Shown: positions 1 to 45,024 of the stretch, in pieces
Position numbering within the stretch: position 1 is the stretch's first letter
Layout: each line of letters opens with the position of its first letter
Assembly (NCBI GenBank): GCA_017397765.1
Contig: JAFQIB010000063.1
Location: 1-45,024, forward strand
DNA length: 45,024 bases
Reading direction: 5' to 3'
DNA from: Clostridia bacterium
GTDB lineage: Bacteria > Bacillota > Clostridia > Christensenellales > Aristaeellaceae
Program-made: the position numbers and the translations under genes
The notes under the pieces: model-generated
Database searches by the model: none
Told to the model about the DNA's origin: nothing
What the model saw: the letters and a program-made list of their open reading frames with translations, nothing else

Positions 1-508
1 GGATGTAGGCGTTCATGGAGGAGATGTTCAGGATGTTGCCGGACTTGCGGGCAACCATGTCCTTGGCGAACACCTGGGTGGGCAGCAGAGTGCCCTGGTA
101 GTTGAGCTTGAACACAAAGTCAATGCCGTTGGGCTCCAGGTCGAAGAAGGTCTTCTGGCCCTCCTTGGCCTCGTGCTGGTACTCATTGTCGGTGGTAGCA
201 CGGGGATTGTTGCCGCCGGCGCCGTTGACCAGAATGTCGCAGGGGCCCAGATCGTTGAGCACCTGCTGGTGAACAGCCTCGAGGGCTTCGGGGTCAAGCA
301 CGTTGGCCTTGTAGCCTTCGCAGATGAAGCCTTCGGCCTTCAGCTCGTCAGCCAGCTTCTTCACCGCTTCCTCGTTCAGATCCAGGGCAGCGACCTTCGC
401 GCCGGCCTGTGCATAGGCGCGGGCCATGTCGCCGCACAGCACGCCGCCAGCGCCGGTCACAACGACGACCTTGCCGGTAAAATCAACATTCAGAGGCAGA
501 TTCATCAT
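1..508 (-). CDS. SDR-family D-mannonate oxidoreductase (fructuronate reductase), 3' end outside window
   Basis: Short-chain dehydrogenase that would interconvert D-fructuronate and D-mannonate with NAD(H) in cytoplasmic hexuronate breakdown. The 169 visible codons start at ATG 508 (a second ATG follows at once), preceded by an AGGAAGG site at about 516-522. The Rossmann fold is clear: VVVTGAGGVLCGDMA near residues 15-29, an acidic residue after beta2 (ALDLNE), the NGAGG turn near residue 95 and NISSM near residue 162, the start of the active-site serine region. The NGAGGNNPRATTDNE stretch is typical of the SDR mannonate oxidoreductases related to Bacillus UxuB/YjmF. The YxxxK motif lies beyond the edge. 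It is the last visible gene of the GH2-transporter operon, 38 nt after the transporter, which supports a role in glucuronate use. Family assignment is firm; substrate is inferred from motif and context. Confidence 0.82.
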   Translation of the reverse strand, partial: MMNLPLNVDFTGKVVVVTGAGGVLCGDMARAYAQAGAKVAALDLNEEAVKKLADELKAEGFICEGYKANVLDPEALEAVHQQVLNDLGPCDILVNGAGGNNPRATTDNEYQHEAKEGQKTFFDLEPNGIDFVFKLNYQGTLLPTQVFAKDMVARKSGNILNISSMNAYI

Positions 509-546
509 AGGGATACCTTCCTTTCTGATATGAACATTCAGTTTGA

Positions 547-2148
547 TCAGTCTGCGAGCTTGGCCACGTCATCCACGGTTTTGATGGCTTCCATGGCTTC
601 CTCAAGGGTGTGGCCGCCGGCGATGTAGGCCTTGCGGGCGCCGTTGATAGCCTGGATCTCCTTGATGCGCTTGCCATCCAGCTCGTAGCCCTTCATGGCC
701 CACAGGGTTGCGACCCACGCCAGCATGGGGATGATGCAGAAGCAGATGATAACCGCCCAGTTCATGCCGTCCACATAGGGCGTCGCCTTGGTGGGCAGCT
801 CCTTCAGACCGACGGTCAGGGTGATGACCACCGCCACAACGGTCGCAGACAGGGAGGACACCAGCTTATCCACCAGAGAGAACAGGGTGCCCATGATGCC
901 GGGGATGAACTTGCCGGAGCGATAGGTCTCGTAGTCGGCGCAGTCGGCCACCATGGGGATGGGCATGTCAGCGGTAGCGTAGTAAGCGCCGTAGCCCACG
1001 CCGAAGAACAGGATGAAGGCGATGGTGTACAGGTTGATGGCAAGCTTGCCGTTCTGATCCATGAGGATCAGGTTCAGCGCAGTGGTCTCAGGCTTCCAGA
1101 TCAGCAGCAGCGCCAGCACGCCCACATAGCAGGCCAGGGCCACGCCCACATAGGTCATCAGAGACTTTTTCTGGCCGAACTTCTGGGAGGTGCGGACCGT
1201 CAGCGCAAAGAAAGGCGCAGAGAACACATAGCCCAGCACCATCATGACAGCATTCAGGGTGTCGTAACGGTTCTGGCTGAGCGTCACACCAGCTTCGTTG
1301 GTGATGACGCCAAACTGGGTCATGCAGCCGTAGATCATGCACAGCACAGTCAGGTTGGTGGCGATGGACAGGGCCAGCTTGCAGCCACCGCCGGCGACCA
1401 TCAGGCGCTGCAGGGGCTTGTTGGCCTTGATGATCTGCACATATTCGCGAATCTTCAGGTTCTCCTGCTTGTTGCCCATGCCGAAGTACTTGGTCTGATC
1501 CTTCTCCCAGATGCCGATGATGGCAACGATGGTCAGCAGGATGGACACCACGATGCCGATGGGGGTCATGATGTTGAACCAGGTGGCATTGTAGTCGCCC
1601 GCGATGCCGTCAGAGGCGATGACCATGCCCAGCACCTGGATCAGGCCCATGCCGGCCAGGGAGCCGATGGTGTTGAAGACCGTGAACAGAGGACGCTGCT
1701 TGGGATCGTTGGTCAGCACAGGCTGAGCAGAGCGGGTGACGGAGGTCTGGAAGGTATAGCCGATGACCCACACCGCATACAGTCCAACAAACAGCACATA
1801 ACGGGCCCACATCATGGTTTCAGGGATCAGGGGCGTCACCATATACAGCAGGATGACGGAAACGGCCATGATGATGTTGCCGATGACCATGAAGGGACGG
1901 AACTTACCGAACTTGCCGTCGGTTTTGTCCATCAGCGCGCCGATGATCGGATCGGTAATGGCGTCAAAGACGCGCATGCCGGTGATCATGAAGGATGCAA
2001 AGGCCATGCCCAGGCCGAGCACGCGGTTGCCAAAGGTAGCAATGAAGGACAGGATCAGGACGTAGTACACATTCGTCGCGCCGTTGTTCATGGGGAACAT
2101 CGCCAGCTGATAGAATTTAGCGCGATTCATGTTCTGATTCTCAGACAT
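547..2148 (-). CDS. GPH-family (MFS_2) sugar/glycoside:cation symporter
   Basis: Inner-membrane carrier of the glycoside-pentoside-hexuronide family, 533 residues with about 12 hydrophobic segments. The family signature is present between the first helices: FDAITDPIIGALMDKTDGKFGKFRPFMVIGN, given here only as its parts DPIIGALMDKTD (about residues 65-76) and GKFRPF. It sits 57 nt downstream of a GH2 glycosidase and 38 nt upstream of a hexuronate dehydrogenase, so import of a beta-glucuronide or related disaccharide is the simplest reading; the family also carries xylosides and melibiose. The start is ATG 2148 with an AAAGGAGG ribosome site 8 nt upstream. A hydrophilic C-terminal tail of about 50 residues (ending LEEAMEAIKTVDDVAKLAD) extends beyond the last helix. 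Substrate is inferred from context. Confidence 0.88.
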   Translation of the reverse strand: MSENQNMNRAKFYQLAMFPMNNGATNVYYVLILSFIATFGNRVLGLGMAFASFMITGMRVFDAITDPIIGALMDKTDGKFGKFRPFMVIGNIIMAVSVILLYMVTPLIPETMMWARYVLFVGLYAVWVIGYTFQTSVTRSAQPVLTNDPKQRPLFTVFNTIGSLAGMGLIQVLGMVIASDGIAGDYNATWFNIMTPIGIVVSILLTIVAIIGIWEKDQTKYFGMGNKQENLKIREYVQIIKANKPLQRLMVAGGGCKLALSIATNLTVLCMIYGCMTQFGVITNEAGVTLSQNRYDTLNAVMMVLGYVFSAPFFALTVRTSQKFGQKKSLMTYVGVALACYVGVLALLLIWKPETTALNLILMDQNGKLAINLYTIAFILFFGVGYGAYYATADMPIPMVADCADYETYRSGKFIPGIMGTLFSLVDKLVSSLSATVVAVVITLTVGLKELPTKATPYVDGMNWAVIICFCIIPMLAWVATLWAMKGYELDGKRIKEIQAINGARKAYIAGGHTLEEAMEAIKTVDDVAKLAD

Positions 2149-2205
2149 GAGAGGAGCCTCCTTTGTTCTTTTTCAATATCACCAGTCTGCAGCACGCAGG
2201 CTTGA

Positions 2206-4134
2206 TTACACCCAGTTGGACTTCTGCTTGTTCTTCTTCTTGGGCAGGATGTACTTCTCCGGCAGCTTCTCCGCCCTGGTGAAGGTGGCGGTATCCTTCA
2301 GCCGGCCGCAGACGGCCTCCACCTTGAGCACGTCCTCCATGGGCACCTTGAAGGTGAACACATGGTCATCGCTCTCCTTGGTGTCGAAGGTCTTGCCGTT
2401 GACGATCAGGGTGATCTTCTTTTCCGTGGAGTACACCTTGATCTTCGTCACCTTGTCCGCCCGCTCGGCATAGCGCTTGGAGCAGATATGCACAAACTGC
2501 TCCTTGGACCAGTTGGCCTTGTAAAGGTAGAAGGAATCCTTCTTCACCTTGCGGTCGAAGGTGACCAGGCCCTTGTGGTTCATGCCGGGCTCGCCGCCCT
2601 GATCGCGGGCGTCCGCCGCGAAGTCGAACATGTTCCACACATGCGTGGACCACATGTAGGGATGGCGCTTGAAGCACTTGACCATGAACTCATGGTATTT
2701 GGCCTGGTATTCCTCGGTATGATCGTTGCGGCGGGGATGGGAGGAATGCAGATTGGGCATGCCCTCCGCACCGTACTCGGAATAGCCCAGGGGCGTCTTG
2801 GGGTAGCAGAGGTGGAAGAAGCTGATCCACAGGTCGTTGAGGAACAGGCCCGGGACGTACCATCCCAGATACAGGTTCCAGCTGACCACGTCGGTGATGT
2901 GGGCCACAGGATTGAACGGGCCGCACATGGCGTAGCAGGCCAGGGTGGTGAAGCGGGTGGGATCGGTCTGATGGATCAGATCGTTCAGGACGTGATGGTT
3001 GTCCAGCATGTCCTTCTTCTCCGCGCGCTTGGTGGAGATGGTGATCTCATTGGACACGCCCCAGCAGACGATGCAGGCGTGGTTGTAGTTCTGCTCAATG
3101 AGCTCCTTCATCTGGCTGATGGTGTTCTCCCGGCCGTTCACCATGTGCTCGGAGATGTAGGGGATCTCCGCCCAGACGACCATGCCGTAGCGGTCGCACA
3201 GATCGTAGAAGTACTGATCGTGCTGATAATGGGCCAGACGGACGGTGTTGCAGCCCATTTCGGCAATGAGCTTCATGTCCTCGTCATGGTGCTCCCTGAT
3301 GATGGCGTTGCCCAGGCCCTTGCGGTCCTGATGGCGGGAGACGCCGTGGAGGGGGTAGGGCTTGTCATTGAGGACGAAGCCGATCTTGGGATCGACCCGG
3401 AAGGAGCGCACACCGAAGGGGATGTCCAGCGCATCGGTGACCACGCCGTCCGCCACGACCTCTGCATGGCAGGTGTACAGGTAGGGATCTTCCACACCGT
3501 GCCAGCGGTGCGCCTTTTCCAGCTCGATGGTCACGTCCGTACCGTTTGCAGTGCCCAGCACGCGGTCCTTGTGATCCTTCAGGGTGATGACCACGTCACC
3601 GCCGCTCACCCGACTCTGGACGCGGACCTTCGCGCCTTTGCCCTCGGGCGTAGCCGTCACGCGGACGCCGCAGGAGCCCAGATAATCCAGGGCAAAGTGG
3701 GCCTTGTTCACCACCAGCAGCCGCACGCCGCGGTAGATGCCGCCGTAGAAGGTGAAGTCCGCCTTCTGGGGGTAGATGCGGTCGTTGACGGAATTGTCCG
3801 CTGTGACGACCAGGGCGTTTTCCTCCTGCAGAAGGCCGGTGATCTCCGCGCGGAAGGTGGCATAGCCGCCGTCATGGCTGCAGAGCGCCTGGCCGTTGAA
3901 CGTCACCGTCGCAGAGGAATTGACGCCGTCAAACTCCAGCCAGACCTCCTGGGTTTCAGCATCAAAGGCAGGCTGGGCAAAGGCGGTCTCGTATCGGCAG
4001 GTGCCGCGCTTGTAGTCATTTCCGCCGTCCTGGCCGTCAATATTGTTCCAGGTATGGGGAATGCTGACCGTGGTGGTCTGGCCGTCCAGGCCCGTGAACT
4101 GCCAGCCCTGGAGCAGGTCGATCTTCTGGCGCAT
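2206..4134 (-). CDS. Glycoside hydrolase family 2 enzyme (beta-glucuronidase/beta-galactosidase type), cytoplasmic
   Basis: 642-residue GH2 enzyme without signal peptide: jelly-roll N-terminal domain (HTWNNIDGQDGGNDY, YRGVRLLVV), Ig-like domain, then the TIM barrel from LHGVSRHQDRKG onward. The acid/base Glu is E363 in WGVSNEI and the nucleophile Glu is E453 in GYSEYGAEG. Near residue 520 there is GMNHKGLVTFDRK with an N-x-K arrangement like that of beta-glucuronidases, but GH2 beta-galactosidases often have a similar GINDKGLVT, so this does not decide the substrate. The operon partners (hexuronate-type transporter and D-mannonate oxidoreductase) favour beta-glucuronides. The start is placed at ATG 4134, preceded by GGAGGAG 5-6 nt upstream; an in-frame ATG 18 nt further up would overlap that site and is rejected. 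A basic tail (LPKKKNKQKSNWV) ends the protein. Confidence 0.88.
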   Translation of the reverse strand: MRQKIDLLQGWQFTGLDGQTTTVSIPHTWNNIDGQDGGNDYKRGTCRYETAFAQPAFDAETQEVWLEFDGVNSSATVTFNGQALCSHDGGYATFRAEITGLLQEENALVVTADNSVNDRIYPQKADFTFYGGIYRGVRLLVVNKAHFALDYLGSCGVRVTATPEGKGAKVRVQSRVSGGDVVITLKDHKDRVLGTANGTDVTIELEKAHRWHGVEDPYLYTCHAEVVADGVVTDALDIPFGVRSFRVDPKIGFVLNDKPYPLHGVSRHQDRKGLGNAIIREHHDEDMKLIAEMGCNTVRLAHYQHDQYFYDLCDRYGMVVWAEIPYISEHMVNGRENTISQMKELIEQNYNHACIVCWGVSNEITISTKRAEKKDMLDNHHVLNDLIHQTDPTRFTTLACYAMCGPFNPVAHITDVVSWNLYLGWYVPGLFLNDLWISFFHLCYPKTPLGYSEYGAEGMPNLHSSHPRRNDHTEEYQAKYHEFMVKCFKRHPYMWSTHVWNMFDFAADARDQGGEPGMNHKGLVTFDRKVKKDSFYLYKANWSKEQFVHICSKRYAERADKVTKIKVYSTEKKITLIVNGKTFDTKESDDHVFTFKVPMEDVLKVEAVCGRLKDTATFTRAEKLPEKYILPKKKNKQKSNWV

Positions 4135-4175
4135 GGTACTCCTCCTTGGCAAATACTTTTATTTCCTGGTTGATT

Positions 4176-4204
4176 TTCATATGAAAAAGGACAAATGCTT
4201 TCAA
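4176..4204 (-). promoter_or_regulatory. Candidate sigma-A promoter of the GH2/GPH/SDR operon
   Basis: Read on the minus strand: TTGAAA at 4204-4199 (5 of 6 against TTGACA), a 17-nt spacer and TATGAA at 4181-4176 (4 of 6). Transcription would begin near 4169 and give a leader of about 35 nt before ATG 4134. Confidence 0.5.
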
Positions 4205-4206
4205 CC

Positions 4207-4220
4207 TGTAATTTATCACA
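4207..4220. promoter_or_regulatory. 14-bp near-palindrome just upstream of the -35, candidate operator
   Basis: TGTAATTTATCACA; its complement reads TGTGATAAATTACA, so the half-sites differ at one base pair. It abuts the -35 hexamer of the glucuronide-type operon. GntR-type and CRP-type regulators both use TGT-N-ACA dyads, so no regulator can be named. Confidence 0.35.
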
Positions 4221-4363
4221 TTTTTGCAGGAAAAGAAAGGGGAAAACCTTAAACAAGTGCACCGGGGGCGCGAAAACGCATCGCCGCTTCGTTTGCGTCA
4301 AATATATGTCGCGAACGGAATTTGCGTTTTTCCCCTCCCCCAGGATGCCCCGATAAACAGAAA

Positions 4364-4391
4364 TTGCTCCGTCCCCAGCGGGACGGAGCAA
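4364..4391 (-). terminator. Rho-independent terminator after the small membrane protein gene
   Basis: A perfect 12-bp stem (4364-4375 with 4380-4391) closed by a 4-nt loop. Read on the minus strand it is followed by TTTCTGTTTATC. It lies 13 nt downstream of the stop codon at 4405. Confidence 0.85.
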
Positions 4392-4404
4392 CATTGTCTT
4401 CAGA

Positions 4405-4827
4405 TCACTTGGCCTGACCGGGCTTGCGCAGGTAGATCGCGATCTCGCCGATGATGAAGGCAGCAGCCATCAGACCGACAAAAATCAGGTAATTGGGATC
4501 AAAGCCCTGGGGCTCGTCGATCTTCATGAACACGTCCACCACATGCCAGTAGGCAGCGCGCTTGCCGAAGCCGATGAAGAACGCACACAGGGACAGGCCG
4601 GGGACAGCGGTAGCCACCACGGCAGCCAGGCCGTGCAGCTTGCACAGCATCAGCGCCGCGCACACAGCCACGCAGGCAACCAGACCCCAGGCAATGACGG
4701 GATTGTAGTAGTTGTAGCGCATCAGACCGAACACACCGCCCACAGACATGAACAGAATGCCCGCCGCGCAGGAACAAAGCGCTGCGATCAGAATGACGAT
4801 CGAGCTGAAATTGAATTTCTTGGACAT
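4405..4827 (-). CDS. Small four-helix membrane protein of unknown function
   Basis: 140 residues, beginning MSKKFNFSSIVILIAALC. Four hydrophobic segments are visible, roughly residues 8-30, 40-60, 66-88 and 113-132, joined by short polar loops; the loop after helix 3 carries the only strongly charged external stretch (KIDEPQGFDPNY). I do not recognise a named family. The start is ATG 4827, preceded by GAAAGGAG at a normal distance; an in-frame ATG 21 nt further upstream overlaps that site. It has its own promoter (5010-5038) and terminator (4364-4391), so it is a single-gene unit. It is divergent from the membrane-anchored GH3 gene across a 553-bp region, which makes a shared role at the membrane possible but unproven. 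Confidence 0.75.
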   Translation of the reverse strand: MSKKFNFSSIVILIAALCSCAAGILFMSVGGVFGLMRYNYYNPVIAWGLVACVAVCAALMLCKLHGLAAVVATAVPGLSLCAFFIGFGKRAAYWHVVDVFMKIDEPQGFDPNYLIFVGLMAAAFIIGEIAIYLRKPGQAK

Positions 4828-5380
4828 GAGAAAAGCTCCTTTCAGCATCTGCCAAATTGGAAAGCTGCAAAGCCCTGCCGCGCAGACAGGACTGCTTCAT
4901 GATACGCAAAAACACGCTGCAACGCAGCATGACGGAGCAGCCTGCAGCAATGACCAGGAACCGCATTTCCCGTTCAATTGCTGATATCTCTCCGTTTTTC
5001 GCTGTGTATATTATGACATACTTGCGCCTTCGTTGCAACAGCATTTCTGCGCCATTTTTTGCCGAATGCAACAATTTCTCAGCTTTTTACGACTTATATT
5101 TGTCGCCATTCAACATTTTCATTCATTCACGTCATGTTTATCGCGCATAAAACCATTTTTCAATATTGCGACAATGCAGGAGTTGTGCACGACAAAGACC
5201 TTTCCTTTCTCATTCAATTCAGATAAAATACAATCAACCTATGCTGGCCGTCTGCCTCAACTGCATGATTTCCCAATGCTGAATCAGACGCTGTCAGTCC
5301 GCCGCGCGGTCACCGCATTGGCCGTCGCCGCAAAAGGGGCTTCATGGCTTGATGCCCCGCATCTGAAAGGAGAATATTTA
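4828..5380. other. 553-bp divergent intergenic region
   Basis: This AT-richer stretch separates the minus-strand membrane protein gene from the plus-strand GH3 gene. It holds the promoter at 5010-5038 for the minus-strand gene. For the GH3 gene the best -10 candidate is TAAAAT at 5224-5229, but the -35 at the right distance (TTTCCT) is poor. Reading frames running into the GH3 gene from 5033 have no ribosome site and low-complexity, unconserved-looking sequence. I see no RNA gene or repeat here. Confidence 0.5.
5010..5038 (-). promoter_or_regulatory. Candidate promoter of the small membrane protein gene
   Basis: Read on the minus strand: TTGCAA at 5038-5033, a 17-nt spacer, CATAAT at 5015-5010 with an extended -10 TG one base before it. 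The same -35 hexamer TTGCAA is used by the candidate promoter of the large operon at 42348-42376. Confidence 0.6.
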
Positions 5381-8300
5381 ATGAAGGCTTCCAAGCACAG
5401 AACACTCAAAAAAGTGCTCCTGAATATCATGGCCGTTCTCTGTGTGCTGGTTTACACCGGCAACACCATCGCTGCGGCCAATGCCGGCGAGGTCCATAAG
5501 TTCTTCAAGACCTCCCCGACCAAGATCGTCATCAAGGAAGGCGCTGAAGAGGAAGGCTACAAGCGTTACTACGAGAGCGCCTACGCCTCCGTTGCCGACC
5601 TGAAGGCGGCCGGCAATGCGCTGGTCCGCGAGGTGGAGGGCGAAGGCATCGTTCTGCTGAAGAACGCGGGCGCTACCCTGCCCCTGGCTGCCGGCTCCAA
5701 GATTTCTCTGGTGGGCCTGACCGCCCTTGATCCGGTCTACGGCGGCACCGGCTCCGGCGCTGTGGACGCCTCCGACGCGCCCAACTACGTGGACGTGCTC
5801 ACCGGCGCAGGCTACGAGCTGGTCGATCAGCCCCTGCTGACCTTCTACGCCGAGACCGACAAGCGCACCTCCACCGACATGATGGAGCCCAAGTGGAGCA
5901 AGGTCAAGCGCGAAGCCAAGAATGAAGACGACGAAATGACGCTGGGCAACGGCGAGCATGTCGTTTATGTGATCGGCCGCGTGGGCGGTGAAGGCGACGA
6001 TATGACCCGTGCCATCGAAGGCGCGTGGATGGGTGAAGACGAAGATCAGGCGCCGGATTACCTGACGCTGAATGAGAACGAGCGCGATACCCTGCAGGGT
6101 CTGGCCGAAATGAAGGCCGACGGCGATATCGCCTCCATCACCGTCATCATCAACAGCGCCAACCCCATCTCCGTCGGTTTCATCAACGATCCCGATTACG
6201 GCGTTGACGCTGCGCTGTGGGTCGGCTCTGTGGGCCAGACCGGTCTGTACGCCGTGGGCGACGTCCTCTCCGGCGCGATCAACCCCTCCGGCTCCCTCCC
6301 CGATACCTGGTGGGTGGATAATCAGCTCAACCCCGTCCAGAATAACTTCGGCTCCTACACCTATGCGGATGCCGCCAAGTACAACCTGGGCAACCGCTAC
6401 GATCAGTACGTTGTGTACCAGGAAGGCATCTACCTGGGCTACAAGTACACCGAGACCCGCTATGAGGACGTTGTCCTGGGCACCCCCAACGCCGGCAATT
6501 ACGTCTACAACGACGTGGTTGGCTATCCCTTCGGCTACGGCCATAGCTACACCACCTTCGATTTCTCCGATCTGACCGTCACCAAGGGCGAAAAGACCGC
6601 CAAGGAAGTGGTTGCCATCGCCTCCGAAGTGGATAAGGCCGCTGCGGAAGACCGCACCGAGACCGTCTACACCGTGTCCGTGAAGGTCACCAACACCGGC
6701 AGCACCGCCGGCAAGAAGGCCGTGCAGGTCTATGCCCAGAAGCCCTACACCGAGTATGACAAGCAGTGGCAGATCGAAAAGGCTGCCGTCGAACTGGCCG
6801 GCTACGGCAAGACCAAGCTGCTCCAGCCCGGCGAGTCCGAGGTCGTCACCGTGACTGTCCCCGAGTACTTCCTCACCTCCTACGACGCGCTGAACACCGG
6901 CGTGTATGTGATCTCCGAGGGCACCCATTACCTGACCGTTGCTGACAATGCCCACGAGGCTGCCAACAACATTCTGAACGTGAAGGGCAAGACCGTTGCC
7001 GACGGCATGACCGCTCAGGGCAACGCCGCGCTGGTCCACGCCATCGAGTACACCTTCGACGCCGACACCTATGCCAAGGCTTACGGCACCGGCGAGGCCG
7101 TCACTTCCCTGTTTGACGAGGGCGACGTCAACCGCTACGAGGGCCGCGGCGACAACTCCGTGGTCTACTACTCCCGCTCCAACTGGGCAGGCACCGTGAC
7201 CCCCGGCTATGTGAAGCTGACCATGAACGACCAGATCGCCGCTGACGTGATGCTGGACGATGCGGACGTGGCTGCCGTCACCGGCACCGCCGCTGAGCAG
7301 GAAATGCCCACCCTGGGCCAGACCAACGGCACCCAGCTGATCCACATGATGGATTACGCGTACGACGCGCCCGAATGGGATACCTTCATGGATCAGCTCA
7401 CCTACGCCGAGCTGGCCAAGATCTGCGCCAACGGCCTGCGCATGACCTACAACATCGCCTCCATCGGCAAGCCCCAGACCGTTGACCACAACGGCCCCTC
7501 CGGCGTGACCCAGGCTTACTCCATCGGCGATAACGGCTATGCCAAGGTGAACAACGATCCCAACATGAACATGAAGGGCACCTGCTTCCCCTGCAACGGC
7601 ATCGTCGCCGCCACCATGAACGACGAGCTGGTGTACCGCGTCGGTCAGCTGATCGGCGAGGACTCCATGTGGGCAGGCTATGCCGGCCTGTACGGCTCCG
7701 GCCTGAACATCCACCGCAGCCCCTACGCCGGCCGCGTGTTCGAGTACTACTCTGAGGACGGCACCCTGACCGGTCTGATCGACACCATCGAGACCCTGGG
7801 CATCCAGGAGAAGGGCGTGTACGTCTACAACAAGCACTTCGTCCTGAACGATCAGGAAAAGAACCGTGCCGGCATCGGCACCTGGTGCAACGAGCAGGCG
7901 CTGCGCGAGATTTACCTGCGCGCCTTCGAGCTGCCGATCATCAACGCCGACGCCAAGTGCGTCATGACCGCCTTCAACCGTCTGGGCGCCATCTGGGCAG
8001 GCTCCTACCGTGAGCTGCTGACCGACTGGCTGCGCGGTGAGGCCGGCATGAGCGGCTTTGCCGTCACCGATATGTACGACATTGGCTACATGGTCAAGGT
8101 GCACGAGGTGCTGGCAGGCAACGATATTCCCGACAACCTGGTCGGCGAGGACATTTCCGAGTTTGCCCCCTATGAGAAGAACCCCGTGGTCGCCAACCGT
8201 CTGCGTGAGTCCTCCAAGCGCGTGCTCTACACCGTGCTGCACTCCCGCGGCATGGACGGCATCAGCGCCAATGCTGAGGTCGTTCAGGTCACCACCTGGT

Positions 8301-8413
8301 GGCAGATGGCGCTGAACATCGCCCAGTGGACGACCCTGGCGCTGGCCGGTCTCTTCGCCATTCTCCTCATGCTTGACATCTGCAAGGAGAAGTTCGGCAA
8401 AAAGAACGCCTGA
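5381..8413 (+). CDS. Membrane-anchored GH3 beta-glucosidase-type enzyme with swapped domain order
   Basis: 1010 residues. A hydrophobic segment at about residues 12-32 (LLNIMAVLCVLVYTGNTIAAANA) is followed by the GH3 C-terminal (alpha/beta sandwich) domain, recognisable from EGEGIVLLKNAGATLPL; then a fibronectin III-like domain near residues 425-500 (VTNTGSTAGKKAVQVY); and only then the GH3 N-terminal barrel domain, with the KH pair at K818-H819 and the nucleophile D897 in GFAVTDMYD. A second hydrophobic helix lies at about residues 978-998, before a basic tail KEKFGKKNA. Such reversed GH3 enzymes are known from rumen Clostridia; substrates are usually beta-glucosides or beta-xylosides. The start is ATG 5381 with AAAGGAG 9 nt upstream. 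With both ends in the membrane the enzyme would lie on the outer face of the cell membrane. Terminator at 8452. Confidence 0.88.
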   Translation: MKASKHRTLKKVLLNIMAVLCVLVYTGNTIAAANAGEVHKFFKTSPTKIVIKEGAEEEGYKRYYESAYASVADLKAAGNALVREVEGEGIVLLKNAGATLPLAAGSKISLVGLTALDPVYGGTGSGAVDASDAPNYVDVLTGAGYELVDQPLLTFYAETDKRTSTDMMEPKWSKVKREAKNEDDEMTLGNGEHVVYVIGRVGGEGDDMTRAIEGAWMGEDEDQAPDYLTLNENERDTLQGLAEMKADGDIASITVIINSANPISVGFINDPDYGVDAALWVGSVGQTGLYAVGDVLSGAINPSGSLPDTWWVDNQLNPVQNNFGSYTYADAAKYNLGNRYDQYVVYQEGIYLGYKYTETRYEDVVLGTPNAGNYVYNDVVGYPFGYGHSYTTFDFSDLTVTKGEKTAKEVVAIASEVDKAAAEDRTETVYTVSVKVTNTGSTAGKKAVQVYAQKPYTEYDKQWQIEKAAVELAGYGKTKLLQPGESEVVTVTVPEYFLTSYDALNTGVYVISEGTHYLTVADNAHEAANNILNVKGKTVADGMTAQGNAALVHAIEYTFDADTYAKAYGTGEAVTSLFDEGDVNRYEGRGDNSVVYYSRSNWAGTVTPGYVKLTMNDQIAADVMLDDADVAAVTGTAAEQEMPTLGQTNGTQLIHMMDYAYDAPEWDTFMDQLTYAELAKICANGLRMTYNIASIGKPQTVDHNGPSGVTQAYSIGDNGYAKVNNDPNMNMKGTCFPCNGIVAATMNDELVYRVGQLIGEDSMWAGYAGLYGSGLNIHRSPYAGRVFEYYSEDGTLTGLIDTIETLGIQEKGVYVYNKHFVLNDQEKNRAGIGTWCNEQALREIYLRAFELPIINADAKCVMTAFNRLGAIWAGSYRELLTDWLRGEAGMSGFAVTDMYDIGYMVKVHEVLAGNDIPDNLVGEDISEFAPYEKNPVVANRLRESSKRVLYTVLHSRGMDGISANAEVVQVTTWWQMALNIAQWTTLALAGLFAILLMLDICKEKFGKKNA

Positions 8414-8451
8414 TTCTGCCCCATGAATCGCTGACATCCTCAGTTGTTTCC

Positions 8452-8485
8452 GCCCGCGGCACTGCGTTGCCGCGGGCTTTTCTTT
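8452..8485 (+). terminator. Rho-independent terminator after the membrane-anchored GH3
   Basis: A 10-bp stem of GCCCGCGGCA (8452-8461) with its complement (8468-8477), a 6-nt loop and the tail TTTTCTTTG. It lies 38 nt after the stop codon. Confidence 0.88.
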
Positions 8486-8516
8486 GTGTTTCCGGCGTTT
8501 TCCTGACATTTTGGAC

Positions 8517-8545
8517 TTGTCGAAAAGGGCCGCTTGTGTTATCAT
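8517..8545 (+). promoter_or_regulatory. Candidate promoter of the two-component system
   Basis: TTGTCG (8517-8522), 17-nt spacer, TATCAT (8540-8545) with an extended -10 TG at 8537-8538. Transcription would start near 8552, inside the inverted repeat at 8549-8570. Confidence 0.6.
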
Positions 8546-8548
8546 ATT

Positions 8549-8570
8549 AACAATATACAAACATATTGTT
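8549..8570. promoter_or_regulatory. Perfect 8-bp inverted repeat over the start of the two-component transcript
   Basis: AACAATAT (8549-8556) and ATATTGTT (8563-8570) with a 6-nt spacer. The position, immediately after the -10 box and 20 nt before the response regulator start codon, fits an operator for autoregulation or a short leader hairpin. Confidence 0.5.
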
Positions 8571-8589
8571 CATGCGGGAGGAGAAAGAT

Positions 8590-9294
8590 ATGCTGCGGCT
8601 TGCAATCGTGGACGACAATCCAAATGATTCTGCTGCCCTTCGTGCGCTGGTAGCAGACTATTTGATCAGAAATAACCACGCTCATGTCATCCAGGTGTTC
8701 AATGCGCCGATGGACTTTATCCGTTCCACCGAGAATCACGATATCGTCTTCATGGATATCCGCATGGATAAGCTGGATGGGATTGAAGTGGCCCGCATCA
8801 TGCGCAAAATCAACGCGGATACGGTGCTGGTGTTTGTCACCGCCATGGCGCAGCTGGCCATCAAGGGCTATGAGGTGGATGCGCTGGATTTCATCGTCAA
8901 GCCTGCCGATCAGGGCTCCATCAACTACGTTCTGGCCAAGGCGCTGACCCGGCTGGAGAACACCTCCTCCACCATTTTCGCCCTCAAGACCTCCGAAGGC
9001 ATCGTCAGCCTTTCCTCCAATGATATTACCTATGTGGAGGTCTTTGACCACAACCTGGCCTATCACACCACCAAGGGGATCTATGAGGTGCGCGGCCGCC
9101 TGTCCGACGTGATCCAGAAGCTCGATCAGAAGCGCTTCATCATGTGCAACCGCTCCTTTGTGGTCAACCTTCGCTATGTCTCCAGCGCCTGCAGCGAATA
9201 CCTGGTGGTGGACGGCAAGAAGATCTACATTTCCAAGTCCCATTCCAAGGAAATCATGAAGCATTTCTCCAACTTTTTAGGTGAAAATCTATGA
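8590..9294 (+). CDS. LytTR-family response regulator (AgrA-like)
   Basis: 234 residues. The receiver domain covers about residues 1-120: acidic pair D8-D9 in AIVDDN, phosphoacceptor D56 in VFMDIRMD, T84 and K104 (FIVKP). The LytTR DNA-binding domain covers about residues 130-228 and is recognisable from ITYVEVFDHNLAYHTTKG, RGRLSDVIQKL and FIMCNRSFVVNLRYV. LytTR regulators bind imperfect direct repeats upstream of target promoters. The start is ATG 8590 after GGGAGGAG; an in-frame ATG at 8566 lies before that site and inside the inverted repeat. Its stop overlaps the kinase start by 4 nt (ATGA), so the two are translationally coupled. The nearest likely targets are the flanking GH3 genes or the system's own promoter. 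Confidence 0.93.
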   Translation: MLRLAIVDDNPNDSAALRALVADYLIRNNHAHVIQVFNAPMDFIRSTENHDIVFMDIRMDKLDGIEVARIMRKINADTVLVFVTAMAQLAIKGYEVDALDFIVKPADQGSINYVLAKALTRLENTSSTIFALKTSEGIVSLSSNDITYVEVFDHNLAYHTTKGIYEVRGRLSDVIQKLDQKRFIMCNRSFVVNLRYVSSACSEYLVVDGKKIYISKSHSKEIMKHFSNFLGENL

Positions 9295-10625
9295 TAACAG
9301 ACCGCTGGTTTATTTCCGCCATAGATCATCGCATTTCCACTGCGCTGATCTTTTTTCTGCTGCTTCTGCTGATCGGCAACAAAAAGAAGCGCTCCCTGTT
9401 CCCGCTGCGGGCATCCCTTTCCCTGCTGGCCCTGTGCCTGGTCAGCTGGGTGCTTCGCACGGTGACGGATACCTATCTGACCGGCATTGTCTGGCAGGGG
9501 GTGGGCTACTCCGTGCATCTGCTGGTGATGAGCCTGATGTACATGGTGGCTTACGGCCTGTGCTATCATGCCACGACAGTCGAGCTGGTTTATGTGGATC
9601 TGCTGGCACAGACCATATACAAGCTGGCCTGGAACACCTTCAAGGTGTTTGCCTCCGCCGCGAGCCTGCTGCTCCGCCAGCCGCTCTGGTCGTCCTACAG
9701 CATCATGGGCTCACTCGTTTCCTACCTGACCTATGCACTGGTCTGCTTTCTGTGCTGCGCGCTGCATCATCGGATCATCAAAAAGCTGCCGGATGAGTCC
9801 AACCTGACCCCCATGATCACCTCCTTCGCCGCCTTCCTGTTCTGCCAGATCGTGCTGGAGTTCTGCGGCCGCGTTTTCACCGCTGACGCTTCAGCGCTGT
9901 TTCTGTATTACCTCTGCTCCCTCCTGTATTCCACCATCACCTACGTCGTTCTGCTGGTGATCTCCCAGCTGGCCTATTACCGGCGAAACAGCGAGGATAT
10001 GCAGAATTTCATCCAGAACAAGATGCAGTATTATCAGATGAGCCGCGACGGCATCACCTCCCTGCAGATTAAATGCCATGACCTCAAGCACCAGATTGCT
10101 GCCATCCGCACCAAGACGGAGAAGGAGAACTTCGACAAGTACCTGGACCGCCTGGAGGATTCCATCATCGAATACGGCACCGTGGTTGAGTGCGGCAATG
10201 AAACCATCAATGTGGTGCTGACGGAAAAGAACATCCTCTGCTCCACCTGCGGCGTCAAATTCTCCTATATCCTTGACGGCTCACTGTTTGATTTCATGAC
10301 CGAAATGGAGATCTATTCCCTCTTCGGCAACGCGCTGGACAATGCCCTGGAAAGCTGCTCCAAGGTCACCGTTCCCGAAAAGCGCGTGATCTCCCTCAAG
10401 GCCGCAGCTCGCGGCGATCTGGTCGTGCTGCATGTGGAAAATTGCTTTGAGGAACCCTTCAAGATGGTCAACGGCCTGCCCCAGACCACCAAGAAGGGTT
10501 CTGGCCACGGCTTCGGTCTGCGCTCCATCCAGAATATCGCAGAAAAGTACGATGGCGTTGTGTCCGTCCAGACCGACGGAGACCTGTTCAAGCTGACCGT
10601 CCTGATGCGCCCCGCCAGGGACTGA
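9291..10625 (+). CDS. GHKL sensor histidine kinase (AgrC-like)
   Basis: 444 residues. The first ~225 residues form about six membrane helices with little extracellular loop, as in AgrC-type kinases that read peptides or small ligands in the membrane. The cytoplasmic part starts near residue 228 (YYRRNSEDMQNFIQNKMQYYQMS); the dimerisation box is HDLKHQIAAI with phosphoacceptor H263. The GHKL ATPase domain shows the N box LFGNALDNALESC and the G box GSGHGFGLRSIQNIAEKYDG near residue 405. It partners the response regulator just upstream. No AgrB protease or AgrD prepeptide gene is visible beside it, so the signal is unknown; a sugar-related cue is possible given the flanking GH3 genes. Confidence 0.92.
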   Translation: MITDRWFISAIDHRISTALIFFLLLLLIGNKKKRSLFPLRASLSLLALCLVSWVLRTVTDTYLTGIVWQGVGYSVHLLVMSLMYMVAYGLCYHATTVELVYVDLLAQTIYKLAWNTFKVFASAASLLLRQPLWSSYSIMGSLVSYLTYALVCFLCCALHHRIIKKLPDESNLTPMITSFAAFLFCQIVLEFCGRVFTADASALFLYYLCSLLYSTITYVVLLVISQLAYYRRNSEDMQNFIQNKMQYYQMSRDGITSLQIKCHDLKHQIAAIRTKTEKENFDKYLDRLEDSIIEYGTVVECGNETINVVLTEKNILCSTCGVKFSYILDGSLFDFMTEMEIYSLFGNALDNALESCSKVTVPEKRVISLKAAARGDLVVLHVENCFEEPFKMVNGLPQTTKKGSGHGFGLRSIQNIAEKYDGVVSVQTDGDLFKLTVLMRPARD

Positions 10626-10683
10626 TGCGGTTTTTCTGCCGCCTTTTTCTTCCAGTTGCTGCACATTACACTCGTTTTTCAAC

Positions 10684-10740
10684 ACCGGGACCTGCATTCA
10701 CGGCGGATTTTTGCCGTAAATGCGCGCCCCGGTATTTTAT
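10684..10740 (+). terminator. Long hairpin terminator after the sensor kinase
   Basis: The outer stem is ACCGGG (10684-10689) with CCCGGT (10728-10733). The inner stem is GCATT+ACGGC (10694-10704) with GCCGT+AATGC (10713-10723), with one 1x1 mismatch. The tail is ATTTTAT. A weaker GC-poor hairpin with a T tract lies earlier, at about 10627-10655. Confidence 0.65.
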
Positions 10741-10771
10741 CGCCTGCAATCGAATCGTTCAAGGAAAACCC

Positions 10772-10800
10772 TTTCCAATCTGGGCAGATTATGCTATAAT
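10772..10800 (+). promoter_or_regulatory. Strong candidate promoter of the secreted GH3 gene
   Basis: TTTCCA (10772-10777), 17-nt spacer, consensus TATAAT (10795-10800) with an extended -10 TG at 10792-10793. The leader to ATG 10875 would be about 68 nt. This is the best -10 in the window. Confidence 0.75.
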
Positions 10801-10874
10801 ATTGACAGGTTAGCGGACTGGCTGCGCGCGCTGCTCCGCTGAACAAAATTTCATATTAAGTGAGGAGATTGCAC

Positions 10875-13262
10875 ATGAAGCGGTTTCTGAGCCTGGCCAT
10901 CGCCCTGATGATGGTCCTGACCATGGTTCCCGCAATGGCCGAGGGCGTTGAGTACATTCCCGCTCCCTACACCCTGGCTGAAGGCGAGAACATTTTCGAC
11001 ATCTACCTTGAGCCCAAGGTCTACGCCAACGGCGAAGGCGAGCCCACCATCGGCGTCACCACCGTCGGCGTGCTGAAGGTTGACGGCAAGTACTTCAAGG
11101 ACTCCAACAACAACCAGCAGCTGGATACCTTTGAAGACTGGCGCCTGCCCGCTGAAGAGCGTGCCAATGCCATCGTTGCTACCCTGACCACTGAGCAGAT
11201 GTCTCAGTTCATCTTCAACAACCTGATGTGCAACCCCGTCGTCAAGACCCTGGCTGAAGCCAAGAAGGAAGACGGCACCATCGATCCCCAGAAGATCGTG
11301 AAGCACTCCGGTGATGCCGCTGCTGTCGGCGGTGATACCATCCCCGGCGCCCCCAAGGGCATGGTCATGAGCGGCTTCTCTGCTCCCGACGATGCTGCGA
11401 TCCTGAACCTGGGTCTGCGTCACGCTGTGTACCGCGGCAACATGGGCTATGACGCCTCCGTCGTGGCGCTGCTGAACAACGTCGGCAACCAGTACGCTGA
11501 GTACGCCGGCGTCGTGCGCGGCGAGACCGTGCTGCCCTGGACCCTGATCTCCAACCCCATCAGCTCCGGCTATGTGAACAACATGGCGCTGGCTGCTGCT
11601 GTCATGGGTGACGTTGCCAACGGCGGCGATTACTCCATGGTTGAAGAGTATGCCGAGATGGACCGTCAGATGTGGGTTGCCCAGGGCATCCGTCAGATGT
11701 ACGGCCCCCAGATCGACCTGTCCTCCGATCCCCGCTGGGCCCGTAACTCCGGCACCTACGGCGAGGTGCCCGAGGTCGTCGCCGGCATCACCACCGCTCT
11801 GGTTTCCGGCTATCAGCAGGGCACCGAGGGCGTGAAGCTGGAAGGCGTCTCCCTGTCCATCAAGCACTTCCCCGGCGACGGCGCGGCTGAGAACGGCTAC
11901 GAGTCCCACACCTATCAGGGCCAGTGGCGTATCTACACCACCCCCGGCTCCCTGGAGAAGTACCAGCTGCCCGGCTTCCAGGCCGCTTGCGACGCTGGCG
12001 TTTCCTCCATCATGCCCTGCTACTCCCGCGACACCACCGATCCCCGCTCCGTGGATCAGACCTACCGCGGCGTTGTGATCCCCGCCGACCAGGTTGGTTC
12101 CGCTTACTCCGAGACCATGATGCAGACCCTGCTGACCGAGGCCATGGGCTTCAAGGGCTTCATCAACACCGACTCCGGCATCCTGGAGACCCAGACCTTC
12201 GGCGTTGAGACCCTGACCATGCCCGAGCGTTATGCCAAGCTGATCAACAACGGTGTTGGCGCCATCGGCGCTGGCTTCCAGTACGCTGAAGTGCTGGCCG
12301 CCATCGACCAGGGCATCCTGACCGTTGAGCAGCTGGGCAAGGTCGCCGCTTCCCGCCTGTGGCGTGAAATCGACCAGGGCCGTATCGACAACCCCTACAC
12401 CGATCCCGCCAACGCTGACGCTGTCCGCGCTGCGAACACCACCGGCGAGGCCGCCGAGAAGATCTACACTTCTCAGCTGAAGTCCGTTGTTCTGCTGAAG
12501 AACAAGGGCAACGTCCTGCCCCTGAACGACACCACCAAGAAGGTCGCCATCGTTTCTCTGTCCGGCACCGGCTCCAACGATGCTACCGTTGCTACCCTGA
12601 AGGCCGAGTTCGAGGCCAAGGGCTTCATCGTTGTCGAGGATACCGACGATGCTGACATCGCCTACATCGACATCCAGCCCAAGTACAACGGCACCACCGG
12701 CTCCAACACCGCCATGGGCGTCATCGACCTGGTGGAAGGCCTGGATGTGCCCGCTGTTGTGACCGACGCGCTGCGTCGCGACGGCGTGCGTCACGGCTCT
12801 CAGATTCCCACCGGTGAAGAGACTGAAGTCACCACCGTTGAGGACATCAAGGACGTGAAGAAGATCGCCGAGGATATGCACGAGAAGGGCGGCGTCGTGA
12901 TCGCTGCGATCAAGGTTACCCAGCCCTGGATCCTGACCAACGTTGAGCCCCATGTGGATGGCCTGATTGCCCAGTTCGGCGTGCCCGAGAAGGCTCAGGT
13001 TGCCGTTGTGACCGGCGAGTACAAGCCCACCGGCAAGCTGCCCATCACCATGGTTTCCTGCAACGAAGTCATCGCTACCAACTGGGAGTACCTGGAGGAC
13101 GGCCGCATCTACGAGATCTGCGTGTCCCCCAACGATGTGCCCGGCTATGACAAGGATCAGTACATCGATCCCGCCATCCTGGAGAACGTCCCCGGCAAGT
13201 CCTACGCTTACTGCGATTCCGAGGGCAACTACTACCGTGCCTGGTTCGGCCTGAGCTACTAA
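10875..13262 (+). CDS. Secreted GH3 beta-glucosidase-type enzyme, normal domain order
   Basis: 795 residues with a signal peptide MKRFLSLAIALMMVLTMVPAMA and probable cleavage after AMA. The GH3 barrel domain is followed by the alpha/beta sandwich domain: KH at K330-H331 in IKHFPGDG, nucleophile D433 in GFINTDSG, then VVLLKNKGNVLPL near residue 540 opening the second domain. There is no fibronectin III domain, and GTGSNDATVATLKAEFEAKG is part of the sandwich domain. No lipobox, membrane helix or cell-wall anchor is visible, so it should be released or held non-covalently. The start is ATG 10875 after GTGAGGAG; an in-frame ATG at 10860 precedes that site. A strong extended -10 promoter lies upstream and a UUCG terminator downstream, so it forms its own unit next to the two-component system. 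Confidence 0.9.
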   Translation: MKRFLSLAIALMMVLTMVPAMAEGVEYIPAPYTLAEGENIFDIYLEPKVYANGEGEPTIGVTTVGVLKVDGKYFKDSNNNQQLDTFEDWRLPAEERANAIVATLTTEQMSQFIFNNLMCNPVVKTLAEAKKEDGTIDPQKIVKHSGDAAAVGGDTIPGAPKGMVMSGFSAPDDAAILNLGLRHAVYRGNMGYDASVVALLNNVGNQYAEYAGVVRGETVLPWTLISNPISSGYVNNMALAAAVMGDVANGGDYSMVEEYAEMDRQMWVAQGIRQMYGPQIDLSSDPRWARNSGTYGEVPEVVAGITTALVSGYQQGTEGVKLEGVSLSIKHFPGDGAAENGYESHTYQGQWRIYTTPGSLEKYQLPGFQAACDAGVSSIMPCYSRDTTDPRSVDQTYRGVVIPADQVGSAYSETMMQTLLTEAMGFKGFINTDSGILETQTFGVETLTMPERYAKLINNGVGAIGAGFQYAEVLAAIDQGILTVEQLGKVAASRLWREIDQGRIDNPYTDPANADAVRAANTTGEAAEKIYTSQLKSVVLLKNKGNVLPLNDTTKKVAIVSLSGTGSNDATVATLKAEFEAKGFIVVEDTDDADIAYIDIQPKYNGTTGSNTAMGVIDLVEGLDVPAVVTDALRRDGVRHGSQIPTGEETEVTTVEDIKDVKKIAEDMHEKGGVVIAAIKVTQPWILTNVEPHVDGLIAQFGVPEKAQVAVVTGEYKPTGKLPITMVSCNEVIATNWEYLEDGRIYEICVSPNDVPGYDKDQYIDPAILENVPGKSYAYCDSEGNYYRAWFGLSY

Positions 13263-13282
13263 TCAGCACGATCACAGGGACA

Positions 13283-13310
13283 GCCTGACCGGTTCGCCGG
13301 TCAGGCTTCC
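13283..13310 (+). terminator. Rho-independent terminator with UUCG loop
   Basis: A 10-bp stem GCCTGACCGG (13283-13292) with CCGGTCAGGC (13297-13306), the very stable TTCG loop, and tail TTCCCTCC. It lies 20 nt after the GH3 stop codon. Confidence 0.8.
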
Positions 13311-13337
13311 CTCCCCCGTAACTCCATATGGGTAGAT

Positions 13338-13400
13338 GCGCCAGGGGTTGCCAGCGCGAGCCGAAGCAATTCGGTTGGCTGCCCCTGGCGCCTTCTTTCT
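13338..13400 (+). terminator. Second, longer terminator-like hairpin with a GCAA loop
   Basis: The outer 10-bp stem is GCGCCAGGGG (13338-13347) with CCCCTGGCGC (13382-13391). Inner segments GCCA/TGGC and CCGAA/TTCGG are separated by a bulge, and a GCAA tetraloop closes the structure. The tail CTTCTTTCTC is pyrimidine-rich. It may back up the preceding terminator or act as a leader structure of the foldase gene. Confidence 0.5.
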
Positions 13401-13411
13401 CAGATCTATGC

Positions 13412-13441
13412 GCGTAGGCTCCCACGGTTCGGAGCCTACGC
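13412..13441 (+). other. 11-bp perfect hairpin in the leader of the foldase gene
   Basis: GCGTAGGCTCC (13412-13422) pairs with 13431-13441 around an 8-nt loop, 35 nt before ATG 13477. There is no T tract. With no clear promoter between 13263 and 13476, this may be a processing or stability element; the function is unknown. Confidence 0.45.
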
Positions 13442-13476
13442 CCGTACACCTGAGATCATCTGAGAGGTGCTGTCAC

Positions 13477-14583
13477 ATGAAACGTATTCTTTCCCTCCTG
13501 ATCGCGCTGCTGCTCTTCCCTGCCGCCCTGGCTGAGCCGGTGCAGGACACCGTCATCGCCACCGTCAACGGCGAGGCGCTCTGGGCCAGCGAGTATACCG
13601 CCATCGAATCCGCATACCTGTATCAGTATGAGTCTGCCGGCGTGAATCTGACAGATCCGGCCATCTATGCTTCCCTGCAAGATCTTGCCATCACCTATGC
13701 CATCGAGCAGATGCTGGTCAGGCAGGACATGGAAGCCCAGGGCTGCTATCAGTTTGACGAAGCGACCGAAGCCTGGTTCAACGATATGGGCAAGGCCGCC
13801 TATGAAAACAGCCTTTTGCAGGTCCGCGAAGCCATGCGCACAGAAACCTCCACAGCGGATGAGCTGGAGGTTTACGCCCTGGCCTATGCGGAGATGCTCG
13901 GCGTGACAGAGCAGACCTATGTGGATTTCTACCGGGATCAGTACGCCTCCGCCAATTACTATCAGTGGCTGATCCGCGACAATCCGATCACCGAGGAACA
14001 GATCCTGACCGATTACCAGGCCCGCGTCGCCCAGAGCCAGGCACTGTACGAGCAGGATATTCCTGCCTTTGAGGCTGCCATGAGCAACGGCGGCGACGTC
14101 TGGTATAAGCCTGCCGGATACCGCAGCGTTCTGCAGATCCTCCTGCCCGCCCAGGGCGACAGCGAGGAAGCCCGGCTGGCCAGCGTCCAGCCCACGCTGG
14201 ATACGATCAATACCGCGCTGGCACAGGGTGAGTCCTTCCAGACGCTGATCTCCCTGTATGGCGCAGATCAGAACTTCTCCGATCCTGCCTTCATGACCAC
14301 CGGCTATCAGGTGCACAGGGATTCCGTCATCTGGGACGAGGTCTTCGTCAACGCTGCCTTCAGCCCGGAAATGGCCGCGCCCGGCTGCGTCAGCAAGCCC
14401 TTCGTCAGCAATCTGGGGGTGCATGTGCTGTACTATCTGGCGGACGCTTCCTCCGGCCCGGTTGAAATGACCGACGAGGTGCACGATCTGATCGCTTCCC
14501 TGCTTTACACCGCTCGGTATACGGAAGCGCAGAAGGCCCGTATCGACGCGCTGGCCGCCGCCGCAGAGATCGTCATCCATTAA
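13477..14583 (+). CDS. Secreted SurA/PrsA-like peptidyl-prolyl isomerase (foldase)
   Basis: 368 residues with signal peptide MKRILSLLIALLLFPAALA. A SurA_N-type helical domain begins with VIATVNGEALWASEYTAIESAYLYQY and runs to about residue 200 (TEEQILTDYQARVAQSQALYEQ). The parvulin (PPIC) domain lies at about residues 210-335: VLQILLP, AQGESFQTLISLYGADQ, FVNAAFSP and FVSNLGVHVLYYL match its strands and the conserved G-x-H near the end. Proteins of this type help secreted proteins fold outside the membrane, which suits a cluster full of exported hydrolases. Unlike Bacillus PrsA, no lipobox cysteine is present. The start is ATG 13477 after GAGAGGTG. Its operon status is unclear because a terminator separates it from the GH3 gene and no promoter is obvious. 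Confidence 0.82.
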   Translation: MKRILSLLIALLLFPAALAEPVQDTVIATVNGEALWASEYTAIESAYLYQYESAGVNLTDPAIYASLQDLAITYAIEQMLVRQDMEAQGCYQFDEATEAWFNDMGKAAYENSLLQVREAMRTETSTADELEVYALAYAEMLGVTEQTYVDFYRDQYASANYYQWLIRDNPITEEQILTDYQARVAQSQALYEQDIPAFEAAMSNGGDVWYKPAGYRSVLQILLPAQGDSEEARLASVQPTLDTINTALAQGESFQTLISLYGADQNFSDPAFMTTGYQVHRDSVIWDEVFVNAAFSPEMAAPGCVSKPFVSNLGVHVLYYLADASSGPVEMTDEVHDLIASLLYTARYTEAQKARIDALAAAAEIVIH

Positions 14584-14609
14584 TCAGCCGCCCAGTGTGC
14601 TTACCCAGC

Positions 14610-14722
14610 CCCTGCAAACGATGCCCGTTTCAACGCAGGGAGTCGGCATGAGAATTTGCAATGAACGGATTGCAAAGGAAAACAGCAAGCAGCGCCTGTA
14701 CCCGATTGGGACAGGCGCTTTC
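14610..14722 (+). terminator. Three successive hairpins after the foldase gene, the last terminator-like
   Basis: Hairpin 1 (14610-14640) is CCCTGC+AAACG with CGTTT+GCAGGG. Hairpin 2 (14655-14676) is TTTGCAAT with ATTGCAAA around a 6-nt loop. Hairpin 3 (14692-14718) is GCGCCTGT with ACAGGCGC plus an inner CCC/GGG, and is followed by TTTC. Only the third resembles a terminator. The rest of 14584-14936 holds just the convergent terminator at 14853. Confidence 0.55.
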
Positions 14723-14852
14723 AAATGCTTCAAACAGCGCTTCTGAAGGGCTGTGCGACGGTTTGTAATCCGGCTTGATGATCTGCCGTTCAGCCTGTCA
14801 GAAGACCTTCCAGGCCCCTTTACGGCCCTGCAATCCACCGCCGGACAGATAA

Positions 14853-14889
14853 CAGCCCCGCCATCCGATGCTGACAGATGGCGGGGCTG
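14853..14889 (-). terminator. Rho-independent terminator of the SH3-repeat gene
   Basis: A 13-bp perfect stem CAGCCCCGCCATC (14853-14865) with 14877-14889 around an 11-nt loop. On the minus strand it is followed by TTATCTGTC. It lies 47 nt past the stop codon at 14937. Confidence 0.75.
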
Positions 14890-14936
14890 CTGTATTCAAG
14901 CTTTCTGTCGTGTTGTTCGCTCTCCGGCGCCGGCGA

Positions 14937-16946
14937 TTATTCCGTCACAGGGGCCGAGATCTTGCTTGTGGCGCTGCCGAAGGTGCCGTTGGCGCCCTCC
15001 GCCCAGACATAGAGCGTATGGCCGACATCCTCCGCGCGGACGGTGTAGTAGCCGGTGGTGGACAGCACCTTGTCGTCATCGCGGTACCAGGTATAGGTCG
15101 CAGATGCATTCTGGGGCGCAAGGGTCACATACAGCACCTGGCCGACGGTCGGCGTGGTATCGCTGAGGGTCACGCTGTCAACGCGGACGGTCGTGTTCAC
15201 TGCCGGCTGCACCGCGCTGGTCAGGCTGCTGACCACGGAGCCGGAGGTGCTGCCTGTGCCGTTGGCGTAAACGTAGATGCTGCTGCCCACATCATCCGCC
15301 GCTACGGTATAGGTATCGCCGTAGCCCAGGATATGGCCCGCAGAGCTGCGCCAGGTCAGGCCTGCCGTCGCGCCTGCCGGAGACAGGCTGACCCGCAGGG
15401 TATCGCCCACGGTGGGGGTGGTATTGCTGATGGACACGCCCTGCAGCACGATATTGGCGCTTGCTGCCTGGGTGACCGCCGCCGTCTGTGCGGAGGTTAC
15501 GTCGCCGGTGGTTTCGCCGGTACCGTCCGCCCAGGCATAGAGCTTGTAGCCCACATCGCCGGACTTGACCGTGTAGGTCGTGCCGCTGCCGACGAATACG
15601 CCGTTATCCCGGAACCAGGACACCGTCGCCGTTGCACCGGCGGGAGACAGCGTGGCAGTCAGCGTCTGCCCGACCACGGGTGTCGTATCGTTGATGGCCA
15701 CGTTCTTGAGCTGATACACGCGGGACACATAGCTCTGTGCAATGCTGACCCAGCCGGAGACATCCGTCCCCGAGGTGCCGCCTACGCCGGTGATGCTGAC
15801 ACGGATCGCCGTGCCCGCATCGCTTTCCTTTACCTTGTAGCTGCTGCCGGTACCCACGCACACGCCCTCGTCGTTGATCCACTGATAAGCCACGATCGCG
15901 CCATAGGGGCTGACCTGAGTCTTCAGCGTATCACCCGGCTTGGCGGTGGCAGCACTCACCTTCACGGAAAGTGCCTCGCTCTCCGGCCTGGAGGTGGTGA
16001 GGAACTTGGTCATCATATAGCCGGTATTGGCGCCGACGCGGATTCTGCACCAGCTGGAGCCATACTCCAGCACCGTCACCTGGGTACCGACGCTGTAGGT
16101 CGCCAGCGTGGGATACAGCGTGCCCGCGCCCAGGCGGAGGCGCACGCCCTTGCCGTTCTCGCTGGTGACATAGGCGGTATAGCTGGCCGTGCTGCCGCTG
16201 GAGCTGCCAGGCTTCACCGTGGACAGGAATTCCGTCATCATGTAGCCGTCCACACCGTTGATCTGCACCGCACACCAGGTGCTGCCATAGCTGGTCACCT
16301 TGACCCGCTGGCCCACGCTGTAGCTGGCAATGGCGGAATAGGACTTGGACGGGCCGGAGCGCATCACGACCGTTTTGCCGTTGCCGCTGACCACATAGGC
16401 GGTATAGCCCGCAGTGCTGCTGCTGCCTGAAGAGCTGCCGGAGGAGCTCGCGCTGGTGTCAATGAACTGATTCATCATATAGCCAACGCGGCCATTGATA
16501 CGGATCTTGGACCAGCTGTCGCCGGTGGTCAGGATGGTCAGCGGCGTGCCCACTGCATAGGATGCAATGATCGCATGCAGCGTGGAGGGGCCGGAGCGCA
16601 GGCGAACGGACTTGCCGTTGGCGCTCTTGACACAGGCTGCCGTATTCTCCTCCAGCTGACCGCCGGTGATGGAGCCGGTGATGGTCAGGTAGTTGGAATG
16701 CATGTAGCCGGTCTTGCCGTCCGGCGTCAGCACATGATACCAGGAGCCGGAGCCGCCCAGGATCGTCACGCTGGTGCCGGTAAAATAAGCAGAAATGGTT
16801 TCCGACTCCGAGGACGCACCGGCGCGCAGGCGCAGCCAGCCGCCCTTCACCGTGGCCGTTGCATAGCCGTCTGCATGGGCTGCAGGCACTGCCAGCAGCG
16901 TCAGCACGATGGCCAGGGTCAGGAGCATTGCAGTCAATCGCTTCAT
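14937..16946 (-). CDS. Secreted multi-domain protein: four bacterial SH3 domains and four Ig-like repeats
   Basis: 669 residues with signal peptide MKRLTAMLLTLAIVLTLLAVPAAHA. Four SH3_3-type repeats occupy about residues 27-325; each has the hallmark V-x-L-R-x-G followed by a W-x-K/R-I/V core and GYM (WLRLRAGASSES; VRLRSGPSTLHA; VVMRSGPSKSYS; VRLRLGAGTLYP). Serine/glycine linkers separate them. Four Ig-like repeats of about 80 residues fill the rest, each with a D/N-T-T-P-x-V-G-x-x-L opening, an x-W tryptophan and a Y-T-V near the end. Bacterial SH3 domains usually bind peptidoglycan, so a cell-wall-bound adhesin or scaffold is likely. No enzyme domain, sortase signal or SLH domain is seen. 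The start is ATG 16946 after GGGGAGG; no convincing promoter is visible. Confidence 0.85.
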   Translation of the reverse strand: MKRLTAMLLTLAIVLTLLAVPAAHADGYATATVKGGWLRLRAGASSESETISAYFTGTSVTILGGSGSWYHVLTPDGKTGYMHSNYLTITGSITGGQLEENTAACVKSANGKSVRLRSGPSTLHAIIASYAVGTPLTILTTGDSWSKIRINGRVGYMMNQFIDTSASSSGSSSGSSSTAGYTAYVVSGNGKTVVMRSGPSKSYSAIASYSVGQRVKVTSYGSTWCAVQINGVDGYMMTEFLSTVKPGSSSGSTASYTAYVTSENGKGVRLRLGAGTLYPTLATYSVGTQVTVLEYGSSWCRIRVGANTGYMMTKFLTTSRPESEALSVKVSAATAKPGDTLKTQVSPYGAIVAYQWINDEGVCVGTGSSYKVKESDAGTAIRVSITGVGGTSGTDVSGWVSIAQSYVSRVYQLKNVAINDTTPVVGQTLTATLSPAGATATVSWFRDNGVFVGSGTTYTVKSGDVGYKLYAWADGTGETTGDVTSAQTAAVTQAASANIVLQGVSISNTTPTVGDTLRVSLSPAGATAGLTWRSSAGHILGYGDTYTVAADDVGSSIYVYANGTGSTSGSVVSSLTSAVQPAVNTTVRVDSVTLSDTTPTVGQVLYVTLAPQNASATYTWYRDDDKVLSTTGYYTVRAEDVGHTLYVWAEGANGTFGSATSKISAPVTE

Positions 16947-17170
16947 AATTCGTTACCTCCCCAAGGGGTTACTATCATATATTCGGACTTCCCCGCCCGC
17001 TTTCCTGCTTTTTGGGGCTATCCCTTTCGTATTTTGTCTGACACCCATATAACGGATGAGGCAGGGAATATCTTGCAGGAAAAGAAGATTTTCCAAAGAA
17101 AATCTCGGCAAAGAAAAAGGAGGAGGATATCCCCCCTCCCCAGACTGTCAAAAAACCTATGGGTGGCATT

Positions 17171-17235
17171 GGAGGGCTCGCAAGCCCTCCGATTTTAGAT
17201 CGAAAATCGGCGACACGCGCGGCGATTTTCGCGCG
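17171..17235. repeat. Series of three adjoining hairpins
   Basis: Hairpin 1 is GGAGGGCT (17171-17178) with AGCCCTCC (17183-17190), loop CGCA. Hairpin 2 is CGATTTT (17190-17196) with AAAATCG (17203-17209). Hairpin 3 is CGCGCG (17216-17221) with 17230-17235. The linker before the third, GGCGACA, partly resembles the AGCGACA linker of the three-hairpin repeat described at 30760 and 44170, but the stems are not alike. Confidence 0.55.
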
Positions 17236-17295
17236 ATTTTGCTTCGAGTTATTTTGTCAAGGGTGTTTTTCACATTTATCGCATAAAGCAGAAAG

Positions 17296-17330
17296 CCGGT
17301 GCTTTGCCGTTGATCGCAAACACCGGTTTT
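17296..17330 (-). terminator. Terminator at the end of the large carbohydrate operon
   Basis: CCGGTG (17296-17301) and TTTGC (17303-17307) pair with GCAAA+CACCGG (17316-17326) with one bulged C. T-rich sequence follows in both directions (TTTTCCTTTTT on plus, CTTTCTGCTTTATG on minus). It lies 56 nt past the esterase stop codon. Confidence 0.7.
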
Positions 17331-17382
17331 CCTTTTTGCATATTGATAGCACGCTTTACTTTATTGCAATCCTACGAGCAAT

Positions 17383-17952
17383 TCAACGCGCCTGATCCAT
17401 CTGAATGGTTGCAGCAATCGTCTCCGCTGCCAGTTGGGATCCTGCCGACGACGGATGGTAATGGTCTCCGACATCGTAGAGCTGGATTGTCTTGCGGCTT
17501 GCTGCAAACACCTGGCCCACCGGCGCAAGCAAGGCCTGATTTGCTTCTGCCGCAGTACGGTATTCCGCCGACAGCTTCTTCTGCATCTCAAAGAACGTCA
17601 TACCTGTGGAAGCCAGCGTATCGCTGCCCTCCTCATAAGCCCAGGTTTCGTACAGGACGGGCGTTGCACCTGCTGCGCGGATCATCTGAGACAGAGCCGC
17701 AACGGCCCGAGTGAACTCCATTGGGTGCGTAATCGGCCCTTGGCTCTGGTCCTGTAGGACAACGTAATCCCACCGTTCCTCCGTCAGCAGCTTGTGGGTG
17801 ACGGCACACAGCTCGTCAGAAGGGTCAATGTGCTGGTGCAGATAAGCGCCGCCGCGCAGGTTCCCCTTCACCTCGGCGTTCAGGAGTTCCGCAACCATCT
17901 CAGGAAGGTCATGAAAAAATGTAAAGCTATTTCCCAGAAACAAAATCCTCAT
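17383..17952 (-). CDS. Small SGNH-fold hydrolase (candidate carbohydrate esterase)
   Basis: 189 residues, cytoplasmic. Block I is ILFLGNSFTFFHDLP with nucleophile S9; a middle block reads WDYVVLQDQSQGP (about residues 61-73); and the catalytic D163 and H166 are in GDHYHPSSAG. This arrangement and length fit small SGNH/DUF4886-like esterases. Because it follows an alpha-L-rhamnosidase by 14 nt and is the last gene of the operon, deacetylation of an imported, acetylated oligosaccharide is a reasonable guess. The start is ATG 17952; the GAGGAG site about 10 nt upstream also precedes an out-of-frame ATG at 17963-17961 whose reading frame is only MATYEDFVSGK, so initiation could be leaky. A terminator follows at 17296-17330. 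Confidence 0.8.
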   Translation of the reverse strand: MRILFLGNSFTFFHDLPEMVAELLNAEVKGNLRGGAYLHQHIDPSDELCAVTHKLLTEERWDYVVLQDQSQGPITHPMEFTRAVAALSQMIRAAGATPVLYETWAYEEGSDTLASTGMTFFEMQKKLSAEYRTAAEANQALLAPVGQVFAASRKTIQLYDVGDHYHPSSAGSQLAAETIAATIQMDQAR

Positions 17953-17966
17953 ATGTTGCCATCTCC

Positions 17967-20150
17967 TCACTCCTGATGAAACACATAGCTGCCCGTCGGA
18001 ACTTTGTGAACCTTTCCACCCAGTCTGATCTCCGCCTGCACCGGCGTAGCGATGTCATACCTCCAACCGCCTGTATGCACTTTGCTCCACCGGGAGGACA
18101 CCAGCCCGTGACGGGTCTCCACGGAAGCCTCGAACCAGTCCAGTTTCTCCGAGGGATGGGGTTCGATACAGACCTTCTCGTACGCCGGTTCATCCTCGCA
18201 AACCTGAATACCCGCTGCCACGCCGTACATCCAGTCAGCCACCGAACCGTAGGCATAATGGTTGAAGGAATTCATGTCCCGGCTCCAGAAGCCGCCATCC
18301 TGCATAATGCCATCCCAGTGCTCCCAGATGGTCGTGGCGCCTTTGGTGATCGGGTACAGCCAGGAGGGATATTCCCGGCGCAGCAGCAGCTCATAGGCCA
18401 GCTCGGTATGCCCGTAATCGCTGAGTACATGCAGGATATAGGGCGTACCGACAAAGCCGGTCTTCAGCTGCACACCTGCTTCCCGCACTATCCGCGCCAG
18501 CTGATCAGCAGCCTTCTGACAATCCTCCGCCAGATGGAAATGCACCGCAAGGATGCACTCCGTCTGCGTCATATATTCGGGGTATGCCTTGCGGAAGGCC
18601 GTCACGATACGCCCATGAAGCTGCTCATAAGCTGAAACATCCTCACCCAGCACCTTGCCAGCTCTGATGACCAGCTCCGTAGAATAGGCATAGAAGGAGC
18701 TGGCGATGAAGTCCTCCCGGCTGGACCCCTTGTAGCTGCCGCTGGGGGCGTCCAGACCCAGCCAGTCCGCATAGTGCCAGCAGCCCGTCCACAGATCCGG
18801 CGTGGTGGTGATGGTGCCGATATAGTCCACCCACCTGCGCATGCTGGGGAACTGACGGCGCAGCAGCGCCACGTTGCCGTATGCGCGGTAAACCTCCCAC
18901 GGGACGATGACTGCCGCATCACCCCAGGCCGCGCTGGCGGTTCCGCGCTCATTCACATGGGTCAGCACATCCGGCACCACAGCGCCCACATAGCCATCCT
19001 CATGCTGATCTGCCGCCACATCATTCAGCCACTTGGCAAAGAATCGCTCCGCATCATAATTGAGGCAGGCCGTGCGGGTAAACACCTGGGCATCGCCCAT
19101 CCAGCCAAAGCGCTCGTCGCGCTGGGGGCAGTCCGTGGGGACGTCAACAAAATTCGATTTCTGTCCCCAGATGATGTTGGAGAACAGCTGGTTCAGCATC
19201 GGATCGGAGGTGCGGATATAGCCCGTACGCTTCATGTCCGAGTGCACCGCAATGCCTGTAAAGCTGCTTTCGTCCGCCTTCTCCACGCCGCCGGGGAATT
19301 CGTTCACCCGGATGTAGCGGAAGCCGTAGAAGGTCAGCCTGGTCTTGTAGGTCTGCTGACCATCCCGGCAGATATAATGATAGAGACATTTTGCTTCGCG
19401 GTAATTCTCGTTGTAGAAATTGCCTTCCTTGTCCAGCACTTCCGCAAAGGAAACGTCCACCACTTCTCCGGCCTTCGCGTCAAGGTTGACCTCCAGGAAG
19501 CCGGTCAGCTCCTGTCCGAAATCAATGACCCGTTCGCCCTTGGGCGTGGTGAAAACGCGGACTGCATAGATCCTTTCCTGTTCCCGGACGGGATCGCCCT
19601 CCTGCGGGATCAAGGTGTCCGTCGGCCCGTCGAAGCACACGGCAGTGCTGATCTCCTGTGGCACGAAGGTCGCGTCGTACACTTCTCCGTCGTACAGCTC
19701 GGAGAAGCGCACCTGACTCTCGCTGACCGTCCAGCTTTCATCGGTGATGATCGTCTCCGTCGTGCCGTCGGCATAGGTGATCACCAGCTCAGCAGTAATG
19801 CCCGCAGGCTTTTTGACCAATTCCGTCTGGATGGTACCATCCTTCCAGCACATCAGGTGGCTGCGATACCACCCCCGCCCCAGCAGCACAGTCAGCTCAT
19901 TATCATGCGCAACCAAGTCCGTCACGTCGTAGCTTTGTACCTGCAATCGCTTGGGGTAGGTCGTCCAGCCGGGGGCCAACACATCTTCGCTGACCCTCAC
20001 ACCATTGATTGCGGCCTCATACACGCCCATGCCGGTCAAACGCAGCACGGCAGAAGTCACAGGCTTTTTCGCCTCAAAATGCTTCGCAAACAGCGGCGCT
20101 TTGCTTTCCGGCTCCCAGGATGGTTTGATCCACTTTGCGTTCCAATTCAT
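17967..20150 (-). CDS. GH78 alpha-L-rhamnosidase, cytoplasmic
   Basis: 727 residues, no signal peptide. N-terminal beta-sandwich domains (about residues 1-260, with RLTGMGVYEAAINGVRV and LGRGWYR) are typical of inverting alpha-L-rhamnosidases. The (alpha/alpha)6 barrel begins near residue 300 and carries TDCPQRDERFGWMGDAQ with candidate general-acid region D340/D345/E346, and the candidate base E610 in TTIWEHWDG. A C-terminal sandwich (VETRHGLVSSRW to YVFHQE) ends the protein. It removes terminal alpha-L-rhamnose from oligosaccharides of pectin, arabinogalactan or plant glycosides. The start is ATG 20150 after GGAGGG. It lies 48 nt after the cytoplasmic GH43 gene and 14 nt before the esterase gene. 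Confidence 0.92.
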   Translation of the reverse strand: MNWNAKWIKPSWEPESKAPLFAKHFEAKKPVTSAVLRLTGMGVYEAAINGVRVSEDVLAPGWTTYPKRLQVQSYDVTDLVAHDNELTVLLGRGWYRSHLMCWKDGTIQTELVKKPAGITAELVITYADGTTETIITDESWTVSESQVRFSELYDGEVYDATFVPQEISTAVCFDGPTDTLIPQEGDPVREQERIYAVRVFTTPKGERVIDFGQELTGFLEVNLDAKAGEVVDVSFAEVLDKEGNFYNENYREAKCLYHYICRDGQQTYKTRLTFYGFRYIRVNEFPGGVEKADESSFTGIAVHSDMKRTGYIRTSDPMLNQLFSNIIWGQKSNFVDVPTDCPQRDERFGWMGDAQVFTRTACLNYDAERFFAKWLNDVAADQHEDGYVGAVVPDVLTHVNERGTASAAWGDAAVIVPWEVYRAYGNVALLRRQFPSMRRWVDYIGTITTTPDLWTGCWHYADWLGLDAPSGSYKGSSREDFIASSFYAYSTELVIRAGKVLGEDVSAYEQLHGRIVTAFRKAYPEYMTQTECILAVHFHLAEDCQKAADQLARIVREAGVQLKTGFVGTPYILHVLSDYGHTELAYELLLRREYPSWLYPITKGATTIWEHWDGIMQDGGFWSRDMNSFNHYAYGSVADWMYGVAAGIQVCEDEPAYEKVCIEPHPSEKLDWFEASVETRHGLVSSRWSKVHTGGWRYDIATPVQAEIRLGGKVHKVPTGSYVFHQE

Positions 20151-20198
20151 AATACCCTCCATTGATCTGTAACAGAGAAATCGATCACTGCTCGCATC

Positions 20199-22379
20199 TC
20201 ATTCTTCGCTTATGTACAACGTCTCAAATCCCAGGCCGTCCGTGCTGGCACTGATACCCACGCGGCCGGCAATCAGCGGTATGGGGTCGGTGTATTCCAG
20301 CAGCAGGCCGTTCTCGCCCTCCACAGAGATGCGGCTGCCCTTGACACGCAGGGTCAGCTTCATCTGACTGCCCCATTCCATGGTGATAGGCATTTCTGCC
20401 AGAACCGTTTCGGTGTACTCCTGTTTGCACAGGCGGATGCTGTTCTCTGTCACATGCATCGCATAGGCAAAGCGTGCCGCCGCCACCTGATGAGGATGCC
20501 ATGTTTCCCGGTCGGAACGGATGTAGGCGCTGATGCGGGCTTCCGGCGCACAGGGCTTGCAGTTGATGACCATGTGCAGCGCACAGTCCCGCCAATGGGC
20601 GCCGAACCAGTCCGCGCCGCCAAACCAGGCTTCGCCGTAGCCCTCTGCCGCCGTGTAGCCGCAGAATTTGCGGTGCATGCTGTTCCGCTGCTTGTGCCCG
20701 ATGACATGGAGCCTGCCGCCAGACACATCCTCGCCCTTGTCAATGATGACAGCAGGGGCGAAGTCATCCGCCTCGGTGAGGTAAATGCGGTCGATGATGA
20801 CTGTCTCCTCCGCAGCGATGGTCATGGTCTGCCGACCGGCATCCAGTATCACCGTGCCGAAATAGCGCTTCTCCATGCGATCCTGCGTAGCTGCGCCGGT
20901 GGGCTGAGCGATCATTGTCCACCCGTTGACCAGCAGCGTAGTGGGCGCGTCGGAGGCCTTCACTGTCATCGCCAAATGGTATTTGCCCGCCTGCCAGACA
21001 TTCAGGGCATAGGCGACTGTCTCGCCGGGGCGCACCACCAACGCATTGCAGCCGGTTTCACCTTCCGCCGTTTCGCTGCAGGCTGTGCCGTGCGCCGCGT
21101 CAAATGCGCCGGGGACAGGCTTGTCAGCCGCAGCATCCGCGCTTCCCTGAGCCACATCGGAGAAGCCGATGAAGGAAGGTTCACAGCCCGCGCCAATGCC
21201 AATCTTGCCGCCGCCCAGCTTCGTCTGCTTGCGTAAAAATTCCATGCCGTTGACGCACAGCACCAGCAGCCCCATATGCAGGCTGACCTTGATGGTGATG
21301 AGCGCATCCGTGGCCACATTGCCAGGGAATACGCCATTTTCACCCGTGGAGAGCGTCCAGCGGCGGTCTTTGCCGATGGTCAGCATCACGCCGGAGAAGC
21401 ACACGCTGCCCGTGTCCTCCCTCAGGCGGATGTTGATCTCCGCCGTGTAGGTATCCGGCGCAGCCACGGGCAGCAGGCCGTCCACCAGATCCTTGCCGCA
21501 ACGGCTGACGCACACGGGCTGCACCGGCGCAGCCTGATGCCACCATGTTGCATTGGTGTACATGCGGTCACCGTTGAAAAACAGGCGGTCAATGCAAAGC
21601 GAACGATGCAGCGGGTTGTTGCGCTCGCCGATGATGTTTTTGTGATAGACGATATACATGGTATCCATGTCCGGGCCGACGCAGGTGGAGGAATGGCCCA
21701 GGGCGTGGTACTCGTCGCGGGTCTCCAGCAGGAGCATACCGTCCCGCAGTCTGCGGTAGCCGCGATCTGCACCCTTGCGGGAGACGGTGTAGTCCACATG
21801 ATAGCCCCGGCAGCAGACGTGGTTGCCCGTGTCGGTCAGAAAATAGCGGCCGTCCCGCTTGATGACCTGGGGGCCTTCTGTCCAGTGCCCCAGCCAGCTG
21901 GCCTCGATGACCTTGCTGCGCACGTCAATCTCTCCAGGATTGGGCATCTCGTGCACACGGATGCCCTGATGGCTCGCCCGGTAAAACCAGCTGCGGCCAT
22001 CGTCATCCACGAAAATGCTGCCGTCGATGCCTACGCCCAGGTTGTCGCTGACCACCTCGAAGGGGCCGAGGGGACTGTCAGACTTGAGCAGATAGTGTCC
22101 GCTGCCCTTGGGGGACGTGACCATCCAGAACCTGCCCGCGTTGTAGGCGACCTCTGGGGCATATGCGCCGATGGTGCGCTCGTCCGTGCAGACAAAGCCG
22201 TAATAGTCAAAATGGATCATATCCTCGCTGACCCAGCACTTAATGCCCGGTAAATGGCTGTGGCTGGAGCAGTAGAGGTAGAATCGGCCGTCGTGGCGCA
22301 TCAGAAAGGGGTCGCCGATCTCCCGGCCATCCCACAAGTCGGTCAGCGGATAAGGATTGCGGATCATATCAGGAGACAT
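20199..22379 (-). CDS. Cytoplasmic GH43-family glycosidase with C-terminal beta-sandwich domains
   Basis: 726 residues, no signal peptide. The five-bladed propeller spans about residues 1-300, with catalytic base D23 in IGDPFLM, pKa-modulating D119 in GIDGSIF and acid E168 in HWTEGP. Two further sandwich domains follow, one with LVLCVNGMEFLRKQTKLGGGKIGIG, typical of domains attached to GH43 enzymes. It resembles the two secreted GH43 proteins of the same operon in shared segments such as SPLGPFE, ALGHSST/GLGHSSN and TGNHVC, so the three are paralogues. Known GH43 activities include beta-xylosidase, alpha-L-arabinofuranosidase and beta-galactosidase; which applies here is not decidable. The start is ATG 22379 after GGAGGTGC, only 38 nt beyond a terminator-like hairpin. 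Confidence 0.9.
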   Translation of the reverse strand: MSPDMIRNPYPLTDLWDGREIGDPFLMRHDGRFYLYCSSHSHLPGIKCWVSEDMIHFDYYGFVCTDERTIGAYAPEVAYNAGRFWMVTSPKGSGHYLLKSDSPLGPFEVVSDNLGVGIDGSIFVDDDGRSWFYRASHQGIRVHEMPNPGEIDVRSKVIEASWLGHWTEGPQVIKRDGRYFLTDTGNHVCCRGYHVDYTVSRKGADRGYRRLRDGMLLLETRDEYHALGHSSTCVGPDMDTMYIVYHKNIIGERNNPLHRSLCIDRLFFNGDRMYTNATWWHQAAPVQPVCVSRCGKDLVDGLLPVAAPDTYTAEINIRLREDTGSVCFSGVMLTIGKDRRWTLSTGENGVFPGNVATDALITIKVSLHMGLLVLCVNGMEFLRKQTKLGGGKIGIGAGCEPSFIGFSDVAQGSADAAADKPVPGAFDAAHGTACSETAEGETGCNALVVRPGETVAYALNVWQAGKYHLAMTVKASDAPTTLLVNGWTMIAQPTGAATQDRMEKRYFGTVILDAGRQTMTIAAEETVIIDRIYLTEADDFAPAVIIDKGEDVSGGRLHVIGHKQRNSMHRKFCGYTAAEGYGEAWFGGADWFGAHWRDCALHMVINCKPCAPEARISAYIRSDRETWHPHQVAAARFAYAMHVTENSIRLCKQEYTETVLAEMPITMEWGSQMKLTLRVKGSRISVEGENGLLLEYTDPIPLIAGRVGISASTDGLGFETLYISEE

Positions 22380-22404
22380 AAAAGCACCTCCACAAGTCAG
22401 AAAA

Positions 22405-22439
22405 GCGCGGACAGGCCCTCGCGATGAGGCTGTCCGCGC
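22405..22439 (-). terminator. Terminator-like hairpin inside the operon, after the GH2 gene
   Basis: A 10-bp stem GCGCGGACAG (22405-22414) with CTGTCCGCGC (22430-22439), an inner CTC/GAG, and on the minus strand the tail TTTTCTGACTT. It lies between GH2 (stop 22450) and GH43 (start 22379), leaving no room for a new promoter. Confidence 0.7.
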
Positions 22440-22449
22440 CGGAATTCAC

Positions 22450-24204
22450 TTAACGCTGGTTGTTGATGCGGCGGATCTCATCGATATTCGCCTTGGGGTT
22501 ACGGTCCATATCCAGCAGGCCGTTAACTTCCTGGAATACGTCCGTCAACTGAGTGTAGCAATAGCCCACGAAGCCCGGCATGTGCTTGAAGGCCTGGGTA
22601 ATGGCTTCAAAGCGCTTGAGGAAGGCTTCCTCGTCCTTTGCAGCGCCGTTGTAGCCCCAGTTGTTGCCCTCGGAGTCCTTGGCCATGGCGATGCCGCCGT
22701 ACTCGGTCAGCAGCATGGGCTTGCCGCGATGGTCGTAGCCGCAGGCCGTCACGATGCGGCCTGCACCGGGATTGCCGTCGCAGATGGTGTCCAGGCTGCC
22801 GTATTCGGGGCTGAGCTGCTCCGGCCAGGCGGTGTAGTCATGCACGGTCAGCAGATCGGTGGATGCCTGCTCCCAGCCGTCGTTGCCGGAGACGATGCGG
22901 GTGCCGTCCAAGCTGTGCACCATGTGGTAAAGCGCATCCGCCAGTTCCTGGGCCTCCACCTGCGTCTGGATGTAGGGCACACCCCAGCTCTCGTTGATGG
23001 GCACCCAGGTGATCAGGCAGGGGTGGTTATAGTCGCGCTTGATGGCCTCGGACAGGTCGCGCATCATGTTGCGTTTCTGGCTGTCGCGCAGCCAGTAGGC
23101 GCTGGGCAGCTCGCCCCAGACCAGCAGGCCCAGCTTGTCCGCCCAGTACAGATAGCGGGGATCCTCAAACTTCTGATGCTTGCGGGCACCGTTGTAGCCC
23201 ATGGCCTTGGTCAGCTCAACATCGCGGCGCAGCGCGTCGTCGCTGGGAGCGGTCAGCAATCCGTCCGGCCAGTAGCCCTGATCCAGGATCAGCTTCTGGT
23301 ACAGCACATGATTGTTCAGCAGGATCTTGCCGTTCACCACCTCGACCTTGCGCATGCCGAAGTAGGTGTCCACCTTGTCCACCACTTCGCCGCCCACGAT
23401 GGTCTCGATGGTCAGGTCGTACAGGCGAGGATCATGGGGCCACCACATGTGGAAGCCCTCCAGGCGCTCGTTGTGGCGCAGGAAGAGCTCCGTCTGCACG
23501 CAGCGATCAGAGAGAACCTTCACGTCGCTTACAGCCACCACATCGCCCTTATAGGAGGCCGTCAGCCGGATGGACGCGTCCTTGGGCAGCTCGTTGAGGT
23601 ACACCTCAACCTTCACGCTGGCGCGCTCCAAACAGGGGGTCAGGCGGAAGTCCACGGGGTAATACTCACCCACACCCTCCAGCCACACGCTCTGCCAGAT
23701 GCCGGTCACAGGCGTGTACCAGCACTCGAAGGGCTCAGGGCGGAAGCTCTGCTTGCCGCGGGGCTGGTCGAAGTCCAGGCGATCCTCCGCCCGGACGGTC
23801 AGGGTGTATTCCCCCCCCGCCTCAGTCAGGTCAGTCACGTCAAAGGTGAAGGGGGTATAGCCGCCCTCATGGCCGCCCAGATACTGACCGTCCAGCCACA
23901 CATCGGCGATATAATCCACCGCGCCAAAGTGCAGCAACCGCCGGGCCGTCATATCCGCCGGCACGGTGATCTTCCTCGCGTACCAGACCACATCGCAATG
24001 CTCCTGGCTGTCGATCCCGGAGAGCTTGCTCTGGTAGCAGAAGGGCACCTCGATCTTATGGGTGGCAGGCAGTGCGCGGTACCATTTTTCTTTCTTGCCG
24101 ACCTTCTCCTTGTCGAAGGCAAAGTCCCACTGGCCGTTCAGGGTACACCAGGTTCCGCGAACCCGGTCGGGGCGGGGATAGTCCATGCGCAGGGCTTCAT
24201 TCAT
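22450..24204 (-). CDS. GH2-family glycosidase, cytoplasmic, short form
   Basis: 584 residues: jelly-roll domain (LNGQWDFAFD, YARKITVP, VDYIADVWLDGQYLGGHEGGYTPF), Ig-like domain and TIM barrel. The acid/base is E405 in PINESWG and the nucleophile is E501 in LLTEYGGIA. The barrel replaces the usual SRH/GxxxH segment with LYQKLILDQGYWPDGLLTAP, seen in a GH2 subgroup that includes uronidases and arabinopyranosidases rather than LacZ-type enzymes. No signal peptide. Substrate unknown; with GH78 in the same operon, cleavage of a beta-linked uronic acid or galactose exposed after rhamnose removal is plausible. The start is ATG 24204; the AGAGGAG site is about 9 nt upstream. A terminator-like hairpin follows. 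Confidence 0.88.
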   Translation of the reverse strand: MNEALRMDYPRPDRVRGTWCTLNGQWDFAFDKEKVGKKEKWYRALPATHKIEVPFCYQSKLSGIDSQEHCDVVWYARKITVPADMTARRLLHFGAVDYIADVWLDGQYLGGHEGGYTPFTFDVTDLTEAGGEYTLTVRAEDRLDFDQPRGKQSFRPEPFECWYTPVTGIWQSVWLEGVGEYYPVDFRLTPCLERASVKVEVYLNELPKDASIRLTASYKGDVVAVSDVKVLSDRCVQTELFLRHNERLEGFHMWWPHDPRLYDLTIETIVGGEVVDKVDTYFGMRKVEVVNGKILLNNHVLYQKLILDQGYWPDGLLTAPSDDALRRDVELTKAMGYNGARKHQKFEDPRYLYWADKLGLLVWGELPSAYWLRDSQKRNMMRDLSEAIKRDYNHPCLITWVPINESWGVPYIQTQVEAQELADALYHMVHSLDGTRIVSGNDGWEQASTDLLTVHDYTAWPEQLSPEYGSLDTICDGNPGAGRIVTACGYDHRGKPMLLTEYGGIAMAKDSEGNNWGYNGAAKDEEAFLKRFEAITQAFKHMPGFVGYCYTQLTDVFQEVNGLLDMDRNPKANIDEIRRINNQR

Positions 24205-24236
24205 GCTCCCGTACTCCTCTCATGTGTCCGATATTT

Positions 24237-25181
24237 TTACTTTGCTGTACAATCCAGACGCATCACAATCGCCTGGTTATAATCGCCGAATCTCTCGCCG
24301 AAGAGATTGATACCGCCCTGGTGCAGAGCATCGGGCTTCACGCTGATCCGCACGGCGATATAGGGCTTGTCTGTCAGATGCAGCTGCTCAAGCGTAACGC
24401 CTGAAATCTTCGCGTCATCCAGATAACAGCCTTCGCTTGTTACCTTCCAGCGCTTCATCAGACCATACTGGGTGGAAGACGGCAGCCACCATTCGGGGGT
24501 GAAGCGTCCCTGCCTGCCACCGAAGTCCCCTGGACAGCACCAGGTACCCAGTTCCACGCCGTTGATGCTGACGGTGATGTCACTGGGCCATTCCTTACGG
24601 TAGTTGGGGGCTTCAGAGCATGCCTCGAAGGAGATTGCTATGCATCTGACTTCGCGCCCTGTGATCTCATAGGACGAAAACCGGTACTCCACATATCCCT
24701 GCTGGAACCACAGCAGCTGCGCCCGAAAACGCGATGGGTCATAGAAGGCCGCGGGATTGTCGTTTTCGCCCAGATTTCTTTCATGGCTGAGCAGCCCGCA
24801 GGTGGGGGTCACATCAAAATCCGAATAGGCGCCAATGGGCATATTGTAGAAGAAGCTTTCCATCTCCCTCTGTGCCGTATTTGCCAAATGAATGGAGATA
24901 TTGTCTTTCTTGCGGCTGCACAGCTTGGATACGCCGCGGATCCCGCTCTGGCGCTCGGTGCGGATGAGATCTGCCTCCTCCAGCACCACAATGCTGTTGG
25001 ACACCGTCGAAATCGGCTCGCCAAGGCGCTGGCTCAGCTCCAGCACATTCATGCTGCATACGTCCAGCAGGGAGAGGATCTTCAGCCGCAGTTCGTTGGA
25101 AAGCGCATGGGCTACCTTTTGCAGCCTGCCGGGATCGGACAGGTTCAGATTCAAATTCTTCAACTTTTGCACTCCATTCAT
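24237..25181 (-). CDS. ArsR-like winged-helix regulator with C-terminal ligand-type domain (COG4189-like)
   Basis: 314 residues. The N-terminal winged helix covers about residues 18-92: VAHALSNELRLKILSLLD, then VLELSQRLGEPISTVSNSIVVLEEADLIRTER, with the recognition helix at PISTVSNSIVVLEE. The remaining ~210 residues are beta-rich (ISFEACSEAPNYRKEWPSDITVSINGVELGTW) and look like a sugar-binding or jelly-roll domain, as in predicted regulators of the COG4189 group. It would sense a sugar in the cytoplasm and control this operon or its enzymes. The start is ATG 25181; the upstream site is weak (AAGG overlapping the preceding stop), so coupling to translation of the GH43 gene 18 nt upstream is likely. 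A regulator in the middle of a hydrolase operon implies feedback on its own transcript. Confidence 0.8.
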   Translation of the reverse strand: MNGVQKLKNLNLNLSDPGRLQKVAHALSNELRLKILSLLDVCSMNVLELSQRLGEPISTVSNSIVVLEEADLIRTERQSGIRGVSKLCSRKKDNISIHLANTAQREMESFFYNMPIGAYSDFDVTPTCGLLSHERNLGENDNPAAFYDPSRFRAQLLWFQQGYVEYRFSSYEITGREVRCIAISFEACSEAPNYRKEWPSDITVSINGVELGTWCCPGDFGGRQGRFTPEWWLPSSTQYGLMKRWKVTSEGCYLDDAKISGVTLEQLHLTDKPYIAVRISVKPDALHQGGINLFGERFGDYNQAIVMRLDCTAK

Positions 25182-25199
25182 CAGTTTTGCCGGATGACC

Positions 25200-27488
25200 T
25201 TATTCCAGCGGCAAAACAGTACATTCCAGCACCGTCAGACCTCTGCCCTTGGAGAAGAATCCCCACATACCATGGGTGAAGGGCTTGCCGTCGTCCATGG
25301 TCAGCAGCGGTTCCGCTTCGCCAGGGAGGAAAACCTCCACCCGGCTGCCCCGCACCTCGATGTGCAGCGAGCCGGTTTCCGCCGTTTCCCACGCCTTGAC
25401 CGCCTCAAAGGGGCTGGCACCGACCTGCCCATAGCGGGAACGTCTGAGTGTCACGCCCTTGTCGGACAGGGCGATCGCATAGCCGAAGTAGCTGTCGTCC
25501 ACCTGCGCGTCGTAATAGGAGACATCGGTTGCCCGCAGCAGAATACCGCAGGTGCCATTACCATTCCTTGGAATTTCAAAGGTTACATCCAGAGCGTAAT
25601 CAGTATAACCCTCTTCGCCAAAGAGTGCAAATCCTTTTTTGCCGGAGGTGATGCGCAAATCGCCATTGCTGGGCCGCTGCGTGAAGGGGCCATAGGTGAT
25701 GAAATGCTCCCGCTGGGCCTTGGTGGTGAAGTCAAAGGCCATCTGCTCCACGGGCGTATGGGCAAAGGCACTGATGCGGTTGAGGAGCACGTCCTCCGCA
25801 GTAACGGTCAGGGTATGATCGCCCTCCGGCAGCATCACAGGCTCCGTCGTGAAGGTGAAGTTCTTGTCGCGCCCGGTAAATTCCGGTACCACTCCTAACC
25901 AGATTTCCTGACCATCCAGGGCGATGGCCACTTGCTTGCCGCTGTCGGCCTTTTTCACCATCAGGTCGAAGCAGTACTCGCCAGCCTCCGCGATGCGCAC
26001 ATTGTAATCCGCATTGCCCAGCAGCACTGCCATTTCCTCCTGGGTGCCGAAGTCTTTTAGGGTCAGTTCTGCCGCGTTGAGGGCATGACGGGCGCTGAAT
26101 CCGCCGGGCAGGAGCTTGAGGGCTGTGTTGTCGGAGGAGCCCAGCGCCTCCGCCGTGCAGGCCATGAAGCCGTAGGTCACGTCGTTGGAAGCAATGGCGC
26201 CGATGCGGGATGCGGTGATGCTCGGCTTCTTCATCGTCAGCAACCGCATGTCGTCCACATAGAAGTAGGCAATCTCCGGGGTGACCTCCACGCGCAGGGT
26301 ATGGAGGCAGTCCGCCGGGCCGATCTCCGGCAGCTTGGCAGATTCTTTCTTTTTGCCATCCACCAGCAGGGTTAGGCTGGTCTGATCCACCTGCACGGTC
26401 ACATCTGCGCTGTTCATCTGGCCGATCAGCAGCGTTGCCGTGCCGCTGTTCAGGGTGAAGTTCCATTCCTGGGTAAAGACAGCGGTTTCGGGAATCTCCG
26501 CGAAGTAACCCTCCACCTGCTCAGTAAAGCCGTGCAGTTCACCGCCGGCGTCACCCCAGATGTCTGGCATTTCCGGCACGGGCATGGGGGAATTGCTGGG
26601 ACCGGAGGTATACAGCAAGCCGTTATTGGTGAACAGGCGATCAAGATTGTACAGCCGCGCCGGGCCGCCGAGACTCACCAACGAATGATAGGCGATGTAC
26701 ATGCTGTCCAGGTCAGGGCCGACCACGTTGGAGGAATGCCCCAGGCCCTTGAATTCATCGCCGAAAACGCTGTTGATCAGCAGTGTTGCGTCCTCGCGCT
26801 GGGCAAAGCTCCCGCGCGGCCCGCCCTTGCGTGAGGCAAAGCTGACCTGATAGCCGGTGGAACAAACATGGTTGCCCGTGAAAGTCAGGTAGTACCAATC
26901 CCCCCGGCGGAACAGCCCCGGCCCCTCCGTCCAGTGCTTGAGGGTCGCGCCGGTGGTGGAGGCCAGATTGGATGGGAGCAGGGTCTTCTCGTCCAGCATG
27001 GCGGACTTGATGATCCAGTTGTCCGGGAAGAGCATCATCAGCTGGCCATCGTCGGTCTTGAAGAAAGAACCGTCAATGGAGTGGCCGAAGTTCCCTGTGA
27101 TCAGCTCAAAGGGACCCAGGGGGGAATCGCTTTTCAGGATGTAATGCCCCCGCCCATTGGGGGATGTGATCATGTAGAAGCTGCCGCGCCAGTAGATGAC
27201 CTCCGGTGCGTAGGCGAAGTACACATCCCGGCCCTGAGTGCAGTAGCCCGCATCCGTCCAGTTGACCAGATCGCGGGAGGTGAAGACCTTCACCCGTTCC
27301 TCGCAGGTGGAGGGGTACATGTAATACATGCCATTCCACCGCATGACGAAGGGATCGCCGATGCCGTAGTCATCCTGTGCACCGGCAATGGGTGGATATT
27401 GCCCCTCCACCGTCATGGGGTTGACGTATTCCTCCGCCGATGCACACAGGGGCAGCAGCAGCGCCAACAGAAGAAGCAGAAACTTCAT
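25200..27488 (-). CDS. Secreted GH43-family glycosidase, tandem paralogue 1
   Basis: 762 residues with signal peptide MKFLLLLLALLLPLCASAEE. GH43 propeller: base D45 in GIGDPFVM, D139 in SIDGSFF, acid E188 in HWTEGP. Two beta-sandwich domains follow (VTPEIAYFYVDDMRLLTMKKPSITASRIGAIASN; later GTCGILLRATDVSYYDAQ and a concanavalin-like end). C-terminal domains of this kind bind or shield the substrate. The start is ATG 27488 after GAAGGGAGGG. It is 21 nt downstream of its paralogue and both have the same order of domains. It should act outside the membrane, producing oligosaccharides or monosaccharides for the operon's importers. The signal peptide has a cysteine at residue 15, but the residues before it do not form a lipobox. 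Confidence 0.9.
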   Translation of the reverse strand: MKFLLLLLALLLPLCASAEEYVNPMTVEGQYPPIAGAQDDYGIGDPFVMRWNGMYYMYPSTCEERVKVFTSRDLVNWTDAGYCTQGRDVYFAYAPEVIYWRGSFYMITSPNGRGHYILKSDSPLGPFELITGNFGHSIDGSFFKTDDGQLMMLFPDNWIIKSAMLDEKTLLPSNLASTTGATLKHWTEGPGLFRRGDWYYLTFTGNHVCSTGYQVSFASRKGGPRGSFAQREDATLLINSVFGDEFKGLGHSSNVVGPDLDSMYIAYHSLVSLGGPARLYNLDRLFTNNGLLYTSGPSNSPMPVPEMPDIWGDAGGELHGFTEQVEGYFAEIPETAVFTQEWNFTLNSGTATLLIGQMNSADVTVQVDQTSLTLLVDGKKKESAKLPEIGPADCLHTLRVEVTPEIAYFYVDDMRLLTMKKPSITASRIGAIASNDVTYGFMACTAEALGSSDNTALKLLPGGFSARHALNAAELTLKDFGTQEEMAVLLGNADYNVRIAEAGEYCFDLMVKKADSGKQVAIALDGQEIWLGVVPEFTGRDKNFTFTTEPVMLPEGDHTLTVTAEDVLLNRISAFAHTPVEQMAFDFTTKAQREHFITYGPFTQRPSNGDLRITSGKKGFALFGEEGYTDYALDVTFEIPRNGNGTCGILLRATDVSYYDAQVDDSYFGYAIALSDKGVTLRRSRYGQVGASPFEAVKAWETAETGSLHIEVRGSRVEVFLPGEAEPLLTMDDGKPFTHGMWGFFSKGRGLTVLECTVLPLE

Positions 27489-27509
27489 GGTTTTCCCTCC
27501 CTTCAGCCG

Positions 27510-29786
27510 TTACTTCAGCGGCCTGACGGATAGCTCCGCCACCCGCAGCTCCTTGCCAGTGGTAAAGAGACCACACATGCCGTGGGTGAAGGGCGCTGCG
27601 TCATGAATGACTGCGACAGGCTCCTGCGCGTCGCCCACGAAGATGGACAGCACATTGTCCTGCATCCGCATCGTCAGCGTGGCCTGCTCAAGGTTCTTCC
27701 AGCCGTCGATCTTGATTTTGGTGGCATCCATGGCATGGCCGTAGTTCATACGGCGAACAGTCAGGCCGGTATTGGTGATGGCCACACCATAGCCGTAGCA
27801 GGCCTCCGCCACCTGATCGGGGTGGATGGACGCGTGTGTCGCGTGCATCAGGAATCCGCTGAAGCCGCTGCCCTGCCTGGGCATATCGAAGGTGACGCGC
27901 ATCTCATAATCCGTGCAGCCCTGGCCGCCGATGAGCGCGAAGCAGTTTTTTCCCGTACCGATGGACAGCGCGCCGTTCTTGGCCGCGAAGCTGCCCAGGG
28001 TGATGATACCGTCGCGCTGGTTCTTGTCCAGGGCCCAGGTCTTTTCTTCCATGACCGCGTGGGTGAAGGCGGAAATCGTCAGCACCGCCGCATCCTCGCC
28101 GGCCAGACTCAGCGCATGGTCACCCGCAGGCAGGGCGATGGTCTCTGTGGTGAAGGTGAACCAGTCCGCCCCCTCCGGCGCAGCGGGAATCACGATCGTC
28201 GCCTGCGCATTTTCATTCAGATGGATCGTCAGCGTCTTGCCCGCATCCTGGGCACGGACAGTCAGGTCGAAGCAGTACGCGCCTTCCGCAGCCACGCGCA
28301 CGTTGTAAATAGCCAACCCCAGAAGAGCCGCCTGGGCCTCCAGCTCCGGGCCCTCCACGGTTTCCAGCATCGCGCCGTTCACCGCATGAACCGCCGCGAA
28401 ACGACCGGGGATGGCCTTCACCGCCGTCAGATCACCGTCGCCCAGCGCCTTGGCAGTGTGAGCCATAAAGCTGTATGCAGCGCCGTCACGCTTCAGCGCG
28501 CCGATGGTATCCGCCACAACAGCGGGGTTCTTTACTGTCAGCAGGCGCATGGCGTCGATGTACACATAGAGGATATCCTCCGTGCATTCCACCCGCAGGG
28601 TATGGATGCGGCCATTTTCGCCCAGTTCAGGCACATTGGCCTTGGAGATGGTCTTGCCGTCCACAGTGAAATAGAGCTTCTCCCCGTCGGTGGTGATAAT
28701 GGCCGTCTTGCCATCCCGGGTACCCATACACCAGGCCATTTCGCCGCCGTTCAGGATGAAATTGCACTCCTGGGTGAACCGGCTGCTGGCGTTGACATCG
28801 GTGAAATAGCCTTCTGCCGTGTCAGCAAAGTCTCGCAAGTCACCCTGGGCGTCACCGCGCACATCCGGCTGACTCGGCACTGGCATTGCCGTATCGCTGG
28901 GGCCGGTGGTGTAGAGCCAGCCGCCATTGGTCAGCAGGCGATCCACACAGTACCAGCGTACCAGCCCGCCGCCGGTCTGCTCCGGGGCATGGCAGTGGTA
29001 GGAGGTATAGATGCTGTCCAGGTCGGGGCCGTAGAAGTTGGCCGAGTGACCCAGACCGGTGAAGGAATCCTTGAACACGCTGTTGATCATCAGCGTATGA
29101 TCCTTGGGCTGGGTATAGCGGCCCAGAGCGTCGCCCTTGCGGCTGGCCCAGGCAACACGATAACCGGTGGACAGATAATGGTTGCCGGTGAAAGTCAGGT
29201 AGCTCCATTCCCCGCGGCGGATCATGCCGGGGCCCTCCGTCCAGTGGTTGAGGGTCACGCCGGTGGATTTGTTCACGCCCTTGGGAGTCAGAGTCTTGTC
29301 ATCGATCTCCACGATGCCGATGGACTTATTCCCCGGCAGATTGAACATATAGAGCTTGCCGTCATCCCCGACAAAGAGCGAGCCGTCGATGGAGTAGCCG
29401 AAGTTCTCCGTGACCCGGTCAAAAGGACCCAGGGGAGAATCGCTCTTCATGATATAGTGACCATTACCGGAGGGCGAGGTGATCATATAGAATGCGCCGT
29501 GCCAGTAGAGCACCTCCGGCGCATAGGCGATGCGGCCCTCACCATTACGGGTACAATGACCCTTGAACGTCCAATGGACGAGATCTTCCGATTCATACAC
29601 GCGGATCTCCTCCGCGCCGGTGGTATACAGGTAGTACTTTCCGTTGAAGCGCATCACAAAGGGATCAGCGGCGTCCATCTTCACCCCTTGGTCGTTCAGG
29701 ACAGGAATGGGGTTCTGATAGTCCTCCGCAGTTGCGATCCCCAGCATGGAAGCAGCCAGAAGCATCATGATCATCAGCACCTTCAT
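27510..29786 (-). CDS. Secreted GH43-family glycosidase, tandem paralogue 2
   Basis: 758 residues with signal peptide MKVLMIMMLLAASMLGIATA. The catalytic triad is D41 in AADPFVM, D134 in SIDGSLF and E184 in HWTEGP. The C-terminal half repeats the domain plan of the neighbouring GH43 (ECTEDILYVYIDAMRLLTVKNPAVVADTIGAL; SGFLMHATHASIHPDQ). The paralogues share the frame AYAPEV-YW, MITSP, SDSPLGPF and GLGHS but differ at many loop positions, for example CEERVKVF versus GAEEIRVY near the substrate pocket, so they probably differ in linkage or sugar. The start is ATG 29786 after GAGGAGG. It is the first hydrolase gene after the second MalG-type permease, 30 nt away. Confidence 0.9.
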   Translation of the reverse strand: MKVLMIMMLLAASMLGIATAEDYQNPIPVLNDQGVKMDAADPFVMRFNGKYYLYTTGAEEIRVYESEDLVHWTFKGHCTRNGEGRIAYAPEVLYWHGAFYMITSPSGNGHYIMKSDSPLGPFDRVTENFGYSIDGSLFVGDDGKLYMFNLPGNKSIGIVEIDDKTLTPKGVNKSTGVTLNHWTEGPGMIRRGEWSYLTFTGNHYLSTGYRVAWASRKGDALGRYTQPKDHTLMINSVFKDSFTGLGHSANFYGPDLDSIYTSYHCHAPEQTGGGLVRWYCVDRLLTNGGWLYTTGPSDTAMPVPSQPDVRGDAQGDLRDFADTAEGYFTDVNASSRFTQECNFILNGGEMAWCMGTRDGKTAIITTDGEKLYFTVDGKTISKANVPELGENGRIHTLRVECTEDILYVYIDAMRLLTVKNPAVVADTIGALKRDGAAYSFMAHTAKALGDGDLTAVKAIPGRFAAVHAVNGAMLETVEGPELEAQAALLGLAIYNVRVAAEGAYCFDLTVRAQDAGKTLTIHLNENAQATIVIPAAPEGADWFTFTTETIALPAGDHALSLAGEDAAVLTISAFTHAVMEEKTWALDKNQRDGIITLGSFAAKNGALSIGTGKNCFALIGGQGCTDYEMRVTFDMPRQGSGFSGFLMHATHASIHPDQVAEACYGYGVAITNTGLTVRRMNYGHAMDATKIKIDGWKNLEQATLTMRMQDNVLSIFVGDAQEPVAVIHDAAPFTHGMCGLFTTGKELRVAELSVRPLK

Positions 29787-29816
29787 GGGAAAGTACCTCC
29801 TCGGTGAAGCGAGGTC

Positions 29817-30680
29817 TTATTTGATACCAGAGTGGGCCATGGTGTTCATGACCTTGCTCTGGCAAAGAATGAACAAAATCAGGTTGGGCAGGAACATGAT
29901 CAGCGACGACGCAGCCGCCATGCCCTGTCCGGCAACGGAATTGGTGTTACTGGACAGCGTGCTCATGTAGAAGGTGAGCGTGCGCATGCTTTCCTTGTTG
30001 GTGTACATAGTAGAGGTTTCCGTGTTGTTCCACACAGACTGGAAGGCCAGGATGGCGACCGTCGCCAACGCAGGCTTGATCATCGGCAGGATGATCTTAT
30101 GGTAGACTTTGAAGTAACCGGCGCCGTCCACAATGGCGGCTTCGATGAGGGAATCCGGCACCTGATCAGTGAACTGCTTGACCAGGAACATGCCCACTGG
30201 CATCGCCACAAGGGGCAGGATGTGGGCGAAATAGGTATTGATCATGCCAAGGTTGTCCACCAGGAGGTAACGGGGAATGATGACCGCAATGGGTACGAAC
30301 ATCATGGCAAGGTTGTTGATCTCCATCAATGTGCTCTTGGCGCGGAAGCGCAGCTTGCTCAGCGCAAAGGCGGCCATGGAGGACATCACCATGCTCAGAA
30401 ACACCACCGCCACAGTCACGATAAGGCTGTTGAAGATGTAGCGGCTGATGGAGATGCCGCCTGCACTCGCCTGACGTGCCAGCCGGGTGAAGTTGTCCAG
30501 CACCGGGTTTTCCACCAGGAAACGGGGCGGGAAAGCGAAGAGCTCCTCAATGGGCTTGAAGGCGTGGTTGATGATGAACACGATGGGGACGGCCATAAAA
30601 ATCGCAAGCGGAACAAGCACCAGATACATGGGGATCTGGTTCGGATGGAAATGATCCGGATTGAAACGAGTCTTGCGCAT
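29817..30680 (-). CDS. MalG-type carbohydrate ABC transporter permease
   Basis: 287 residues with six membrane helices; the EAA loop that contacts the ATPase is LIEAAIVDGAGYFKVYHKIILPMIKP near residue 190. It has the short MalG-like N-terminus (IPMYLVLVPLAIFMAVPIVFIINHAFKP). The start is ATG 30680 after GGAAGG; a longer frame beginning at 30851 would run through several hairpins without a ribosome site and is rejected. It is separated by 226 nt of structured DNA from the substrate-binding protein gene upstream, and followed after 30 nt by the secreted GH43 genes. It is the second MalG-type permease of the operon; which of the two MalF-type proteins it pairs with is unknown. Confidence 0.92.
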   Translation of the reverse strand: MRKTRFNPDHFHPNQIPMYLVLVPLAIFMAVPIVFIINHAFKPIEELFAFPPRFLVENPVLDNFTRLARQASAGGISISRYIFNSLIVTVAVVFLSMVMSSMAAFALSKLRFRAKSTLMEINNLAMMFVPIAVIIPRYLLVDNLGMINTYFAHILPLVAMPVGMFLVKQFTDQVPDSLIEAAIVDGAGYFKVYHKIILPMIKPALATVAILAFQSVWNNTETSTMYTNKESMRTLTFYMSTLSSNTNSVAGQGMAAASSLIMFLPNLILFILCQSKVMNTMAHSGIK

Positions 30681-30906
30681 GATGGCCACCTTCCTTTTGG
30701 TCAGTATTATTGTGGAGGGATCAGGAGAGCAGGCAGTGCGTTGCCTGCCCTCCCATCCAGTCGGCCAGCCCTCGACGTAAAGTCGAGTGCTGGCTACGCT
30801 CTGCCAATGCAAGCATTGGCTATCGCTAGTCGGGCCGATGCCCGACCTCAATGGAAGTGCTGCTGCACAGCAAAGGAGGCGACTGTGCAGATGCGTTCAG
30901 CGAATC
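30681..30906. other. 226-bp structured region between substrate-binding protein and permease
   Basis: Five hairpins fill most of this gap: 30729-30748, the three of the repeat at 30760-30853, and 30864-30889 (TGCACAG with CTGTGCA). The first is GCAGGCA with TGCCTGC around a 6-nt loop. No open frame with a ribosome site and no promoter is apparent. The arrangement is like the structured spacers that protect the upstream substrate-binding protein mRNA in some sugar-transport operons. Confidence 0.65.
30760..30853 (-). repeat. Three-hairpin structured repeat, copy A
   Basis: Read on the minus strand: CATTGAG; hairpin 1 GTCGGGC-ATCG-GCCCGAC (18 nt); linker TAGCGATA; hairpin 2 GCCAATGC-TT-GCATTGGC (18 nt); linker AGAGCGTA; hairpin 3, GCCAGC+CTCGAC with GTCGAG+GCTGGC around a TTTAC loop; then CGAC. 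Copy B at 44170-44260 has the same order and the same segment lengths up to hairpin 3, with conserved linkers and paired changes in both 18-nt stems. Confidence 0.7.
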
Positions 30907-32250
30907 TTACTCGCCCAGCAGGACCTTCAGGTGATCGGCAACGCCCTGATCAGCCACAGCCTGCAGTTCAGCAGCCACGTCAGCAGCAGTCAGCTCGCCG
31001 CGGAGGATCTTGCCGTCGATGTCGTTGCTGTTGTAGTAGGCTTCGATGGTGCCCCAGCCGGGAGCAACGGGCCAGTTGGAGGGAACGATGTTCACGCCGC
31101 GCTCCAGGAAGCCGCGGTAGAAGGGCACCAGATCCTCAGTGGCGTTGTCCAGCAGGTCCTGCCACACTTCGGGAGTGGACACGACGGGCATACGGGACAC
31201 GGCATAGCCCAGAGAACGGTAGGTCTCCTGGCGCTTCAGAGCAGCCTGGGGGCCCCAAGACATCCACTTGGACAGTTCCCAAGCTTCACGGGGATACTCG
31301 GTGGAAGCGGAGATGACGCCGTTGTCAACGATAGCCAGCTCGCCCTTGCCATCGCCCATGGGCAGGGGGTAGTACACCCATTCGCAGCCGGTCTCGTCCT
31401 TGCGGAAGGTCTGGAACTGAGCCAGGGTCCAGGGCCAGTCAATGTGCATGGCGGTGCGGCCCATGCCGGGAGGCCAAGCGCCGGGATCGCCCAGAACGTT
31501 GGTCTTCTCTTCTTCGGTCATCCACTCACAGATCTTGTTGTTGATCATTTCGGCGCGGGTCTCAACAGCGTTGATCCAGACCTCGTCGAAGTTGTACTTC
31601 TCGCCGTCCCAGCCGAACTTGCCCTGGTTGCCGTTGTAAGCAGCGGGGAACAGATCGGTGAACAGAGGGTTGGAGATGCCGAAGTTGTAATCCTCGGGGT
31701 GGCTCAGCTCGTCAGCCAGCTCAAAGTAGTCTTCCCAAGTCCAGTTGATGTCAGGAAGCTCCACGTTGTACTGTTCGAACAGGGTCACGTTCATGTACAT
31801 CATGTGGGGGAACATGACGGCGGGGTAGGAGTAGTTCTTGCCGTCGATCTTGGCAGACTCACGCATGGCGGGATAGAGCTCCTGCGCGTCGGGGTCGTTC
31901 TCCATGTAGTAGGTGATGTCCAGCGCCCACTCGTTGGCAACGGCGTTGGGCACGTTGAACACCCAGAACACGTCGGGCAGCTTGCCCTCGGAGGCCAGAT
32001 TGGTCAGGCCCTGATCCCAGGTGCCCTGATCAATGGCAACAAACTCAACGTTGATGTTGGGATAGGCAGCCTCGAACTGAGCGATCAGGGCCTCGATGAC
32101 CTCGGGCTCGCCAGCTTCGGCCTGACCCCAATGGGCCACGGTCAGGGTAATGTTCTCGGTGGTCATGGGCGGCAGACCTTCTTCGGCCATCGCCGGAACC
32201 AGGGACAGCATCATGACGCATGCCAGAACCAGAGAAAGCAGTTTCTTCAT
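30907..32250 (-). CDS. Extracellular solute-binding protein of a carbohydrate ABC importer
   Basis: 447 residues, family 1 (MalE-like) solute-binding protein: LTVAHWGQ opening, GKLPDVFWV, the NVTLFEQYNVELPDINWTWEDYFELA segment near residues 155-180 and AWELSKWMSWGPQAAL near residue 330. The signal peptide MKKLLSLVLACVMMLSLVPAMA appears to be cut after AMA; the internal LVLAC is too early and has the wrong residue before Ala-Cys for a good lipobox, so the protein would not be lipid-anchored. It should bind an oligosaccharide released by the secreted GH43 enzymes. The start is ATG 32250 after AAAGGAG. It lies between two structured spacers (30681-30906 and 32251-32452), so its message could accumulate independently of the permeases. 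Confidence 0.9.
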   Translation of the reverse strand: MKKLLSLVLACVMMLSLVPAMAEEGLPPMTTENITLTVAHWGQAEAGEPEVIEALIAQFEAAYPNINVEFVAIDQGTWDQGLTNLASEGKLPDVFWVFNVPNAVANEWALDITYYMENDPDAQELYPAMRESAKIDGKNYSYPAVMFPHMMYMNVTLFEQYNVELPDINWTWEDYFELADELSHPEDYNFGISNPLFTDLFPAAYNGNQGKFGWDGEKYNFDEVWINAVETRAEMINNKICEWMTEEEKTNVLGDPGAWPPGMGRTAMHIDWPWTLAQFQTFRKDETGCEWVYYPLPMGDGKGELAIVDNGVISASTEYPREAWELSKWMSWGPQAALKRQETYRSLGYAVSRMPVVSTPEVWQDLLDNATEDLVPFYRGFLERGVNIVPSNWPVAPGWGTIEAYYNSNDIDGKILRGELTAADVAAELQAVADQGVADHLKVLLGE

Positions 32251-32291
32251 GTGATAGGTCTCCTTTCAATATTTTGCCTTGTTATACCGTT

Positions 32292-32322
32292 TACAGGTCA
32301 TGTGACGCACCGCATACCTGTA
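32292..32322. promoter_or_regulatory. Inverted repeat upstream of the solute-binding protein gene
   Basis: TACAGGT (32292-32298) and ACCTGTA (32316-32322) are separated by 17 nt, 42 bp upstream of the start codon. On the minus strand a TATAAC (32288-32283) could serve as a -10 but lacks a good -35. This could be an internal operator; the evidence is thin. Confidence 0.3.
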
Positions 32323-32404
32323 TAGATACCGTAATGGAGGTTTTTTCGCAGCAGCACACGCTCAGCCGCAGGGAAGCAGTCCAGCCGCAACGCGAAAAGG
32401 GATT

Positions 32405-32452
32405 CTTAAGGGTCGATGACCCTTAAGGAGGTTCCAGGGACAGCGTCCCTGG
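32405..32452 (-). repeat. Two perfect hairpins directly after the MalG-type permease
   Basis: CCAGGGAC-AGC-GTCCCTGG (32434-32452) abuts the stop codon of the permease. Then CTTAAGGGTC-GAT-GACCCTTAAG (32405-32427) follows after 6 nt. Neither has a T tract. They form the 3' boundary of the upstream permease message and may block exonucleases or attenuate transcription into the solute-binding protein gene. Confidence 0.6.
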
Positions 32453-33421
32453 TTATTCGCCCGTAATACCGCTACGGTCGATGGCCTCGGTGAAGTACCG
32501 CTGCAGGCAGAAGTAGACAATCAGCAAAGGCGCGATGACCAGCATGGTGCCAGCCATGGTGACGGCTTCATTTTGGACGTTGGCGCCGCCGCTTTGATTT
32601 GCCCAGCCGCCGGCTTTCTGCAAATAGGCCAGGTAGCTGTCTTCAAACTTGGCCAGCTCCATCACCAGCGTGGAAACGTACTTCGTGCTGCCGGAAGCAG
32701 CATTGCCCATGAACAGGGACGTGGTGTAGGTTTCGTTCCAGTACCACACGAAGGAGAACAGGAAGCTGGTGATCATTGCCGGGATACCAAGGGGCACGCC
32801 AATGGTCAGGAACACGCGGGTTTCGCTGGCGCCGTCCACGCGGGCCGCCTCGTCCAGGGAGAAGGGAATCTGCTCGTAGGTGGCCCGGTAAATGAGGATG
32901 AAGATCGCCGCCCGCAGACCCTGACCCGTGATGGAGGGCAGGATCATCGTCCAGATGGTGCGGATGATGCCGTAATCCACGTACATGGTGTAGGTGGGCA
33001 CCATCAGCACCGGGAAGGGTACGATGAAGGTGAGCAGCACACAGGCCATGAGGATGTTGCGCCCCTTGAAGCGGAAACGGGCGAATGCGTAGCCCGCCAG
33101 TGCGCAGGAGAAGGTCTGGCACAGGGCCGGAACCACCGTCACCAGCAGCGTATCCACCAGGTGCTCGGAGAAACCCATGATGTCCAGCGCCTGGGTGTAG
33201 TTGCTGAAGGTGATCTCGTGGGGCAGCCACTGCACCGAAGGATCCAGCAGGTCGGTCATGGATTTGAGGGAGGTGACACCCATGTGCAGGATCGGGTACA
33301 CATACACGAAGCACAGGGAGATCAGCATGACATACAGCACCACTTTAGGCAGCAAACCCATCTTCCGGTAGCTGCCGATGGCGATCTTTTTCGCTTTGTG
33401 AAGGGTCGGCTTACCTGCCAT
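32453..33421 (-). CDS. MalG-type carbohydrate ABC transporter permease
   Basis: 322 residues, six membrane helices, a long basic N-terminus (HKAKKIAIGSYRKMGLLPK) and the EAA loop FSLDEAARVDGASETRVFLTIGVPLG near residue 210. An insert near residue 255-290 (NAASGSTKYVSTLVMELAKFEDSYLAYLQKAGGWANQ) lies in the periplasmic-side loop before the last helix and is larger than in the other MalG-type protein of this operon. The start is ATG 33421 after GGGAGG, overlapping the upstream MalF-type gene by 11 nt, so the two are almost certainly a pair. Two hairpins follow the stop codon. Confidence 0.92.
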   Translation of the reverse strand: MAGKPTLHKAKKIAIGSYRKMGLLPKVVLYVMLISLCFVYVYPILHMGVTSLKSMTDLLDPSVQWLPHEITFSNYTQALDIMGFSEHLVDTLLVTVVPALCQTFSCALAGYAFARFRFKGRNILMACVLLTFIVPFPVLMVPTYTMYVDYGIIRTIWTMILPSITGQGLRAAIFILIYRATYEQIPFSLDEAARVDGASETRVFLTIGVPLGIPAMITSFLFSFVWYWNETYTTSLFMGNAASGSTKYVSTLVMELAKFEDSYLAYLQKAGGWANQSGGANVQNEAVTMAGTMLVIAPLLIVYFCLQRYFTEAIDRSGITGE

Positions 33422-34385
33422 GCTTCTTCCCTCCCTTCCGCTTCATGTTCCTGGCGCGCTCGGCATGCATCCGCTCAATGGCAATCTGCTCGCCGGTCTT
33501 CTGAATGGCGATCTGCTTGCCTTTGCGCTCCTTGGTGATCAGCAGCAGAACGATCAGCGCCAGGCCCAGGCTCAGGGCGTATACCCACGCCATGGAGCTG
33601 GCAATGCCGTAACCGCCGCCGGGCTCGCCGCTGCGGAACATGCGGTCATTGATTGTCGCCATGACCTCATTCAGACCGGTTGTCGCCAGGAACACCAGCG
33701 TGTACACGCCGTTGATGAGGATCATCGGGCGCAGGGCCGGCAATGTGATCTTCCAGAAGGAGATCCAGCCGTTTGCACCGTCAATCATGGAGGCTTCGTA
33801 GAGGGTGCTGTCGATCTTCTGCAAACCGGTCATGTAGATGAGGATCGGCACACCGGAATACCACAGCACCAGGATTATCTGACTGAACAGGCTCGACAGC
33901 GGCCTCGCCAGCATGGGCGGGAGCATCGCTTCAACGATGCCGTTCACACCGTAGGATTCAATCAGCGGAACCGCCGTTGCGCCCTCGTTCACCAGGCGCT
34001 CCAGCACGGGGCCGGACACCACGATGATCGGCAGGAAGAACAGCGTGCGGAAGACGCCCTTGCCCTTCAGGGGCTGATTGAGCATCATGGCGATCACCAG
34101 CGAGAACACCAGGATCACCGCCAGACGCAAAACCGAGTCGGTAAAGAAATTTGTCAGCTGCTCGGTGAAAACCGTATCTTGCTGAAAAATGTAGCGGTAG
34201 TTTTCCCAGCCGACCCAGGTCATCTTCAGACCGGTGGCGGTGACCTTCACATCATGCCAGGAATACCATACGGACTGCACCAGCGGCACCAGAAAGAAGG
34301 TCACAAAGCCAACCAGCCAGGGAAGCAGGAACACATAGCCCTTCATTTCACGCCGGGTGACAAGGCCGATGCGGAGTTTTTTCAT
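33411..34385 (-). CDS. MalF-type carbohydrate ABC transporter permease
   Basis: 324 residues. Six membrane helices; first helix GYVFLLPWLVGFVTFFLVPLVQSVWYSW; EAA loop TLYEASMIDGANGWISFWKITLPALRP near residue 215. A charged C-terminal extension (KERKGKQIAIQKTGEQIAIERMHAERARNMKRKGGKKHGR in parts) follows the last helix and is unusual in length for a MalF protein; it carries two IAI repeats. The gene overlaps the DUF5696 gene by 4 nt (ATGA) and the MalG-type gene by 11 nt, so this trio is tightly coupled. The start is ATG 34385 after AAAGGAGG. Confidence 0.92.
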   Translation of the reverse strand: MKKLRIGLVTRREMKGYVFLLPWLVGFVTFFLVPLVQSVWYSWHDVKVTATGLKMTWVGWENYRYIFQQDTVFTEQLTNFFTDSVLRLAVILVFSLVIAMMLNQPLKGKGVFRTLFFLPIIVVSGPVLERLVNEGATAVPLIESYGVNGIVEAMLPPMLARPLSSLFSQIILVLWYSGVPILIYMTGLQKIDSTLYEASMIDGANGWISFWKITLPALRPMILINGVYTLVFLATTGLNEVMATINDRMFRSGEPGGGYGIASSMAWVYALSLGLALIVLLLITKERKGKQIAIQKTGEQIAIERMHAERARNMKRKGGKKHGR

Positions 34386-36529
34386 TGCGCATCGCCTCCT
34401 TTCACCAGGTAACCAAGGGCCGGTATGATCACGCCGTCAACGGGAATATCCGCCTTGCGGTAATTAATGTACACTTGCGTCCCATTTTCGTAGGACACCT
34501 TGACGACGTCTGTGACAATCTGCTCATGCTTTACCATGGCGCTTCCGCCGATGGACTCGTGCAGATCTTGCAGCTTCTCGTTGATTTCCGTCATCGTGGG
34601 CAGCAGCACATTCCACTTGGCAGAGAACACGTCCGAGGAATTGGTGTGAATCAGGGGCTGCACATCCTCGGCTGTCAGCAGCCAGGAGGGGTACGCGCCG
34701 TACTCCACCAGCTTGAGCAGCGCCTTTTGCTGGTTGCTCTCGAAGTTCAGCCAGGTAGAATAGTACGGAATCTGTCCGCTGAGCACCATGGGCAGGAAGG
34801 GCACCTCCGCTGACAGGAAGGAATAGCTGGTCGTGTCCAGCGGCATGTCGAGGAACACATCCGTCTGCGCCAGATAATCGCTCAGGGGATTCTGCAGCGC
34901 CAGCGCGGCGTCGGTATTGGCCAGCAGCGTCTGGTAGTCCGTCAGGGTTTCGCCACGGGAATGATTGCTGCCGCGGGAGTAGTAGGAGTACAGGGTATTG
35001 GGCAGCTTGACCACGGCCAGGCCGTCCACATGCTCGCCCCACTTATCCGCCATCGCCTTCATGATTTCTGCGGAGCGGCTGGGGGTGAGGTAATACAGGT
35101 TGGGGTAGAGTTCCTTGCCCGTCTGGTATTCTGCAATGGTCTGGCCGATGGTGCGTACCACGTCCACCCGCATGTTGTACATGCGATCAGGATTGGCCTG
35201 CACCGGGTCGATCTCCAGCATGAACTTGCCGCCGTTTTCCCGGACGGACCGGGCCAGGGCGATCAGGTCGTCCTCCTTGCCCAGCTTGCGCTCCAGCTCC
35301 ACGCTGCCGCTGCCCAGGGCCCAGGTCAGGCCGCCAGGCTGCCAGCCGCGGTAGATGACCAGCGGATCGTTGATGCCGCTTTCATCGCAGGCGGCAAGGA
35401 TCTCCTCCATCTGCTCCACGGAGGTCATGGGCTCGACGCTGTTCCACAGCAGGAATGCCGCGCTCTCCGCACCCAGGAAGTCCACGCGGGGACGATAGGC
35501 GGTGTCCGCCGTATTGAGCTGGCCGTTATCCAGCAGGGCCTTGCGGTAGCGCTGGGCCATGCCGGTGTAGCTGGCACTTTCGCCAGACAGGATGTAAAAC
35601 CGCACAGTCATGTCCCGCAGATAGGGCTTGCTTTCGCGGCTGTTGAGGCCCAGGGTGCGGGTGGTCTGGGCGATGTATTGTTCGCGCAGGGTGAAGTGCG
35701 CAGCTGCCCAGTTATAATCAGTGATGACGCCTGCGGGATACGCCATGATGTCGGCGGCTTCACTGCCATTCTCCACCACAGCGAGGTAGCCCAGCTGATC
35801 GTCGGTGTAGGCCATGCCGTATACCGGCAGGGTGATCTGCTCGGCGGGGCGGTTCAGCTCGGTCATGACCGACTTATCCACGCCGATGTTCGTACCGTAG
35901 ATGCGTTTGGAAAAGGGGGTACTGCCCACGCCTTCCCCATTGGAGAAGTTGATGAGCGCACCCGCCGCCTCCGGCACCAGCATGTAGCCGGCCTTCTCGT
36001 CCAACTCGGTCGCGCCAAAGCAGGGCAGCAGGTACACGCCGCACACGCGGGTATCGGTGAAAGTTTCTACGCCGTCCTTGCCAACGCCCTTTGAGACCGG
36101 ATATTCCTCCAGGCCGTCCTTGGGCATGGTGATAGCGATGGAATCCGCCTCCAGGCGAATTTGAAGCTTGATCTTCACGCCCAGGGCGGTGAAGTCTACC
36201 AGGGCGTCCGCGCCGTCCTCCAGCATGGTCAGATCAATGGCGACCTGATTGCCCATCAGGGACTGCTGCTTGGTGATGACGGACTGACCATCCACCACAT
36301 CCAGCACCAGAGGAGATGCCACGAAGGCTTTCCAGCCGGTGAGCTTTCCGGAAGCAGGCTCGATGCTGCTGGCGAAGGACTTGCCACTGGCCTTGTCGGT
36401 CACGGTCATGTAGAGGTTGGTATCGTCAATGGTGAGGAGGAGATCGTCGTTCTCCACCGTATGGGTATCCGCCAGCGCGATCACGGGCAGGAGCAGAGCA
36501 AGGAGGAGAATCAGCAATTTACACTTCAT
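34382..36529 (-). CDS. Secreted DUF5696-like protein of an ABC importer operon, function unknown
   Basis: 715 residues with signal peptide MKCKLLILLLALLLPVIALA. The first ~330 residues are beta-rich (DDLLLTIDDTNLYMTVTDKASGKSF; FYILSGESASYTGMAQRYRKALL). The second half has the alternating pattern of a barrel: DPLVIYRGWQPGGLTWALG near residue 395, KFMLEIDPVQANPDR near 440, VDGLAVVKLPNTLYSYYSRG near 510. This looks like a glycoside-hydrolase-like beta-sandwich plus TIM barrel, but I cannot name catalytic residues. Proteins like this (DUF5696, from memory) recur beside sugar ABC importers and Yip1 proteins. It overlaps its neighbours by 11 and 4 nt, so it belongs to the transport module. An exported hydrolase or oligosaccharide presenter are both possible. 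Confidence 0.7.
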   Translation of the reverse strand: MKCKLLILLLALLLPVIALADTHTVENDDLLLTIDDTNLYMTVTDKASGKSFASSIEPASGKLTGWKAFVASPLVLDVVDGQSVITKQQSLMGNQVAIDLTMLEDGADALVDFTALGVKIKLQIRLEADSIAITMPKDGLEEYPVSKGVGKDGVETFTDTRVCGVYLLPCFGATELDEKAGYMLVPEAAGALINFSNGEGVGSTPFSKRIYGTNIGVDKSVMTELNRPAEQITLPVYGMAYTDDQLGYLAVVENGSEAADIMAYPAGVITDYNWAAAHFTLREQYIAQTTRTLGLNSRESKPYLRDMTVRFYILSGESASYTGMAQRYRKALLDNGQLNTADTAYRPRVDFLGAESAAFLLWNSVEPMTSVEQMEEILAACDESGINDPLVIYRGWQPGGLTWALGSGSVELERKLGKEDDLIALARSVRENGGKFMLEIDPVQANPDRMYNMRVDVVRTIGQTIAEYQTGKELYPNLYYLTPSRSAEIMKAMADKWGEHVDGLAVVKLPNTLYSYYSRGSNHSRGETLTDYQTLLANTDAALALQNPLSDYLAQTDVFLDMPLDTTSYSFLSAEVPFLPMVLSGQIPYYSTWLNFESNQQKALLKLVEYGAYPSWLLTAEDVQPLIHTNSSDVFSAKWNVLLPTMTEINEKLQDLHESIGGSAMVKHEQIVTDVVKVSYENGTQVYINYRKADIPVDGVIIPALGYLVKGGDAQ

Positions 36530-38540
36530 TGTAGAATCGCGCCTCCTTCCATACGGCAGTGATGAACTCCCACAGCTGGGCCACCAGCGCTGCCGCGATG
36601 ACCATGGCGATGATGATCATCAGCATGGTGAACAGCGTTAGCAGCAGGGCCACGAAGGTTTCCGTGAAATTGTAGTTCTGCAGCGACTTGACCATCATGA
36701 CCACCAGCATCAGGCACAATCCGATGGTGACCACATCCAACAGGGTGATGATGAACGCCTCGTTGAACGTCAGCACGAAAGACAGCGCGAAGGTGATGGG
36801 CTTGATCATCACATACGGGCCCAGCGCATAGGCGAAGGAGCAGTACATCTGCTTGAAGGTGCCCTCGCCGTCGCGGATGGAGCAGATCAGGTTGCAGGCG
36901 ATCAGGAACAGCGCAATGCCGCCGATGAGCATTACCAGATCCATGCCCACATCAAACTGTCCGTCGGGGATGGTCTTGAACAGGAAGCCGCAGTAGTACT
37001 TGTTGACGATAAAGATGAGGATCGCCGCGATATAAAGGATCGTGGCCGACAGTACGCTGACCTTGCCCTCATGCTTCACGCCGTAGAAGGCGTCCGCCGG
37101 GTTTCGCGGGAAGTAGGTGACAAATTTCAGTTCCCGCAGCAGCTTTACATCGAAGAAGGCATGCACCTTATTGCAGAAGCGCTGTACGGGTTTGACACGG
37201 GTCTTGAGCGTCTTCCAGAGCTTGCCCAGGAGCCACAGTGCGAACAATCCGCCGATCATCCACATGATGCCGCCCTGGAGGATCACATTGCGAACCTCCC
37301 AGTAGGAATCGGAGTAACCCTCCTTGTCGCCGCCGCGGCGGGAGGCCTGCAGGGCTTCCTCGTACATTTCCAGCTTGTAGTAGGCGCGGCCCAGACCCAT
37401 GTGGGCGTAGTCAAACATGGAGTTGAGCTCCAGCACCTGCTCCCAGGGCTCGCGACTCTCGGCGTAGCGGCCCTCCTGATACAGGGCCAGGCCCCTGTGC
37501 ACCAGGTTGGCGTAGTCCGTCACGGCGAAGCGCTGCACCAGCGCCTTGTCGCGGTCAAGGACGTAAAGGTTGCCGTAGCGGTCCACATCGATGGCCACGG
37601 TGTTGACGAACAGGCCTGTGCGGGTACGATCCTGATCCTGGCCTCCGAAGTAGAACAGACAGCGGCCATCCCGGGTGTACTCCATGATGTAGCCCAGCTC
37701 GTTGATGACGAAGATGTTCTCCTGCGTGCCCACTGCCACGTCGATGGTGTTGTCATGGCCCCAGCCGGTAGGTTCCATGATGTTCAGGCCGGACATGTTC
37801 AGCCGCTTCACGCCGCGCACGCCGGTGGTCACGGTGTAGAGCAGGCCGCGCTCGTCCATATCCACGCTTGTGGGGGTGGCCGGAATGACCCGTTTGAGCT
37901 TGGCCAGCTGTTCCTCGGTATAGGTGAGGCGCTTGAGCATCTCGCCCAGGCTGAGGTTGGTATCGTTCGCGCCGAAGTAGCCCAGGAAGGTGCCGTCCGC
38001 CGCGAACTGGGCAATGCCGTTGGTGTTGCCCTTGGAGATGACATACAGGCTGCCGGCGGCATCCACAGCGATCTTCAGCGGCTCAAACTTGGCTTTCACG
38101 CCATACAGGGGCGTGCCGGGGTGCTCCAGGGTGAAGACCGTTTCGCCGGTTGCGACATCATACACCACCACCTGCTGGAGCTTCAAGTCCGCCACGTAGA
38201 GCTTTCCATCCCGGACGTAGATGCCGCCGGGCTGCTTGAGATCATCCTTGCCGAAGGTGCGGATCCACTCGCCGTCCAGCGTACACATGAGCACGCGCTT
38301 GTTGCCCTCGTCGGAGATGAAGAGGTGATCCTCATCATCCACGAACACATCCGCCGGACGTTTGAGCGCTTTGCCGTCGAATTCGGAGTAGGTGCCCTCG
38401 GGCAGATAACCGGCGGGAGAATGGGCCTGCTCGCCGGAGTATATCTCCGTTAGGGTGTAGTAGGGCGCTTCATCCGCCCAGGCAGTCAGGGGCAGAAGCG
38501 CCAGACAAAGCAGGAATACCAGAATGCGTTTGATGCGCAT
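36519..38540 (-). CDS. NHL-propeller / TPR / Yip1-type membrane protein
   Basis: 673 residues. Signal peptide or anchor MRIKRILVFLLCLALLPLTAWA, then NHL-type propeller repeats at about residues 55-350 (LKRPADVFVDDEDHLFISDEGNKRVLMC; PGGIYVRDGKLYVADLKLQQVVVYD; VNTVAIDVDRYGNLYVLDRDKALVQRF, quoted in parts). A TPR-like helical pair lies near residues 355-410 (LVHRGLALYQEGRYAESREPWEQVLEL). A first clear membrane helix is near 425-445 and a Yip1-like block of five helices covers about 500-660. The propeller and TPR would be outside the cell membrane, the Yip1 part inside it. It overlaps the DUF5696 gene by 11 nt and follows a MalF-type permease by 17 nt. A sensing or docking role for the importer is inferred; nothing shows an enzymatic activity. 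Confidence 0.75.
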   Translation of the reverse strand: MRIKRILVFLLCLALLPLTAWADEAPYYTLTEIYSGEQAHSPAGYLPEGTYSEFDGKALKRPADVFVDDEDHLFISDEGNKRVLMCTLDGEWIRTFGKDDLKQPGGIYVRDGKLYVADLKLQQVVVYDVATGETVFTLEHPGTPLYGVKAKFEPLKIAVDAAGSLYVISKGNTNGIAQFAADGTFLGYFGANDTNLSLGEMLKRLTYTEEQLAKLKRVIPATPTSVDMDERGLLYTVTTGVRGVKRLNMSGLNIMEPTGWGHDNTIDVAVGTQENIFVINELGYIMEYTRDGRCLFYFGGQDQDRTRTGLFVNTVAIDVDRYGNLYVLDRDKALVQRFAVTDYANLVHRGLALYQEGRYAESREPWEQVLELNSMFDYAHMGLGRAYYKLEMYEEALQASRRGGDKEGYSDSYWEVRNVILQGGIMWMIGGLFALWLLGKLWKTLKTRVKPVQRFCNKVHAFFDVKLLRELKFVTYFPRNPADAFYGVKHEGKVSVLSATILYIAAILIFIVNKYYCGFLFKTIPDGQFDVGMDLVMLIGGIALFLIACNLICSIRDGEGTFKQMYCSFAYALGPYVMIKPITFALSFVLTFNEAFIITLLDVVTIGLCLMLVVMMVKSLQNYNFTETFVALLLTLFTMLMIIIAMVIAAALVAQLWEFITAVWKEARFYNEV

Positions 38541-38557
38541 GGCGTTCTCCCCTTTCT

Positions 38558-39463
38558 TTAGTCTTCCTTGAACATCTTGCCGCTCCAGCGGGTAATGGTG
38601 TAAATCAGCACCAACAACACCACGGAAGCTGCGGATGCATAGCCCATCTCATAGCGGATGAAGCCGTAGTCCTCGATCAGGTTGACGATCAGCTGGCCTG
38701 CGTACTGGGGCGTGGGGTTCGCGCCGGAGAGGCTCACGCCGATGTGGCCCACCTGGAAGGTGTTGACCACCGCCATCACCAGGCCGAAGAGCATCTGAGG
38801 CTTCATCATCGGGATGGTGATATAGAAGACCTCCTGGAAGCGATTGCGCAGGCCGTCGATCTCCGCAGCCTCGTAGACGCTTTCGTCGATGTTCATCATG
38901 CCTGCCAGCATCGCCAGGAAGCCTACGCCCATGGAGGACCACAGGGCCACGATGATCATCACCGGCATCAGGTAGGCGGTGGACTGAAGGAACTGGATGG
39001 GCTCGGAGATCCAGCCCAGGTTCAGCAGCACCGCGTTGAGGTAACCGCGCTCGTCACCGGAGAAGATGATGCGCCAGACGACATTCATCGCCACGCCGGA
39101 GGTCATCGAGGGGCTATAAATCAGCAGCGCCAGCACTGTACGCGGGCCCTTGGTGATCTGGCTGAGGCACCAGGCCAGGAAGAAGCTCAGCAGGTATCCG
39201 CCGGGGCCCACGATGATCGCAAAGAGGATCGTGTTGGGCAGGACGTACTGCATGAAGATCGCGTCGCGGGTTAGGAGGTTGACGTAGTTCATGAAGCCCA
39301 CGAAATCCGGCACCTGGATGGTGTTGAAGTTCGTGAAGGAGAGCCCGATGGCGATCACCACCGGCACGATGATGAACAGCGTGAACAGAATGATGTAGGG
39401 AGCGAGGAATGCCCATGCGATGTGTTGATCCTTGGGGCCACGCATTTTGACAGCCTTGGTCAT
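38558..39463 (-). CDS. MalF-type carbohydrate ABC transporter permease
   Basis: 301 residues. Six helices; first helix [30 protein letters not shown] loop [27 protein letters not shown] near residue 205. The start is ATG 39463, which overlaps the upstream stop by 4 nt (ATGA) and has AAGGAG at a normal distance; a GTG 9 nt upstream abuts that site and is rejected. It follows the large solute-binding protein gene and precedes the NHL/Yip1 gene. No MalG partner lies next to it, so it probably uses one of the two MalG-type proteins further down the operon. Confidence 0.92.
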
Positions 39464-42297
39464 TCCAGCCACTCCTTTACTGTATTGATGTCCGGCACGA
39501 TGAAGGGCGCGGTCAGCTGACCGTCCTTCAGGCGGCCGAATTCCTCCAGCTTGCGTTCCAGCTCGCGGTCAATGCGCTTGATCGCTTCATCCAGTGCCGC
39601 GCGGAGGTTTTGCCCCTCCAGGCACACGGCGTTTACGGCATTGGACAGCTCGCGCTCCACCATGTAGGAACCGGGGTTGCGGGGCGTTTCGTAGATCCAG
39701 TTCATCTGCTCGGCAATGATCTGCTTGTGCTCCGTGGGCCAGGGTGCGTTCATGTAGGCAGCCATGTTGGCGCTGTTCCACATATACTCATTGCCCAGGG
39801 TGGACTGAAGGTTGAAGGCGAATTCCGTCTGGATCTCCTCGCTCATCCACCAGGAGAGGAACTGCCAGGATTCCTCCGGCATGTTGGTGTTGTCGAAGAT
39901 GAAACAGCTCTGCTCTGCGCCGCTTGTCCAGCGCTGGACTTCGCCATTTTCGTCCGTCATGCCGGGGTAAAGGGCAATGCTCCACTTGTCCGCCAGTTCG
40001 GGGGCGGCATTCATCACCAGGTTGTACATGGCGTAATTGGAGGTGCCGATGGGCAGCGTGCCGTCGCGGAAGCTCTGGTAGAAGCTGTTGACCTCAAAAT
40101 CCATGTCGTAGATGACGAAGGAATCCGTCATGACCTTGAGGGCCTCGATGGCTTCCTCGGTGTCCAGCTGGACGTGAAGGTCGCCGTCCTCATAGAGCAC
40201 CGCCCCGTTCTGGTACAGGAAGGGCGTGGTGATGGAGAAGGCTTTGTAGCCCACCGCGTTCGCTACGAAGTTGTTGTAGTTCAGGCCGAAACGATGCAGC
40301 GTGGGCAGCATCTGCAGCACTTCCTCGTAAGAATTGGGCACTTCCAGCCCGATGGATTCCAGAATGTCCTCGCGATAGAACAGCACATAGAAGTTGAAGG
40401 TTTCCGGCAGGGCATACATGCCGTCGTCGCACACAGCGGGCATCAGGAGGCCTGTGGGGAACCACTTGCCCACCGTGCCGAAGTCCTCGTATTCGCGCAG
40501 GTTCTTCAGCGCGCCGCGGACGGCCAGGTCATACACGCGGGTGGTGGATACGCCCAGTGCCACATCCGGCGCAGCGCCGGAGGCATTGGCCAGGATCAGC
40601 TTGCTCTCGTCCGGCATGATGGAGAACTCCACCTCGATGCCAGTCCGGGGCGTGAAGGTGGTATCCGCCATGCGCTGGAGGATTTCCAGGTACTGCCGGG
40701 GGCGGTTGACCCACACCTGCAGTTTGCTCTCGTCCGCATTATCCGCCACATAGCTTTCATCGGTGAAGGAAGCAACGAAGCGACCGGCGGTATCCGCTGC
40801 CTGCTCCAGAAGGTTGGGTTCCTTGGGCAGCATTTCTTCATCTGTATAGAGGTAGATCGCATCCAGGCCCACCGGGCTGGTGGAGAGGTTCTCCACCGTG
40901 CTGACCAGGAAGCCACGAGCGGAAGACGATCCCTGGGAGAAAAGCGCCAGCTTCTTGGGCAGGTTATCCGGCTCTTTGGCCAGCTGTTCCAAGGCCTGGA
41001 TCGCCATGTCCAGGCTGGACAGCGCACCAACGCGGCCTTCTGTGTGGGCAATCCAGCCCAGTTCGGCACGGATAGCCTTCAGTTCGCTGATCCAGCGGCT
41101 CAGGTCATCCGCGATGTGGAAGTCAAAGTCCTCCAGGGCAAAGTCGCGGAAGAAATCCGTGTTCCCGCCGGTGATCTTGGTGATCTGCAGGGACAGGTCG
41201 GCAATTTCGTCAGAGATGGTCTGCAGCAGCTGCAGTGAGGGCCGGAGGGGATCCACGCTGGTCAGCAGGGTCAGGGTATGCTCGCCCTCCGTCAGGTACA
41301 TATACGCGGGATTGCCCTCCGCGTCCATGATGGTCTGATTCTCGAATTGCAGCGTGTAGCTGAATTCTGCATTCTCAAAGGCAGGGCCGGGGATCACGCC
41401 ATCGATCAGCACCGTGCGGTATACCGGGAAGTTTGCCAGCTCGCTCTGCCGCAGCCGTAGCGCCATGGCATAATTGCCAGATTGCTCCACGGTGAAGGTG
41501 TAGGTCAGCACATCGCCGGGATATTTATAGGAAGTATCTTCAATATGATTGATGACTTTCTTATTGCTGGAGTAGGGGGTCAGGCGCATGTCATAGTCCG
41601 CCAGGGGCCGGATGTTGGGGTTATTGCGCACCGGCACCTGCTCAGCCTGGAGGGTGATGAGGGCACTGCCTTGAGGTTCCCCCTGCGCCGTATTCAGCAT
41701 GGGGATTTCGCCCTCCAGCGTCATACTGTACAGCTTGAAGGGACCCTCGCGGCAGATGATCGTGATTTCATGCTCGCCCGCTGTCAGGTACAGGCCCATG
41801 CCTTTTGAGTACATGCCTGCCTTTCCCATCAATCGGCAGGAAGTTGTTTCATAGGATTTCACCGGCATGGAGACAACCTCGTTGCCGTAGCGATCCTTGC
41901 TGAATGTGCCGCTTTGCGTCCACAGACTGTCAAGGGTCAGGGTGCTGCACTCCGCATAGGGCAGCTCGCCGTCCACCATCAGGGTGAAGCCGTTGTCCAG
42001 GATGTTGTTGCCGGTCATGGCGTAGGTCAACACGGGGTAACCGAAGGTATCCTGATGCACAGACACTGTGAAGGTCAGCTGTTCGCCCTCAGCCAGCAGG
42101 GCGCCTTCTTTTGCTTCATAGAGCTTCATACTTTCCGTAACGATCATCGGATCAGCCATGGAAGCAAGATACGCAGTATAATCATTCTTTTCGGAGCGTT
42201 CCAGATAAAGCTGCGTCAGGCCTTCACCCACCGCATGCAGCGGCAGAATCAGAAGTAGCACACAGAGGCAACTCCAGATTTTCAGCATACGCTTCAC
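39460..42297 (-). CDS. Large solute-binding protein fused to N-terminal beta-sandwich domains
   Basis: 945 residues. Signal peptide [24 protein letters not shown]. Two beta-sandwich segments precede the binding protein: about residues 25-210 ([45 protein letters not shown]) and 213-355 ([51 protein letters not shown]), resembling galactose-binding-like modules. A helical linker follows to about 510. The family 1 solute-binding domain fills about 520-900 ([67 protein letters not shown]). It is about twice the usual length. The start is GTG 42297 with GGGGGG 6 nt upstream; ATG 42288 is the alternative. First gene of the operon. Confidence 0.85.
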
Positions 42298-42347
42298 AAC
42301 GATCCCCCCACATTCCAGCTGCATTTCGTTTGTTTCGGTATATCTGG

Positions 42348-42376
42348 ATTTTATCATAGACATTTCGACTTTGCAA
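42348..42376 (-). promoter_or_regulatory. Candidate promoter of the large carbohydrate operon
   Basis: Read on the minus strand: TTGCAA (42376-42371), 17-nt spacer, TAAAAT (42353-42348) with extended -10 TG two bases before it. Transcription would start near 42341, giving a leader of about 44 nt to GTG 42297. Confidence 0.7.
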
Positions 42377-42451
42377 TAGTTCTCGCAGAAAATATGTAAA
42401 TTTTGGCCTCGTTTTTTCCCTTTATTACAAATTTTTTCGTATTTAACTTGC

Positions 42452-42467
42452 ATGCAAACGTTTTCAA
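42452..42467. promoter_or_regulatory. CcpA-type cre box (or LacI-family operator)
   Basis: ATGCAAACGTTTTCAA matches the cre consensus WTGNNARCGNWWWCAW at every position. Its centre is about 118 bp upstream of the predicted transcription start, a position more usual for activation or looping than for promoter blocking. A dedicated LacI-family repressor could use the same sequence. Confidence 0.65.
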
Positions 42468-42546
42468 AGGGTGAAAATCTGAAATAGTCAAACCAATTTA
42501 GCCGTCTGATTATTCATTTTCGTTTTTTTGGAACATTCCGAATCAC

Positions 42547-42612
42547 TGATCAACATCCACTTGCGTTGTCATTGTCACAACGAATGTCAATGCTCACTTC
42601 GTCAGTTGATCA
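42547..42612. repeat. 8-bp inverted repeat at the end of the relaxase gene
   Basis: TGATCAAC (42547-42554) and GTTGATCA (42605-42612), the latter covering the relaxase stop codon. The 50 nt between contain a further CATTG/CAATG dyad. It could be a weak terminator or an element end; no matching copy is seen elsewhere in the window. Confidence 0.3.
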
Positions 42613-44061
42613 TTGTACATACCGATCCGGCCTCGTCCGCTTATTCTCCTGAATGAATTCGCGTTTAACAACCTCCAACCGACGCACTTCCTCCTTCATA
42701 TCTTCCAGCTGATAATCCAACATAAATTGCTCCTTTTCCAGATACTCCAGAGCTGCCTTCCATCCCTTGTAATCGATCTTCTCACCGTCATCCTGGCAGC
42801 GGTGCAAGACAGACGCCGCCTGTTTGTATTGGCGCAGTTCATACTCATACTTTCGTTCAAATCCACCGCGCTTTTCCTCCGGCAGCTTCTCCCATGCGCG
42901 GTAATGCTTCTGGTATTTCTTCCACTTTTCATAGGATTCGATCCGGACGCTCAGTTCAAGAGAAAGATCATGATTTTCCTTCCGCTTGCTTTTCAGACCG
43001 TAGAACTTCGTGTTGACGGTCTGAATTGCCGCCAGACAGGACGCAGCATCCGTGATGCTGTACTCCTGCATGATGGACAGCAGCCCTGTGCTGTCGCGGA
43101 GGCGATGATCCTTGCGATTGGGCTGTACGCTGGAGGCAAGGATGTTGGACGCGAGCTTGAACCGCAGGCTCTCCCTGGATACGTCTTCGCCTTGCTCGAT
43201 CAGTAGTTCATCCTTCTTTTTCGCATACTGCGCCCACGCATTCAGTCGGGCCAGTCGTGCTTCCAGCTGACAGAGCAGCTTGTTCTGCTGGCGAATCTCC
43301 CGATTCTTTTCGCCAACCTCCGTGGGAATGCCGCGCTTCTCCATGACACGGGCATCCGGCCCTTCGTGTACCATGGGGATGCGCTGTACACCCTGATCTG
43401 CATAGCTCCGAGGATCAACAAAGCCCTGCGTGAATCCAGCTTCACGCAGGGCTTCATTGATAGCATCGGCAGCAGCGGCACGCCAGCGTTCCGCATTGCC
43501 ACGGTCATCCCAGTCAGTTGTACAAATCTTTCGTGTTTTCCAGCGTCCTTTCTGCTTGGCAGGGATGCGATTACCTTCAGCGTCAAGGATGTACTCCAAC
43601 CGGCTCTTGTCGCCCCACTTTCCATCCGGGGTCAGTGGACGCATGGTCAGCAGGATGTGAGCATGTGGATTGCCATCTCCTTTGTCGTGGAAGGCAACGT
43701 CGGCACACATGCCCTTGTCCACAAAGTTCTCCTGTACATATTTCCGGATGAGGGTAATGTTTTGCTCATGGTTCAGCTCGGCAGGTAGTGCCAGCTCAAT
43801 CGACCGGGCGAGCTGGGCATTGGCTTTGGTTTCGTTCCACTCAACGCTGTTCCAGAGAAGAGTACGGTCAGCGTATTCCGGCGGAGCATGAGCGGGCAGC
43901 ATGACCTCGGTGTAGATGACATGCCGCTTCCGGGTGTAGTCATGGGTAACCCCGTCCCAGGTATTTTCCATTTTCGTGCCGCTGATGTAGGCAGAGGCAG
44001 CAACGGCAGAGCGACCTTTATTCCGAGATACTATTTTGGTATGGCTATGAAAGAATTCCAT
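42610..44061 (-). CDS. MobQ-type (MobA/MobL) relaxase
   Basis: 483 residues. It nicks oriT and attaches to the DNA 5' end to start conjugative mobilization. The catalytic tyrosine is probably Y25 in SAVAASAYISG, the same position as in RSF1010 MobA; the metal-binding histidines are H133 and H135 in GNPHAHILLTMRPL, with H at about 124 (VAFHDKGDG) before them. The relaxase domain covers about residues 1-230; the rest is coiled-coil rich (REIRQQNKLLCQLEARLARLN and the C-terminal LEKEQFMLDYQLEDMKEEVRRLEVVK). No primase or helicase domain follows. The start is ATG 44061 after AAGGAGG; upstream in-frame codons have no ribosome site. It depends on a type IV secretion system in trans unless one is encoded beyond the window. 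Confidence 0.92.
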   Translation of the reverse strand: MEFFHSHTKIVSRNKGRSAVAASAYISGTKMENTWDGVTHDYTRKRHVIYTEVMLPAHAPPEYADRTLLWNSVEWNETKANAQLARSIELALPAELNHEQNITLIRKYVQENFVDKGMCADVAFHDKGDGNPHAHILLTMRPLTPDGKWGDKSRLEYILDAEGNRIPAKQKGRWKTRKICTTDWDDRGNAERWRAAAADAINEALREAGFTQGFVDPRSYADQGVQRIPMVHEGPDARVMEKRGIPTEVGEKNREIRQQNKLLCQLEARLARLNAWAQYAKKKDELLIEQGEDVSRESLRFKLASNILASSVQPNRKDHRLRDSTGLLSIMQEYSITDAASCLAAIQTVNTKFYGLKSKRKENHDLSLELSVRIESYEKWKKYQKHYRAWEKLPEEKRGGFERKYEYELRQYKQAASVLHRCQDDGEKIDYKGWKAALEYLEKEQFMLDYQLEDMKEEVRRLEVVKREFIQENKRTRPDRYVQ

Positions 44062-44169
44062 TCGTTCCTCCTTATTGGCTCCCTGTGGGAGCATCGTTCT
44101 TGGGGTATGGGGCTTGCTCCATCGCGGCGAAGTCCGCAATGTTGCCCCGCAGGGCGCACGACATACGCG

Positions 44170-44260
44170 CATAGAGGTCATGCTTCAGCATGACGAGCGA
44201 CAGCGATTGCTTGCAATCGCCGAGCGAAGCCCGGGGAAGCGCCAGCTTTCACGGGCCGAC
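44170..44260 (+). repeat. Three-hairpin structured repeat, copy B
   Basis: CATAGAG; hairpin 1 GTCATGC-TTCA-GCATGAC (44177-44194); linker GAGCGACA; hairpin 2 GCGATTGC-TT-GCAATCGC (44203-44220); linker CGAGCGAA; hairpin 3 GCCCG (44229-44233) with CGGGC (44252-44256) and an inner AAGC/GCTT; then CGAC. Relative to copy A (30760-30853, minus strand), at least four stem pairs change on both sides at once while the linkers stay nearly constant. Confidence 0.7.
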
Positions 44261-44269
44261 GTATGTATC

Positions 44270-44329
44270 AGTGCGCACTTCGTGGTTATTCTTGTTGGGG
44301 ACGCCCCGAGGTTACCCCCGGAACGCCCC
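44270..44329 (-). other. Candidate oriT with MobQ-like nic motif
   Basis: On the minus strand AAGTGCGCACT (44280-44270) resembles the AAGTGCGCCCT core of MobQ nic sites. Next to it are a GGGG-ACG-CCCC dyad (44297-44307) and a direct repeat ACGCCCC at 44301 and 44323, 22 bp apart, which could be relaxase-binding sequences. It lies about 210 bp upstream of the relaxase start, a normal place for oriT. Confidence 0.45.
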
Positions 44330-44338
44330 CTTGCATGA

Positions 44339-44581
44339 TCACCGGCCAGCCGCCAGCTCCTGCATGAAGGCAGAGAACTGGGCGCTGTCCATATGGATGG
44401 TCTGCGGAAAGCAAGCCTCCAGGATGGCTCCGTGTTCGCAGAGCCGGTGAGTACGAGCCTTCCGCTGCTTCTCCTTTTCGCGGTTGTCGGTAATGATTTT
44501 CCTGTGCTGCTCCTGAACGGTTTTCAGTTCGTCAGGATCTTGGGGCATATTCGCCAGCAGTTCGTCGATGTTGATCTTCAT
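44339..44581 (-). CDS. Small DUF3847-like mobilization-module protein
   Basis: 80 residues: MKINIDELLANMPQDP, a charged helix (EQHRKIITDNREKEKQRKARTHRL) and a C-terminal part RLCEHGAILEACFPQTIHMDSAQFSAFMQEL. The R-x-H-R-L-x-x-x-G-A-x-L-E arrangement is characteristic, from memory, of DUF3847 proteins found just upstream of MobA/MobL relaxases in Firmicutes elements. The function is not established; a DNA-binding accessory factor at oriT is plausible from the basic helix. The start is ATG 44581 after GGAGGAG; an ATG 42 nt further upstream lies inside the operator array. It is transcribed toward the relaxase gene. Confidence 0.72.
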   Translation of the reverse strand: MKINIDELLANMPQDPDELKTVQEQHRKIITDNREKEKQRKARTHRLCEHGAILEACFPQTIHMDSAQFSAFMQELAAGR

Positions 44582-44597
44582 ATATCTCCTCCAGTGG

Positions 44598-44709
44598 TGC
44601 ACCAAAGTGATGCAAGTATGCACCTCTCTGATGCAGATGTCGTTATGTTCATTGATGGGGCTGCATCACTTTGATGCAATTATTGTGGAATGTGCGGCAG
44701 ATTGATGCA
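44598..44709. promoter_or_regulatory. Four 17-bp palindromic operators in helical phase
   Basis: Units start at 44598, 44619, 44662 and 44693: tgcaccaaagTGATGCA, tgcacctctcTGATGCA, tgcatcacttTGATGCA, tgcggcagatTGATGCA. The right half TGATGCA is invariant and the left half varies; the third is a perfect TGCATCA/TGATGCA palindrome. The start-to-start distances of 21, 43 and 31 bp are close to 2, 4 and 3 helical turns. They fill the gap before the DUF3847-like gene. Confidence 0.75.
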
Positions 44710-44714
44710 CTGAC

Positions 44715-45024
44715 TCAGCCGCCGATAAAGTCGAAATCCATGCAGCTGTCGCCGAAATCGGGCATTGCGTCATCGTTTTCTTGCTGTTGGGGCGGTGTGG
44801 TGACCTGCGATGGCGCAGCGGACGCAGTGGGTACAGCCATAGCAATTGGCGCACTTGCTCCAGCAGAGTATCCTGCGAGATATGCCGGAAGCATCTGCTG
44901 AAGCCTGCTTGTCACCGATTCTGTGATCTCCTGAACAAGCTCGATTTTCTCAGTGCCAGACAGATGTACCCCCTCCGTGCCACAAGCATTGACAGCTTCT
45001 GCAACCAATTGACTGAACGACTGA
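44715..45024 (-). CDS. Partial gene of the mobilization module, 5' end outside window
   Basis: The frame is open to the right edge (about 103 codons visible) and stops at 44715. The sequence reads LVAEAVNACGTEGVHLSGTEKIELVQEITESVTSRLQQMLPAYLAGYSAG in parts, then a low-complexity Ala/Pro/Gln linker (PTASAAPSQVTTPPQQQ), and an acidic tail ending DFGDSCMDFDFIGG. I do not recognise a family. The acidic, aromatic tail resembles a short interaction peptide. Its stop is 6 nt from the last operator unit, so it is the nearest candidate for an upstream gene whose product acts with the array, but no DNA-binding motif is visible in this part. Confidence 0.6.
   Translation of the reverse strand, partial: QSFSQLVAEAVNACGTEGVHLSGTEKIELVQEITESVTSRLQQMLPAYLAGYSAGASAPIAMAVPTASAAPSQVTTPPQQQENDDAMPDFGDSCMDFDFIGG

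Follow-up and report, generated by a model that had tools for sequence, protein, structure and literature searches.

Two copies of a three-hairpin element and their surroundings

The window, by which we mean the entire stretch of 45,024 nucleotides that was analysed, carries two copies of a three-hairpin element, one of which (copy A) lies in a transport operon between the genes for a solute-binding protein and a permease, and the other (copy B) between the genes for a MobA/MobL relaxase and a DUF3847 protein (Table 1). Both copies had been delineated in an initial annotation made from the sequence alone, and both were recovered where it had placed them and with the parts that it had assigned to them, as were the two adjacent compensated pairs by which their first hairpins differ and the two flipped pairs that distinguish their second hairpins; its naming of the neighbours, a transport operon and a relaxase, is borne out by Pfam. 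The permease frame extends to 30851 in the list of open reading frames, and the start at 30689 is the one set by a codon-usage script.

Table 1. Features at copies A and B, in window coordinates
Feature	Position	Strand	Basis
Permease gene downstream of copy A	29817..30689	-	Pfam BPD_transp_1; start from codon-usage script
Copy A, whole element	30760..30853	-	sequence, BLAST; covariance-model match 30760-30851, 101 bits
Copy A hairpin 3 (GCCAGC...GCTGGC), GTA(G) just before	30764..30794	-	fold, covariation
Copy A linker 2 (AGAGCGTA)	30795..30802	-	covariation
Copy A hairpin 2, CUUG-type loop	30803..30820	-	fold, covariation, loop counts
Copy A linker 1 (TAGCGATA), paired with linker 2	30821..30828	-	covarying columns 31-60, 32-59
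Copy A hairpin 1	30829..30846	-	sequence, fold
Solute-binding protein gene upstream of copy A	30907..32250	-	Pfam SBP_bac_1
MobA/MobL relaxase gene adjoining copy B	42610..44094	-	Pfam MobA_MobL; start from script
Left arm (ACATACG) of host hairpin, copy B in loop	44161..44167	+	sequence
Copy B, whole element	44170..44260	+	sequence; covariance-model match 44172-44260, 73 bits (copy B is itself one of the 59 sequences behind the model)
Copy B hairpin 1	44177..44194	+	sequence, fold
Copy B linker 1 (GAGCGACA)	44195..44202	+	sequence, covariation
Copy B hairpin 2	44203..44220	+	sequence, fold
Copy B linker 2 (CGAGCGAA)	44221..44228	+	sequence, covariation
Copy B hairpin 3, non-canonical, end common to empty site	44229..44256	+	fold, empty-allele alignment
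Right arm (CGTATGT) of host hairpin around copy B	44260..44266	+	sequence, empty-allele alignment
DUF3847 gene, other flank of copy B	44339..44581	-	Pfam DUF3847 on ORF 44339-44623; start from script

Set against shuffled controls, copy A folds much better (z -6.1, 0 of 200) and copy B moderately better (z -2.8, 1 of 200). The element had been called undescribed-looking, and this still holds: the window contains no match to an Rfam 15 family at gathering score, searching permissively around copy A returned sub-threshold matches only, and no earlier description was found in the open-licence literature searched.

Copy B sits in the loop of a hairpin between its two neighbouring genes, and both arms of this host hairpin, or close variants of them, are kept in alleles of the site that lack the element. 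Its third hairpin, which had been counted as part of the element, is indeed present, but it is non-canonical and its end (GGCCGA; TCGGCC on the other strand) already exists in the empty alleles. As for copy A, the binding protein beside it (window 30907-32250) is 99% identical to the G016:C51 protein, and the ortholog in genome G016 is accompanied by a 100% identical element, whereas other matches in the genus reach at most 42% identity; judging from these identities, the stretch with the binding-protein gene and copy A may have been exchanged recently. An empty site for copy A was not obtained, the sole close ortholog, that of G016, carrying the same copy.

A dispersed repeat family nearly confined to one genus

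A BLAST search with copy A found 48 places in its own genome (G000) at E values up to 10, itself included, so the resemblance of copies A and B is not due to chance; 16 of 60 genomes, own included, gave matches. With a covariance model (R1) built from 59 chosen copies, at least 71 places were found in G000 and at least 71 in G016. Matches were obtained in 16 of the 18 genomes searched within the genus, in 2 of 18 from elsewhere in the family and in none of 24 that represent other families of the order. Among 391 genomes of the class, with a ceiling of 11 scored candidates per genome, G000 alone matched. A pattern scan of species genomes yielded 35 stretches in metagenome assemblies of Clostridia, Clostridiales or Eubacteriales, several of them from gut samples of sheep, goat and roe deer, and the same kind of scan of viral contigs, made with a viral source in mind, yielded none. 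Among the genomes searched, the element is thus nearly confined to one genus.

A search of the fetched loci with nhmmer gave 198 unique copies in 149 sites. Copies form tandem arrays of up to nine, with head-to-tail periods mostly of 87-94 nt (106 in one array). The discrete structured RNA in two copies that the initial annotation had implied gives way to a dispersed, tandem-forming mobile repeat; where it had named a lack of further copies or uncompensated stem changes as refuting its view, we found many copies, with compensated stems.

A covarying fold biased to one strand

The element is about 91 nt long (the model length is 91) and consists, in order, of AGG, hairpin 1, TAGCGACA, hairpin 2 with a CUUG-type loop, CGAGCGTA, hairpin 3 (GCCAGC...GATGGCC in the consensus) and GA. 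The covariation of its stems, proposed from two copies, is borne out both by the 59 chosen copies and by a set of 146 distinct ones. Over 27 pairs in the 59 copies, 93.5% of cells pair and 21 pairs show double changes, with a covariation score of 0.326; shuffling gave 0.104, none of 500 shuffles reaching the observed score, and sliding the pairing gave no more than 0.069. In the 146 copies, drawn from 100 of the 130 copy-bearing loci, the corresponding values are 96.3%, 25 pairs and 0.407, in an alignment made by fitting the copies to the model and biased in its favour.

The linkers are conserved, as had been stated, but they are not free: they pair with each other and thereby extend hairpin 2 by two covarying pairs inside a conserved A.G/G.A motif. 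In alignment A2, columns 31-60 hold G-C in 53 of 59 copies and A-U in the other six, columns 32-59 hold C-G in 58 and U-A in one, and the two pairs are flanked by A.G (58 of 59) and G.A (56 of 59). The formation of this short non-canonical helix accounts for the conservation of the linkers.

For further counts, rows more than 92% identical to an earlier row were dropped (150 to 112) and two poorly paired columns were removed. Of these 112 nonredundant copies, 107 keep the A.G partner of the linker helix, 108 have a G-C or A-U linker pair, and 97 carry GTAG at the foot of hairpin 3. Over the 25 remaining pair columns, G.U cells outnumber A.C cells by 42 to 9 (binomial 1.7e-6, a value that assumes independent cells, which these are not). 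This bias, observed directly, indicates that it is the fold of the strand as written that is kept, be it as RNA or as single-stranded DNA.

Sites occupied by the copies

The element lies in frame inside predicted genes at 19 of the 149 sites (8 sense, 11 antisense), as called by the codon-usage script, although a few of the long antisense frames (e.g. L242, L248) may be spurious. Seven of the eight sense copies use one reading frame, whereas the antisense copies use another (8 of 11) or a third (3 of 11). Ten element-bearing proteins were scanned against Pfam, of which seven matched above cut-off, QueA, UDP-galactopyranose mutase and a response regulator among them, two fell below it and one gave no match.

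Usable flanks were available for 142 sites, 29 of which were set aside, by short motifs, as lying in a larger repeat. Of the 113 that remain, 64 are gaps between co-directional genes, where the element is in sense orientation in 48 and antisense in 16 (two-sided binomial p 8e-5); 22 are other two-sided gaps, 19 lie in genes and 8 are beside only one called gene. With larger-repeat sites excluded, 69 sites are followed by a sense gene, and in 29 of them its start codon lies 10-30 nt away; at the opposite end of the element this distance is found for 5 of 37 antisense genes. A tRNA gene is the neighbour at seven sites.

The larger repeat is hairpin-rich, about 300 nt long and inserted at transcription terminators (L026, L029, L048 and L050 in the own genome, L281 in G008). 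A near-copy of the complete terminator hairpin borders it at either end, in the manner of a target-site duplication made up of the hairpin itself, and it carries the three-hairpin element in one of its two loops. Many contigs of the own genome end within this repeat, and the contig-end pairs L040/L035, L053/L055 and L058/L052, which share the same terminator hairpin, probably adjoin. In L276 and L277 (G005), the element lies inside another hairpin-rich repeat (CCTCCCTTGTGTAAAGGGAGG...), which we take to be common in gut Clostridia.

Empty and filled alleles

The element is mobile, as both empty and filled alleles of the same sites exist. Out of 16 aligned rimO orthologs, only that of G016 is filled; its reading frame stays open and the TRAM domain follows the element, and the insertion is not clean, host bases having been lost at the site. 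A gene of G016 for a B12-binding radical-SAM protein holds three in-frame copies, in both orientations; matches from 15 other matching genomes break at the positions of the copies, and all three are absent from six aligned orthologs. The P12 region of rnpB contains a copy in G003 and G005 and none in 15 other genomes (2 of 17 filled). (P12 of G000, G004, G006, G009, G010, G011, G016 and G017 bears a different extension of some tens of nucleotides, with a hairpin of its own, which is not the three-hairpin element.) Eight alleles could be aligned for the copy B site, four with no copy, the window with one and three with two; here too the insertion is not clean, part of the host arm having been lost. 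Likewise, a hairpin loop of the larger repeat is filled in L026, whereas the corresponding loop in L029 lacks the element. Upstream of rpmI, copies occur in two genomes and are missing from others, which we treat as a hint only because the alignment mixed strands.

Target preference and the search for a mover

Target-site duplications are in weak excess, with 1 of 200 permutations as high by one measure and 39 of 200 by another. Neither terminal inverted repeats common to all copies nor, in a search that addressed Y1_Tnp, a parent transposon or an enzyme that could move the element was found. Y1_Tnp matches are present in 6 of the 18 genomes of the genus, and there are none in G016, which carries at least 71 copies and is 84% complete; the element is absent from all seven Y1 loci that were fetched, from genomes that are incomplete. 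A RAYT or IS200 transposase as the mover is thus unsupported. At 1501-1857 of L103, the own genome has a gene for an IS200-like Y1 transposase with an internal stop codon, and the locus is free of the element.

Insertion into hairpin loops was also considered. Several sites with known empty alleles resemble loops, namely P12 of rnpB, the relaxase-side hairpin and the larger repeat. Over the 142 sites of the 149, however, complementarity between the two flanks does not exceed that of permuted pairs (mean 9.80 against 9.37, the highest of 200 permuted means being 10.20) and is lower than at random positions in the same loci (10.82). Only the tail is enriched, with scores of 18 or more in 9.9% versus 3.4%, much of it contributed by copies in the larger repeat; hence we do not claim loop targeting as a general rule, even though individual cases are clear.

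Discussion

We consider it probable that the element is a non-autonomous, protein-less, selfish palindromic mobile element of about 91 nt, akin to the Rickettsia palindromic elements, that resides in Clostridia of the ruminant gut. Its copies would insert at new places, sometimes multiplying head to tail, and would persist wherever a trio of hairpins does little harm: in operon gaps immediately ahead of the ribosome-binding site, between tRNA genes, in P12 of RNase P RNA, in the loops of other repeats and, with the frame kept open, within protein genes. Its movement would presumably depend on an enzyme that acts in trans on a folded single strand, either RNA or single-stranded DNA, and most copies would be passengers. 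In co-directional gaps like that of copy A, between binding protein and permease, the element may increase the stability of the upstream mRNA, an effect also ascribed to REPs, and it could influence operon mRNA mildly. Against this reading stand the failure to find a mover, the weak target duplications and the unclean insertions in rimO and in the copy B allele, and mere passengers would need neither the 48:16 sense bias nor the clustering before start codons.

These last two features, together with the one-strand fold, speak for a cis-acting operon regulatory RNA, in which the trio ends immediately before the ribosome-binding site and tunes how the next gene is translated or its mRNA processed. 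As a rival to a selfish element, such a dedicated regulatory RNA is nevertheless the weaker reading, and we think it unlikely: neighbouring genes are of many kinds, copies also occur in tandem, the element lies in either orientation within protein genes and is found in rnpB, among clustered tRNA genes and next to a relaxase gene, and orthologous sites are empty in related genomes. Strong covariation, it should be cautioned, can mark a selfish repeat and not only a regulatory RNA. The same one-strand fold and the sense bias in transcribed gaps would be explained if the element moved as RNA, its folded transcript entering exposed loops of other RNAs or being reverse-transcribed into single-stranded DNA loops, with the product then recombined into the genome, which would further explain why copies are found in loops of rnpB, the relaxase-side hairpin and the larger repeat; we hold this to be improbable, and, if true, it would amount to a protein-less retro-mobile hairpin.

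The paired changes themselves could conceivably owe more to replication, through template switching or the correction of palindromes, than to selection on the fold; template switching is discussed for the coding palindromes of Nematomorpha mitochondria (PMC6649704). Two columns of hairpin 2 change mostly by flips of the entire pair (C-G to G-C, A-T to T-A), intermediates being few, which makes this a possibility to be entertained, if a doubtful one: symmetric correction does not predict the excess of G.U over A.C, and the short linker helix and its A.G partner have been kept. The two processes may both act. The GTAG at the foot of hairpin 3 recalls, in turn, the GTAG REPs and REPINs, hairpin repeats with GTAG at the hairpin foot that lie mostly between genes; RAYTs are held to move GTAG REPs (PMC3733652). 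That the element is a REP of this type, mobilised by a RAYT (Y1) transposase, appears very improbable in view of the distribution of Y1_Tnp and of the seven Y1 loci described above, and it is longer than the 20-40 bp of REPs, has three hairpins and showed no association with a RAYT.

The closest likeness, in behaviour, is to the Rickettsia palindromic elements, short palindromic repeats found genome-wide, many of them in frame in unrelated genes and with a preferred peptide (PMC10969869). Both reside in frame in unrelated protein genes. Unlike them, the present element is carried by Clostridia, a different phylum, measures about 91 nt as against about 150 bp, has a three-hairpin fold with paired linkers, forms tandem arrays and has copies in rnpB and tRNA clusters. 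It also recalls the coding palindromes of Nematomorpha (PMC6649704) and the mitochondrial GC clusters and double-hairpin elements, protein-less mobile hairpin DNA with merging and shuffling for which RNA-mediated movement has been proposed (PMC4478555), but the latter are mitochondrial, shorter (42 nt for GC42) and of another structure. Small non-autonomous repeats in and between genes are also known as bacterial MITEs, among them the RU elements of enterobacteria (PMC2759123, PMC10969869). They differ from the present element, for which neither terminal inverted repeats common to all copies nor a parent transposon was identified here.

To our knowledge, Rickettsia and Wolbachia are the main bacteria in which protein-coding palindromic elements are known. 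The addition of another bacterial group provides a workable data set on how such elements move: two genomes contain at least 71 copies each, sites that are empty in some relatives are filled in others, rnpB and rimO have taken up insertions, and the fold covaries.
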